A DNA stretch of 64,000 nucleotides. Source: Tausonia pullulans (lineage: Eukaryota > Basidiomycota > Tremellomycetes > Cystofilobasidiales > Mrakiaceae). Below are positions 1 to 64,000 of the stretch, one piece after another. The stretch spans positions 432,393-496,392 of the forward strand of contig OX637639.1 of NCBI GenBank assembly GCA_951802195.1, given 5' to 3'. Each line of letters starts with the position of its first letter. The stretch's first letter is position 1. Position numbers and translations under genes: made by a program. Below the pieces are notes generated by a model. The model saw nothing but the letters and a program-made list of their open reading frames with translations. It was not told where the DNA came from and made no database searches.

Positions 1-1
1 G

Positions 2-2703
2 TTTGATCAGATCCAGGTCCGCGAGACAGAGCTTCCTGAGCTCAAGGGGTTTGAGGAGGTCATCCCCTGCCAAGTCAAGGGGGGCACGGATACCAGTCAG
101 GGCAAGGTCAACATTCTCCTCCAGGCCTACATCTCCAAGGCCTTCATCGAAGACTTTGCGCTCGTTTCGGACACCAACTACGTTGCCCAGGTAAGTGCAC
201 GCCAATACAGAGCGTCCCAAGCAGCTGGCTAATCGCCCGCCTACCTTTTCCTTAGAATGCCGGCCGCATCGTCCGCGCGCTTCTCGAGATATCTATCAGT
301 CGACGCTGGGCCGGCACGAGCGCAGTCATCATGTCGCTTAGCAAGGCGATCGAGAAGCGGATGTGGCCCTTCGACCATCCAATGACGCAGTTCCCGCTCT
401 CGCGCGACCTCCTCTTCAACCTCCAGCGACACGCCGACGAGGTCCTCATCCCTGACCTCGCGGCTTCCAACGCCGAGGACCTTGGCCAGCTCATCCATAT
501 GAACCACATCCACGGCGCCGCGCTCCTCGCCGCCGCCCGCCAGTTCCCGACCATCAGCATCCGGTACAAGCTCCTCCCGCTGAGCCAGGACCTCCTCAAG
601 ATTCGAGTCGACCTCGAGCGCGAGTTCGACTGGGACACCAAGAATCACGGCCACTCTGAGCCCTTTTGGGTCTGGGTCGAGGACCATCAGGGCGTATCCA
701 TCCTCCAGTGGGCGAGTGTGCTTTTCAGGCCGAGTACAGAGGTTATCCACCTCGAGTTCATTGTTCCCGTTCGAGCGGCCGAGCGCGTTCCGTTCGTCAC
801 GATTCGGACGCAGTCGGATCGTTGGATGGGCGCTGAGGACGCCGCCGAAGTATCGTTTGAGGACCTCATTATGCCTGTCCACGAGGATACGCATACGCCG
901 CTCCTCGACCTGCCGTACCTTCAGCTCTCGGCGCTCGGGGATGAGCGCCTCCAGGCGATCTATTCGGGCCATATTGCCGCATTCAACGCGATCCAGACGC
1001 AGGCGTTCTGGTCGGCTTATAAGTCACAGGAGAACCTGCTTGTCTGCGCCCCCGGCGCGTCGGGCAAGTCGCTCATCGGCGAACTGGGGATCTGGTGAGG
1101 GCCCGCTTCATCAAGGACTCTGTTTTAATTCGATATGCTGACCATCTTCTCATGCAGGAACACGTTCCACTGCGACCCGGACGCTAAGATCCTCATCGTT
1201 TGCCCGGACCGGCACCTCGCCCGCGAGATGGCCTTCCGGCTTCGCTCGACATTTGCGGCCCCAATGAAGGTCTCCTTCCCGCTCCTCCTGACGTCGGCCG
1301 ACTTCCAGAAGACGCCCGCCCGCTCAGTCGCGGTCACCTTCCCGGGAGCCATTCTCGGCGCGTTCGAGCAGACACAGCTCGACGCCTACGTCCGCACGCT
1401 CTCCCTTCTCGTCGCCGACGCGCTTCACCTTCTGAACGATTACCTTGAACTCGCCCTCTCGCGGCTGCTCGCGGCCGCTAAGCCTGCCGAGGTCCGCGTC
1501 GTCGGCTTGAGCGCGCCACTCAACGACCCCATCGACCTCGGCAGCTGGCTCGGCGTCGACCCGCTCTCGATCATCAGCTTCAAGCCTAAGGACCGGGGCA
1601 CGCCCCTTGTGTCATCGCTCCAGACGTTTACGCTCCCTTACTCCCCTATCCTCCTCAAGGCCATGTCCAAGCCCGTCTTTGACGCTATCGTCGGGTCCGG
1701 GCCCGACACACCGGCGATCGTCTTTGTCCCCTCACGGTCTCAGTGCCTGCCCGTCGTCAACGACCTTATCACCCAAGCGGGCACCCAGCTTTCGATCAAC
1801 GGCTTCCTCGGGACGACCCCTGAAGAACTCGAGCCCTACCTCGGCCAAATCCGCGACCGGGCTCTCGTCGACCCGCTCCTCCACGGGATCGGCATCTTCC
1901 ATGAGAAGCTCACACCAGGAGATCTCTCGCTTGTCCTCGAGCTCTTTGCAAGCGGCATCGTCCGCGTGCTCGTCGTCCCCAGAGAGGCGTGCTGGACGCT
2001 CCCGCTACGCGCGCCGACGGTCGTGGTGATGGGCACGCAATACACCCTGCAGTCCCGGCCGTCGTGGGCAGCTGGACCTGCCGCCGGGCCTGGCGGCTCG
2101 GACCGGCAGACGTGCAACTACAGCCTGCAGGAGCTCTTCCAGATGCAGTCGTTCGCCGTCCAGCCGATGCCCTCCCCGAGCTCAGCCTCCTCCGTCGATC
2201 CGTCGTCGACGACTCCGACGACCGGCCGGTTCCACCTTCTCTGCCAGGCCGAGCACCGCGAGGCGTTCGTCCGGTTCCTCGCCGACGGTCTCCCGCTCGA
2301 GTCGTCCCTGCACGAGGGCCGGGCCCCCCTCCTCCGACGGGTCGTCCAGGCCGAGCGGAGGAAGGACACGATCAAGACGCCCCAGGACGCGCTGGACCTG
2401 GTGGGGCACACGTTCCTCGCGAGGAGGGCGAGGTCGAACCCGACGTACTACGGCGTCGCCGCCAGCTGGGACGGGACCGAGGACGCCGACGAGCCCCCGA
2501 CGACGCCAGGCGGGGTCGAGGCTGTTCTCAGTCGCCTAGTGGACGAGGCGATGCTCGACGAGGACGCCTGGCTCCGGCGTCGGGCGGAGGAGGAAGAGGA
2601 GGCGGCTGCCGCGGGCGAGGGGTTGAGCAGCGTGCTCGACCTTGTCAAGGAGAAGGCGAAGGCGGCCCGTTATGTCCCCGGCAGTGCGCCCAGGGACGGC
2701 TGA
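2..2703 (+). CDS. SLH1: SLH1/ASCC3-like Ski2-family helicase, C-terminal part (5' end outside window)
   Basis: This is the C-terminal part, about 857 residues, of a Brr2/Slh1-type tandem-cassette RNA helicase. Slh1/ASCC3 is the helicase of the RQC-trigger complex that splits collided ribosomes in the cytoplasm. Exons are 2-190, 256-1094 and 1158-2703; both introns are GT-AG and keep frame. The first residues (KINILLQ-like GKVNILLQAYIS, then NYVAQNAGRIVRALLEI) match the Sec63 domain of cassette 1 and resemble ASCC3/Slh1 more than Brr2. Cassette 2 follows: a P-loop GASGKS (about 1060-1080), DALH where DExH is expected (about 1420-1430), then a winged-helix signature ending NPTYYG (about 2450). 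Only about 80 residues follow, an acidic/Ala-rich tail, so the usual second Sec63 domain is absent. The second cassette is probably not an active ATPase. Whether the protein is Slh1 or another Ski2-like paralogue cannot be settled without the N-terminal half. Confidence 0.85.
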
Positions 2704-2838
2704 GATCTGAATGGCTGTATGCTTAAGGAAGAGTCACCAAGGGAGATCATGAGATGGGAGAGAGGCGTCGCCCAGTCATACCTGGGGGGACGAAGGATAA
2801 AGCATCACCGAAAGAGAAAGAGGAAGAAAAGAAAGAAA

Positions 2839-2922
2839 GAATTTTTTTTTTTAAAAAAAAGGAGGAGACAATGGAGGCGGGGGGCGGGCGGGGGGGAGGG
2901 GGGAGGGGGGGGGGGGGGGAAC
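2839..2922. repeat. Low-complexity homopolymer tract between convergent genes
   Basis: A run of T, then A, is followed by a G-rich stretch with one uninterrupted run of more than a dozen G, between the stops of the helicase (+) and ITC1 (-). It probably lies in overlapping 3' regions. Length is a likely site of sequencing error. Confidence 0.8.
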
Positions 2923-2948
2923 GACATGCGAATGGGTCGGTTTCCCTT

Positions 2949-5900
2949 CTAGCGGAACACGGGAGGCTGCCAGACGCCAAAGCGGTTCCGATAGGTCATG
3001 CTTGGGTTGAAGCGCTGCAAAGAAAGCGTCAGGGAGGGGGAAACTGGCTAAGCGAGCGACAGGGCAGGAGAGCCACGTACCTGCTCGTGGCTCATCGTCT
3101 GGCGGGTCGAGCGACCGGGGACGTATTGCGCGCGGGCGATGGCGTCCTGGTGACGCTGCTCCGCTCCCGGAAGAAGGTAGGGCCACCAGCGGCGAAGCTC
3201 GGCGCCGAGCTTGGTCTCGCGGTAGCCCTTGGGGTTGAGCCACTCCAGGAAGGCGGCGATCTGGGGGAAGCCAAAGTCAGCGAAGATGTAGACAGAGAAG
3301 AGAAAGGGAAGGGCTCACGTCGCTCGGCTCCTCGTACACGGCCCACTCGCCCTCGGCGAGCCGACCGTCCTCGCCCTCCTCCTTGAGCCGCCTCTCCCGG
3401 ATCTCTTCCTCCGAGACGTCGCACTTCTTCGCTACCCTCTGCCTGTCGGCCTCCGTCCCTCCCTGGATGTAGAGCCTCCCCGTGCCATAGAGGGGGGGCA
3501 CCGCTGCCACTCCCGGCCCCCCTGCCTGTCCCTTCTTTAGTCCCCCTCCTCCACTTATCTCCCCCGGAGCCGGCGCCCCTCCATCCATCTGCTCCTCGAG
3601 CACAAGACACGCCGCTCCAGCGCCATCCAACCACCAGACCCGGTTGAAGAACCGATCCATCCCGAGCGGGCGAGCGCGCGGGATTCCAGCCTGTCGACGG
3701 AAGGCCCTCTCGAGGGCCGCTTCCCGGACGGCGAGGACGGCGTCGTCCTCGGTGAGTTGGGCGAGGCGGGCGCGATCCTTCTTTGAGAGAGGAGGCGCAG
3801 CGGTGACCGGCTCGTCGTCGTCCCCGGTCGGCTTGCCGTCCTCCTCCGTCTTGGACTGAGTGGTAGAGACGGCAGCGGCCGTCGCGGCCGCCTGCTTCTG
3901 GAGAAGCGCAACCTTCCGGCTTGAGGGAGGGCGGATGGCGCCTCCCGCGCCCGTGTCGCCCGTGGTAGAGGTGGGCGCGGAGGGAGGGTGCTCCGATTCC
4001 CCCGGCTCCGAGAGGCCGTCGAGCTGGTCCGATTCGCCGTCACCGTTCAGATCCGACGGGCGGACGGAAGAAGACGCAACGGAGAGGGTGTCGTCCGGGT
4101 CGTCGAGAGCCATCAAGGTGTCGTCGCCGTTGACAGAGGATGGCGGAGCGATGGCCGCCGGGACGGTCGCTAGGGTTGCCGTGTTTTTCAATCCGCTGCT
4201 GGCGGGTTTGTCGGTCGTCGTCTTGCCGGGTCCTCCCTCGGCGGGGTGGGAAGGAGACGGCGGCTCAAGGGCAGCCTTCTCCTCGGCGCTAGGCGAGCGA
4301 AGGAGAAGAGATCATCAGCCTCAAATTCAACGCCTCAACCCAACCAACAAGGGGAAACACTCACATCTTCTTCCTCTCCCTCCTCACCTCCTGCGTCTCG
4401 TTCCTCACCCTTGTCAAAGCGTTCGTGCTCTCCTCCATATCATCCCTGCATACCTTCGTCTGGACGGCCAGCTCGGTCAAAAAAGCGACGCACTCGAGGC
4501 GGAGCGAGGCGGGGAGTGAGAGGTACCGTTCCATCGGATGGGCGACGCGGATCAAGGGGTGAAGTGGGGGGAGGGGGATGTTGGGGGTGGTGGTGCTAGT
4601 GGGCTTCTCTGAGGGCTGCTGGGCCTCGAACTCGGCGAGGTCGTCCGTCTCCATTGGAGTGGGGCCCGTGGTGGTGCCGTTAGGGGTCAAACCCGCTGGA
4701 GGAGGCGACGAGACAGGCTCGTCATTGACGACCGCCCACGAGGGTCCCTCGTCGTCGGACGAGTCGTCGTCGACAACGACGGCGGCGGAAGCAGGGGCAG
4801 CAGGAGCAGGAGCAGAAACAGGAGAGGCCGCCGTAGGCGTCGTCGGGATGGGCTCTGAATCCATACGCGCCGAGGGTGCCGGCATCGACGGGTCGACATC
4901 GACGAACAGCAAGTGGGCCAAGCAATCCAGCAGCCTCGGGAACGTCTGCATCGTCGCCCTCTCTGCCAAGCAACCCACCAGGCAATCCTCCCATCCAGCA
5001 CGCTGGTCCTGTCCGTTCAGCAGACCCGTGGTGGACCATCCTTCCCCGATGCGACGAGCCTCATGGAGGACGCGAGCTTCGGTGAGACCGTGAGGACCCT
5101 CCCAGGGCGCATCACTGATCTCGCTTTCGTTGTCTTCCCTCAGTTGGTCCTCGGCATTGTTTTTGCGGTGAGAGGAGGCATAGCCAAACGTGCCCAACGG
5201 ACGGACGTCAACCGGGTCGTCCATGATCGTGTTGAGGAGGCATCCGTGAATTTCAAGCAAGAGCGGGTTCGGCGGATCCGCGAGCACGTGGTAAAAAATG
5301 CCTTCGAATGCGTCGAGCGTAAAGGGCGAGAGGGCGAGCGAGCGACCGAGCGCGTTGAGGCACGTCCACGTTGTGAGGAAGGTCTCGAAGAGCTCGCCGA
5401 AGGGAAGGGCTTTGGATGCGAGGGGGCGTTGGAGACGGCGGCCGGCCTTGACCTCGCGGGTCGAGATATCGCAGAGAAAGTCTAAAGGAGGGGGGAGTTA
5501 GCATATGTGTGTGTGTGTGTGTGTGTGTCTTTGAGGGTGTGCATAAGGAGGAACACGACCAAGGGGAGGACTCACCCTCAGCCGGGTACTTCACGGGCTT
5601 CTTTCTCGTCAGGAACATCGACTTGCCCTCCTCCCCATTCTCGCCTGCGACCTTTCTTCGCTTGCCCATTGGCTGTCCACCTCCTTCCTCCGCTCCTCCG
5701 TCCCCACCAGCACCTCTCCGTCTCCGTCGCTTCCCTCCCTCCTCTCCGTCCCCCTCCCCAGCTTCGCCACCGTCCCCCTCCGCCCCTGGTACCGGTACCG
5801 GCGCCGGTTTTCTTCGCTTGTCCCTCGCATCCGTCTGAAGCCTCATCACCTCCTCCTTCCTCTCCATCGTCATTTCCCTCGGCAACCTATACTTCTCCGC

Positions 5901-7830
5901 CAACGCTGGCTTGACGACCCAAGGGCTCGCGAGCGCCGCATCGCGATCGAGACAGTCGCGGAGGAACCGACGGAGGATCGTTTTGCTAAAGGAGAGTCGG
6001 TCCCGTGTGAGGGTGGAGGGAGGGACGTCGATGAGGGTTGAGCCGTACTTCCTTCGGTCGTCATCGTTGTCGTCGTCGTTGTCCGAACTCTCCTCCTCGC
6101 TGTCCTCCCCCTCGTCGTCGTCGTCGTCGTTGTCGTTGTCGTCGTCGTCGTCGTCGCTCTCCCCATCGCCAGCCTTGCCCTTCCCCCGCTTCCTTTTCCT
6201 CGTGGGCTTCTTCTTCGGCTTCCTCTTCTTCCTCACCCACTCCTCCGCCAGCTGGATCCGATACACATACTCCGCCGGGTCGTCCATCTGGTCCGCCACC
6301 TCCTGCGACAGGTCCAAGTCCGTCCCGACGCGATGAGCATCGACGCCGTCGGTTCCTCCTGCTCCTCCTCCACCACCCCCCGTGGTCGGGCCGGGCGCCT
6401 TTGGAGGCGCGGGGAGGAGGAGAGGCGGCGGTGGCGTGAGCGAATCGGACCGCGCGGAGGCGGGCGTGAGTGGCGAGGAGGGGAGATGGGGCTGTTGCCC
6501 CGAGGCCGACGTCGTGGGGGGTGGGGTCATGCGAGTCCCAGTCCCGGGGGCGGCAGCCGCCGCCGGGACGGTGGTGGTCGTGGGTTTGAAGCAATGGACG
6601 ATCCGGGCGTGGTACTTGTCGCCTTTGAACTCGACGTAGAGTTCTGTCGTACCCTCAGTCGTGATCAGCGAGGGATCCAAAGAGAGGAGAAGAGAGTGTG
6701 GGGGAGCAGGGGGGGGGGGAGCAGGGGCAGCGACTCACTCTCCCCTGGAAAGAACCGATTCGAGAACCGATCGTGGACCGCATCTGTCAAGCTATCGATC
6801 CTCCCGATCGTTTCTGCCGTCACAGACACACACCCACACACCCATCAGCCCTTTCGTTCCCCCTTCCTCCGCATTTTTCCTTTCTCTCTCTCTTGTGTTC
6901 TCTAGGTACTCACGGAATTGCACGCTTCTCAGCACAGCCGCCTTGAGCGCCTCGGGGATCCGGGCGTGCAAGGCCCGCTGGTCGTCCTTCTCCGATTGGA
7001 GGGCGTCGAAAAAGGTGAGGTTCTCTTCGAGGGTTGCTTCGCAGGTGAAGACTGGACAGCAGGGAGGGACGTTAGATTTTGGGGGAAGGGGGGGAGGGGG
7101 GGGGTTGGGGCGGGGAGAGAACGCGACGCGTTTTGGGCGCAGCACACGAACGGAAGACGCGGCTGGAGGGGGGGGGGGGGGAAGTGTGGGAGAGGGCGGA
7201 CCTTTCTGGTTGTAGAACTCGATGCGGGTGGCGTAGGAGCTTTGATGGTGATCGACATGCGTGCCGAGGAAGAACGGGCGGGATGGGAGGAACGGCACAA
7301 GACAGGGGAGAGAGAAGAGAGCCCGACGCGTCGACTCTAGTCAGCGGCGGAGCGAGGGGAAGGGGATCCTATCTCAACCCAACGACACGATCCCGGCGCC
7401 CCGTCCGTCCTCGCCCATCTCCCAGGGCACGCACACGCATGCACACGCGCGGAAGGGAGAGGACAGAGAGAGGACAGGAAGAGAGAGAGAGAGAGAGAGC
7501 AAGCGAGACGGGCACGCACTCATAGTCGAGGAAGATCTCGCCCGTCTGCGCGAGGTAGAACACGTCCGGGTCGGGCTTCTTGGGCCCGGCTGGCCCACCG
7601 CCCGCGGCCGTCGTCGTCGCCGCTGCGGCACCTGAGGAGGACGCCGTCGACGTCGGGGGAGCAGCCGCGGGCGGGCCAGACGTCGTGGCGGGCGTGGGGG
7701 CCGAGGGCGGCTGAGCCGCCGCCGCCACCGACGCGGCAGCGGCGGGGTCCGTCGCGTCGGGAGCAGCAGCGGGGGCGGGAGGAGGCGGGACGTCCCGGTA
7801 GGCGACCTTCTTGCGCTGGACGAGGACCAT
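2949..7830 (-). CDS. ITC1: ITC1-like regulatory subunit of the ISW2/ACF chromatin-remodelling complex (WAC, DDT, WHIM, WSD)
   Basis: The product is the accessory subunit that pairs with an ISWI ATPase in the nucleus to space nucleosomes. Exons, 5' to 3': 7830-7520, 7239-7202, 7051-6914, 6813-6739, 6653-5576, 5481-4365, 4288-3319, 3260-3081, 3014-2949, about 1,320 residues. The N-terminus (MVLVQRK, then a VFYLAQTGEIF stretch, VFTCEATLEENLTFFDAL, IGRIDSLTDAVHDRFSNRFF) is a WAC domain as in Itc1/Acf1. A basic KKPTRKRKRGK patch and an Asp/Glu-rich run (about 6060-6165) follow, then a DDT-like helical region (FLCDIST, LLEIHGCLLN) and WSD motifs (LGMDRFFNRVWWLDG; IAAFLEWLNPKGYRE). Introns hold GT and GA microsatellites. 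Intron 2 has the unusual donor GTCCGC. The junction 6739/6653 has canonical GT-AG ends but does not keep frame; all other junctions do. Confidence 0.9.
5506..5528. repeat. (GT)n microsatellite in an ITC1 intron
   Basis: About eleven GT units lie in the intron at 5482-5575 of the minus-strand ITC1 gene, read as (AC)n on the coding strand. Confidence 0.9.
7480..7499. repeat. (GA)n microsatellite in the first ITC1 intron
   Basis: About ten GA units lie in the intron at 7240-7519, which at 280 nt is the longest ITC1 intron. On the coding strand this is a (CT)n tract close to the 5' splice site. Confidence 0.9.
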
Positions 7831-8424
7831 CGCGAGTCGGGCGGGGCGGGCAGGAGGGCGGGCGGGCAGGCAGGCCGACGGCGGAGAGTGGGCGGGGCGC
7901 TCAGTCGCTCAGTCGCTCGCTCGCTCGATCGACGGGGAGGCGGCGGCGGCGGGAGGGTGGATGGGCTCTCGGACGGGCGAGAGGGCAGGCGGAGGGGCCG
8001 GCCTGGCGGGGCGGGGCGACGAGAGGCAGGCGGACGGGAGGGAGACGGTCGGCGGGGCGAGGGGCGGGCGGGCGGGCGGCGGTCGAGGGGAGAAAGGCGA
8101 AAATGGGAGGGATGAGGAGACGGAGAGAGCGACGAGGAGGCAAAGACGGAGAGACGCGACGCGCGCCGTCGTCATCACTCAACGACACCCATCGCTCCCC
8201 CCCGGCACCTCGAGAGCGACGGCCACGGCAGCCACAGCAGGCAGGGGCCGGAGAGATCGCGCGTGCAGACGGGAGAGGCCGGCCAGGGTCGGCTGGCGGG
8301 CACTCGGCCCGCTCGATGCGCACCGTCTCCTGTTCATTCCCCCTGGCAGCCCTTCTTCCATCTGCAGGTCCCCGCCCGAGCGGGCACAGTCGGCGGGGAA
8401 AAAAAATAATCATGCCAAAAGTGT
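7831..8424. other. Gap between SWD3 stop and ITC1 start; no gene seen
   Basis: Very GC-rich sequence with simple GGGC/GGCA and TCGC repeats, for example near 7850-7930 and 8050-8080. It must hold the SWD3 3' end and the ITC1 promoter, since both genes are transcribed leftward. Long open frames here are a product of base composition. Confidence 0.6.
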
Positions 8425-10518
8425 TCATGTGCCATCGACCTCCATCGCCGTCGATTCCTCCGGCGCTGGCACCGAGGCTCCGTTCGTCCCGTTCGCCTCC
8501 CCCGCTGTCGCCTCGTTGGCAGCCGACGCTCCTACAGCGCTCAGCCCCTCCGCCACCACCAGCGGCGAGCCCGTCCCCACATCACGCCCCATCTCCTGCT
8601 CGCGCTCGACAGCAGGCAGCCCCGTCCCCGCTGCCGGCGGCGGCTTGAGACCCTCCCCGGCGTCAGCGACGTCCTCCCAGATCCGAACGGGGAAGTCGCT
8701 CCCTCCGAGACAGCACGCAGCGATCCGGGGCTTGGTGGGGTGGGCCTGGCGGCGGTCGACGGGGGGGTGGGGTGTCAACAGGGCGTTCGGGACGGCAGAG
8801 GGGGGAAGGGGTCGGGAGGACTGACAGAGACGGAGACGACGGGATCTGGTTCGGAAAAGAGGACGTCCGTCAGCCATCGATGGGGTGAGGAGAAAGGCAA
8901 GAGGGCAAGCAAGGGTCCCAGGGCGACGACAACCCACCGTTGAAAGCCTTCAAGTCCAACACGACCTCCCGACTCTGGACGTCCCATCCCAAGATCCTCC
9001 CGTCCTCGCTTCCTCTCACGATCCAGCATTCCCCTCGCTCGCTTCCCTTCTTCCCCTTCGCCTTGCCCCCCTTCCCACCACCCCTCCGCTCAACGACAAT
9101 CGCCTCGCACCCCCATTTCTCACTCACCCACCCGCCCTTCTCAAAGGTCTTCACACATCGTGAGGTGTGGAAGTTCCAGAGCCTCGTCGTCGAGTCCAGC
9201 GTCGAACTCAGGAGGTACCTCCCGTTGGGCGAGAAGGAGACGTTCGAGAGAGGGACGGAGAGCTCGTGGACGAGGGTCTTGAGGCATTGGGCGGTGGAGG
9301 TGTCCCATATCCGGCTGGAGTACAGCGGATGGGGATGTGAGTGTGGGTGAGCTGAGCGTGGCCAGCAAGGGGAGAAGGGACGCACATGAGACCGTCCCAC
9401 GAGCAGGAAACGAGTAGAGTGCCGTCGAGATTGAAGCCGACGCCGGAGACAGGATCGGAGTGCGCTGGGAGAGTGAGGAGTGTCTTGCCTGCGGAAGTTG
9501 GGAGGTCGTCAGCTGGCCGCCACACCGCACGGGATTAGGCCGGATGGGAAGGAGAAGGGAGGGAGAACAGAGATACGCTTGAGCTAGACCGTAGGGTTCC
9601 TCTCCCTCGGCCATCATCACTTGCAAGCGAACGACGGTGCGCAGTCGAACGGCCTTCGTCCGACTCGACGCGTCTCTCATCCGCTCTCGCAGATCCTCTT
9701 TCCCATCCCCTGCGCTCTCGCTCTTTCTCCCTCTCTCCACCCTCATCTCTCTACCACCCAGCCCTGACTCACCAGTTCTTACGTCCCATAACCAAACACA
9801 CTCGTCCCTGCCGCCACTCGCCAGCAAGTTCCCCTGTGGGTTGAAAGCGAGACAGAGCACGGCGGCGCGATGTGCTCGAAGCGGGGCGTGGACGGGCTTC
9901 ATCTGTACGTTTTCCCGCGGAGAAGGGGTAGGTCAGGGTCAGTGTGAGAAAGGGAGAGAAGATGGATGGGATGAGCGAGGGAAGCGGGGCGACGGCGACA
10001 CGCACGAGTGGGACCGACCACAGTCGGACGGTCGTGTCGTCCGAGGCGGACGCGAGAAACTGCGAGTCAGATGAGAACACGAGGTCGGAGATGCCTGGCC
10101 CAGGACCATGCGAGTGTGAGTCAAGAGCGAGCGGGAGAGCATCGAGCCGAGCATGGAAGGCAAGGCGACGCAGCAAGACGACGGACCTCGCGTATGACCC
10201 TCGAGGGTGCCGAGATGGGCGGCCGTCTCAGCGTCCCTGTGAGGGGCAAGGAAGATTAGAATGGTTGCCTGGGCGAACGAGCGCCGCAACAACGATGGCA
10301 GGGGTTGGGTGAGTCGCGTCGCATCGGAACGGTACGAACCAGACGTTGATGAGGCCATCGGCGCCAGCGCTGGCGAGGTACTCGCCCGAGGGAGAGTATA
10401 CAACGCTCGATACGGAGGCCGTATGACCAAGAAGGGTGTGCTTGAGCGTGTAGCCCATGTGGTGTCGATGGGGGGCGGCGGTCGAGGCCGTTTGGGAGAG
10501 GACAAGAGACAGGCCCAT
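8425..10518 (-). CDS. SWD3: WDR5/Swd3-like WD40 subunit of the COMPASS histone methyltransferase
   Basis: A seven-bladed WD40 scaffold of the nuclear Set1/COMPASS H3K4 methyltransferase. Exons, 5' to 3': 10518-10331, 10236-10187, 10094-10006, 9902-9773, 9488-9386, 9314-8938, 8845-8826, 8745-8425, giving 425 residues. The repeats follow WDR5 blade by blade: [95 protein letters not shown], and [15 protein letters not shown] before the final IW. A Gly/Lys-rich insert sits in blade six (about 9060-9010), and a roughly 80-residue acidic/Ala tail follows the last blade. Exon 7 is only 20 nt. Intron 1 needs a weak donor (GTTCCG) to keep frame, and intron 2 uses GTCCGT. A second in-frame ATG at 10458 would also give a complete propeller. 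A different WD40 protein is unlikely given the HSDPV and LDSTTRLW matches. Confidence 0.88.
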
Positions 10519-10845
10519 CGGAACCCCGACGCGCCTCGCCGCTGAGCCGCTGGAGCCGCCGGCCTTGTGGCACTGCGCTGCGGCACTCGCTTCCCTTCGC
10601 CCCGGTCAGCCATCTCTGCTCGCTAGGAAACACGCCATCTCGCCAGAATGCCGACGTGGCCTTGTTTGGCTGCCGACGTGTGCCTTCGTGGCCGATGGGG
10701 TATGCGCATGGACCCGAATTCCCTGCCCCAGCGGGCTCCCAGGCGCGTCTCGCCCTATGCCGAGACTGTTCTCTTTCCTGGTTCGCCTCGACCACCGCCA
10801 ACGTCCTCACACTTTCTTCCCTGCACGCCCCCACTCCCACATTCG
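10519..10845. promoter_or_regulatory. Divergent promoter between SWD3 and KAP114
   Basis: A 327-bp region between two divergently transcribed starts. I see no clear TATA box; pyrimidine-rich stretches lie just upstream of the KAP114 ATG. The assignment rests on gene orientation only. Confidence 0.6.
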
Positions 10846-13800
10846 ATGGACGCCCACCTCGTTCAGGTCCTCGAGGCGACTCTCTCTTCCTCGACCGAGG
10901 AGCGGCGCGCGGCCGAGCAGGCGCTCGATGAGCTTCTTGCCGACCCTGGTCGGTCCCCTCCATCTTCCCTCGAAGCGCTCAGACACTGACGGCCGTGCTC
11001 TCCTCCCTAGACGCCGCCCTCGCTCTCACCCGCCTCGGTCTCTCGACGTCACTCGATCTCTCGACCCGCCAGCTCGCCGGCGTCATCCTCCACAAGCACC
11101 TCGCCCGAACCTGGGAGACGCTCTCCCCCGAGTCGACCGCCATCCCCGAGTCCCACCGCCCGCAACTCCTCGAGCTTCTCTTCAGTGGTCTAGCTCTCCC
11201 CGAATCCAAGCTCCGGTCTCAGTTCGCGCACGCGCTCGCAGTCCCGCTCCTCGCGCAGGCATCGAGCCCAGGGGTCCTCGACGCGCTGCTGGGTCTCCTT
11301 GCGAGAGGGACGCACGATCAGGTCCATGGTGCGATGGCGGTGTTCAGGGAGGTTGTGAGGAAGGGAGAACTCGATCTGGGGGAAGTCGCTGGAGGCGGGA
11401 ACGAGGGAGACGCGCGCGTGCTTGCGGTCGTGAGGGCGTTGAGCCCCGTGCTGCTAGGTGTACTCGGCAACGAGGTGAGCCCGAGCGCTCTCGCCTACCC
11501 CTCTTAGCGATGCTTGTGCCTTTGTTGTCGGGAAAGGCGCTTGGGCCTGGCTGACCCACCCCCGCTTCTCTATCCCCTAGACTCACTCGTCCCCGACGCG
11601 AGCAGCGACGATCACCGTCTTCCGCCAGTGTCTCTCGACGCTCTACATGCTCAAGGACGTCCTCCCGCAGGAGGCCAACGCGGCCGTCGCCGACGTTCTC
11701 CCCGGCTGGCTCGAGGCGTGTGTTACGCTCCTCCAGGGCGACATCGGTCTCTCTCTTCGCGAGGGAGGTCGCCCCGCCTGGGAGACGCTTCTCATTAAGC
11801 GAGAGGTCTTCAAGACGCTCACGACGATCCACAGATCGTTCCCAAGGATGCTAACGAGCTCGATCCTCACGACGCACGTCCTCCCGCTTTCGACGGCGCA
11901 CTTGGCGGGTCTCCTCCCACTGCACACGCTCTACGCCATCTCTTCCACCTCAGACGCAACCCCTCCGCCACCAGCGACGGACGACAGCGCGGAGGACGAG
12001 CCGACGATCGAGCAGGTCGTCTCTCCTCTCCTCGATCTCCTGACCGAGCTCACCCGCGCTGGCAAGCTCAAGGCCGGTTGGACGACCGGAAACGACTCCA
12101 CAGAGACGGACGCCCTCGCCTCGGCTGTCCTCTCCGCGCTCGGATTCTCCCTCATGACAACGGACGACGAGGAAGAGTGGGCGAACGACCCGAACGCCTT
12201 TGCGGCAGACGAGGACGATGAGACGGACCTCTACTCGCTCCGCGTTGCGTGCCACGACTTCATCGCCACCTTGCTCGAGAAATACCCCCGACCAAGCGCA
12301 AGGGTCCTCCAGAGTGCCGTCCAGTGGCGAATTGGCGCGTCCGAGATCGAGCAGAAGCGAGGGGATGCCGATTGGTGGAAAGGGCTCGAGGCGTCGTTGG
12401 CTTGCGTCGGAGGGGTCTCGGAGCCGCTGTTGGAGCTACTGGAGACGGAGGAGACGAAGGGTGGGAAGAAGAGCTTCGATCTCGGGTTCCTGTTCGACCG
12501 GGTGATCCCCAAGTTCCTTGGTGCTCAGGGTGAGCGAACAAAGGCGCAGAAATCTCCACCCCACACATTCTGATTCCCTCTCCAGAGCTCCCCTTCCTCC
12601 AGGGCCGATCCTTCGTCGTCGCGTCCCAGTACGCGACTGCGCTCTCGCCCTCGCTTGCCGCTCAGTACCTCGAGGCGGCCGTCCAAGTGCTCGAGGCTGA
12701 GGGTATGGGCGTCTCGGTTAAGATCTCGGCCGTCAAGACGATCAAGAAGTGGGTTGGGCGACTTCTCTCCTTCGCTTCGTTGTGAGCCACACTCACCCAT
12801 TTCTCTCCCGCCAGCTTCTGCCGCCACCTCCCACCGACGACCGTCCAGCCGCTGTCGCACCGGATCCTCTCGACGCTCGTCCCTCTCCTTACCCAAGCGG
12901 GTGACGAGGTCCTCGCCCTCGTTCTCGAGTCCCTCCGTGCCGTCGTGGGTGTCGATGAGGCGGCGCTCGACCCACAGCTCATGGCTCAGCTCTCCAATGT
13001 CCTCCTCGACGTGTGGGCGAAGAACGCCTCGGATCCGATCATTGCCTCGATCTTCGAGGAGCTCTTCGAGCACCTCGCCTCGACGCCCAAGACCGAGACG
13101 TACGATGCGCTCGTATCGCACGCTCTACCGAAGATCTGCTCGGCTGTGACGAACCCCCCGGGGGATGATGCCGCGGCTGCGGCGACGCTCGCGGCTGGGG
13201 CCATTGAGCTTGTGTGCAGCTTGCTGAGGGGGAGGGAGGGCCCGCTCGACCCGGAAGGGAAAGGCTACGTCGCGGGGATTGCGAGTGTGCTTTTCCCCGG
13301 CCTGCTTCATGGCGAGGATATGGAGATGATTCAGGTGAGGAACCGCTTTTGCCCCTTCGCTTTGCTCTCTTGCTGATGAAAGTGCGAAACCCAGAACGGG
13401 GTCGAGGCTCTTACGCTCCTCATCCGCAAGGACTGCCAGTCGCTCATCGAGTCGTATGTCCTCTTCTCGTCTTTCACCTAACCGGCCAACCCTAACCCTT
13501 CTGCTTCCACCAGCATCGACCCCCAGACCAATCAATCCGGCCTGCACTCGACCTTCGCCGTCATCGCCCGCCTCCTCCGGCCCGGCGAGTCCGAATCCCG
13601 GGGTCTCTTCCTCGGTGATCTTGTCGTTCACCTCCTTCGTCGCGCCCCCAGCCACTCCATCGCCCCCGTCCTGCCCGACCTCGTCCGGGCGATGGTGGAG
13701 CGGATCCCGACGGCGATGTATCAGACGTTCCAGCAGAGCTTGATCATCCCGCTGGCGTACTTGCTCGAAACGCAGTTTGAGGGGACCCTGAAGCTGCTCG

Positions 13801-14735
13801 AGGAGACTCCGATCACGGTCGCTCCCGTTCCTCCGTCGACCGAGTCGACGAGCTCGACGGCGCTCGCGGTCCTTCTGAGAAGCTGGTCTGAGAACGCAGA
13901 GACGTTCCAAGGGTCGTGGGCGATCCGAGTCTCGACGCTCGCGCTTGGAAGGCTCTTCGTCGAGAGCGCAAGGCGGGAGAGCCTCAGCGGGCTCGGCGTG
14001 CGCGGGGAGCAAATCGTCGACCAGGAGACGAACGGGCGTGAGTCTGTCGAGCCTAGGCTGTGGGGTGCGGACGCATCGACGGACTAAAAAGCTGACTTGA
14101 GAACGAACGGTCTCGTCTCGGCAAGTCATCATGACCCGCTCAATGACCAAGTCCCGACCGATCCGTTACTCGCAGATCCCTTTCCCGCTCAAGGCGCTCA
14201 AGCTCATCCTTTCCGAGATGCGCACCGTCCGGTCTGCCGGGGAGTACAACGCGCTTTGGGACGCCGAAGACGACGACGACGACGACGACGATGGGGACGA
14301 CGACGATGGGGACAACGGAGCGTGGGAGGACGATGGACCGGGGCTGGTGAAGGGGAGGGGGCCGGCGAGGGAGGATGAGTTTGGATTCCTTTCGGGTGAG
14401 TTCCGCTGTCCTCTTGTTTGCGAGGGAGACACACAGGGCTGACGTTATGACGTGGGCATCAGACATGATGGGCCCGGGAGGCATCGACGACGCAGATGCC
14501 AGCTTCGGCGGAGAGGACGAGGACCTTCGGGATGACCCGGTCTCGACGATCGACCTCAATGTGAGTCCCAACCCTGTCCCTTTTTCTCTTTCGAGCGCTG
14601 ACAGATGGACGTGAACACCAGGCCCACCTCGCGGGTGTTCTGAGGACGTCGTACGCCGAGATGGACGGCTTTGGTCGACTCGTCGCCGGATTGTCGGACG
14701 AGGAGCGCGGGGTTCTCGGTGGGGTGCTTGCTTAG
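10846..14735 (+). CDS. KAP114: Importin-9/Kap114-like karyopherin beta
   Basis: A nuclear import receptor of the importin-beta family (Imp9/Kap114 carries H2A-H2B, TBP and other cargo). Exons: 10846-10948, 11011-11474, 11581-12529, 12586-12748, 12815-13334, 13395-13453, 13514-14037, 14126-14395, 14463-14560, 14622-14735, giving 1,087 residues, close to the usual 1,000-1,050. The N-terminus has the importin-beta pattern (STEERRAAEQALDELLADP, then LAGVILHKHLARTW). HEAT-like helices continue throughout. A MTRSMTKS segment (about 14130) matches the RTRS-type motif near the C-terminus of Imp9/Kap114. It is followed by an Asp-rich run (about 14270-14315), consistent with the acidic loop that binds histones. 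All ten exons join in phase. It diverges from SWD3 and converges on the small gene at 14816. Confidence 0.88.
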
Positions 14736-14815
14736 AGAAGAGATATCACGAGAGATCAAGGAAGTGTGCATCGAAAAGAGAAACTTGTACAGAGAGACGT
14801 TGTCTCCGCCTTCAA

Positions 14816-15283
14816 TCAGAGCGGCGACCCTGACCCAATGCTCGCCGTCCGCCTCTCCATCTCCGCCAGCTCCCGCTCCATCGCGTCAATGCCTCCGTCG
14901 GCAAGCTTAGCGCCGTCCGCGGACGGCCGCTCGCCTCCCGACGCGTGCTGGTCTGGGGAGAACGAGGTCGGCGCGTCGAAGTCTTGTGCTGGAGGGGCGA
15001 GGTTTGGGGCGGAGGAGGTAGAGTTGGACGAGGGAGGAGGGACAGGGGGGTTGCGGTAGGTCTGCTGCGATGAGGTGCTCTCGCTGGGGGCCGAGGGAGG
15101 AGGAGAAGGGGGAGAGAGAGGGAGGGAGGATGATGACGATGGCTCGGTCTCGGCTGCCGGGGACGAACAGATCGTCAGCTCGGCTGGGAGAGAATTGGCT
15201 CTAGTCAAGAGGGCAGGCAACGCACTGTCGAGTGTGGTGTTCGGCGCGTAGGTGTGGGCGAGGGTGTGTAGAATCTTGGACAT
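14816..15283 (-). CDS. Unrecognised small Ser/Pro-rich protein
   Basis: A single-exon frame of 155 residues starting MSKILHTLAHTY. A short helical N-terminus is followed by a Ser/Pro-rich middle and a charged C-terminal helix (AMERELAEMERR). It converges on KAP114, with 80 bp between stops. I do not recognise a family. The frame could be an exon of a longer gene, but no convincing splice partner is visible. Confidence 0.4.
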   Translation of the reverse strand: MSKILHTLAHTYAPNTTLDSALPALLTRANSLPAELTICSSPAAETEPSSSSSLPLSPPSPPPSAPSESTSSQQTYRNPPVPPPSSNSTSSAPNLAPPAQDFDAPTSFSPDQHASGGERPSADGAKLADGGIDAMERELAEMERRTASIGSGSPL

Positions 15284-17159
15284 GCTGAGAATTCGATGGG
15301 CGTTGGAAGGAAAAGAGGAAAGAGGACGATCTCGTCCCTTGAACCGGGGGACGAGGCCGCCGCGGATGCCGAGATAGCAGGGAGGAATACGTCATGATCA
15401 CCCGAGGATTGTTCCGTGGATCCAGAACAATGTCCACCCTCCTCTGGTGAGTCTGATCCGTCTGGAAACACTGAGGTGGGGGAGGCTATCTGATGGTGGA
15501 GAGGGTTGAGCGACAGATCTGACAGGTCAGGCTAGTACGCACAGAACATCCTTGCTCCTCCTCCCCTCTCTTTCGCCCTTTCTTCCTCTGAACAGCCTTC
15601 CACCCTGTCGTCGCCTTTCGTACCTCCCGAAAGATGCGCCTCGAATAAACTTCACCCACCAAACTCCGCCAGATGGTTGCATCGCTCATTGAATCCCCCC
15701 CTAATTGACTGCGCGGGACATATGAGGTTTCATCTCGCTCGGGCCTCGTTCAACTCGCTCTTCGTCGTCGAATTCCACGTCCCCCTCCCTAGCTAGTAGA
15801 ACTCTACTGAGCCCAGCTTCACCCGGTCCTTCCCAAGCTCACTCAGGGCATCCAGAAGCAGGGCCGTCCCATCGATCTCGGCTGCGAGCCTGCTTCCCTC
15901 CCCCCTCCCACGGCCCACCGTCCGGATGCACTTCTCTTTCAAGATTAACAAGCGGCTTCCGCACATCCCGATCCTCAATCGGCAGCGTTAGATTGATTGG
16001 TCGACTGGGCTCGAGCTATATATCCGTGAAGGGTCGCCGGTGCTCAAGGCCGTCTCGTGCGCAGGCAAGTTGAGCTGGCTGTTGAAGTGGACTGAGAGAT
16101 AGAGGGAGCAGGGTTGATCGGAAGTTGCTCGCGCACCTATGCCTGACTGGGCGAATGAGATATACTGAAAATCATGGATCATCTTCCCTCTCCGAAGCTT
16201 CTGACTGCGGATTTTTAGGATGCGAAGCAGGTGCATTTTCCCTCCCTTAACCCTCCTGCTCCCAGGCTTGTTGCTGGTCTTCCTCACCCGTATCCTCCTC
16301 TCCTGACGAAATCTTCACTGATTGTCGCTGTTCTGTTGCCCCTGACTCCTGGAACCTTCTCTGACACAAGATCTTCAGTGAATGTGGTACCTGGGACCGG
16401 CCCGTCGAGCTCTGCAAGAGTCCGTCTTAGCTTGCGCTCGTACCCTATCACGTGATTCTCCGACTGCCCTCGCTCATCAAAGGTCAAGCGCTCGGCGTCG
16501 TCGCCATTCACAAGTACCTTGTCCTTCCACCTGCTCGTCTCGAACCTGGGGCCGCCCTTGCTACACTCGCAACCGATGGTCGCTGACTCCGATGGATGCA
16601 GTGGTACTACGTCCACCCGGTCCCCCAGCTTCAGAGGCCTCGCACAGGCTTCAAGAATTTTATTCCTACCGTGAGTGTCTACCTATTCAATCCATCTTAG
16701 ATCACCGCTGAGAACTTTTCGTATAGCCACACCGATGATCTCCTACCGCGATGAGGACATCGATGACAGACCGCCGACCTCTTCCGCGGGCATACGTGCG
16801 CTGCTTTCAGAGAGGATGAGACAAGACAACAGGGGCCTCGACATTTGAAGACAAGGAGGTATATGGGAACCTTTGTCAGTCGCGGTCTCGCTATGGTGAA
16901 TTAGGGAGGTGCTAACTTTGGGCTTGCTCATCGAAAAGTCATGTTTTCCTGTGAGTGCACTGGACTCGAGAGCTCGTTGTGATTGTGTTAGCTGACTCAT
17001 GTTGATGTGCATACCGGGTACGAGGCGACCGGTCACACACCCCTACCATTCTCTTTACGCTCTGCGCCCTCTACCCGGAGGAACAGCATAAGATATATAT
17101 GAGCTAATAATTTAAGTCATATCTTAGGGTTGAACGTCTGTCAGTAGTCTCTCTCGCTA
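15284..17159. other. Gene-poor stretch with broken frames, probably decayed coding sequence
   Basis: Short coding-like fragments occur on both strands: on minus, a frame ending GSVEFY (15793-15978) and one at 16284-16616; on plus, LELYIREGSPVLKAVS near 16010-16060. None joins into a supported gene. The sequence leads directly into the P450 pseudogene, so part of it may be that gene's decayed N-terminal half. I see no intact gene. Confidence 0.4.
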
Positions 17160-17925
17160 GTGTCTTCCTCCCTTGCTGACACAGTCATCGTGGCGAAAGT
17201 CCTAGGCCGACTTTCCAAGATCACCAGGCCCGTTGCGGCTCTGAAAGAGTTTTCTAGCTCTTCCCGCCTGTCTCGACGACCCCAAGGAGTCCGGTGTGTC
17301 TCTAAAGCCTATCGCCTCAGTTCTGCTTCGTTTCGTTTCGTCGCTAACGGTATTACCAGTTGAACCGTTTGTGGCGTCCTTCTTCCTGGTTCTATTCGCC
17401 CTTCCCTGCTGATGAATCTCTTGCTTCTCAACCGCCTCCTGACCAGAGCCGGAAGAGTTCCGTCTGGACCGGTTCCTCGGGAACTACAACGCGGACCGCT
17501 TCTGTGAATGAGTATTTAGAGGTCCCTGTGGCCATATTTACATGTTTTTGGAGCGCAATTTGGGCAGCTTCTCGACCGGGCCTCGTGGATACAGCGGTAC
17601 GTCTCATCTCGTTCTTCCTGCTGGTAGATGGCTGATGACACTCTCCTATTCTTCTCTCAGACTGTTAGTTCGCCGAGGGTGCGTCTGTCCACCTGCCCTC
17701 TCTCCAACCTCAGACCCTTTGCTGACTCTTGTTCCCTCCAGTCGAGGCCGTCGTCCTCATCGCATGCGTTCTCCGCCAGCTTGAGATCACGGCCGTCCCC
17801 CGGCCAGGCGAATCATGGGCAGCGAGGGAAAGTGGCTACTCAAGGTCTCTATGAGCGTCACACTTGCATCGGACGGGGTCGATCTGAATTTCATCATGTT
17901 TTGGCATGATAAAGGGGGTTTATGC
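17160..17925 (+). pseudogene. Decayed cytochrome P450 (3' half)
   Basis: Fragments of a P450 monooxygenase appear in the right order but in different frames. LFPPVSTTPRS (17258-17290) follows where the K-helix ExxR belongs. FYSPFPADESLASQ comes next, then PEPEEFRLDRFLGNYNADRF from 17443 in another frame, an in-frame TGA at 17509-17511, FSTGPRGYSG (from 17569) in the heme-loop position, then VEAVVLIACVLRQLEITAVP (about 17742) and VTLASDGVDLNFI (about 17858) after a further frame change. The usual heme-loop Cys is replaced (GPRGYSG against GPRxCxG). Introns with normal borders survive around 17595-17660. Frameshifts, a stop and the missing axial Cys make an active enzyme very unlikely. Confidence 0.65.
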
Positions 17926-18157
17926 TTGATTACATGGCAGTTGAGTGTTTCTGTCTGTGTGGTGGTCATCGTGAAGGGAGCTTGATGAGGACGCGCCGCC
18001 GGCCGAGGCCCGGGGAGGAGGGAGGCCCAGCAGGAGATGACGCGCGCTTGCTCTTCACCCTTCTCCCTTCCTTGCTGGCTGTTCTCTTTCCGAACCCCAT
18101 CCGCCTCTGCCCTGCCCCTCTCTCTCCTGCGTCTCCGACAGAAGGCGCTGTTTCGAC

Positions 18158-20793
18158 ATGCCCTCATCTTCCTCCCAGTCGTCGTCGCCCACGCCAACGG
18201 CCCCCGTCGACTCTCTTAGTGCTTCTGCTGCCTCCACCTCGACCGCCGCCCGCCCAATTATGAGCCGCTCAAGCTCCATCTCTGGGTCCATCCGGGGCCT
18301 CGTTACCGACTACTGGGAGAACGATAGTGAACGTCCAGACTGGATGGGTGCCTTCACGCTCCTGGGTGCGCTCGCTGTCGAGCTTCCGTCGCGCGCGCTA
18401 TCGCCCTCACTGACACGTACTTCCCTCGCTCGCTCCCCGCAGACGTCCTCGAAAGTCCGCCCATTCTTCAATCTTCCGCTCATCCGTCAATTCTCAGGCT
18501 AACATGTTCCCCCTTCTCGCCCAGCCTTCTTTGACTCCCGCCTTGACCTCATCGAGCGCCGACTCAAAGCCCACTCGGACCGGCTCAAGAACCGGGCGGG
18601 CGAGGTCCTATCGAAGTCAAGCGCCAACCTGCGGTAAGTCTCGCTCTGAGATTGTCAGATTGGCGAGAAGGGCGGGGGGGGGGGGCAGGAGAAGTGCTGT
18701 TGCGAGGTGTAGTTCGTGCGGGTGGATCAGGCGCTGGCTCACGTTTGTGAGCACGCCTGATGATCGCTGCGAGGCCCGGCCGAGGGACGCGGTCGGGGCT
18801 TTCCTACAGACCGACCGTTCATCCGTGTTGCACAGAGAGTGCACTATGTGCGAGGGGGGGATCTTCAAGCAGCCAGCAGCCCTCGCCTGAACGAATGGGC
18901 TCTCAAACGAGGGCAGGAGGACTGGGGCTTCATTCCCTTCGGAGCAGCCCGAAAGCGAGACACCATGACCATTCGCCGTTTACCCCCTCTGAGCTTTCTA
19001 GGATTGGCCCTGATTCCTTTCTCCCTCTCAGCGCCCTCGCACCCAAGTCGCCCAGAATTTGGCCCGCCGATTCCGCTGATGCTGACCTCGTGACGGCGGA
19101 CCTCGCTGGGTCGAGCCCCGTCCCGCCTGGGAGCACCAACAACGAGAGACGACTGCTTGCTGAGAAGGAGCTCCGCAAGTTCAAGTCAAAGGTAGGCGTT
19201 CCACCTGGGAAGGGGCGATCATGCTCTGACTGACGGATGACGATTACTCAGGTCTCCGCTCGCGTTCAAACGCTCTCCTCGTCGTGGGCTTCCGCGCGCC
19301 ACCTCCGGACGCGCGACAAGGTGTCCTTCTTCTTCGGTGTGATGACGGTCCTCACATCGGCACTCATGTTTGGTCTGGCACCTGAGTGGATCCCGGTGTG
19401 GTAGTGAGTCGGAGTCTGAGGCTTTGAGGCGGGCAGAGCTGATTCTTCCTCCCACCCCGTCCCTTCCCCTCACAGCACCGTCCAATCGGCGTTCTACATC
19501 CCCACACGTTGCTGGACGTACAAGCGCAAGGCTTGGCATTACTTTCTTTGGGACATGTGCTATTACGTAAACATCCTGGACTTGCTCTGGATGTGGTTCT
19601 TCCCGGGCAACACGGTCTTCTTCACGGCCTGCTACCTCCTCACCCTGGGGCCGCTAGCCTCAGCTATCGTCACTTGGCGAAACTCGTGAGTCCAGTTCAG
19701 AGCTTTGACCCCAAGTCGACAAGCCCTGATGCCTTATTTTCACAGCCTCGTCTTCCACTCGCTCGACAAAGTTACCTCGCTCTTCATCCACATCTACCCG
19801 CCCTTCACCTTCACCGTCATTCTTCACTACTTCCCGGGTAACGAGGAGCGCTACCCGGGCATCGTTCACATGAAAGACATCGGAAAGTGGCGGTCGATGG
19901 CGCTTGGCGTGGGCTTTTGTGGGTGTTGCACGCCGGCAGAACTTGAAGGCTCTGGGACTGACGCCCCCTCTCGCTCCATCGCTAGACGTCGTCTGGCAGG
20001 CCATGTACTGGCGATTTGTCATCATTGGCCGGCGGGAAAAAATTGCCGCCGGTCTGCGTCCAACATCGTTCGAACAGTGCGACCGTCTTGTTCTCTCGCT
20101 CTCTTGCCCTTTCTGACCCTTTCTTTCAGCCTTCTCCATGACAAACACAATGTTATCGGCCGCTGGATGCGAGCAACGAAGCCCGAGAAGCGCGAGTCAC
20201 TCTTTATGTTCTGGCAGCTCGGTGCGTTCTCGCTTGCTTGCCGCTTGTCGCGCCTTATCTTCATCTGATCTCTCGCGAAACAGTGTACACTGCCGTCTGC
20301 TTCCTCCCGGCCCTCTTCGTCCTCCAATACTCGGCCCGCTGGTCCGGGGCGTTCCTCCTCTTTGTTTTTGCCGTGGCGACGTGGAACGGCGCCAATTATT
20401 GTTTGTCACCCCTCCCCCCTCTCCCCTTTCTTCTCTTCTCTTCCTTTCTTTCGTCATCACTAACATCCCACCCGCCGAACAGACGTCGAAGTCTGGGGCC
20501 GCAAGTTCGAGCGCGAGCTTGAGGCCCTCCGCAAAGAGATGGCTGCTCTCTCCGCTAGCCCTTCGAGCACCGGGGGGACCGCTCCTGGTAGCCCTGGTGT
20601 GGATAAGAAGTCGGCGGTGGTGACGTCGGAGGTGAGCGGTGGTGAAGGAGCCGCGGCAGCGAGAGCGGGTACAGAGGGTGAGGAAGAGATTGAAATGCTT
20701 GAGCTGGACGCTTCGATAGCGGCGTCGACGGCTACGGAGGAGGACGGGATGGCGTCGTTGGCGGCGGGGGCAGAGATGCGGAAGCGCAAATGA
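18158..20793 (+). CDS. GPC1: Glycerophosphocholine acyltransferase Gpc1 (DUF2838 membrane protein)
   Basis: A polytopic membrane enzyme that acylates glycerophosphocholine with acyl-CoA to lyso-PC for phosphatidylcholine re-synthesis. Exons: 18158-18365, 18443-18454 (12 nt), 18525-18633, 19032-19191, 19252-19403, 19476-19685, 19746-19918, 19986-20076, 20130-20221, 20284-20400, 20483-20793, giving 544 residues, all in phase. Family hallmarks are visible: RTRDKVSFFFGVMTVLTSAL, RCWTYKRKAWHYFLWDMCYY, VFHSLDKVTSLFIHIYPPFT (conserved His/Asp-rich membrane stretch), REKIAAG and NGANYYVEVWGRKFERELE at the end of the last membrane span. The N-terminus is Ser/Thr-rich. The C-terminal tail is acidic. 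Intron 3 (398 nt) is long for this region. The 12-nt exon encodes DVLE and is required for frame. Confidence 0.9.
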
Positions 20794-21690
20794 CGGGTGG
20801 ACAGGCGGGTGGATGGCTGGACGCAACAAACGATGGACGGACAGTTAGGACACGTACCTCTATGACGAGTGATGAATGCTTGCAAATAACAACGACCGCA
20901 ACTTCAGCCAGGTGACCGGGCTGTATGTCTCTCAAATTCCACATGTCCGGTCTCGCGTGTCAGCTTGAAGCTATTCGTCGGCATTATCCGTTGTCGTAAA
21001 CGCAGAACGGCTCACGGTCTTCATGTTGTGCAGGAAAACAAGGCCCTTGAGCCAACAGATATCCTTCTTCCTTTTCTCCTACTAGACTCTTGGATATGTG
21101 CCCTTGACTATCCTCTTTAATCTGACAGTCATTCCTGTCTCACGCCATTTACCCTCGACCCATTTAACAGACGTGGACGAAGCATTGAGTTGTTGCCGCA
21201 GAAGGAGAGACAGGGACCCCGATCTTCAAGAGGCGTACTCCCAAACCCACCCGCTCATCCGCCCCCGCGCTCGCTCGCCAGAATGCCGCTCGCTTGTAAT
21301 GCGGGTCCGGCCGGCGCAGCGAAGCTCAAAGCGACAGAGTTGCCTGGGTCTGACAGCTCTCGCGATGATGACGCCTCCCCATGACAGATATCACCCTAAA
21401 TTGTTTTTGCGGCGTCGCTCACTGGAAGAGAAAATACCACACAACCGTCTTCCGCTCATCTTCCGTCATTCGTCTTCCATTCTTCTTTCCCCGAACCAAC
21501 ATCTATCTTCCCTTCTCATTCCGCCGTCCCTCTCCTACTTAGTGAGTCTCGTGCTTCCATTCAATTGTGCTTCCCTGAGATTGTGTTTCCCTTTGGTCGT
21601 GTTTCCTCCTCCACCGGCCTACCTCGTTCTCTGACTCTCTTGCCGCTCTCTTCCTTCGCACAAGCAGAACAAGCCCCCTCCCTCCTCACT
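20794..21690. other. Intergenic, no gene seen
   Basis: Lower-GC sequence without a supported frame on either strand. The last 100-150 bp are pyrimidine-rich and probably form the 5' untranslated region and promoter of the secreted-protein gene at 21691. Confidence 0.55.
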
Positions 21691-23194
21691 ATGCGTCTCC
21701 TCTGGTTCTCCAGTGTCACTCTCGCGGTTTCGACCCTCGTCTCAGCCGCAAGCGTGACCAACCTCAACTCGCCCGTCAATGTCGAAAAAAGAGATGACGC
21801 CTCTGCTGCTACTCCTCGTGCTCGCATCGTCCGCCCTTGGATTGAGAGGAACAGCGATCCCAGCTCCCAGAGGCCTAGGAAGAAGGGCTTTGCAGTCCGC
21901 AATTGTGAGTGTCCGTTGTGCGCGGTGGTGGCGGCGTTGAAGCAAGACGGGGGAAGTCCGCCCGCTGCGCAATGTCCCATGACTTGCCATGCGTCCACTG
22001 ACTCACTCATCAATTTCTCCCGCCCACCTACTAGCCACCCCTTCCAACATCCCTGCCAACCACGGTTCTCACCCTCACCCTGGAAAAGTAGAACCCATCA
22101 AGGTTACCGGCAAGATCGAGGTTCGATACGCGAGCAACCACAGCAAGATCCTCGGCTACGTCGGTCCCTATGAAAAGAACGTCTTTGGTACGTTCCAGCC
22201 CTTGTGTCATGTGATGTAGCATTAGCTGACTACAACTGATAGGCGAGTACGGCATTGTTAACATTGACAATAAGACGGAGTGCGAGAGGGCCCTGGTCGT
22301 CTCCTTCGAGTGAATTACATCTCAGCGCCTTCTTTGAGCGAACCAAGCTGAAGAAGCATGGTTCATCCAGGCCCACCATCACGCTGTCTGCCCCCGGAAA
22401 CCTCTACGTTGATACTACCGCTGTCTACCCCAATTTTGGTGAGCATACACGGACACTCGCCGGGGTTTTCGCTGACCCTCGCTCTCCCCGCTTAGGCGCC
22501 ATCACGGCCGAGACCTGGAAGTACGGCAACTACTCAAGCAACCTTGGACCAGGTCAGATTTCTGAGTCTAGCCAAGCATTCAGCCGTCCCTGATCTGCCC
22601 GCTTCTTCCAGGGTCTCCCGGTTTTGTTTCTTTCGGCGACGTCGAAAGCAGTTCGTCTCCCTCACTCTCTTAGCTGATGTCTACTTGCACTGACTCCCGT
22701 TTCAGCTGAGCCCCTTGGCGTCTTCGAGGAGTACGATAACAGCTACAAAGACGCTGTGGAACTGTCCAAGAAGCCGGGCGACGCTAAATCGGCCGTCGAG
22801 TCGGCCATCTGTAAGTTGTTGTTTGTTGTCTCCTATCGTCGACGAAGGAGTTGGGCTGAACCCGGTCTTTCTACAGGGTCGTACAACGCCACCTCCGGCA
22901 AGCTCACTCCGACCTGGATTAATGAGGACTCTACGCCTGCTCTCAACACTTCGCTTGTCCTGGTCGAGTCGAAGAAGGCGCGCAACTCGCTCAAGCTCAC
23001 CGGCGAGTTCTCTCGTCTTCCAAAGGGACGCCCTTCTCTTGGCTGACGACACCCTTCTCTCAGGTGACCTGGACCTCTTTGAGAAGCAGTTTGGATCTTT
23101 CAAAGGTCCTCTTGTAAGCATCTAATCTCAACCCTTCGACCCGTCTCGTGACTGACATTCGCGCATACAGGAGCTCTACTTTGTTAAATTCTAG
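21691..23194 (+). CDS. Secreted protein of unknown function with Kex2-type site
   Basis: The N-terminus MRLLWFSSVTLAVSTLVSA is a signal peptide. A VEKRDD motif soon after is a typical Kex2 processing site. Exons: 21691-21904, 22035-22187, 22243-22309, 22326-22438, 22496-22552, 22612-22650, 22706-22810, 22877-23002, 23064-23113, 23171-23194, giving 315 residues. The mature part has several N-glycosylation sequons (NKTE, NYSS, NATS, NTSL) and no clear catalytic motif. Without removing the 16 nt at 22310-22325 (GTGAAT...CTCAG) the frame is broken there; with it, SFDAFFERTK reads through. The intron after 23002 needs a GC donor (GCGAGT). Either these are real unusual introns or the gene carries a frameshift. 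I do not recognise the family. Confidence 0.65.
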
Positions 23195-23789
23195 GTCGAA
23201 CCCGTTATCAGTGGACTTCCTTCCCTCTTGCTTCATTATTTCCTAATACTTTACTCCAATAACAACCAGGACGAGCTGTGTTCCCTTCATGTTCCTAGAA
23301 TTGTTATTGCGCCTGGCCAGACTACCTTTTAAGTTCCTTCTGTTTTCACCTTCCTGTCCTTCCCCTCTCTTTTCTCAAGATCTCTTTTCTCAAGAACACT
23401 TTAAATTCTTGCACCATGGACTATATCCTATCAAAGGCGTGCCTTATTTGCGAGGATGAATGAAAATGGAATACGAGCCACAGCCTCCTCGTCGTCACCC
23501 TCGCTTCGACTTGTTTCTTACCCGCTCTCTAGGATGACGCCTCACCTTTGACAAACACTAATTCTGAGAGAGTTCGAGACAGAGAGCCAGCACGAGTGAG
23601 GGACTTAGCAAAGGCCTGTCATCGTTGCTGACGACCCGAAGGAACCAGGCCATACATTTAGTGCTGAAACGCTCGAAGTCATGACCTGTCTCTTGTCTCG
23701 ACGGTGCGTCATCCCCCTCTTTCTTTGAACAGGGCCCCTCCGTCTGTATTGTATTATAACCATCGAATCAACCCAACTCAAAAAATACA
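23195..23789. other. Intergenic, no gene seen
   Basis: AT-richer sequence after the secreted-protein stop, with T- and C-rich stretches and no supported frame. It ends at the 3' edge of the LINE relic. Confidence 0.5.
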
Positions 23790-25640
23790 ACGACCTTAGT
23801 CAATGGGAGGAAGCAGAAGGGGGTGTGTTGAGGGTGTTAGAATTGGACCAAGAGTCAAGGGATGAGGAGGATAGGTGAGGAGAAGGGCGTCGGTTGAGGG
23901 CTGCAAGATCGATCGCCTTGCCGTCCACCCGAGCAGATGGGGAAGGAAAAGGGTCGGTGATGCAGCCGTTGACGGCGAGCTTGGCGGTCTGGGAGGTCAG
24001 AATTGAGGGGATCAAGGCGGTGGCGCGAGGGCCCAAACCAAAGTGTTTGAAGCACTGCTAGACGAAGTTGCTAGAGACCGTCTCGTACACCTTCTGGAAG
24101 TCGACGAGGGCGGAGATGCCAGATCGCTTGCTTCCCTCCGTTGCCATATGGGTCTAGGGATTGGCCATTACGTGCCGATTCATCGTCTCCAGATGAAGTC
24201 GGTCTTGTCGGGAGCAACCAGGGACTTGACAGTCGAGCAGAGGCGGGCGGGGGAGAAGATGCGGGGCGGGAGTCGACGTTGATGAGGGAAATCGGGCGGT
24301 AGTTGACGATGAAATCGCGCGTGCAGGCCTTGTGAAGGGGGCAAACATGGAGAGTAGTTGGGAGGAGGAGAGCGTGCCGCTACAGAAATCAAGGTCCAGA
24401 AGCCTAAGGTAGATGGGATCTTTCACCTTTCTCACACAGTGATAGCACTCGGCGGGCAGCCGTCAGAAAGCCTCTGGCGCATTGCGGCTTCGGGCCTTGG
24501 AAATGGCTGCATCAGCCCTCAACTTCCTCAAGCCCTCTTCAAGGCGTGCCCTGTCCTTGTCAGAGAACTTCGCGTTGATGAAGCTGAGGACGTGGTCGTG
24601 ATCGGCTGGGAGGGTGGGCTTGGAGGCGGCAGAGATCATCAGAGTAGTGGCTTGCTGTGATGCGAAGGATGTCGGACGGGATGTCGCGCTGGACATATCA
24701 TCAGGCGTCGATCGGACAGAGAGAGATAGTGTCAGGTGGCGGACCTGTTTGAGACGGAGGCGGATACTGTACTCGGTGGAATCGATTGGGCGGGCAGATG
24801 CGGGTGTAAAGGGCGGCACCAACAGAATTGCGTGCGGATCGACCATCGAACGAGCGAGCAGTCGTGGATGGCAAGGACACAGGCGAGCTTGCTTGCGTGA
24901 TGGGCGATCTGACGCTTGGTGATGTCCCAGGCGATGGAGAGGTCGCCCAAGTAGGCGAGGGCGGCGTCATACCAGATAGGGAGGCCACTGGTAGGCGAGT
25001 CGACAAAGCCGGGGCGTTCGAGGTGAGTACCAACCGATTGATCTTGCACGAGTCGGGCCAAACAAACTAGGTGAGGCTCGGGACGGCGATCGGGGGATTG
25101 GTTGGCCAAGCGGGCTTGGCCCAGCAATTGCGCTTGATCGCAGATACAAGGAGGGAAAAGGTGGGGTAGAACCGGCCAAGGTGGCGATTGAAGCCATCGC
25201 TGGCAATAGTAGCGAAGAGGCGTTGCCTTGTGCAGCGAAAACGGAAGGGATCATCAACGAGGGGGAAATGGTGTACGAGCCAAGCATCTGCTCACTTCCT
25301 GGGGTTTCAGCGTTGGGTATTGAAAGTAAAGATACCTGTTTCCGATGAAGTTCATCCCCATCTAGGAGAAAAGGAAACTCGGGATGATCGAGCAACACTG
25401 AGGCGAAGTCACAAAGGAACTCAGCTTTGCGAAGGGCGGGGCCGGAGACACTCATAGAGACGTAGACAGCTACGACACGGATGTCCTTGTCGCTCGTATG
25501 GACATCGACATGGGGTGAGTGGGGAGTGAGGTAGAAAAGGAACTGAGAAATAGCGTTGACGTGAAAGGGAGAGTGATGTGGAGGCGAGAGTCCAGGCGTC
25601 AGAGGATCGCTACCTGAGCGTCCTTCTTCTTTCTCAATGG
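23790..25640 (-). mobile_element. Relic non-LTR retrotransposon (LINE): endonuclease and reverse transcriptase remnants
   Basis: Read on the minus strand, pieces of a LINE polyprotein occur in order. An endonuclease-like segment (FPFLLDGDEL, about 25350-25380) comes first, then a linker with many charged residues (KFSDKDRARLEEGLRKLRAD, about 24520-24580). The reverse-transcriptase signature NYRPISLINVDS lies at about 24270-24315, followed by LVDFQKVYETVSSNFV at about 24050-24115, which matches the DFxKAYD-type RT motif, and by VRQGD-like sequence (GGRQGD) near 23920. Frame changes and stops (for example a TAG right after SNFV) break it everywhere, so it is inactive. A Tad- or Cnl1-like clade is possible but not provable here. 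Boundaries are approximate. Confidence 0.75.
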
Positions 25641-25772
25641 TCGAGCCAAAACTGTGTCAAAAGCTTGCTTCCAACATATTCTCGCCATTCTTCCCTATAA
25701 CATGTGGATTATCGGAGCTCGGAAACAAGGAAGACATCAGCAGCGGAACGAGTGTGAAAGAAAGTGAGAACG

Positions 25773-26115
25773 TGTCGGGATCTCGCGGATTCACCATCAC
25801 CTCGGCTCCCAGCCTAGCCTGTGTAGCCTCTTGCTAGTTTGCTCAGCATTCCCATTTCCTCGGTCTTCTTCCGCCACGTTGTCCCTTACTCTTTCTCATC
25901 CTTCTCATCCCCTCCGTTGTTCGCACCCTCGTCCATACACGCGCAGTCCATAGTACATATCTGTTCTTCACTCTAAATATCGTTTGGACTCGACAAACCT
26001 GCCCAAGTTCTCGAAGCGAGCCCGTGCCACTGCCAGCACTTCAGAATTACTCCTCCACCGACGCCCTTGTCCTCACCCATCCTCCTCAGCCCTCGGCCCT
26101 TGGGCCAATCCTCAT
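25773..26115 (+). mobile_element. Solo LTR, copy A
   Basis: It starts TGTCGGGATCTCGCGG and ends near GGGCCAATCCTCA, the same ends as the intact copy at 42454-42892. Its middle and right parts are nearly identical to the reverse complement of 41880-42150. No matching target duplication is visible, so the ends may be eroded. Confidence 0.7.
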
Positions 26116-26401
26116 ATCTTGCCCAGCTCGTGAAAAAAAGAACTTGAAATCGATCCAGAAACAGGGATGAGTGGAAGGAAACAGGCATCGTGATCGCGAG
26201 CGAAAGGTGAGAAGGAGAGGGAGGAAAGCAACTGGTGGCGTGCGAGCGATGTCATTGCAGTGTGGTAGGGTAAGTGGAGGTAAAGGATGAAGAAGTTGAG
26301 TCGTGCGTGCGTGCGAGCAATGCGTGCAAGAACAAGGAGAGGGAAGGGAATGCCAGGAGGTATGAGAAACGGGAACAGGAGAGAAGAGCGTACGTCCCAT
26401 T

Positions 26402-29400
26402 TTAGACAGGAGGCGACCCCCTCGGGAACCCGCCCATGAGCATGCTGAGCAGATCGCCCGCCCCAGGTCCCGAAGGACCGCCCTGCTGTGGTGGAGGAGG
26501 CCCCTGTGGTGGAGGAGGAGGCCCACCGTAGTAGCCTCCCATCTGAGGAGGCTGCGGGCCGGCTCCAGGCGGAAGGGGAGGGCCCATCGAATATGCAGCC
26601 TCGTATTGGCCCCGCCCGCCATATGCAGAAGGCGCGCCCGGCCGTGAATTCGGATTGGCTTGCTGAGCGACAATCATCTGCCGAAGGAGGTGGTTCTGAA
26701 TCTCGGCCGCGTTGGGCTGAGGGGGCGGACCGCCAGGGGAAGGAGCAACCGAAGCGGACGAAGAGGAGGACTGCGGCGGCGGCGGCGCAAGGTGGGGAGG
26801 CAGTTGCCGCTGATGCTGAAGATTGGGAAGGGGAGGAGGGTAGCCGTAGCCGCCGCCATTGAGCTGAGGGGGAGGAGGAGGGTACCCAAGCTGCTGCATC
26901 CGAGGAGGAGGGGACGATGCTCCTCCGGCTCCACCGCCAAGCGACATCTGTTGCATTTGACGGAGTTGGTCGTACGCCTGCGCCGACGGGGCCAATCCAC
27001 CAGAGTGAGGCGCCGGCCCTCCACGACGGAGGTGCTCGGTCTCAATGAGCATTTGAAGCTGCTGTGCCTGCCGCTGCTGCATCTCGTGCGCCTGCTTATT
27101 GCCAGGAGGAGGGGGGGGACCGCCTGGCGGACCGCCGGGAAGCTGGATCTGGGGCGGAGGGGAAAAGTAGCCCCGAGATGGAGGAGCCTGCTGCTGCTGC
27201 CGTTGAAGGTACGGGTTGGGAGGGGGTGGGCCACCATAGGAAGATGCCGCGAGAGGCGAGGGGGACGTCTGAGTGAGCGAGGGCGAGGGCCGGATGAAGG
27301 CGTCAAGAAGTTGGGCGGGCGATGTTGCAGGGCCGGCACCACCGCGGGCGAGACTGGGAGGGAATGCATGCATCGGACCGGGCGAGACGTGCGCTTGAAG
27401 AGGGGAGGAGACATCACCGGGCTGGAATAGAAAGAAGATTAAATCATCAGTCAGGAGAAAGTTAGGGGTCACACAAACACACACCTTGGAGCTCTGAAGC
27501 ATCGCCAACAATTTGTTCATTTGGCTATCCGGAGCGCCGCCTCCAGCAGCAGTTAAGGAACCATCGCCACCAGCTCCAGCACCACTAAAGAGCGCGCCGA
27601 CACCGCCAACGGGCTGCAGACCCTGCGGCTGAGGAGACATCCCTCCGACCGACGACGAGGAAGACGAGCCAGTTTGTTGCTGCTGCTGCTTGCCGTCGAC
27701 AAAAAATTTGGCGAACCGCGAGCCGCCACGACGACCGCCGGCGGCACTAGGAGCTCCTTCGGAAAAGGGCTGCTCGCCCGGGAGCGAGGACGCCGCCGTG
27801 GTCGAGGCCGTCGAGATGGCCGGCGAGGGAAGCGCGAGAGGCATTGAGAGGAGACCAGGCGGGGGAGCAGCCGACGAGGCAGATGCATCGCGAATGTGCG
27901 TTGGCGGGGGGAGGCTGGCTGGAGGAGTCGAGACGCCGCTAGCCGAAGCTGAGGTCACTGGTGCCGGGGAAGCGACACCGGAGGAAGAGGCAGGCGTCGA
28001 TGACGAGGAGGGGGTGACAGGGATGTTGAAGCTTCCGATGGACAGGCTCGTTGGCAGCGAGGGAGCCACCACAGCTACAGGCAAGTCTTTGCCGCTGCCC
28101 CCTTCGAGACGTTCAGTAGCGCGTCTCGACCGATCCTCGCGCTCTTTCATCTCACGCTTAAACCGCTGAATCTCGTCCTCACCATCGCGCTTCTCCACGC
28201 GCCCGCCGCCGATGCCGCTGCCGGGCCGCGATCCGGGCTTCCACTCGCCCATCCACGCAGGTTCGGCGCTGTCGTCGTCATCCCGGTCAGCAGCGCCGCC
28301 GCGACGTCGGTTGTTGCTGCTGCTGATGCCGCCGTTCTCACCGCCACCGCCGATCTCAGGGGCCGGGTTCCACGCTGGGCGACCAGGGACGCGCGTTGAT
28401 GATGTAGCAAGCGAGGACGAGGTAGATGCTGTGCTGACATTTGGGCGGGAGGGGAGCGCTGAGGTGCCTTGGGAGTAGAAAACTTGGTCAAATGTGAGGA
28501 CAGACAGCCCAGGAATGGAGTATCACCACCCACCTCGACGCCAGTCTTCGCTCCTCTCTGCCTTGCGCTCTGCCCGCTCCCGCTCAATCCGCTCCGCCCG
28601 CTCGGTGCGCGTCTCGCGCCTGTCCCCTCGCTGCTGGTCCCGGTCCCGGTCGCTGACGGTCCCAGACCCGAGGCCCCCATCACGTGTGGAGCTCGTCGTC
28701 GGACCAGTCCTCAAACCAGCGGCGACGGCAGCACTGGCAGTCGCCGAGGCAAGGGCACCTCCTCCGTTGGTCTTGATGCGGTCGTACGTCTCAGACAGCT
28801 GGAGATGAGTCCCAGGATGAACGAAGGAGTCAGCCAATGTTTGGGAGAAAGCGAGTGGCCCGCCCGGATTCAGGGCACCAAGCTACCATCGAAAAGAGAT
28901 GCACCTTCTTCAGCCCAAGCCTCTCGCCCCGCTCCAGCGAGCCATCAGCATCTCCTCGATCCCTCCCGTTGTGCCTGAACGAGCCCATGACGCCTGCCGC
29001 CCCACTCGACGCCGCGAACGGATTCCGGAAGTCGGAAGAACCGCGCTCGGCGGCGGCACCTTCCCGGTGGGGAGCCCGCTCTCGCGGGAACGTCTCGCGG
29101 TTGAAGGACGTTGGGGAAGTCGCGCGACGGTTGCTGAATGGGGATGGGGCAGAGGAGAGAAAGAGTGAGAAGGGAGGCGGTCAGATGTCAAGTAGCAAGA
29201 GTAAAGGGGTTGCATGCAGGGTTGGGATCCAGCGAGCGAGCGCAAGTCTCCAGGGGCGTCTCGTCTCGAGCACGACCACGATGAGCGCGACCAACTCGAG
29301 CTTTCCCGCACGCTCACCCCCACTAATCCAAGCAGGGCAAACAGTGCTCTCTCCGTCCTTGCAGCGAGAGCGAATCAAACATCACTCACGTCCTCCTCGG

Positions 29401-29932
29401 CGAGGCTCCCGCATCAAGGGCGGATGTTCCGCCGGAGCCGGCGAGATGCGAGTGGGGGGCTCTTGGACTGCGCTTGTTTTGGATCGGGCTGGTCTGAGGA
29501 GGGACGTCGCTGTGAGGGACACAAAGGCGAATGAGGAAGAGGATGAGAAGGAGGAGAGAGAAAGGGCGAGGGCGAGGGCGAGGGCGAGGGTGGAGCGTGC
29601 GAACGAATTCTTCTGGTCAGCGCCTGTTGAATCGCTCGAGGGAGCTTCCTCGAGCCCGACAGCAAGGAGATAGCTCGAGAGGGACAGCAAGGACCCACCC
29701 GAACCAGCTCTTGAAGGGAGGCATGCCCTTGGGCGGCGGCCACCTCATCCCGCCGCTCGGGGTGCGGCCGGGGGCGATGGCGACGCGCAAGAGTTCGTCC
29801 CTCGCATACCGCTTGACGGCGACAGCGTGGGACTCGGCAGGAGCTGCTGCTGCTGGGGGAGTGCGAGAGAGGAAAGTCAGTGAGGACTAATAAGGTGCAT
29901 GATGGATGGGCTCGACGCGACTCACGCGGCAT
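26402..29932 (-). CDS. eIF4E-binding translational regulator (4E-T/EAP1-like)
   Basis: Exons, 5' to 3': 29932-29926 (7 nt with the ATG), 29852-29699, 29509-29390, 29133-28905, 28798-28534, 28467-27485, 27421-26402, giving 925 residues, all in phase. Residues near 20 read YARDELLRV, a canonical eIF4E-binding motif (Y-x4-L-hydrophobic) in the same position as in 4E-T. Later blocks fit 4E-T/Eap1-type proteins: FRNPFAAS, an Arg/Glu-rich coil (RTERAERIERERAERKAER) and EPAWMGEW. The C-terminal third is Pro/Gln/Gly-rich and probably disordered. The likely role is cytoplasmic mRNA repression and decay through eIF4E. The last intron (27422-27484, 63 nt) has no stop and keeps frame, so a retained form would add 21 residues. 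The identification rests on motifs, not on a globular domain. Confidence 0.7.
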
Positions 29933-30211
29933 GCTGCTCGAGCGCGAGAAGGCGGGGAGTAGGTAGGTTTGCTTTGCCTTTGCGGTAGTGCTAGGGTGTT
30001 GAGCTGAGCAGGGAGGATTCGGAAGCAAGCTAGGCTGCTGCTAGTGGTGTGCCGGTGAGCTTATTGTGTGTTGTCGTCGATGATGGGCGTTGGGAAGGAG
30101 AGGTTGCTCGCTTTTCCGCTTTAGCCTCGACCCCCTTCTCGCCCGGCTCAGATCTCTCTCCTGACGACCACATCCACCCACAGTAACTCTCACCCTCTCC
30201 AGCAGCCAGCC
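29933..30211. promoter_or_regulatory. Divergent promoter between the eIF4E-binding protein gene and uS15m
   Basis: About 280 bp between two divergent ATGs. No obvious TATA box is seen. The assignment rests on orientation. Confidence 0.55.
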
Positions 30212-32524
30212 ATGCTGCGGTCCACCCCCTCGCGGCTCGTTGCCCGGCTTAGCCCGGTCCTCCCTGCGTCTGCCTCGCTGTCGTCGTCTCTCGCCTGCTC
30301 GCCGTCCTGCTTCGCCTCGACCTCGGCTGTCACCCGTGTGTAGCCGAAGAACACCCCGCCTTCCCTCTACTTCTCCTGACCCGCTATGCCCCTAGTCCCT
30401 GTCGCCGGTCGCGCCTTCTCAACCTCGCTCGCCCGTCCCGAGTCCGACTTCAAGCGCGACCGGCGGATGTACCGCAAAAAGGTCGACATGCTCCACAAGC
30501 AGGCCCAGGAAGACTGGTACAACACCCAGCCAGACCCGTTCCTTGGCATGCAGCTTGTCGTGAGTAGGGGTGAAAGGCGAATGCTCGCTTGTGGAAGGAG
30601 GGAGGAGGCAGAAGACGATACGCGCGCGCCGTTGCAAGGACGGGGCGCGTTGAAGAAGCCGCCTCACAGGAGACGGGAGGACGGACGCGTAGCCAATAGG
30701 CTCCCTGAGCTCTCAACAACCGAGCAAGCTCGGTCTCGGACTCGGACTCCTCAGAGCACCTCGGGAGTCCCGACCTTGACTTTTTGGGCCGGCCGCGTCT
30801 TCCCGTCCCATTGCCGCCCTTTCTCCTCCCACGTCGGCTTCACTTGAGACTGACACCGCCCCTGTCCCCTCGCCAGTACGCCGACGGCGTCCCCGTCCAT
30901 GAGCAGCGCTGGAGGCAGACCAAGCTCTCTGCGACGATCTTGGACTCGCACACGCTCTGGACGACGGGCCCGAACGCGCCCAAGAACGTCTTCTCATCGC
31001 TTTCCATGTTCGCCGACGAGGATGTGGCCAACTCGAGCACTCCCGCAGACGCCTCCGAAACAACCTCCACCCCCCGTAAATCGAAGAAGATCCTCGCCCG
31101 GCCGATGACGCTTGCGGAGAAGCTCCAGCACTGCGCGACGGATGCCGAGCGGGACCTCGTCCGGGAGGAGCACGAGATTGAGCGCGAGGAGCACGAGCTC
31201 GGGGAGCGTGTGACGGAGAAGCTCCAGGAGAGGAAGCGGCTTGCCCTCACGAGGAGGAAGGAGGTGCTGAAGGAGGCGGTCTTTGAGGCGGCGAGGAGGA
31301 GCTGCTCGTTCCTCGAGGAGGAGATCAACTTAGAGAACCCCAGGATCCGGGACGAGTTTGAGCGTGTCATGGCGGTCGCTCTTCCGGTTCAAGAGACAAC
31401 AGTCGCGGACATTGAGGCGAAGTCGAACAAGGAGCCCACCACTGGCGGAGCATGGAGCGACCGGCTCTCGAACAAGCAGCCTACCCCTGCCCCCGCCATC
31501 GAGGATACGACGCGGCCCATCGTCGACTCGGACCACATCGAGCCGCCTTCGCTCGTCGAGGAGCCCTCTACCGACTACGGCCGTGCCCCTCGAGTGACGC
31601 TCTTCTCTACGGACAACCCGATCGACTCGTTCCGCCCCCCTCCCTTCATCAACTTCCTCCTCAAGGAGCCCGAAAAGCGCTTTTTCTTCAACACGCTCCC
31701 GCACGTCTCGGCCCAGCGGGACGTTCTCCTCCCTCCTCCGGGTGTCAAGCTCACAAAGGAGGACATGGACCGTCGGATCGCACTCGCGGAGGTGCGCGCC
31801 AAGGAGGAGGTCGGCTCGATGGAGGCCTTCGGACGAATTCTCTCACTCCGGAACGCCTCGGCCAAGCAGATCGCGAGGGAGAACAGGCGGAGGATCGTTG
31901 ATGCGTTTGGCGAGCCTGAGGTCAAGTCGCTCAAGTCGGACGTCGCAAAGCCGAGGAAGGGTCCCGACACGGGCTCGCAGGAGGTCCAGGGTGGGTCGCG
32001 CTCGCTTTCGTCGTGTGGCCATCTCTGCCTCATCGCTGACTTCGCTGACTTCTCTTCTCTCCGTCTACCGCAGCCGCCCTCCTTACCCTCAAGATCCGCA
32101 ACCTCCGCGCGCACCTTATGCGGAACATGCACGACACGATCAACACATCCATCATCAAGAAGCTCGCCCAGCGGCGGCGCAAGATCCTCCTCTACCTCAA
32201 GCGGATCGACCGCGTACGATTCGACAAGTGCCTTCAGGAGATCGGCGTCGACCAACGGGCGATTGAGGGCGAGATTGCAGTCCACCGGTTCTGGTTCGTG
32301 GTCTGCTCTTGTTCATCGCACGGGCTGTCCACCGCTGACCCCTCCCCTCCCCCTCTCCCGGACTCTGTAGGCGTCAGGTCCCGGCGCCCGTGGGCACCAA
32401 GGCCGCGAAGGACACCAAGTTCGTCGGCAAGGTCGGCAAGGTCAAGGCCCGTTCGACGATGAAGAACCTGCGCAAGATCAACCCAATCATGATGGGTGGC
32501 CAGGGCAAGGTGGCGTACTACTGA
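30212..32524 (+). CDS. MRPS28: Mitochondrial small-subunit ribosomal protein uS15m with long N-terminal extension
   Basis: The product is uS15 of the mitochondrial ribosome, which binds the central domain of the small-subunit rRNA. Exons: 30212-30335, 30396-30559, 30877-31990, 32074-32293, 32371-32524, giving 591 residues. The start (MLRSTPSRLVARLSPVLPA) is Arg/Ser-rich without acidic residues, as expected for a mitochondrial presequence. The uS15 core lies near residue 470: KIRNLRAHLMRNMHDTINTS, then LAQRRRKILLYLKRIDRVRF and CLQEIGV. About 450 residues precede it, with a coiled Glu/Lys-rich segment (about 31110-31330). That is much longer than bacterial S15 (about 90) and longer than yeast Mrps28 (about 286). 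Intron 2 (317 nt) is long. Confidence 0.88.
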
Positions 32525-33001
32525 GTGATGATGAATGGCTTTTGAGCGAGCGGCGGCGAATATGGCGCGCGAGAGATCTGCGAAGGGCGAGCATGCTCGT
32601 CCCTTCGCACCGCGGAGACGACAATGCTCTCGTTCGATATCTGAGGCTGTGTGTGGCATTCTTAAGCGACCAATAGATAGACACAAAAAACACTGAGTGA
32701 GAGAGGGGTCATCATGGGCGCCTACAAGAGCCGGGCTGGTTTCTAGGCTTGCTTCGTTCATCTCTCCCACTCTCGGGAACCCGCGGCGCCTGCCGCTTAA
32801 CCATCACCACGCTTCCCATCCGTCATCCCGAGCGAGAGCCCATCCTCTCCCTCGCGCACTCGTCCTCACACACCACCCACGCACCCCGCCAGCGTCAATC
32901 CACCCTCTGGATTACCCGGCCGCCCATCCTACCCCACCTTCCCCCCTTTCACCCACCCCTCTTCCCGTCCACCCAAGCTGTTCGCCCGACTCCTTGATAA
33001 G
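32525..33001. other. Intergenic between uS15m stop and PPZ start; no gene seen
   Basis: The first part is the uS15m 3' region. The last 250 bp are C/T-rich and are probably the PPZ promoter and leader. Confidence 0.55.
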
Positions 33002-35449
33002 ATGGGCAATCAGCCGTCGAAGAAGATCTCTCGGACCAAGTCCAAGGAGCCTCAGCCGCTCCGCCAGGAGCACGACAAGGACGAAGCCAAAGTCGCCGGC
33101 CCCGTCTCGGTCGGCCGGACGCCCGCAAGTGAGCTCAAGGGCAAGCAAAGGACCGCGAGCTCGGCGTCCTCGACGGGCTCCTATGATCCAGCGACGGCCC
33201 CACCGCCACCGGGCGGTATTCCGCTTCCGACGGCGCCTGAGGAAAGTCGGCCGGTGAGCCAGCCGGGCGTGCCCATCCCCATGGGCGTCAATGAGGTGAG
33301 CGTCTCGTCTCTTGTCATGCTCTCGCGTGTCATCGAAGTTTCTGCGTTGCGCTCTAGGCGCTACGGGCCGTGGCACTGGGCCTCTTGGCCCTTGCTGCTC
33401 GAGTCTGAGCCATGGCGGAAGATGGACAGTTGTTGTGCTCGAAGGGAGGAGAGGTCGAGGGGGAGAGAGGGGGGGTGGGCAAGGTAGAGACCGCGTCAGC
33501 CCGAACGCGTGCCTCCTCTTTCTCCCTTCTTCTTCACCGCTCTCCTGCTCAGCCAAAGGCTTGAGCATAGAACCAGGGGGCCCCTGAGGCAAAGTGGCGC
33601 CTGGCTGCAGGTCAGGTGGCCTGGCCTAGCATGGCTCTCTCCCTCCGTCTCCGCTGTCGGCGGTGAGCGACAACTGTCCTCGCTTGGGCGAGCATAGGTG
33701 GCTGGTGGTCTCTGGATGGTCATCTCTATCTCTCCACGAGAAGACGCGATGATGCCACAGGGCTTCGCTCTTTCCTCTCGCTTGCTCAGAGCGAGCATGA
33801 GGGCGAGTCCCTAGCGGCGAGAGGTCGTCTCTCGCGCCTCATCGAACTCTCTCTCTCCCCCCCACCCCTCCTCCTCCCCCGGAAACAGACGCCCCCCGCT
33901 TGACTTGTTCCTCTCTTCTTCGTTCGTTTGGTCTCGAGGCCCTCTTCCTGCTTGCTTGCTGTCTTGCCCTCGTTATCCCTCGGCGTCTTCTCCCTCTCTC
34001 ACATCGCCTGCCCTCATCTCCCCGCACTTGTCTTCCCTGGCCGTCAGCTGATCCGCGGCTGTCCTTCCTGCTAGATCCCAACCACCCAGACCATTCTCGC
34101 CAACCCGCAAGCGTCGACGTCCTCTTCGTCCGCCAATGGCGGTGCCTCCTCCCTCTCCGCTGGTGCCCGCTCGCTCGCCCTTCCTCTCACATCTGTCCTC
34201 TCGACGACGCTCTCCGCCAGCTCGGGCTCGTCCCCAGCCAACTCGGCTGCGAACCCGACGCCTCCTCGGACGCTCGACATCGACGCCATGATTTCCCGGC
34301 TCCTCGAGGCCGGCTACACGGGCAAAGTCACCAAGACGGTCACCCTCAAGAATGCTGAGATCACATCCATCTGTCTCGCCGCCCGCGAGGTCTTTCTCTC
34401 TCAGCCGACGCTCATCGAGCTCTCCCCGCCGGTCAAGATCGTCGGTGACGTCCACGGCCAGTACTCGGACCTGATCCGAATGTTTGAGATGTGCGGCTTT
34501 CCGCCGTCGGCCAATTTCCTCTTCCTCGGCGACTACGTGTGAGTAGCAGCCCACAGTTGCCAGCGCCAGCGGTTGCTGACATTCCTTGTGTGCCCCCCTC
34601 CCAAGCGACCGAGGGAAGCAGTCACTCGAGACAATCCTCCTTCTCCTCTGCTACAAGATCAAGTACCCTGAGAACTTCTTCCTCCTTCGCGGCAACCATG
34701 AGGCCGCCAATGTGACCCGGGTCTACGGCTTCTACGACGAATGTAAGCGGCGGTGCAACATCAAGATCTGGAAGGGCTTCATCGATGTCTTCAACTGCCT
34801 CCCGATTGCATCGGTCGTTGCATCCAAGATATTTTGCGTCCATGGCGGGCTTTCGCCTTCACTCACGTCGATGGATGACATTCGGCGAATCCAAAGGCCG
34901 ACGGATGTTCCAGACTATGGACTGGTGGGTGAAGAGCTGCGCCTCCGTTGAAGAAGCGGGACACTTACAAGCTCGCTTTCTCCAGCTCAACGATCTCCTC
35001 TGGAGCGATCCCTCCGACACGGCTCTCGACTGGGAAGACAACGAGCGCGGCGTCTCGTACTGCTTCGGCAAGTCCGTCATTAACCAGTTCCTGGCAACGT
35101 ACGACATGGACCTCATCTGCCGCGCCCATATGGTCGTCGAGGACGGCTACGAGTTCTGGAACGAACGCACGCTCGTCACCGTGTTCTCGGCTCCTAACTA
35201 CTGCGGCGAGTTTGACAACTATGCGGCGGTTATGGCAGTCTCGGAGGAGTTGCTGTGTGCATTTGAGCTGCTCAAGCCACTGGACGCGCCCGCGCTGAGG
35301 AAAGAGATGACCAAGGCGAAGCGGAAGAGGTGAGCACGCTAAGTGGATCCAATAAGAATGAGACTTGTTCACGCTGACCTGCCTCTACCTCCTCTAGCCT
35401 TCAGCAGCACCAGTCGCCGCCATCGCAGACCGTCACCCAGACGATCTAA
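33002..35449 (+). CDS. PPZ1: PPZ-type Ser/Thr protein phosphatase
   Basis: A PP1-related phosphatase of the fungal Ppz family, which controls potassium and pH homeostasis and salt tolerance and is regulated by Hal3. Exons: 33002-33295, 34075-34538, 34606-34924, 34986-35329, 35398-35449, giving 490 residues. The start MGNQPSKK fits N-myristoylation (Gly2), a Ppz trait. A Ser/Pro/Ala-rich N-terminal half follows, then the PPP core: [17 protein letters not shown] (across intron 2), RGNHEAA, HGGLSP and [11 protein letters not shown], with metal-binding Asp/His/Asn residues all present. The short tail ends QTVTQTI. Intron 1 is 779 nt, about ten times the local norm, and could hide alternative exons or a regulatory element. 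Confidence 0.9.
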
Positions 35450-36026
35450 GCGTCGTCTCGGCGGCGTGCCCCTCCCCCTCGCCGCCCACTGTCCTGCGGC
35501 CTTGTCGGTGTTCCTCCCTCATCTTCCTCCCATCTCTGTCTTCCTCGCCGATGCGCCCGCGTATGCTCGGACGAGGGGTGGCGCATGGCGCCCGCTGTCA
35601 GCCTCTGGCAAGAGGAGGGCGACGCTCAAAAGCATCTATCTCGGCGGCGGCCGGCGCCAACGGCTCGCTCGCATGGTCTTCTCATTTCTCGTCGGGGGTC
35701 TTTCGCTTGTCTGGAGGGGAGGAAAAAGGGCCCGCCCCGTTGCGTCATCTCCTTGGTCTTCTTTATGCGGCAGGGAGGGCCAGAGCAAGGGACTCCTTCT
35801 CCGCCCGCCTCTGTACATTCTCTTTCTTTCTCTTCTCTCTTTTAGGCGCTCGGCCCACTCCATCCCATCCCTCGTCCTCGTACTCTTTCTCGTTTCTTTT
35901 TTTTTTTGCTTTCTCTCCGCCCTCGCACTACTCCCCTATTTCACTCTCCCGTGTCTGTTGTCCTCGCTTTTGCTCCTACAACTCTCGTCTCATCTGGGAT
36001 GGAAATGGATTCACAACACACAAGTT
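35450..36026. other. Convergent 3' regions of PPZ and UTP7; no gene seen
   Basis: T-rich and C-rich tracts (for example a T run near 35900) lie between two convergent stops. There is no supported frame. Confidence 0.55.
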
Positions 36027-38679
36027 CTACGCCCGCCGCTGACCGAACCTCAAGAGCGCGCCCGTCTCCTCCGGCACGGGGTTCCGCAGCCGCTCCTTCA
36101 TCTCGCGGTCCTTGGCGAGCCGGGCCTTGATGGCAACCTGGGGGGGAAAGGGGAGAAGCCGCTTGTCAGCGCGGAAAACATGCGAAGAAAGAAGAAGAAG
36201 AGAGAAAAAAAAAAAGGGACCGCAATCGACGCACCGTTGACGGATCGATCACATTCTTCTTCTTCTTGCGCAGGAAACGTTTGAGGCTCTTACCCCGGCC
36301 CCTCATCTTCCTCTTCTCCCGCTCCTCGCTCGTCTCGCCCTTCTTCCCGCCCTTGCCCTCGTCATCCGAGTCCTCGGCCTCCTCCCCCTCATCATCCGAG
36401 GGAGGGTCCTCCATGGCGCCGTTCGCCTTAAGCCGCTCCGTCCGAGGCAGGCGCGCAAAGGGCGTCGGCTTCTGCCGCTCGGCGAACGTCTTCTTCTCCT
36501 GGGCGGCGACGGAGCCGAGGATCGAGGGATCCATCGTAATCATGTCCGGTTGAATCTGGGGTGGCGGAGAAAGAAAAAAAGAAAAAAAAAAGGGAAGGGG
36601 GGGCGGAGGGGCGGGTGTGGGTCAGCGTGAACCGGAGTAGATAACAGAAAGATGAGAGATGACGACGATGACGGACCTTCTCGAGCACGTTCCTGACCTC
36701 CCTCTCCCTCCGCCTCTTGGCGCTCTCGTACATGTCTGCCTCCCCACTGTCGAAGTTGGGCTCACCCGCCCCCGGTACCAATAGCGTCTGGAATCCTTGG
36801 TTCGTGCCCACGCCCAACACATCCTCAAAGGGGCACCAGCTGACGTCCCGGATAGCCCGGCCTCCAAGCACATTCGTCAAGTACGGCTGGGGGCCGAAGG
36901 GGCCAACAGACCTAGCGTTGCCCGTCTTGGTGACACCGTCGTCGTACACCTGGACGGTTGACCCAGCCCCGACAGCGAGGAGCCCACGCTGTGAGAACGC
37001 GAGGGAGGCGATCTCCCGACGGGACGTCCATTCCTTGAGAGGACGAGCGTAGTTCCGCTGGTCCCAGATCTTGACGCGGCCGTCGAGACCCGAGGTCGCA
37101 AGGTACCGGCCTTGGGAGGACGTCGAGGGATCCACGGAGATGGAGGTTAGCGGGCCGAGGTGCGCGAGGAGACGGACGTGCGGTGTCGGGAGGTTCGGCG
37201 ACCAGAGCGTCATGGTTCCTGAGCGAGCGAGGGGAGCCACCCCACCATCAGTCGTTTGGTCTCTAGAGACGCGCAAAGCCAGCGGAACCCACCGTTCTGG
37301 TGCCCGAGGTGGACGATACCATTCTGCTGGTTGATCTCAAGGACGTTGCAAGCCCCGAGACGGGTCCGCTGCTCCTTGATGAGCGTTCCCGTCGAGGTGT
37401 CCTGGTATTTGAGGTAGCCCGCCTGGGACGTCGAAACGAGGAGGTAGTGGTAAGGAAGGAAGCCGAGCCTGGTTGGCTCGACGTGATCCTTGAGCTTGCT
37501 GTTTGGGCGAGGAGAGGTTAGAAGGCCATTCCTTCTCATCTTCAAGGTAAAATAGCACATACTGAAGCTCGGTGCCATCCTGATCGTAAATGAAGACGTA
37601 TTTCTTCTGAGCGACGGCGTGGAAGGCGGTGGAGTGGAGAAAGCTGAAGCGAGCGAGCGAGAGTTAGGCAAGGCAGGACACAAGAAGTCGACGATAAAAG
37701 ACCCACGTGATGTCCCGGACAGTCTCGTTAACGTGGATCTCGGATTGAAGCTGGCTCGTTTGGAAGTTCATCGTCGAGATGTGGCCATGTCGGGTGGCAA
37801 GGGCGAGATGTCTGAGAAGGGCCCGAAGTGTCAGTAGATAAAGCAAAGCATGAGCGGGGCATGCTGAGAGGAGAGAATCCCAAGCTGCTGGGTAGAATCA
37901 ATATGATCCAAGGAGACGGAGACAGGCGCATCGACGTGCGCGCCGTTCCATCTCGCCCTTGCCCTGTCCCCTCCCTTTCCCCAGCAAGCAGACTAAAGAA
38001 CCTCAGACTCACCGTCCCTCTCGGCTCCAGTTCGCGACAACCCCTCCACCATCCTTGAAGTCAAGCTCAAAGCCCTTGCTCGCCGTCGCGAGACCCGCGG
38101 CGTCATGTATCTCCTGCTGCGACACACGGTATGTCCGCTCGAGGGCCGTCGAAGGCTGCATGAGACCTGGCAGGGACGGAAGGAGCTGTAGCAAGCAAGA
38201 ACCGGCGAGTGTGAGTGAGAGTGTCGACCGGAGGTCAACTTGTGTCCCAACGCGCGCCCCGGGCAAGGACCCACAATCTCGCTGTCCTCCCTAGCCTTGT
38301 CGGCTCGCTTCTCTGAGAGAGCAACGGCGCTCATTTTCGACCGAAGCTTGCGGTCCTTGATGTGGCCCATCGGCGGCGGCCGCAACTCGTCCTGGACGTG
38401 GTGCGACTTGGGAGCGCGCGTCTGCGAGGGTGGGATGGGCGCGAGCCGTCAGCGCTATTGTCTGCGTGTGTGTCCCATTCTAGGCTCCAGCGAAGCCTTT
38501 GCTAGGCAAGAGACGAGTGCACGTACGCTGCCCCCGATGGAGTGGAGGATCGAGTCGTCGACCTTGGCTGGGTCGTCAGCTTGAGCAGCCTTCCTCGCTT
38601 TGCGCTTCGCCGGGCCCGAGGGCCGCCTTGGCTTGGACGAGGACGCGATGGGCGGGGCCGAGGCGATGAGGGCGTCCAT
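36027..38679 (-). CDS. UTP7: U3 snoRNP/SSU processome protein Utp7 (WDR46/BING4)
   Basis: A nucleolar WD40 protein needed for early 18S pre-rRNA cleavages. Exons, 5' to 3': 38679-38527, 38421-38275, 38185-38013, 37811-37707, 37643-37563, 37498-37293, 37218-36677, 36555-36235, 36137-36027, giving 612 residues, all in phase. WD-like repeats are visible (HLALATRHGHISTMNF, GYLKYQDTSTGTLIKEQRTR, GIVHLGHQNGTMTLWSP, YLATSGLDGRVKIWDQR). The BING4 C-terminal domain follows (RAIRDVSWCPFEDVLGVGTN, GEPNFDSGEADMYE, NVLEKIQPDMI). A Lys/Arg tail KMRGRGKSLKRFLRKKKKN is diagnostic of Utp7. Intron 7 uses the unusual donor GTCCGT. Confidence 0.92.
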
Positions 38680-39063
38680 TCTAAGTGGCTAGGAGAGGGG
38701 CAGCGGACGCGTCGGAGGTAGGAGGAAGAAGGAGGAGGGCAGCCCGGCTGTAGAAAGGAATTTCGAGGGCGAGGCCGAAGGCGATGAGGGCCATGCGCGG
38801 CGGGTCGCACTGACGGTCATGGTGTCTCGCCTCCTCCGGATAAGAGAGACGAAGCCACCATCTAAACCCACAGCAGGACGAAGAACGTTCCGACATTGGC
38901 ATCTCTGGATGAGACGATGGAGCGGGGCGAGAGCTCGGCTGCGCCTGCGATGCGCGCCACCACCCCGGTTGCCGTCTGGGCCATGATCACCTGACCTGCA
39001 TTGACAGGCCCTCGTTTCCTCCATCATCCCTCTTCTTCTGTCCAACGAACACCATTCCGCCTC
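38680..39063. promoter_or_regulatory. Divergent promoter between UTP7 and the gene at 39064
   Basis: About 380 bp between divergent starts. C/T-rich sequence lies just before the plus-strand ATG. No specific site was recognised. Confidence 0.45.
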
Positions 39064-39982
39064 ATGTCCGTTATTGACATCATCCAATCCACCGGCGACC
39101 TCGACGACAGCCACCGCCTCCGTCGGACGTGGCTCGACCACCGGGTGGGAGCATCGTCTCCGTCAGACCCGGCAGAGACAGGTGCGTCCCCGTCTCCTTT
39201 CTCGCACTCTCCTCCTGGTTGTCTCTCACGCTCTTGATCTCTCTCTCTGGCATCGCAATAGTCGGCATGCATGCCAGCGAGAGCGGCGGAGGTCACCCAG
39301 TCTCGTCATCATCCCAACGGCCCCCAGCCATCCGGCGAGGTCCGACGACGATGGCAAGCGCACTGGACGACGACCACCAGTGAGCTCCTTCCCCTTCCCC
39401 TTCCCCCCCGCTCTCCTGTTCTCCTGCTCTCTTTCTTTGATGCCCGTTCTGACCAGCGACGAATGATCGACAAGATATCTCGCCTCCTCCTCACCCGCCC
39501 CGCCACTCCCTCGCTCCGTCTCCGCCCCTCCCCCCAGCACCCCCGCCCCACAACGGCCTTTCCGCGCATTTCTCAACCTTTTCTGGGGGCGACCTGGCTC
39601 CCCCTCGACGCAGTACTGCACCTCAACTCCCACTCCTCCCCCGGCCCTGCCGCACGCTCCGTCGTGTGACGTCGTTGATCCGCCGTTGGGACAGACGACA
39701 CCAGGGACTCATGGGGGCCGCGGTGCCGACGGGGGCTCGTCGGCCTCGCCTTCGTCATCGCCGGTGAGCTCACCGGAGAGGGCGATGAGCATATTACCGA
39801 GTCCCCCGGACCTCCCAACGGCGGGAGCGGGCGTCGTCAGGTCTCGGTCGTCATCAGAAGCGGCAGCCGTGCTCTCAGCGTCCCCACGGCTCGAGAGGAC
39901 GACGACGAGTGAGCGGGAGCGGGGAGACCCAGATGAACTCGGGGCGGTCGTCTTCCTGGCGGCGGCTGGGCCTTGTGGTTGA
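39064..39982 (+). CDS. Unrecognised Ser/Pro-rich protein
   Basis: Start MSVIDIIQSTGDLDDSHRL. A model with exons 39064-39181, 39262-39379 and 39475-39982 keeps frame and gives about 247 residues. The N-terminal 40 residues could be helical. The rest is Ser/Pro/Thr-rich with one hydrophobic-aromatic patch (FRAFLNLFWG) and ends in PDELGAVVFL. No known domain was recognised. The third acceptor (GACAAG) is weak, so the model is tentative. The promoter is shared with UTP7. Confidence 0.4.
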
Positions 39983-41855
39983 GCTGCTCGTGAGAAAAAG
40001 GGACTGGGAGGAATCTGCAGGATTATGGGAATGGAGGGTACGACTCAGGCATAGGAGGTAACGCCTCGTCAGCTCCTCGGCCTCGCGCCACTTTCCCTCC
40101 CACGCCTTCCAGCCGCCCACTCGCTTGAGAGTTTGCTGAAGATGTCATCATTGTACGCTGCCTTAATATCATGTCAACTCTTTTGTCATGTATTCTGGGC
40201 CAGGAAGGGAACGTAATGAAAGACAGAGGCATACATTCTGTCCGCAATGCTCTGACGGACAGACGCGCGCCCCGAGGTCGTCTGTGCCCGTCCACCTGTT
40301 GTTTGTCCGGTCGACTCGATCATCGGCTCGCACCAAAAGCTCTTGAAGGTCGAGCTGACTTGGAGAGTAAAGAGGATTGAGAAGGAATCCTTTCATGTCG
40401 TTCCGCCGTCTACCTTGTCTCTTCGTCCGTCCCCAGCATCCTACGATGCCCGGGCTGCGTCTGAGGTCGTTCGGTTGGTCGTTTTCCAAGTGAGAAGAGC
40501 ACGAGACGAAGTTGTCGCGAGCCGGTGAGAACCGGCTAGCTAACTAAAAGTCGGTAGGGATATTGAAAGTAGCAAGGGAGGCACGTCTTCGCCGCCGCCC
40601 CCCCTGGTCTTCTACAGAGTAAAGAAGTTGGGAGAGCACGAACAAGGGAAGGCGAACGGATCCCGAGGAGTCAAGGAGAGAGCTGGGAATGGCACAAGAG
40701 AATTGAGAGGAAAGGGGCACCTCCTCGCAACGACCGAGCCGCCCAAAGGACAGCAAAGCAGACGAATAGAAGGAGGTAAGGTGGGATTGAACAGATGGGT
40801 ATGTCCTGAAGCTTTGAGCAGATACCTTCTCGTGGAGTAAAGAGAGGCTCTTTCCTATATAGCAGCAGACGCCCCGGACACCAGCAACAACTGGGCCGAG
40901 GAAGCATCGCTCTAGTGAAGCTGGTAGCACCGGCGGTAGAGATGGAAGAGTCTCTAGCCAGCATGGCAGAGACAGCACACATAGCTTTTGATGAGGGTCA
41001 ACTGAGTCGAGAAATGGCTGAGCATATATAGTGCTAGAGGGCGGTTACGTGCCCGGGCGAGTTGCTATGGTCGTGGGAAGACGCCCCTCAAACGTGCTGT
41101 GCTCGCCTCTACGTCACCCTAGAGACTCCTGGAACCCTACTGGGAAAGCAAAATGTGGCATCAACTTGGTGATATGCTCCAGTACCCCTTGTCATGCTGT
41201 ACAATTTTAGGAAAACTCGGAAGGGCGGGTGCGCAAAGTGGTGCATGCGCGCACTCGCTCCCTGCTGCGTTCATTGGCCATTGCCCCCCCCCCCCTAAGC
41301 GGAGGCAGCCGCTCTGCGTGCAGGAATCGCTAGGGCCCAATCCTCCTCTCGTCAGACTGTCCTTCATCCATCATTCGCCATCTGCGGCTGGTGAAGAACT
41401 CGGGCGAGGTTATCCTTTTGTTTCTGATCTGTTCTATTTTTTCTCTCGCCCAGTCTGAGCCATTACAAGCGAACGGCCCTCTGTCCCTCATATCAAGCCG
41501 GCGCCTAGCCGAGCAGACGAAGCTCAATTCATGCTCTTCTAGGCTCGCCGGACAAAACTCCGACACCTCTTATCTATCCTCTGAGCCACTTCTGGCCAAT
41601 CGAACAGGGCATGGCTGGCTATACACTCATCTTTGCACGCTCGGTCATGCGCTCTACTAATCTTCTTTTCGGCGCGCGCTGTGTGGACCGAGTTCGCAGA
41701 CGTTCTGCTATCATATCTGACCTCTCCTTTCTATTTGGCATTATCTGTCTCCTATGGATGCGTTGCAGCGATAGTGCCCTTAGATCAGGAGATCGACGGC
41801 AACGCGCATTGACGACTGGCAGGCGTCCTCTCGTCGCCTCTCGCAGTCGCCCTAC
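39983..41855. other. Long gene-poor stretch, start of the repeat-rich right part
   Basis: GC content falls by eye. A perfect short hairpin AGCCGGT-gaga-ACCGGCT-like sequence lies at 40520-40538. TATATA-type boxes are at about 40856 and 41024. The minus-strand frame 40544-40978 has no recognisable protein features. I see no supported gene. Confidence 0.45.
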
Positions 41856-42213
41856 TGTTGGCTTTGGCCTAAGGGTCGAGGGCTGAGGAGGATGGGTGAG
41901 GACAAGGGCGTCGGTGGAGGAGTAATTCTGAAGTGCTGGCAGTGGCACGGGCTCGCTTCGAGAACTTGGGCAGGTTTGTCGAGTCCAAACGATATTTAGA
42001 GTGAAGAACAGATATGTACTATGAACTGAGCGTGTATGGACGAGGGGTGCGACCAACGGAGGGGATGAGAAGGATGAGAAAGCAAAGAGTGTGGGACAAC
42101 GTGGCGGAAGAAGACCGAGGAAATGGGAATGCCGAGCAAGGAAGAGAGAGGATACACCGGCGTCGAGTTGGCCAGGTACAAGGCTGAGGTATCAAGTTTG
42201 CGGTACCCTGACA
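41856..42213 (-). mobile_element. Solo LTR, copy F
   Basis: On plus it starts TGTTGGCTTTGGCC and ends GTACCCTGACA, the reverse-complement ends of the LTR family. The inner part is nearly identical to copy A at 25840-26100 in the opposite orientation. No target duplication is seen. Confidence 0.7.
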
Positions 42214-42453
42214 GGAGAAGAGTGTTTAGATGAGGAGGGGGAAGAATGAGGGGGAGAAATGACCGTGGTAGCCAGAGCGGAGAGAGGAAGAGGAGGTAGG
42301 AGTAAGAGAATACAACAAGGGGGCTATAAGGCAGAAAGAATGGAAAAAGGGGGTGGTGGAGAGGATTGGTGAGGAGATGAAAAGACAAAGATCAGAGACC
42401 TATCGTCCGATCGACCAACGTCGCCCTTCCTCGTCGCCTGCGACATATAAGAG

Positions 42454-42892
42454 TGTCAGGATCTCGCGGACTTGCCACCTTGGTTCTGCGCCTGGCTAAC
42501 TCTGTGCCTGTGTTGCCTTCTCCCTGCTTGCTCCGCATTCCCTCATCTTCGACCATTATTTCGCCACATTGGCTCACGCTACTTGTCTCGTTACTCTTTC
42601 TTCTCTTTATATTCGTCATCTGCCCTACAGTCTTTGCGTTCTCGCGTTTCTCACTCCCTCCCTTGTTCTTACCCCTGGTCCATAAAACGCTCAGTTCATC
42701 GTAGATTCCGTTCTGCACTCTGACTATAATTTAGACCCAACATACTTGCCCCAGCCCCTTAAGCGAGCCCGTGTCACCTCCATCACTTCAGTTCCATTTC
42801 ATCACCCGTCACCGCTCTCAGAACACCTGGTCGCCTATGTCCCTCTCCTTGCCTAATCTTCTCTGCCATCGATCCTTGGGCCAATTCTAACA
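42454..42892 (+). mobile_element. Solo LTR, copy B (intact, 439 bp, target duplication AAGAG)
   Basis: Starts TGTCAGGATCTCGCGG and ends GGGCCAATTCTAACA, the TG...CA ends of an LTR. It is flanked by AAGAG at 42449-42453 and AAGAG at 42893-42897, a perfect 5-bp target-site duplication. No internal retroelement domain adjoins it, so it is a solo LTR. Confidence 0.88.
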
Positions 42893-42965
42893 AAGAGGCC
42901 CTCGAGCTTCCTGTATTGTCGGTGTCGAAGGAGACATCATGTTTTCTTTGTATCTGTATCATAAA

Positions 42966-43426
42966 TTATACGTAGAGGACGAGGCAACTCTATGAAAGAT
43001 GGTGAGTCGTAGCTAGAAAGAGGGAGAGCGAAAATTAAAGAAGAGGTGGAAGGAAATCATAAAAAAATGGGTTATGGACATAGGCCCATTATAAAAGGTA
43101 AAATGGCCATGGTCAAAAGCGTTGATTGGAGATGACAGATGTAGGAGGTAAGAGGGGGCGGGGTAAGGTAGATCTACAAGTACATATCAAGATGACCAGC
43201 TATGTCGAGCGGTGGCTATGGCCTATGGTCTAACCATACTACACCACCCCTCACCTGCTTTTCACCCAGGATGGATGACGGCGCTGGCGGCAGTACCAGC
43301 CATCTGGCCACTGCGAGCCATCCACCTCGTGCTCGACTGCCAATGTATCTGCCGGATCGTGGCCGCGATCTTGCGGATCTCATCGTCCGTGACAGGGTCG
43401 AGGGCTGCGTTCCTACTGTACCTCCG
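42966..43426. repeat. 461-bp direct repeat, left copy
   Basis: Matches 63030-63490 at a constant offset of 20,064 bp with only two or three visible mismatches and no indels. The right third carries a minus-strand coding-like end (AALDPVTDDEIRKIAATIRQ ... VIHPG stop), so the repeat may be the 3' end of a gene plus its downstream sequence. Confidence 0.9.
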
Positions 43427-44483
43427 CCTCCGGACGACGAATCACCATGTCCGGGCTATAAAGATGCAGTGGAAGAGGAAGTTCACCCTCGGCGGCGACG
43501 GTGTCGGGCAGACAAGCTCAGGAGGAAGGGAGGATGAGAGGGGAGTGAAAGGAGAGGCACGTGCAGTAGTAGCAGCAGACCAGATAGCGCGCACGACGGG
43601 ACACGGCTCGTCGAGGATTTCTTTTTGTATTTAAGTCATGAGTTATACGTGGAGAACGAGGTAACCCTATGAGAGATAGCGAGTTGTAGCTAGACAGAGG
43701 GAGAGCGGACATGACCGAGCGCGAGAACGTCGGGCGAGTCGCCGTGGGAAGAGGGTTGGTCGAACCACTGGGGATGGTTGGCCGGACGGCATGGTGGGCG
43801 CCGTGAGAGGGGGGGGGGGGTTGGTCGAACCACCGGGATGGTGGTTAAAGACATTTGAGAGTAGAACTGTATTTATAGGCGAACGTCAGATCTCGAATCT
43901 ACCGACGTTGTTTACTTCCAGAGATACGTCGGCAAGTCCTCTTTCCGCCCGTCCTCAGACCAAGGAAGGACCGATAAAAAAACTGAAAAGAGGGAGGCGC
44001 GCAGAGATGTAGTATCAAATTGGAAAAGGCAATTACACCCCGGGTTCCCCGCCTGGAATGTGGTCTGCGCTTCTATCGATGACTAAGGTCGATGAGATGC
44101 CGCTCTAAATGGGACTATTATCCGTTGCTCCTGCAAGGCTGATGCGCTCTTCTTTTGAGCTGGTGACCCGGTTCTGCATATGCGGTGCCGCTTCATCCTT
44201 TGATGGAGTATGGGGTAGGATGACGCTAGACTGAGCGTCTCCGGGCAGCCGTGTGGAGACAGCGCGGAGAAGTTGCCGCATGTGTCAGTTCGCTCGCGAA
44301 AATCCTCATTTGCGGCTAAATGTGCCTCGGTTCTGTGTGTTCAGCCTCCCTCGTCATTCAGTCGCTTCCGAGCCGAAAGTTGGGAGCTGTTTTTCCTTTA
44401 ACGCTCTTCTTCAACTTGGTCGAGGTCGCTGTTTATATTCCCCCCCTCTCCCTCATCACCGCATTCGAGCCGGCAACCTCCAC
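43427..44483. other. Repeat-bearing region upstream of the DHA1 transporter
   Basis: A diverged third copy of the left end of the 461-bp repeat lies at about 43616-43708 (TTATACGTGGAG...). Two direct copies of a sequence with the palindromic core GGTTGGTCGAACCAC lie at about 43754 and 43820. The last part holds the transporter's promoter; no classical TATA box was identified. No gene is seen. Confidence 0.55.
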
Positions 44484-47420
44484 ATGAGCGAATATCAGTC
44501 CAACCGTCCGCGACGCGCGCCTTCGCCCAGCCCTCAACCGAACGGCAAGGTGTCCGAGCAGTCAACTCTAAATGAGGGCAAGGCTGGCCACCTCGTCCCT
44601 TTGGAGAAGCCTCGGCTGGACGGCAAAGTTGAGCTTACAGAGCAGCAAGGATACGAACACCTCGGCTTCAGCTGGTCTTCGGCCAAGAAGTGGCGAGTCT
44701 TAGTCGTCATTTTTCTCGTCCAGGTGCGGCTGTTGTTATCTCCTTCGTATAGTTCGTAGTTACTGACTTCGCGTTACCCTGACAGTGCTCGATGAACTTC
44801 AACGCCGCCTTTTACTCGAGCGCCGTCCCAGCAATCTCGGAGCATTACGCCGTGTCGGAGCAGGCTGCTCGTGTCGGCCAGGTTAGTCTTCGATCTCTAC
44901 TTGATTCCTTGACATGCGCGAGCGTAACCTGACCGTGCTCATCACCGGCGACGCCCAGATGATCTTTCTCGTCGCATACGGTTTTGGTGCAGAGTTGCTA
45001 TTGCTGCTATAGTAGGAGGATGAAAGCTGATGTCGTCCTCTTCTGCCTCTTTCCCTGTTTCCCTATCTCACGCTTCTTCGACAATGATTTCACGGAAACC
45101 GCATTATTTGATCCTCATGCAGGATGCGAATTGTGGGCTAGTCCTTCGGAGGAGCTGGGCAGGTGGCCGATCCTGCAGGCGTCGCTTCTCCTCGTTAACA
45201 GTGCGACTGCTGCCTTTCCGACTACTTCTCCCTTCTATGCCTAATTCTCTATCACCTTTCTAATTTCCAGTATTCCAGCTCCCTGCTGCCCTCTCCAAGA
45301 ACTTCGGCACGATTATCGTCGCGCGCTTTCTCGGCGGTCTGTCGTCGGCGGGCGGGTCGGTAACCCTTGGCATGGTCGCCGACATGTGGCAGCCTGACGA
45401 GCAACAGTACGCGGTCGCTTTCGTTGTGCTCTCCTCGGTGGGGGGGCCTCTTATCGCTCCAATCATCGGAGGCTTCGTGGCCGTTTCCTTGGATTGGCGT
45501 TGGAACGTGAGCCATCCTGCAGCGTCTCCTCATGTAGTATCAGCGCTGGCGCTGAGAGTTTCTCCCTTCTTCGCCTCTAGTTCTGGCTCCAGCTCATTTT
45601 TGGAGCGACCACTCAAATCATTCACTTCTTACTGGTGCCGGAGGCCAGTCGAGCTTTATATGATTACTTTTTATTGCTCTTGGGCTAACCGATCCTCTTT
45701 CTGCTATCAGACCCGCGTGACTGTCCTGCTCGACCGCGAGGCCAAGCGCCGCCGCAAAACCGGCGAGGATCTCAACTGCTATGGCCCCAACGAGCTCAAG
45801 GAGCATCGCTTCGCCTTCAAAGAGGTCATCACCATCATGAGCCGTCCTTTCGTTATGTTCGGTGAGCCGCCTTGCCTCCCTGCCTTTGAGAATTACACTG
45901 ACATCTGGTTCACAGCCCGCGAACCCATCGTCCTCTTCCTCTCGCTCCTCTCCGGCTTCTCAGATGCCCTCATCTTCATTTTCTTGGAAGCTTATGGTCT
46001 TGTGCTCGACCAGTGGGGTTTCAGCACCCAGCTGAAAGGGCTAGGTTTCCTCGCGTGGGTCCCGCCTCCACCGAACCCCTGAACCAGCCTTAGCTGACAC
46101 GTACCTCCCTCGGCACAGGCTCGTTGTTGCTTACATCGGCACCTACTTCCTGCACATGTGCGTCTTTTTCTTGCCTCTGCATTCAGTTCTGCACCGCTCT
46201 GCGCTTGTAAGTCGCCTCGCTGTTTCTCCGTTCCTGACACGTAAAAATTTCTCGCAGTCCCGATATCAAGCGTCAAAACGAGCAACGCCGGCGCGAACCC
46301 AACACGCGCCCTGAGGAACGCATGCGGATTTTGATGTGGAGTAAATTGCGTCGTTCGCCCCCCTTGCTTGCGAAAATCGCGCTAACATTCACTTGTCGAC
46401 ACACTAGTCGTTCCACTTGAGGCCATTGGCCTGATGGGGTTCGCCTGGTCGTCGCTTGGGCCGGAGTATCACGTCCGTGAGTGGCTCGCTCTTCTTAGAA
46501 AATCCCCACCGCTGTCCTCTGACCCGGGTTTTTTTAATGCGCGCGCAGACTGGAGTGCGTCCCCTTTCTTCATCTTGATAACTTCCCTAAGCGCTACAAT
46601 GCTACATGCTGATGCAAGATTGCCCTCTTCTTCCAGTCGCCCCGATGATTTTTACTGTTAGATCTGTCACGCTGGCTTTTCCCGTATAAGTTCGTACTGA
46701 ACCCCTCTCCTTTGTCCGCCTCACAGGCCTGCATCGGCGTCGCCAACTTTTCAATCTACTTTTGCACAATCGACTATATGACGGCCGCTTACGGCCCCTA
46801 CGCGGCTTCGGCTTGCGGTGGGAACGGCTTTGCTCGTGACGTCTTGGGTGCGCAATTAATTTGGCCCCACCCCCTGTTCTGCAACAGGCCTTGAGTTGAT
46901 CCACTTTGCCTCTTCCCCAAATAACTGCAGCTGGTGTCTCGGCCATGTATGCCACGCCTTTCTATCACAACATTGGGACCAGGTGGCGTGAGTCATCAAA
47001 GATAAGGATTTGAGCGGTCGAAGAATTATGCTGAATGCTTCCCTTGCTTTCTCGTACTCCCTTTCGCTCCCTTTCGCCTTGTCTCCATCCTTCGCCCATC
47101 CCTCCTACGTCGTTCTCTCGCCGTCAACGAAGATTTGGTCTGGCCAAGCTTTATCTTAAGTTTCATCGCTGTGCTCGTCGCGATCCCTGGTACATCCGCC
47201 TCTTCTTTGCCTAAGGGTCCCCTTCGCGCAGCACCTCACTGTTTCCTCTTGCATCGAATCCGCAGTCTACATCTTCTACTTCCACGGCGAGTACTTCCGC
47301 GAGCGCTCCCACTTTGCGCAGACCATCGCCGCTGAGCGCCAACTCAACAACGAATACCGGCCGGAGAAGTCGAAGCGACGGGAGGTGGGTGCGACGGTGC
47401 AGCATGTAGAGCGGGTTTAG
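44484..47420 (+). CDS. DHA1-family MFS transporter (polyamine/drug:H+ antiporter type)
   Basis: A 12-TM major facilitator of the plasma membrane, probably exporting drugs or polyamines; the substrate is not predictable. Seventeen exons: 44484-44723, 44786-44881, 44959-44986, 45123-45200, 45271-45506, 45581-45643, 45711-45861, 45916-46054, 46119-46157, 46258-46340, 46408-46476, 46549-46554, 46637-46656, 46727-46847, 46931-46987, 47133-47189, 47266-47420, giving 545 residues, all in phase. Motifs: FNAAFYSSAVPAI in TM1, CELWASPSEELGRW (motif A loop of this DHA1 subgroup), VARFLGGLSSAGGSVTLG and LSSVGGPLIAPIIGG (antiporter motif C region). The C-terminal half has HWIAPMIFT and TIDYMTAAYGPYAASA. 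Exon 12 is 6 nt and exon 13 is 20 nt. The intron at 45644-45710 needs a GC donor (GCCAGT). Confidence 0.85.
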
Positions 47421-47499
47421 ACAGTAGACAATATAGAGAACATTTAGACGTGGCCTTAGATCGATGATCCTGAAACTCCGTCCTCAGCTGCGTTGGGTT

Positions 47500-47850
47500 T
47501 TGGGCCAATAATAACACATAGACCGGCTTTGACACAATTTTTTTTTCAATATGAAAAAATCCTGGTTCCACGACACACCGAATAAACAGCATCCCGCACC
47601 ATTGAGTGGCAAGGTCTGGCCGACCAGTACACACCGTGAGGCGGACCAGCCAACCACACTTAAGTTTAACTACGAGGTTTTTTTCAGCTGCAAAAACTTT
47701 ATTATTCGCCGTTGGAGCTGGGATTACCGCGGCTGCCGGCACCAGACATCTGATCCAATCGTTCCTCGTCAAGGGATTTTAATTGTAATTGTTCCATCTA
47801 TAAGACCCATAGAGCATTACAATGTCACTTGTTGTCCCAAACGAATCATC
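47500..47850 (-). pseudogene. Fragment of nuclear 18S rRNA, antisense on the plus strand
   Basis: The plus strand reads as the reverse complement of the central 18S region. GGAGCTGGGATTACCGCGG followed by CTGCCGGCACCAGAC (47714-47746) matches the universally conserved 530-loop complement. TTTAACTACGAGGTTTTTT, GTTCCTCGTCAAGGGATTT and AAGACCCATAGAGC match neighbouring segments in the correct order. CCACGACACACCGAAT lies upstream in the expected place. Scattered differences in normally invariant positions show it is not a functional rRNA. It lies between the convergent DHA1 and 47868-50526 genes and may be part of their 3' untranslated regions. Confidence 0.85.
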
Positions 47851-47867
47851 ACATATCGCGGCGGGCT

Positions 47868-50526
47868 TTATTCCTCTTCCGGCTCCACCTGCGGTACCTG
47901 AGGCAAGCTGAGGGCCTGCCAGGCGAGCGTCCCCAGCACCACGAGCGAGATGGCGTCCCAGAACGTGAAGGGTTCCATCAGCTGAGCCCGACCGAACCAG
48001 TCGTGTAAGAGGGTTGGAAGCGCGAGAAGAGCTGGAGATGCAAAGGCGAGGACGGCGGCAAAAGAGTGCTGGCCGGCGAATGTCCGGAGACGATAGTTCA
48101 GGTGAATCTGGGCGCATGTCGATCAGCGTGAGCCAGGTCCCACCCATCACGAGCGAAACGCACCTGGCTGAGCGTCGCTGTAAGCCAGGCACCATCTAAG
48201 GCCGGATTCAAGATGTTGAGGAGAACCTGGGGGATGTACGAATCGGTCGAAATCTTGTAAAAATCGTCGTCGGCCTCAGGCGCGTTCGCGGTGATGATGT
48301 GGGCCTTTACAGGCAAGAGCCGGATGGCGAGGGTGGCGACAACAAAGAACTGAGTGTGACAACCGTCAGCCACCGCTGTTGCCGTAGAGCGAGAAGCACT
48401 CACCAGCAGCTTCGCCTTCGTCGAGAAGGTCGCATCGGCACGAGCGCTCGCCCGCTCCGAGTGCGTCGAGCGCCGGCGAGTAACCCCAACCGGGATCCAG
48501 CCGTACCAGTCAAACTCGAGGCGACCAAACAGCACGATGATAGGCCAAAACTCCACACTGATGAAAGCCCAGCTGACGAGGCGGTCCACAGTGTCCTCCA
48601 TGAGGAACAATATAAACGCGACGCCCAAGAGGTGGTTCAGAAAGATCCCAACGGGGCTGATGCCAGTTGAGATCGACCGAGTCATCGCGTAGTGCATCGC
48701 AGCGCTAGAGTAAGGACCGGAAGTCAGGCCATGATGCGATCGCAGCTCCACTAGGCGATACTCACAGCCCGGCGGAAAACATAAAAGCAGCGCCGAGGTA
48801 GCCGACGACGGAGCGGGTGACGGGATGCGTGCCCGGATTGAAGCGGTGGCCAAACAGGGCGTCTGTGAGCGAGGGGAGGAAAGTCAGCTCGGCTCGCCGA
48901 CTCTCGAAAGTACTCCTCACTCAAAAGTTCGGCATGGTCGTGCGACGCTGCGGCCCGATATTCCGTTAGGTTCTTTGAGACCTCTTGGCCTTGTGTGAGG
49001 TGGAGCACGGTGGCTCCCAAGGTAAGCTTGCGAGGGGTAGCGGTGTTCCAGGTGATGTGCCAGTCAAAGGCGAGATCTGGATAGAAGGCAGTGTGAGCCA
49101 TGGGGGCAGCGCTGCTGTACCTAAGGAGGACACCCGCTCACCTTCCAGGGGCGCATCAGTCTCATTCTTTGGCAATCGAGGGAGCTCAAGATAGTCCTTG
49201 GGCCCAGGACGGTTGAGCCGGGTACTGAGGAAGGGTCCGTACCGCCAGCGGGTGCGGTTGCCGGCGCTCGCGTCGTCCTCAAGCTCCAGAAGATTCTGAA
49301 AGTGGCCCTTGTTACTCCAGTTGTCCATACAGACGTTTTGATTGACTCGGTAGCCCATGCATTTGTCCTGGAGAAGTGAGACGTGTTAAAAAAAGGTGTG
49401 CGCGGTCTTGGCGAGTCGGGACACTGACTGAGACCTCCTTGAGGGCAGCCAAGCGAGCTTTGAACTTGGTAGCGTTGTATATGGGAGCACTCCAGGCCAT
49501 CGTGACGGCGGAGCGGGTGACAATGTCGTAACCTGTGTGTGGCTTGACGGCGGCTGCTGCAGTAGATGGCGACGCGCTAGCCGAGACGGCCTCTTCGCTT
49601 TCGGCCGCCGTACGCGGGGCCTCACGGGGAACCTCTCGCGGGATGAGAAGCGCCTGCCTGACTCCGGAGCGAGCCAGAAAGTTGGAGAGCGGGTCTACCG
49701 TCGCGTCGTCGTCCAGAGGAACATAGCCTCCCTCTGAGGGGATCTCGGCTGTCCAGAGGGGGACCTCAAACGTCGAGTTGACGGAAGAGTGCCACTTGAC
49801 GGGCCGGTCGCCGATCGGAGAGGAGGAAGAAGAAGGGAGCATGTGGAAGTACGCAGTAAGCCTTGGACTCGTGACATTGCTGTCGATCATGGCAGGGCTG
49901 AATGGAGCGAGACAGAGTGAGCGAACAGAAGCGGGAACGCGACTCGACACGACTCACAGCAGCTCCTTGGGAATCACCACTCGGGCGGTCGTCTTGATCG
50001 GCTTGGAGTAGATAGGGACATCCCGGAGGACGATCTCGCGAAAGATGGGGATGTATCTGCCCCGCCGGCGCTCGCTGTCAAGCATCTGCTCTGGGGTGCC
50101 CTTCCACCCGGCGAGCCACTTGGTTTCGTCCGGCTCGTATCCGCCAGCCTCAAGGTCGGCAGTCTCTTTGCTGAAGCGGGCGTAGATGGTAGCCGCGAGG
50201 TCGAAACGCTCGATAGCTGCGTCGTCCTTTTTGAGGCCAAAGTACGGCCGGACGATATGCTCATCCCCCGCATCTACGCCCGCTGCCGTCGCGTTCCAGT
50301 GGGACTCTACGTGCGTTTGACCCAGCGTACTCCATATACTCTTAACGGCGAGAAACACCGTTACACCGAGGAACCCAAGGACTCCCAGGCCAGCGAGAGC
50401 ACAAAAGCCGAGGCAGAAGCGGCGAGGGGTGAGTTTCGACGCGCGAGGGCGACGGGGGCGAGGGGCGCCATCGAGATCCAGGAGCGGCTGTTGCATTGTT
50501 GCCGCGGTGGTCTTCTCGATGCTCAT
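47868..50526 (-). CDS. Polytopic membrane protein of unknown function with large extracytoplasmic domain
   Basis: Exons, 5' to 3': 50526-49958, 49897-49435, 49367-49142, 49076-48921, 48862-48766, 48704-48404, 48349-48164, 48107-47868, giving 745 residues, all in phase. A basic N-terminus (RRPRASKLTPRR) precedes one hydrophobic span (FCLGFCALAGLGVLGFLGV). Then come about 390 mostly soluble residues with several N-glycosylation sequons (NATA, NVTS, NSTF, NATK, NRTR, NETD, NLTE), so this part is probably lumenal or extracellular. About six hydrophobic spans follow (for example VGIFLNHLLGVAFILFLMED and FWPIIVLFG), and the tail is acidic (VEPEEE). The topology recalls CLPTM1-type proteins and the membrane part of Tul1/Dsc1, but sequence support is weak and no RING finger is present. 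I do not assign a function. Confidence 0.6.
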
Positions 50527-52177
50527 GGCGAGCGACAGGATAGGGGAGAGGGGGGTTGGTGATGGTTTGGTGTCTGGAGCTGCATGGGGACGAGGGCGAA
50601 GGGGTCCGTCGAGCAGGGTTCATGTTTATGTTCAGGTTTAGTGAGACAGAGAAGACGCGCGACCCCCCCCACCCCCCCCCCCCCCCCCCTCCCCCGGCAC
50701 AGGCTGCCGGCTCTCGTTGCCCCGCGTGTAGCAGTCAGGGCGGCAAGTCGTGGAATTACAGGCGTGCGCGCAGCAGCTCGCTCGCTTCCTTAACAAAGCC
50801 GACTAGGAACAATCATTCATTGAGATCCTCGCAATAACAGTTGTTCCACCCACATATTTCCCGGTCAACAGTCCGTCGGCTCAGGGTGACACGCCAGTGC
50901 ACTCTATGTATCACGCAGACCCCCTGCTGGTGGACGTCCTTGTTGTCAAAACAGCCCGACTCATGGTGAACCGGGTCGTCATCCGGAGTGCTGAAAGATG
51001 AACCCATCTGCTCAAAGTGCCCGTTGGCCCAGCCGTCGGTCTTTGTTGGTCGTCGTGAGATGGTGGCCGAAGCTACGGTCGGGCAGGATGAGCTAGCTAA
51101 GGAGTGAGCGGAGATGATGAACGAGCCCAGCCCGCCCTCATGAAGCCGACGCCCTTGAGGAGGAGTTTGAGCGGGTTCCCCTAGTTGTTGGACTCGGGAT
51201 TTTTTATGTGGCCGCATGCAAGCAAACCAGCCGTCGCTCTCTCGCTCTGCGAGATACGCCCAACGCACCCTGAAGAAAGACGACGAAGTCTGCGAGCCGA
51301 ACGTGCGAGTCGATGCTGCGCGATAGGTCAGAACTCTTCCTTCTTTAGGGACTCGAGGGAGAGGACCCACATTCAACGGAAGCATGTCGCTCCTCCCCTC
51401 CCTATATTGAACATCCCCCACGCATCTTCATCGGTCCGAAGCCTTCCACCCTCGTTGACTTCCGCCATCCGTTCCTTGAGCTCCTCCGCGCTCTGAGGAT
51501 CGGCAACCCCTTTGTGGCCAAACTACCGACCCTCGCTTAAAGCTACTGCCTTTTCAGCGACAGAAAGAGTGGACCATCTCGGGGATGCTGATGTATTGGG
51601 CACTACAATAACGGCTGCCGTCACTCCGTTTCGAACGAATCGAGGTCTGGACTTGTCCGCTTTCCACCACGCCTGACGAAAACACATTGTCCCTTCTAAC
51701 CGCGCCTCTCTTTAGCCTGCCTCTCGACGACCACAGACCATGCGCCTCTTCCCCTTGAACGGGCTCAACCACCTCCCGCTCTTTCACTCGTTCACCTTTC
51801 CTTCCATATTCTCCCCTCGCCTGAAACTTGCCTGCGGTAGTATTCGACCAACTGCAGTAGCCTGCCAACGACCTCAATTACCCCCCACCGTCCCAACTGG
51901 TTAGACCCTCGTCCTTCCACACCAGCCCGACCCGCTTGATTAAAACTGAATTACCGGATTGTACAATAATTCTGATTATCTATAGGAAGTACCCTTCCCA
52001 GCGCATCTGTGCTTTTCATCAGAAGATGATCTAAGATAACAAATGAGACATCGCCCGCCGTGTGGGGCCGCGAGTCGTTTCCAGGCTAGTAGAACCCAGA
52101 ACACGCCGTCGCCACTAAACCTTCTCCCTCCTCCTTCACCTCCAACCCCATCTCACTTCCCCCCATAGCATCCTCAG
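50527..52177. other. Long intergenic stretch with poly-C tract; no confident gene
   Basis: A C-rich homopolymer tract lies at about 50664-50698, likely in the promoter of the 50526 gene. A minus-strand frame 50813-51421 (202 codons) ends in a Cys-containing stretch (REICGWNNCYCEDLNE) and looks partly coding-like, but I see no start context, signal peptide or family. No other supported frame is seen. Confidence 0.4.
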
Positions 52178-52485
52178 ATGCCTCTCTCGGGCTCTCGCCA
52201 GACAGACCCTTCGCCCCCTCCCCTTCGCCACTCGACCCATTCTATCTCGCTCCTGCGCAGCATGGTCAGTCATCGTCGAAACAATTCTCCCACCTCGTTC
52301 TGACGTCTCTGATTTTCCAGCCCTCCTACGAAGACGTTCAGCCCATCGCCACCTACGAGGCCAACCTTCCCGCCAAGGCGTTTGAGCAGCCTGGCACTAA
52401 CGTCTCCAAACCTACCGACACAACTAGTCCGAGCTATCAGATGTGTCCACTGCCTGCCCCCGGCCTTCTCTCTCAAGCTCCTTAG
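52178..52485 (+). CDS. Possible small two-exon gene, unrecognised
   Basis: Exons 52178-52264 and 52321-52485 give 83 residues: MPLSGSRQTDPSPPP at the start, then PSYEDVQPIATYEANLPAK. The intron has a clear GTCAGT donor and TTTTCCAG acceptor and keeps frame. No family was recognised, and there is no signal peptide or membrane segment. It might be a 5' fragment of a lost gene. Confidence 0.35.
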
Positions 52486-53025
52486 GTTGCCCGTGGACAG
52501 CTTGTTCCCCTTAGCAGCCCTCTTCCACACCTCCTGCTTGCCTCCGCTGCTGTGAGCATATCCTCTCCATCACAATATGATTTTGCAACAGGTTGCATGT
52601 GCTCCTTTCAGGTTCTGAGGCGGCTTTCTATTCTCGGTTTCTGCTTGGCCCTTGCCAAGGCGTGAATACTAATCAAATCGCCTCGCACACATTTGCTGCG
52701 GCAAAGTTTTAAGGCGGCTATCTAATCTTGAGATTACTATTCGGCCCTTGCCAAGGCGTGAATATCACTCAAATCGCCTCACATAGATCCGGGCGAGTGG
52801 ACGATCGACCATCCGGGAACAGCTCACTCGCCGGCTCTCGGGATCGTCGGCCAAAGCGAGGACAAAGAGTGCCGATATTTTCCGCCTCTTGGCCGTCGCT
52901 GGCCGTCGCGGTCTTCTCTCTTTTTACGACGATTTCTCAACCTCTCACCTCTCCACTTCCGTCCGGCTTCCCCTCCCCCCCTTCGTTTTCCCTCCGAATC
53001 CTTCTCTCTTCAAGCGGGCTCCGCC
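52486..53025. promoter_or_regulatory. Upstream region of the peroxidase gene with an imperfect tandem repeat
   Basis: Two copies of a roughly 75-bp unit lie at about 52616-52690 and 52711-52786. Each starts AGGCGGCT and ends AATCGCCTC and has GGCCCTTGCCAAGGCGTGAA in the middle, with a palindromic core CCTTGCCAAGG. The second copy ends about 240 bp before the peroxidase ATG. The repeat is visible; a regulatory role is inference from position. Confidence 0.55.
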
Positions 53026-56000
53026 ATGCTCCTCCTTACGGCCGTTTCCCTCCTCGCCCTTGCCTCGCCCTGGGCGACGACACTCGTCTCCGCCGACGTT
53101 GAGCCTAACATCCGTGCGCTAAGGACAGTCATGACGAACTCATTTTTCGTCGGCCTCGTCTCGCCATGTACCATTGGAGGATCGTCGTCTCGCACCAACG
53201 CCGCCGAGTGGCTTCGAACGGTGAACTCCTTCTGCGCTTGACTTCATTCTCTTATCGTCAGAACTGCTTTCGCTGACCACTGATTTTGCCGCTTCCCTCT
53301 TGCTCCTTCGGGTTTGGCCAGGCCTTCCACGACGCAGGTTCTCACGACGCTTCGACTGGTAGCGGGGGACTCGATGCCTCCATCGCCTTCGAGATGGGCT
53401 AGTCAGTTCGAGCCTCCTCTGCACTTCTCGCGTGATAAAGGACTGTGCTGACTGCCATCTTGTCTGATTGCCCTTGCGTTGCAGCTCGGAGAACACTGGA
53501 GCTTTCGTCTCTGCAACACTCACTCAGTTACGTTTGTTCCATGTAAGTTACAATGTGTTTGATCCTCCGCCCTCAAGTTCAGCGCTGCTTTCTAACTTTT
53601 TGCCGCTCTTGCCTTCTTGCAGAAATCTGGTGTCACTCTGGCCGACCTAATCGTTCTCGGGGCGATCACTGCCGTCGGTGTAAGTCCCCATTCCACGTCT
53701 CTCGCTCGATTCCTCGCTCACATTGCTAGTCTTGATGCTCTGCTTTTTGACAGTCCTGCGGAGGTCCCATCATCCCCTTCCACGCTGGCCGAAGGGACGC
53801 CAAGGCGCCCGTTGGAGAGGGGTTCCTCCCCCTACCGGAGCAGACGACCGAAACGCACATTCAGAAGTTCGCGCGCATGGGATTCTCAACGTGAGCCCGA
53901 CTTCTCCTACCTATCTGCTCTCTCAGAACGACGCTGACGCTTGAAGGGCTTCACTTTTTTTTTGTAGTGACGAGATGATCGCGCTTGTTGCTTGCGGTCA
54001 CACCATCGGCGGCGTTCACAGCGCCAACAACCCAGGGATCACGTCGCAGGTCGTCGCAGGGTGAGTTGTTAGCATCCCACTGTGCCTTACTTGTCGCATG
54101 TCTGAAGGTTCTGCGTGCTTCTTCTGCCAGCTTCGACTCAACCCGAACGGTGTTTGACAACCAGGTCGCTAAGGAGTACATCAATGGCTCGACCGTCAAC
54201 CCTCTAGGACAACACTACGACTCCTCTAACCCCGCTACCAGCTCTGATACCCGTCTGTTCTCGATCGACAAGAACGTCACGCTCGCTCGGTATGCCGCGT
54301 CCCAGTCGGCCATGTTCACTGACTGCAGCACCGTCTTCTCGCGGCTCTTTAACGATGGTGCATGGACCTCGAGCATCGTCCCTACACACCTTTTTCAACG
54401 CAGTCGCTGATGCTCTTTTGACTTGTTCGCACGCGTCTTCAGCTATTCCCGCTGGAACTTCGCTCACGTCCGCTCTTGAGCCCTACCCCGTCACTGTCGG
54501 CTTCCGAACGACTCTTCGCTCGGGGGCGTACCATCTTACGATTGCCAGCGCTCGGATCTACGACTTCGCCAGCTACCAGTCGTTCGAGATCATTTACCTC
54601 AACCGAGATGGAACGGTCGGCACCGACAGCAATCTCATCTCCCCGGGGGCGCCGAGGACTCTCAACAACGGCAAGAGCCTCACCGTCCGGTCATTCAGCA
54701 CTGTAGGTGCCACTCTCCATTTACATCTCGCCTTCGACCACTGCTGATCTACTTCTCATTCTCAGCGCTCGCCTGGAGTCGACCCCATCACTGGGTGAGC
54801 CCCCGCCTGGCCTTGAGACTGTGTCCCCTCTTCTCGGCCGGTGCTAACGACCCATCCTATCGCGCAGTATCTCCGCCATCAAGGTTGTCCTCACTCAGAG
54901 CGACGGGACCATCTATTCCAGCGCCGACGGAACCGAGATCGAGGAGATCGACGACACCAGTGAGTCTCACACCAGGCTTTTGATTCTCCTACATCATTCA
55001 GAGTTTGATCCTTTTGGCCTCTGCGCGCAGTCATGATCGTACGTTGGATCAGGCGGTTCACGAACGGCACGCCCATTGGAGGCTAACCCTGTTCCATTTA
55101 TACTCCTCCAGGACACAGGTGACGCCTACTCGTGCAAATACACTTCTTCTTCCGGCACCCTCGGCCTCAACATCACGATACAGGTCCTCGGTCCCTATAA
55201 TAAGCTCGACACGGTTGAGCTCTTGTACGATCTCGCTTCTGATATAACCAAGACGACCTACGGAACCCCCATCAAGGCCTCGTATCGACGTGCTCGAGAT
55301 GGAACGCCTTTCATAGTGAGTCTCCCCTGCTTACGTCCTCTCTGCTCAGCTAATGATTCTGGTTTTGTCTTCTTCGTGCATTTGTTCAATAGTACTACGG
55401 AGTATTCATTCCTAACGTCGCCGCCGCTAACATCGGCAACATCGCTACCCAGGTCATTCGAGCCGACGGATCTATCCATACGGACGACCGACAGGGTGCG
55501 TTGCTTCTTCTCCAAGTCTGAACCTCTTTTCCAACACCTCGCTGAAGATGAAAGCGTCCAACATTTCTTCTTCCAGGCCTCTATTATACCCAAGCCTCAC
55601 TCAGCGCTTGCGTGGCGGGCGCAACCATCCCCGTTGACGGACCTACCCCATCTGCCGGCTCGACGACTCGACGACTAGTGATCGACCAGGCCCGAAAGAG
55701 GGACGCCTGCTCCGCTCGAGGACTTGGCTACAAGCAGTGCGGCTCGGTCTGCATGAACACCTTCACAAGCCTCGAGAGCTGTGGTGGATGTCCCGGTGAC
55801 GAGGCGGCGATCGACTGCACGTCACTGGAACACGATAATGTCATGGAATGCATCAAGGGACAATGCGTCGCTTCTGGTTTGTCTTACCTCCATTTCTTCA
55901 AGTCTGCTTCAGTAGGGTGCACTGACGAGTTCTATTAATTTCTCAGCCCCGTCGTGGATGGTCAATCCTCGGGATTCCTTCCTTCGCCAAGTTCGCAAGA

Positions 56001-56044
56001 AGCTGGGCCGAACGGAGGGGTCACAAGAAGCATCGTCGTTGTGA
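53026..56044 (+). CDS. Secreted heme peroxidase with C-terminal CPL1-like cysteine domain
   Basis: An extracellular H2O2-dependent heme peroxidase, related to fungal class II/AA2 enzymes, fused to further modules. Fifteen exons: 53026-53220, 53322-53401, 53485-53542, 53623-53679, 53754-53890, 53968-54060, 54131-54357, 54404-54702, 54766-54794, 54868-54959, 55031-55038 (8 nt), 55112-55315, 55393-55495, 55577-55876, 55947-56044, giving 659 residues, all in phase. The signal peptide is MLLLTAVSLLALASPWATT. The distal site RTAFHD has catalytic Arg and His at the normal spacing. The proximal site VACGHTIGG has the heme-ligand His. About 300 residues of beta-rich unknown sequence follow, then a dibasic RKRDAC and a Cys cluster (YKQCGSVCMNTF, SLESCGGCPG, AIDCTS, MECIKGQCV) with the CPL1-like spacing. 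The Mn-binding acids of Mn-peroxidase are not evident. Substrate is unknown. Confidence 0.82.
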
Positions 56045-56237
56045 CGCATCTTAATCTATCTTCGAGCTTAGCATATAGCATGAACAAGGGGAAAGGCTGA
56101 TCAGATCATCGTCTTGCGAGAAGTGAAGCGTCCGGAGAGTTGGACATGAAAGCAGAATCCCGCGCGTACGCGCTCTTGATTCCAGACCTTCGCGGGGCAG
56201 CTGTATTAAAGGGGAGAGAGCCTCAAGCTGAGATGTG

Positions 56238-56278
<41 letters not shown>

Positions 56279-56635
56279 GGGGGACAGAGGGAGGGAAGGA
56301 GGGAGGGAGGAGGCAAGACGGAACCAAGGGAGCGAGACTGCTGCTGCACGCAAGCGGTTTTGCTTGATTGCTTGTGTGGGACGAAGGAATATGGATTGGT
56401 GGGTATAGGAGCAGAAAATGGTAGATCGGCGTAAATTTAGAGAATGGATAAACAAGGAAGAATGAACGAACAAGGAGGCGGTGCATACCGATCCTGCGCA
56501 TCAAGAGCTCGGAATGCGCGCTTTTGAGAGCGGCTGACGGGAGACCCCTCTTGAACCTCTCTCCATTCGTGAACGGCCCGACCTCGGCCGGTACGGGGCC
56601 AGGAGCCTGGGGGAGAACAAGTGCTTCAGCCTCAA
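56045..56635. other. Intergenic with (GA)n microsatellite; no gene seen
   Basis: A (GA)n tract of about 15 units lies at 56244-56275, after the peroxidase stop. No supported frame occurs before the LTR at 56636. Confidence 0.6.
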
Positions 56636-57040
56636 TGTTAAGATTGGCCCAGGGGTCAAGGGCTGAGGAGGATGGGTGAGAAAAGGGACGTAGGTGGAGT
56701 GGTAGACTGAAGTGATGGCAGTGACACAGGCTCGCTTCGAGGTCTTGGGCAGGTTTGTCAGGTCCAAATGATGCTCAAAGTGCAAAACAAAATCTACGAT
56801 GAACTGAGCGTTTTATGGACTAGGGGTAAGAACAAGGGAGTGGGTGAGAAGCGCGAGAACGCAAAGAGTGTAAGGCAGATGACGAATAAGAGAGGAAGGG
56901 TAATGAGACAGGGAGCGTGAGCCAATGTGGCGAAAGAATAGTCACAGATGAGGGAATGTGGAGCAAGGAAGGAGAAGGCTACACAGGCACAGAGTTAGCC
57001 AGGCGCAGAACCAAGGTGGCAAGTCCGCGAGATTTTGACA
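56636..57040 (-). mobile_element. Solo LTR, copy C
   Basis: On plus it starts TGTTAAGATTGGCCC and ends CGCGAGATTTTGACA. The body closely matches the reverse complement of copy B and matches copy D (63491-63779) in the same orientation. Flanks CTCAA and CTCCC do not form a perfect target duplication. It lies immediately downstream of the RTA1 stop. Confidence 0.82.
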
Positions 57041-57073
57041 CTCCCCTCCCCCCCTCCCCTCGCCCTCTATCTC

Positions 57074-58684
57074 TCAAGGCAACACCGCGCCTGTCGGCGC
57101 ATCCGAGTTCAACATCATCATGTCCCTCTTCTCTTCTATGGTGACCGATTTGTCGTTGGGCAGGCCGAACCAGGACGGGTGGATGACGACGAGCACGAGC
57201 GCGGCGCTGAAGATAGGGACCGTCTCAAACACGTAGATGATGGCTTCCGACTTGACGAATGCCTCGGTTCCACTCCCGCCGAGAGTCGTCTTGGCGAACT
57301 CGATGAAGCGAAAGATGGAACGGATCTGGTGAAGGAGGTAGGTCACCTATGAATTTAGACGGATGAGAGCTAACGGGAGACGACACACGAGGATCATCGC
57401 CGCGCTGACGAGAATGGCCGCCATGATGAAGATCCAGCGCTCTCCCCGTGTGCGGACATTTCCCCGTTTGAGGCGGGCCCAGAAGACGATGATGAGGGTG
57501 ACGAAAAGGGAGAAGGCAGCCAGCTGGAAGGCGAGACCGCTAAGGAGGAGCGCTTTGGCCCTGTCAAGCTCCTTCTGCGTCTCGGCGCCTGGTGAGTTAG
57601 GACGAAGTCAGGAAGTTCTTTGAACTGGTCGTGGTAATATCGAATACTCACCGCCGAGCGCGCCACCTCCGGCGGCTTGGAGGATGAGGCCGATGATGTC
57701 GGATGAGACAAAAATCCAGCCAATCCACTTGGGGTTAATTGGTGCAAGTTGGGGGGCGACATGGATCATGACTGAAAGGGTACGAGATCAACGACGGGCA
57801 CAGCTCGTTGTATGGCCAGAACAGAGACGCACGCCGGGCCATAATGATGTAGTCCTGTATAGGGTGGGGTAGGGAAGCATGTCAGCTTGCGCACGATGCG
57901 CGAGGACTGGCGAGGCAAATAGAAGCCACACACGGTGGCAGCGACTGAGATTAAGTGATCAAACAAGAAGGAAAATTCAGCCAAGGCGATACGTCGGCGT
58001 CTGACGGAACGCGCGAGTGGCTAGCGCGTGTGAATCGATTGGCGGCGGGGTCATTGTTGCCACTGCTCCTCCGCCCCTCGCTGGGCATGATGGCTCTCTC
58101 GCTGCTTACGGAAATTGGGGGCTGCAGTGAGAATGGAAGCATCAGTCGACACCCTGTTGCTATCGGGCTCGGGCACGCAGGGGTTCACCGAGGATGATAA
58201 GGAGGAGCTGAGTCAGTCGGAAGGAAGCCGGACCGAGCGGGGACGCGCCAGATGAACATGAATGAACGTCAGAGCCAAACAAACAAAAGAGATGTCTTTT
58301 CCCTGTCTTACCTGAGCAAGCCATGGTCCCCTGGACGTAGGGTTCTGAATCGAAATGTATCGAGTAACGTAGCCTCCGATCTCGCCTGGGAGATCAAGAC
58401 GTCAGCAGGACGTGCACTCGATTGAGCCATCCCTCTCTTTCTTTGACTGACCGGCAGTTCCGAGGATCAGAGGCCACATCCACAAGCTTCGGCGGAGGGA
58501 TGACTGCACGATCTGCGCAAACACCACGATGGAAAAGAGGACGACGAAGAGCAGGGCCGCCGCTTCCGACGGGTCATAATCGGTCCTGAAAGACAAGTAA
58601 AGGATGAGAGGAAGAATGGGGGAACAAGAAAATGCGTACGCACCAGTAATTCCGAACGTAGCCGGGACTGTCTCGCTGGGACAT
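57074..58684 (-). CDS. RTA1-family lipid-translocating exporter
   Basis: A 7-TM membrane protein of the fungal RTA1/RSB1 family, linked to sphingoid-base export and 7-aminocholesterol resistance. Exons, 5' to 3': 58684-58644, 58585-58452, 58385-58312, 58207-58189 (19 nt), 58121-58110 (12), 57944-57934 (11), 57854-57833 (22), 57771-57652, 57588-57389, 57346-57074, giving 301 residues, the usual family length, all in phase. Family signatures: TDYDPSEAAALLFVVLFSIV, ILGTAGEIGGYVTRY, then LLLIIL-APNF-LAAT-DYIIMAR built from four tiny exons, INPKWIGWIFVSSDIIGLIL and QAAGGGALGG. The C-terminal tail (EEKRDMMMLNSD) is cytosolic. The joined tiny exons reconstruct TM3 exactly, which supports the model. 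Confidence 0.88.
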
Positions 58685-59323
58685 ATTGGGAGAGGGGCGG
58701 GTATGAGGTGAGTGCTGTTGAAGTTGAGTGAATCAATGACCGATGGTGGAAGGATTTAAAGGGGGAGAGGAAAGAGAGTTTGTGAGTTTGGATGGCAGCC
58801 AGGCCTTTCGGGCCTCCTTGAAGCGAAGCAATACCTGGATCTCCTTGCCTCGCCTCCGAACTCGCCTCCGTAGGTCGATCGGGCTCCTACCCCAACTAAC
58901 GGCCTCTTATCCCCGGGACAACTTCGGACTTGAATCTCTTTCCCCACCTCCAGATATATTCGTAGTTTCGCACTGTCACCAAGCCAAAAGCCCGTGCACA
59001 CCAAGCGAGCGCTCCTCGTCTTCCTCATGGCTCTATTCGTCCGTGGCTATCTGCTTCTGAGCCATAGAGTGAGGAGAAGGCATTTTTTTTTCGTGGCATG
59101 ATGATTCGCGTGTCGACCGCTAGTGAAGCACCGTACGGGCCATGTGGAGATCGCCAGCCGACCCAACCCTCGTCTACCCCCGCGCCAAGCCGCCCTCTCC
59201 TCGCCTTGCTGACAGGTTATAACCACTAAGCCCGCTCCTTGGCCCACAAATGAGTCATCCATCCCTCACCTCGCCACCCTCTACTTATCAACCACCACCT
59301 CCGCCATGTACCTGGGCCATTTT
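58685..59323. other. Upstream region of RTA1; no gene seen
   Basis: No supported frame. A T-rich run lies near 59083. It probably holds the RTA1 promoter in its left part. Confidence 0.5.
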
Positions 59324-59533
59324 TGCTAGGATTAGCCCAAGGGTCAGGGTTGAGTAGGATGGCTCGAGAGCAAGGAATATGTAACGGACGAGACAAGTTA
59401 AGGAACGATGAAATGGAAATGATGAGTGAGCAAGGGAGAAGTTGCGCTGACGCCCAATTAATTGGCCAGGAGCAGAACCGATATGGTAAATCCGGGAGAT
59501 CCTCAAATCCGGGAGATCCGGGAGATCCTGACA
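59324..59533 (-). mobile_element. Solo LTR, copy E (short, degenerate)
   Basis: On plus it starts TGCTAGGATTAGCCCAAGGG and ends GGGAGATCCTGACA, the family ends, but only 210 bp long. A short internal duplication of ATCCGGGAGATCC occurs near the right end (59490-59530). No target duplication is seen. Confidence 0.6.
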
Positions 59534-60871
59534 ACGACATATACACGATATCAAGTTATCATGAAACCATCAGAACTTCATGATGACTCAAAATACGTCA
59601 TCATCAGGCGTCCACATCGTTGTTATCCTACTGCTGAGCTTGGACCATAAGTCACAACGTCAATTGCTATAACGTTCTTCGCCTTTTGACTTCTCCCTTC
59701 CAACTCGATTAAAGACGATTCGACCGATCCTGGACTGGCCTTCATGGTACAATCTCAACTTATACGGCGCTATAAGACCCATGTTGTTACAGTGGGTGTA
59801 ACAGGTCAGACAAACTGCATACGGACGGGATCGTTGGCCATGATACGCACAACACAACAGCGGAAGCGACCGAAGGGAACCGACTGTCGGCTTTCCTCAG
59901 CAAGCCGTCGATCTTATGCTTGTTGCTCCTTAAGCACAAAGTTGGGGAAGCTGAAAGTTTGACGTAGTTTACGTCCTGACCCTCCTCTAGATATCTCACT
60001 CTGTACTGCTAGCTGCTCAAGACGGCTCGCACGAGCGCATGTACCTTCGCGTCACCGGCCCTGCCTCGTTATGGTTCCCTCTCCGAGTTTGACGTGTCCA
60101 TCCCCCGCCACGCTGGCCGGTCGCGCCCCGCTCGTCGGCCCCTCGGCCCTCTCGGACGTCCTGCCGCCGGCGCCTCCGTGCGGTCCCAGCCGCCCTGCCC
60201 TTCACCACGCTCGCCGCCTCGTTTCTTTTCCACCACCTAAATTTAATCGAGAACGAGAAGCGCGCCAGGTACGATGTCCGGACGGCCTCTCCTTTTTTCC
60301 CAATCGTTCTCTCTTCTGCTTGCACCCTCTCTCCTTCCCCTGTTGCTCTCTTGAACCACTGGCGCGGCCTCAAGCCCGCCTACGGCCTCTTCTCCCGCCT
60401 CTCCTCCCTTCTCCGTGCCCGCGCTCACTTCTTCGTCTTCTAGTCAGAGCCGTCTCTGCTCTTCGGTCTCTGTTCTCCGCGCTCTGTATGCTTCCCTCTC
60501 TCCACCGGCCCGCGTGACTCATCTCATGACCAGTCGATGCTTCAGCCCTAACACGCTCGTCGCTGCGGGTTTAACCCGCGGCTGGGGTCCACTTAGTCTC
60601 AGTCTACTTCTTGGTGACTAAGATCAGACCTCCCTTCTCGCTTCCCTCTCACCCTCCGCTGTCGTACACGTCATGCACCCTCTAGGTAGCTCACTTTATA
60701 CCGCTCGCTGCTCCACAGGTCTCTAGAGCGATCCATGTAGATACGATTTTCTGGTGGCTGAGGTAGCTCACTCGACACCGATCGCAGCTCAACAGTATGC
60801 ATGCCGATCCGACCGCTCTTCTCAAGTGCCCAGCGCCTCCTCTTCCCCACGTCGATGGCACTACTCTGGCC
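59534..60871. other. Gene-poor stretch; possible decayed coding remnant
   Basis: On plus, about 60190-60445, a frame with LNLIENEKRARYDV and LLNHWRGLKPAYGLFSRL looks coding-like and ends in a stop after HFFVF. It has no intact start and I do not recognise it. The rest shows no supported frame. Confidence 0.35.
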
Positions 60872-62893
60872 TCAGGCCTTTTTGTGACGATACGTGACAC
60901 CGCAGATCGAGCCGGCCACTTGCATGACCCCACTGAAGAGGAGTAGACTGCCGTAATTGTGCAGGCCGTAGCTGCCGGCGCCGCCGCGGAAAAGGTCCGA
61001 TTTGAGGAGCGAACTTGCGATGGGGCCTGGTGCGCACGGGGCAGGCGAGGGTCAGGGCACAGAGGAAGAGACGTGAGGTGGGGCAAGGTACCGACCACTA
61101 GCGATGTTGCCGACGCCGCGGGCGAAAGCAAACAACGAAAAGATGAGGCTCGGGAGGTTCGGGTCATCGTCTGTGCACGCTCATGCGAGACGAGTCAGCT
61201 CTGAGGATCGAATCAGCCAAGGATGAAAGCCGTTCCGCGAAGGTACATACGGCTGACAATTGTGATGAGCTTGCTCCAGAGGCTCGTAAATGCCAGACCC
61301 GTCAGGCCGAAGACGAGCGTGAAGACTATCAGAAGGGCCGACGACTGCCCTGCGAAGCCCCAGAGGAAGATGGACGCCAGCGCAGCCCCACCGGCGGTGA
61401 GCGCAATGACGATGCGTGTTGGCAGGCGGTCCGACAGCCAGCCGAAGAGCAGGAGGCCAGGAACAGAGGCAGCGTTCATGAGCGCGACGAGCGTGGCACC
61501 GTCTGGCTTGCTCTTGATCTCGCTCGCGTAACTGGCCAGCCAGACTGTCGGAACAAACTGAAGAGCGGGATAGGCGGACGGGCAGGGCAGTGAGTCTCGG
61601 ATGAGCAAGCGAGGGCAGGCAGGAGGGACGTACATTGCCGAGCGAGGTCAGAAGGATCGTCGCCACGAAGCAGTAGATGGGCGATCGCCGGAGGAAGCTC
61701 CAATTGATCTGAGTCCTGCGGCGGACGACGTTAACGCTGCTCTTCGCGATGGGGATCCGAGTCTTGATGCCGCAGACGGCGATGCCGCCAATTAGACCGT
61801 ACCCGATACCCTGCGTCGACCGGGGAAGGGTCAGCGGCCGCGGCTCGAGAAGAGATGGCGGAGGGATCGACGAGTGCGATCATGGAAGTCCGGTACGAGA
61901 AGCGCCTGAGGAGAGCCGACATGATGAAGGCTGCGCAGGGGGTAGGAGGTCGCCGTCAGCTTTGCATCATAGGCTGAATCGAGCAGGCAACTGCGACTCA
62001 CGAAAGACCGTCCCGCCGCAGCCGGTGCCAGCGTAAAGCACGCCCGACGCAAGTCCGCGCTTTTTCGAAAACCACTCGAAGAGCAGCAACGCGCACGGCA
62101 GATAGTAAACGCAAGAAAACGGGTAGATGAGCCCGAGGCAGACGAGCAGGTGACTCGGCTGGTCGAGAGGTGCGGCCGGGTCAGCGCTTGGCAACGGCTG
62201 AGGAGAGCAGACGCACCTTGGTTGCGAACGCGCTCCCGATGATGCCAGTGACGGCGGCCGAAAGCCCAAAGAGCTGCATGTGCAGCCGGTAGCTCGGAAA
62301 ACGAGCGAGCAGCGGGCCGAAGAAGACACAGGAGAGGTACATGAGACCAGTCTACGGAAGAGGGCGGTTGGGGTGAGGGTCAGCTCGCGCGACGTGCATG
62401 GGGGACAGCTGAGTGCGAGCTCGGGTCGGACCTGCAGCGTGGCCGCGAGTGTGAGCGTTGACTCGGCGCCGTGGTCATCTTTAAAGAGCTCTGATGTCCA
62501 GTAGCTATGCAGGACTCCCACCTAAACAGAGACATTGTGGCAGCAAGTCAGCCCAGTCGTGCTCGGGGCGAGCCAAGCAGGCAGCGCGAGCTCACCGAAA
62601 ACGGCAGGCCTGTTGCAGTAGCAGCAGCAGCTCCTTAGCTTCGTTCCTCGGCGCATACATGTTGGATGGTTGGGCTCACCCCAGACGAGGACCTCAATCG
62701 CGGTAGCGGCCGCGAGAAACACCCAAGCGTCTTGGCCGCCGTCGACACGAGAGAGTTGCGAGCCTGGGTTGAGCGAGAGTCGGTCGGGTGAGGTCGTCCC
62801 AGACCGGTCGGCCGGGGCGGCCTGTCGGAGGTCGTCGTACGAGTTTGTGTGGAGCGTCGCTGGCGGAAGCGGCTGGAGCTCGATTTGAACCAT
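60872..62893 (-). CDS. Monocarboxylate-permease-like MFS transporter (MCH/SLC16 type)
   Basis: A 12-TM major facilitator resembling fungal Mch4/Mch5 and animal monocarboxylate transporters; substrate is not predictable. Exons, 5' to 3': 62893-62680, 62609-62596 (14 nt), 62521-62432, 62351-62217, 62158-62002, 61930-61872, 61810-61634, 61557-61251, 61170-61096, 61026-60872, giving 460 residues, all in phase. A soluble N-terminus of about 50 residues precedes TM1 (DAWVFLAAATAIEVLVWG). Family-like features: LPFSVGVLHSYWTSEL, FEWFSKKRGLASGVLYAGTG (loop 4-5 pattern of SLC16), a positively charged central loop (NVVRRRTQINW) and FGWLSDRLPTRIVI (motif A repeat in the second half). Introns at 62352-62431 and 61811-61871 use atypical donors (GTCCGA at 62431, GTCGAT at 61871). 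Confidence 0.82.
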
Positions 62894-63029
62894 GCTGGCG
62901 AACGAGATTCGGGAAGATGTCGTTAAAAGGGAGGAGCCCCGGGGAGGGACTGGCGGGCTTGAGAGTCTGTGCGTCGTCATGGGATCGAAAATCGGCTCGT
63001 TCGTTTTTTTTTTGTATTCAAGTCATGGG

Positions 63030-63490
63030 TTATACGTAGAGGACGAGGCAACTCTATGAAAGATGGTGAGTCGTAGCTAGAAAGAGGGAGAGCGAAAATT
63101 AAAGAAGAGGTGGAAGGAAATCATAAAAAAATGGGTTATGGACATAGGCCCATTATAAAAGGTAAAATGGCCATGGTCAAAAGCGTTGATTGGAGATGAC
63201 AGATGTAGGAGGTAAGAGGGGGCGGGGTAAGGTAGATCTACAAGTACATATCAAGATGACCAGCTATGTCGAGCGGTGGCTATGGCCTATGGTCTAACCA
63301 TACTACACCACCCCTCACCTGCTTTTCACCCAGGATGGATGACGGCGCTGGCGGCAGTACCAGCCATCTGGCCACTGCGAGCCATCCACCTCGTGCTCGA
63401 CTGCCAATGTATCTGCCGGATCGTGGCCGCGATCTTGCGGATCTCATCGTCCGTGACAGGGTCGAGGGCTGCGTTCTTATTGTACCTCCG
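63030..63490. repeat. 461-bp direct repeat, right copy
   Basis: Near-identical to 42966-43426. Its right edge is exactly where LTR copy D begins, so the LTR inserted into this copy. The AT-rich sequence just left of it (TTTTTGTATTCAAGTCATGGG, 63010-63029) matches the third copy at about 43620, which shows the unit extends further left than the left copy does. Confidence 0.9.
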
Positions 63491-63779
63491 TGTTAGGATT
63501 CGCCCAAGGGTCGATGGCAGAGAAGATTGGGCGAGGAGGGGAACGTTGGCGATGAAATGTGCTGAGAGTGGTGGCGGGTGATGAAAGGGAACTGAAGTGA
63601 TGGAGGTGACACGGGCTCGCTTAAGGGTCTTGGGCAAGTTTGTCGGGTCCAAATGATAGTCAGAGTGCAGAACAAAATCTACGATGAACTGAGCGTTTTA
63701 TGGACTAGGGTTAAGAACAAGGGAGTGGGTGAGAAGCGCGAGAACGCAAAGAGTGTAAGGCAGATGACGAATAAGAGAG
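63491..63779 (-). mobile_element. Solo LTR, copy D, truncated by the terminal repeat array
   Basis: It starts TGTTAGGATTCGCCCAAGGG like the other minus-oriented copies and follows copy C closely up to GACGAATAAGAGAGG. There the sequence switches abruptly to the 13-nt repeat. The missing end corresponds to about the last 120 bp of copy C. Confidence 0.85.
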
Positions 63780-64000
63780 GTTGGGTCGGTAGGTTGGGTC
63801 GGTAGGTTGGGTCGGTAGGTTGGGTCGGTAGGTTGGGTCGGTAGGTTGGGTCGGTAGGTTGGGTCGGTCGGTAGGTTGGGTCGGTAGGTTGGGTCGGTAG
63901 GTTGGGTCGGTAGGTTGGGTCGGTAGGTTGGGTCGGTAGGTTGGGTCGGTAGGTTGGGTCGGTAGGTTGGGTCGGTAGGTTGGGTCGGTAGGTTGGGTCG
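63780..64000 (+). repeat. 13-nt G-rich tandem array (TTGGGTCGGTAGG), telomere candidate
   Basis: About 16 units of the 13-mer run to the window edge. All are identical except one longer unit with an extra GGTC (about 63865). The G-rich strand runs 5' to 3' toward the right end, as at a chromosome terminus. A subtelomeric minisatellite is the alternative. Confidence 0.85.

Follow-up and report, generated by a model that had tools for sequence, protein, structure and literature searches.

Does the right-hand end of the 64,000-nt stretch of DNA analysed here, which we call the window, carry a telomere built from something other than TTAGGG? Positions 63781–64000 of the plus strand hold a 13-nt tandem array of the unit TTGGGTCGGTAGG, with 16 full units followed by 8 nt and the G-rich strand directed towards the window edge. 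We propose that this array is a non-canonical 13-nt telomere, either the chromosome end itself or its inner part, in which TTGGGTCGGTAGG replaces TTAGGG, and we assign this reading a probability of about 0.7. The evidence that carries it lies in the array, in its orientation and in the way it truncates the sequence next to it.

A sequence-only reading of this DNA had described about 16 near-perfect G/T-rich 13-mers with the G-rich strand pointing outward, and both Tandem Repeats Finder and a unit-by-unit split confirmed that description. The program reported a single array at 63778–64000, with a period of 13, 16.8 copies, 96% matches and a score of 410; the runner-up among its 19 rows in the window scored 76. 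When the array is split from 63781, 15 of the 16 full units are exactly TTGGGTCGGTAGG, and the partial last unit is TTGGGTCG. The sole irregular unit, unit 7 (63859–63875, plus strand), reads TTGGGTCGGTCGGTAGG and is 17 nt long, its four extra bases being a 4-nt tandem duplication. Variation across the 16 units thus comes to one 4-nt insertion and zero substitutions. The longest run of period-13 self-match is 122 bases, compared with 8 in positions 1–63777. Allowing up to two mismatches, the unit pattern occurs 20 times in the window, with 17 of the matches inside the array, whereas 100 shuffles gave a mean of 1.10 and a maximum of 5. Base counts over 63778–64000 are G 120, T 68, C 18 and A 17, and the GC skew of the array reaches 0.74, compared with a largest absolute value of 0.63 elsewhere (223-base windows, every 50 bases). 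The array is, as expected of a telomere, a short, G-rich and homogeneous tandem repeat.

Outside the array, the window contains no exact match of at least 12 nt to the cyclic unit, the longest being 9 nt on the plus strand and 11 nt on the minus strand. A telomerase-RNA template, longer than one unit, was likewise not found outside the array within the window, where the longest match is 11 nt. The array extends to the final base of the window. This says little for a terminal position, since windows can be cut anywhere. Its G-rich strand is the plus strand and it lies at the right edge, so that the strand runs 3′ towards a chromosome end, as in a telomere, only if that end is to the right.

The left boundary of the array is more informative about its origin. 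The 190 bases before it (63591–63780, plus strand) are a copy of a dispersed repeat, of which the window contains four further clear copies, at 56.7, 42.6, 41.9 and 25.9 kb. In an ungapped comparison this copy differs from 56706–56895 by 13 mismatches, and its final 69 bases (63712–63780) are identical to the 56.7-kb copy. At 63781, where the array begins, this match ends, and only GGGT is common just beyond: other copies read AAGGGTAATG where the array reads TTGGGTCGGT, GGGT being present in both. One repeat copy is therefore truncated at 63780, with the array following immediately, giving the abrupt junction with non-telomeric DNA that is seen at telomeres. The four other aligned copies all extend past the junction point. 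The two closest do so directly (56706–57043, plus strand; 42451–42898, inverted, minus strand), and the two more diverged copies resume after a gap (41864–42161, plus strand; 25817–26108, inverted, minus strand), a continuation seen in the multiple alignment alone, as the pairwise matches of these two end short of the junction point. The cut end of the flanking repeat reads AGAGAGG. Its AGG (63778–63780, plus strand) is part of the flanking repeat and is present in the 56.7-kb copy; it also equals the last three bases of the unit, so that the array runs on in phase from the flank. This AGG is a possible telomerase seed.

The dispersed-repeat family itself could be a solo LTR, a MITE-like element or a gene fragment. 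Its copies at 25817–26108 and 41864–42161 form an inverted pair with 93% identity over 298 aligned bases, and 63485–63773 matches 42610–42898 at 88% identity in inverted order. A partial sixth relative (23835–23899, 65 bases, 83% to 41856–41920) was omitted from the copy count and from the multiple alignment. Further inward from the array, the segment 63006–63490 (plus strand) is 97.7% identical to 42942–43426 and represents a recent duplication. Within it, 447 bases (63030–63476) recur without a mismatch 20 kb away (42966–43412), and mismatches flank the identical stretch on either side; this identity adjoining the array reflects a duplication, or a gene conversion, of very recent date. The repetitive DNA close to the window end thus consists of short dispersed repeats together with a 0.5-kb duplication. 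Elsewhere, 52612–52687 and 52706–52783 are adjacent copies of a 76–78-base segment, with 79% identity.

An array capping a truncated repeat copy is the pattern that healing of a broken end by telomerase would leave, and we infer from it a terminal array of telomerase origin. A chromosome break inside the dispersed repeat would have exposed a 3′ end reading ...AGAGAGG, the AGG of which could pair with the telomerase RNA template, with telomerase then adding TTGGG... from there. The predicted template would be a little over one unit long, of the complement type 5′-CCUACCGACCCAA-3′ with a few alignment bases repeated, and each round would copy 13 nt before translocation. Healing of the broken copy by telomerase primed in this way would account for the junction, the phase and the orientation, and also for the lack of substitutions among units and the lack of any other unit copy in the window. 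In the 17-nt unit 7, telomerase might have slipped back 4 nt on GG while copying; ordinary replication slippage explains this unit equally well. G-quadruplex formation was dropped as strong support for a telomere, as the model energy is weak: the thermodynamic model gives −1.4 kcal/mol for three units (39 nt), compared with −12.6 for six TTAGGG repeats (36 nt).

Several other identities were considered and rejected. A TTAGGG pair is absent from the whole window, the longest stretch common to the unit and (TTAGGG)n is 4 nt, and the unit contains neither TTAGGG nor a TTAGGG/GGGTTA core; on these grounds a canonical or a mis-called TTAGGG telomere was rejected. A mobile or plasmid origin was set aside because 63500–64000 has no match in plasmids or phages, although low-complexity filtering may have hidden the array itself from that search. 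Viral contigs and prokaryote genome contigs lack the two-unit 26-mer, which says little for collections of viral and prokaryotic sequence. A 17-mer has one match in a viral contig (L001), single and with no surrounding array, and we take it to be chance. Text searches with the 13-nt unit on both strands returned no paper that, judged by title, concerns telomeres of this unit; they covered open-licence articles, in which units held in supplementary tables or written as formulae escape, and the negative is weak evidence of absence.

Could the array have arisen without telomerase? A short G-rich stretch in the repeat copy might have grown, through slippage at replication or through unequal exchange, into an internal minisatellite, inside which the window happens to be cut. 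Such an origin would suit a single array seen in a window that ends within it, and the 17-nt unit, which polymerase slippage fits as well as telomerase slippage does. The duplicated sequence around the array suggests active recombination, and the GGGT common to the array and the other copies at the junction leaves some room for a local origin. Local expansion sits poorly, however, with the clean end of the repeat copy at the array and with the lack of any exact unit match of at least 12 nt outside the array, even in the four related repeat copies, and it would make the strong G/T bias and the outward orientation coincidental. We regard it as unlikely. Telomerase could instead have made the array at a repaired break or an end fusion, leaving an interstitial telomeric block inside the chromosome with more unique or subtelomeric sequence beyond. 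The same sequence evidence that speaks for a telomere would speak for such a block, as would the duplicated repeats flanking the array. Old interstitial telomeric blocks usually carry substitutions, though, and here the innermost units are perfect and the window ends within the array. We find this alternative improbable; were it true, it would still mean a telomerase making the 13-mer.

Two further explanations seem barely credible. A tandem repeat within a minus-strand protein-coding gene would need an open frame, and on that strand each of the three frames does run through the array without a stop, giving P/T/Q-rich repeats. This openness follows from the C strand of the unit, which lacks a stop trinucleotide, and each of the three frames stops 70–102 bases beyond the array. 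A coding repeat was rejected because neither 13 nor 17 nt is divisible by three: the frame shifts at each unit, and no single frame is kept. Assemblies are often faulty at their ends, and long-read base callers misread telomeres, so that a mis-called canonical telomere, an adapter concatemer or a collapsed repeat has to be considered as well. Against a sequencing or assembly artefact of this kind stand the 13-nt period without hexamer phase, the lack of TTAGGG in the array, the lack of substitutions among units and the clean junction, and its probability is accordingly minute.

The telomere reading had also been said to fit a subtelomere-like flank rich in LTR elements and transporters, and here the evidence is thinner. 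The left part of the window encodes a Brr2/SLH1-family helicase, whose Sec63 exon is closest to yeast SLH1 and whose next exon is closest to human Brr2, together with a DDT-domain protein and a possible importin-9-like protein that scores 24.9 bits, under the curated cut-off of 27. A gene for a Utp7/BING4 protein follows at 36.4–37.3 kb. Left of 37.5 kb, Pfam matched 5 of the 19 ORFs submitted. Of the 139 ORFs in the interval 37.5–63.9 kb that reach 85 aa, 86 were submitted to Pfam: MFS_1 was found in two and a CPL1-like domain in one. No reverse transcriptase or integrase domain occurred among these 86 of 139 ORFs, a search that broken or short elements may escape, and four further 10-ORF sets, partly overlapping the 86, likewise yielded no LTR-retrotransposon domain. 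The LTR-rich flank thus found no support in the ORFs searched, and the transporter-rich one is reduced to its two MFS_1 matches. GC content is 0.60–0.67 in 1–16 kb and 0.52–0.61 in 40–64 kb. It is also 0.52–0.61 in 16–26 kb, and one repeat copy (25.9 kb) even lies to the left of the conserved Utp7 gene, so that there is no clean subtelomeric gradient. The context is suggestive only: it would suit a subtelomere without demonstrating one. What remains for the telomere reading is the G/T-rich unit, the outward G strand, the lack of substitutions and the clean junction that truncates the repeat, with the LTR and transporter support having failed or proved weak.

Other features of the window bear on the host. 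An intron of the helicase gene is 63 nt long, has GT-AG ends and contains CTGAC, as it might in a fungus, the probable host. The CPL1-like domain (PF21671, E 1.6e-08) lies at 55552–55935 on the plus strand. This domain is mainly basidiomycete, and together with a GC content near 60% it is tentatively consistent with a basidiomycete. On the minus strand, 47462–47855 is a degenerate piece resembling eukaryotic 18S rRNA (62 bits, compared with a gathering score of 50); it is well conserved around CAGCCGCGGTAAT, lacks most of the gene and is perhaps an rRNA pseudogene.

The literature describes TTAGGG as widely retained in Basidiomycota, whose TRF-like and Tay1 proteins bind it specifically (PMC7952879). 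The array at this locus may point to a fungus, probably a basidiomycete, that has lost both TTAGGG and the GGGTTA core and acquired a regular 13-nt unit, so that the template of its telomerase RNA and the proteins that bind its duplex telomere must have changed in concert, as happened in budding yeasts, though here in a separate lineage. We put this broader proposal at about even odds. If it is true, the co-change of telomerase RNA and telomere-binding proteins, a standing question, becomes testable, and a long regular unit would ease finding the telomerase RNA gene by its template, as it did in Aspergillus oryzae (PMC3603654).

How, then, does the unit compare with known telomeres? Among basidiomycetes, a TelFinder survey of 21 species reports mostly TTAGGG, with variants of 5–8 nt (PMC10100673). 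The variants described include TTAGGA, TTAGTG and TTAAGTG in Malassezia, TTGGA in Hericium and TTAGGGGG in Agaricus (PMC10100673, PMC12506658); the four telomere repeats of Malassezia are attributed mainly to template changes in a candidate telomerase RNA (PMC12506658). The array studied here resembles these variants in departing from TTAGGG, but the named ones are 5–8 nt long and near TTAGGG, and none is 13 nt. TTAGGG telomeres are described for the red yeasts Rhodotorula taiwanensis and R. pacifica and for Salmacisia buchloeana. The contig ends of the two Rhodotorula species resemble ours in carrying a G-rich array, theirs being of the hexamer TTAGGG, and the GC content of R. pacifica, 59.4%, is similar to that of the window.

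Longer units are known outside the Basidiomycota. In Aspergillus oryzae, A. flavus and relatives the telomere unit is the 12-nt TTAGGGTCAACA (PMC10100673; A. oryzae also PMC3603654), and the telomerase RNA of A. oryzae was found through a template search helped by the long unit (PMC3603654, PMC10100673). A. oryzae thus offers a parallel for one regular long fungal unit. Unlike the unit here, that of this ascomycete keeps TTAGGG, and the longest stretch common to the two is GGGTC, 5 nt. The units of A. oryzae and Yarrowia are reported to keep a TTAGGG or GGGTTA element read by Tay1-type Myb proteins (PMC10100673, PMC7952879); the 13-nt unit is without the GGGTTA element that Tay1-type proteins read. 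This lack, like the predominance of TTAGGG in the basidiomycete survey, weighs against the telomere reading. Drechmeria coniospora, with a 12-nt repeat CCGTTGCTGTTG without TTAGGG in a computational call by TelFinder (PMC10100673), offers a parallel for a long TTAGGG-free unit in a fungus that is neither a budding nor a fission yeast, but it belongs to the Pezizomycotina and its repeat is unrelated in sequence. Zygotorulaspora florentina (genome G+C 41.03%) carries a 13-bp TGTAGGGGTGTGG at one end of five of eight chromosome-sized contigs (PMC13248683), equal in unit length to ours and also G/T-rich; it differs in being an ascomycetous yeast with an unrelated repeat sequence. Beyond the fungi, the 12-nt Allium telomere CTCGGTTATGGG is likewise long, G/T-rich and telomerase-made and has TCGGT (5 nt) in common with our unit, although it comes from a plant and the rest of its unit is distinct. 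Long regular fungal telomere units are already known in ascomycetes, a precedent that favours reading the 13-nt TTGGGTCGGTAGG as a telomere.
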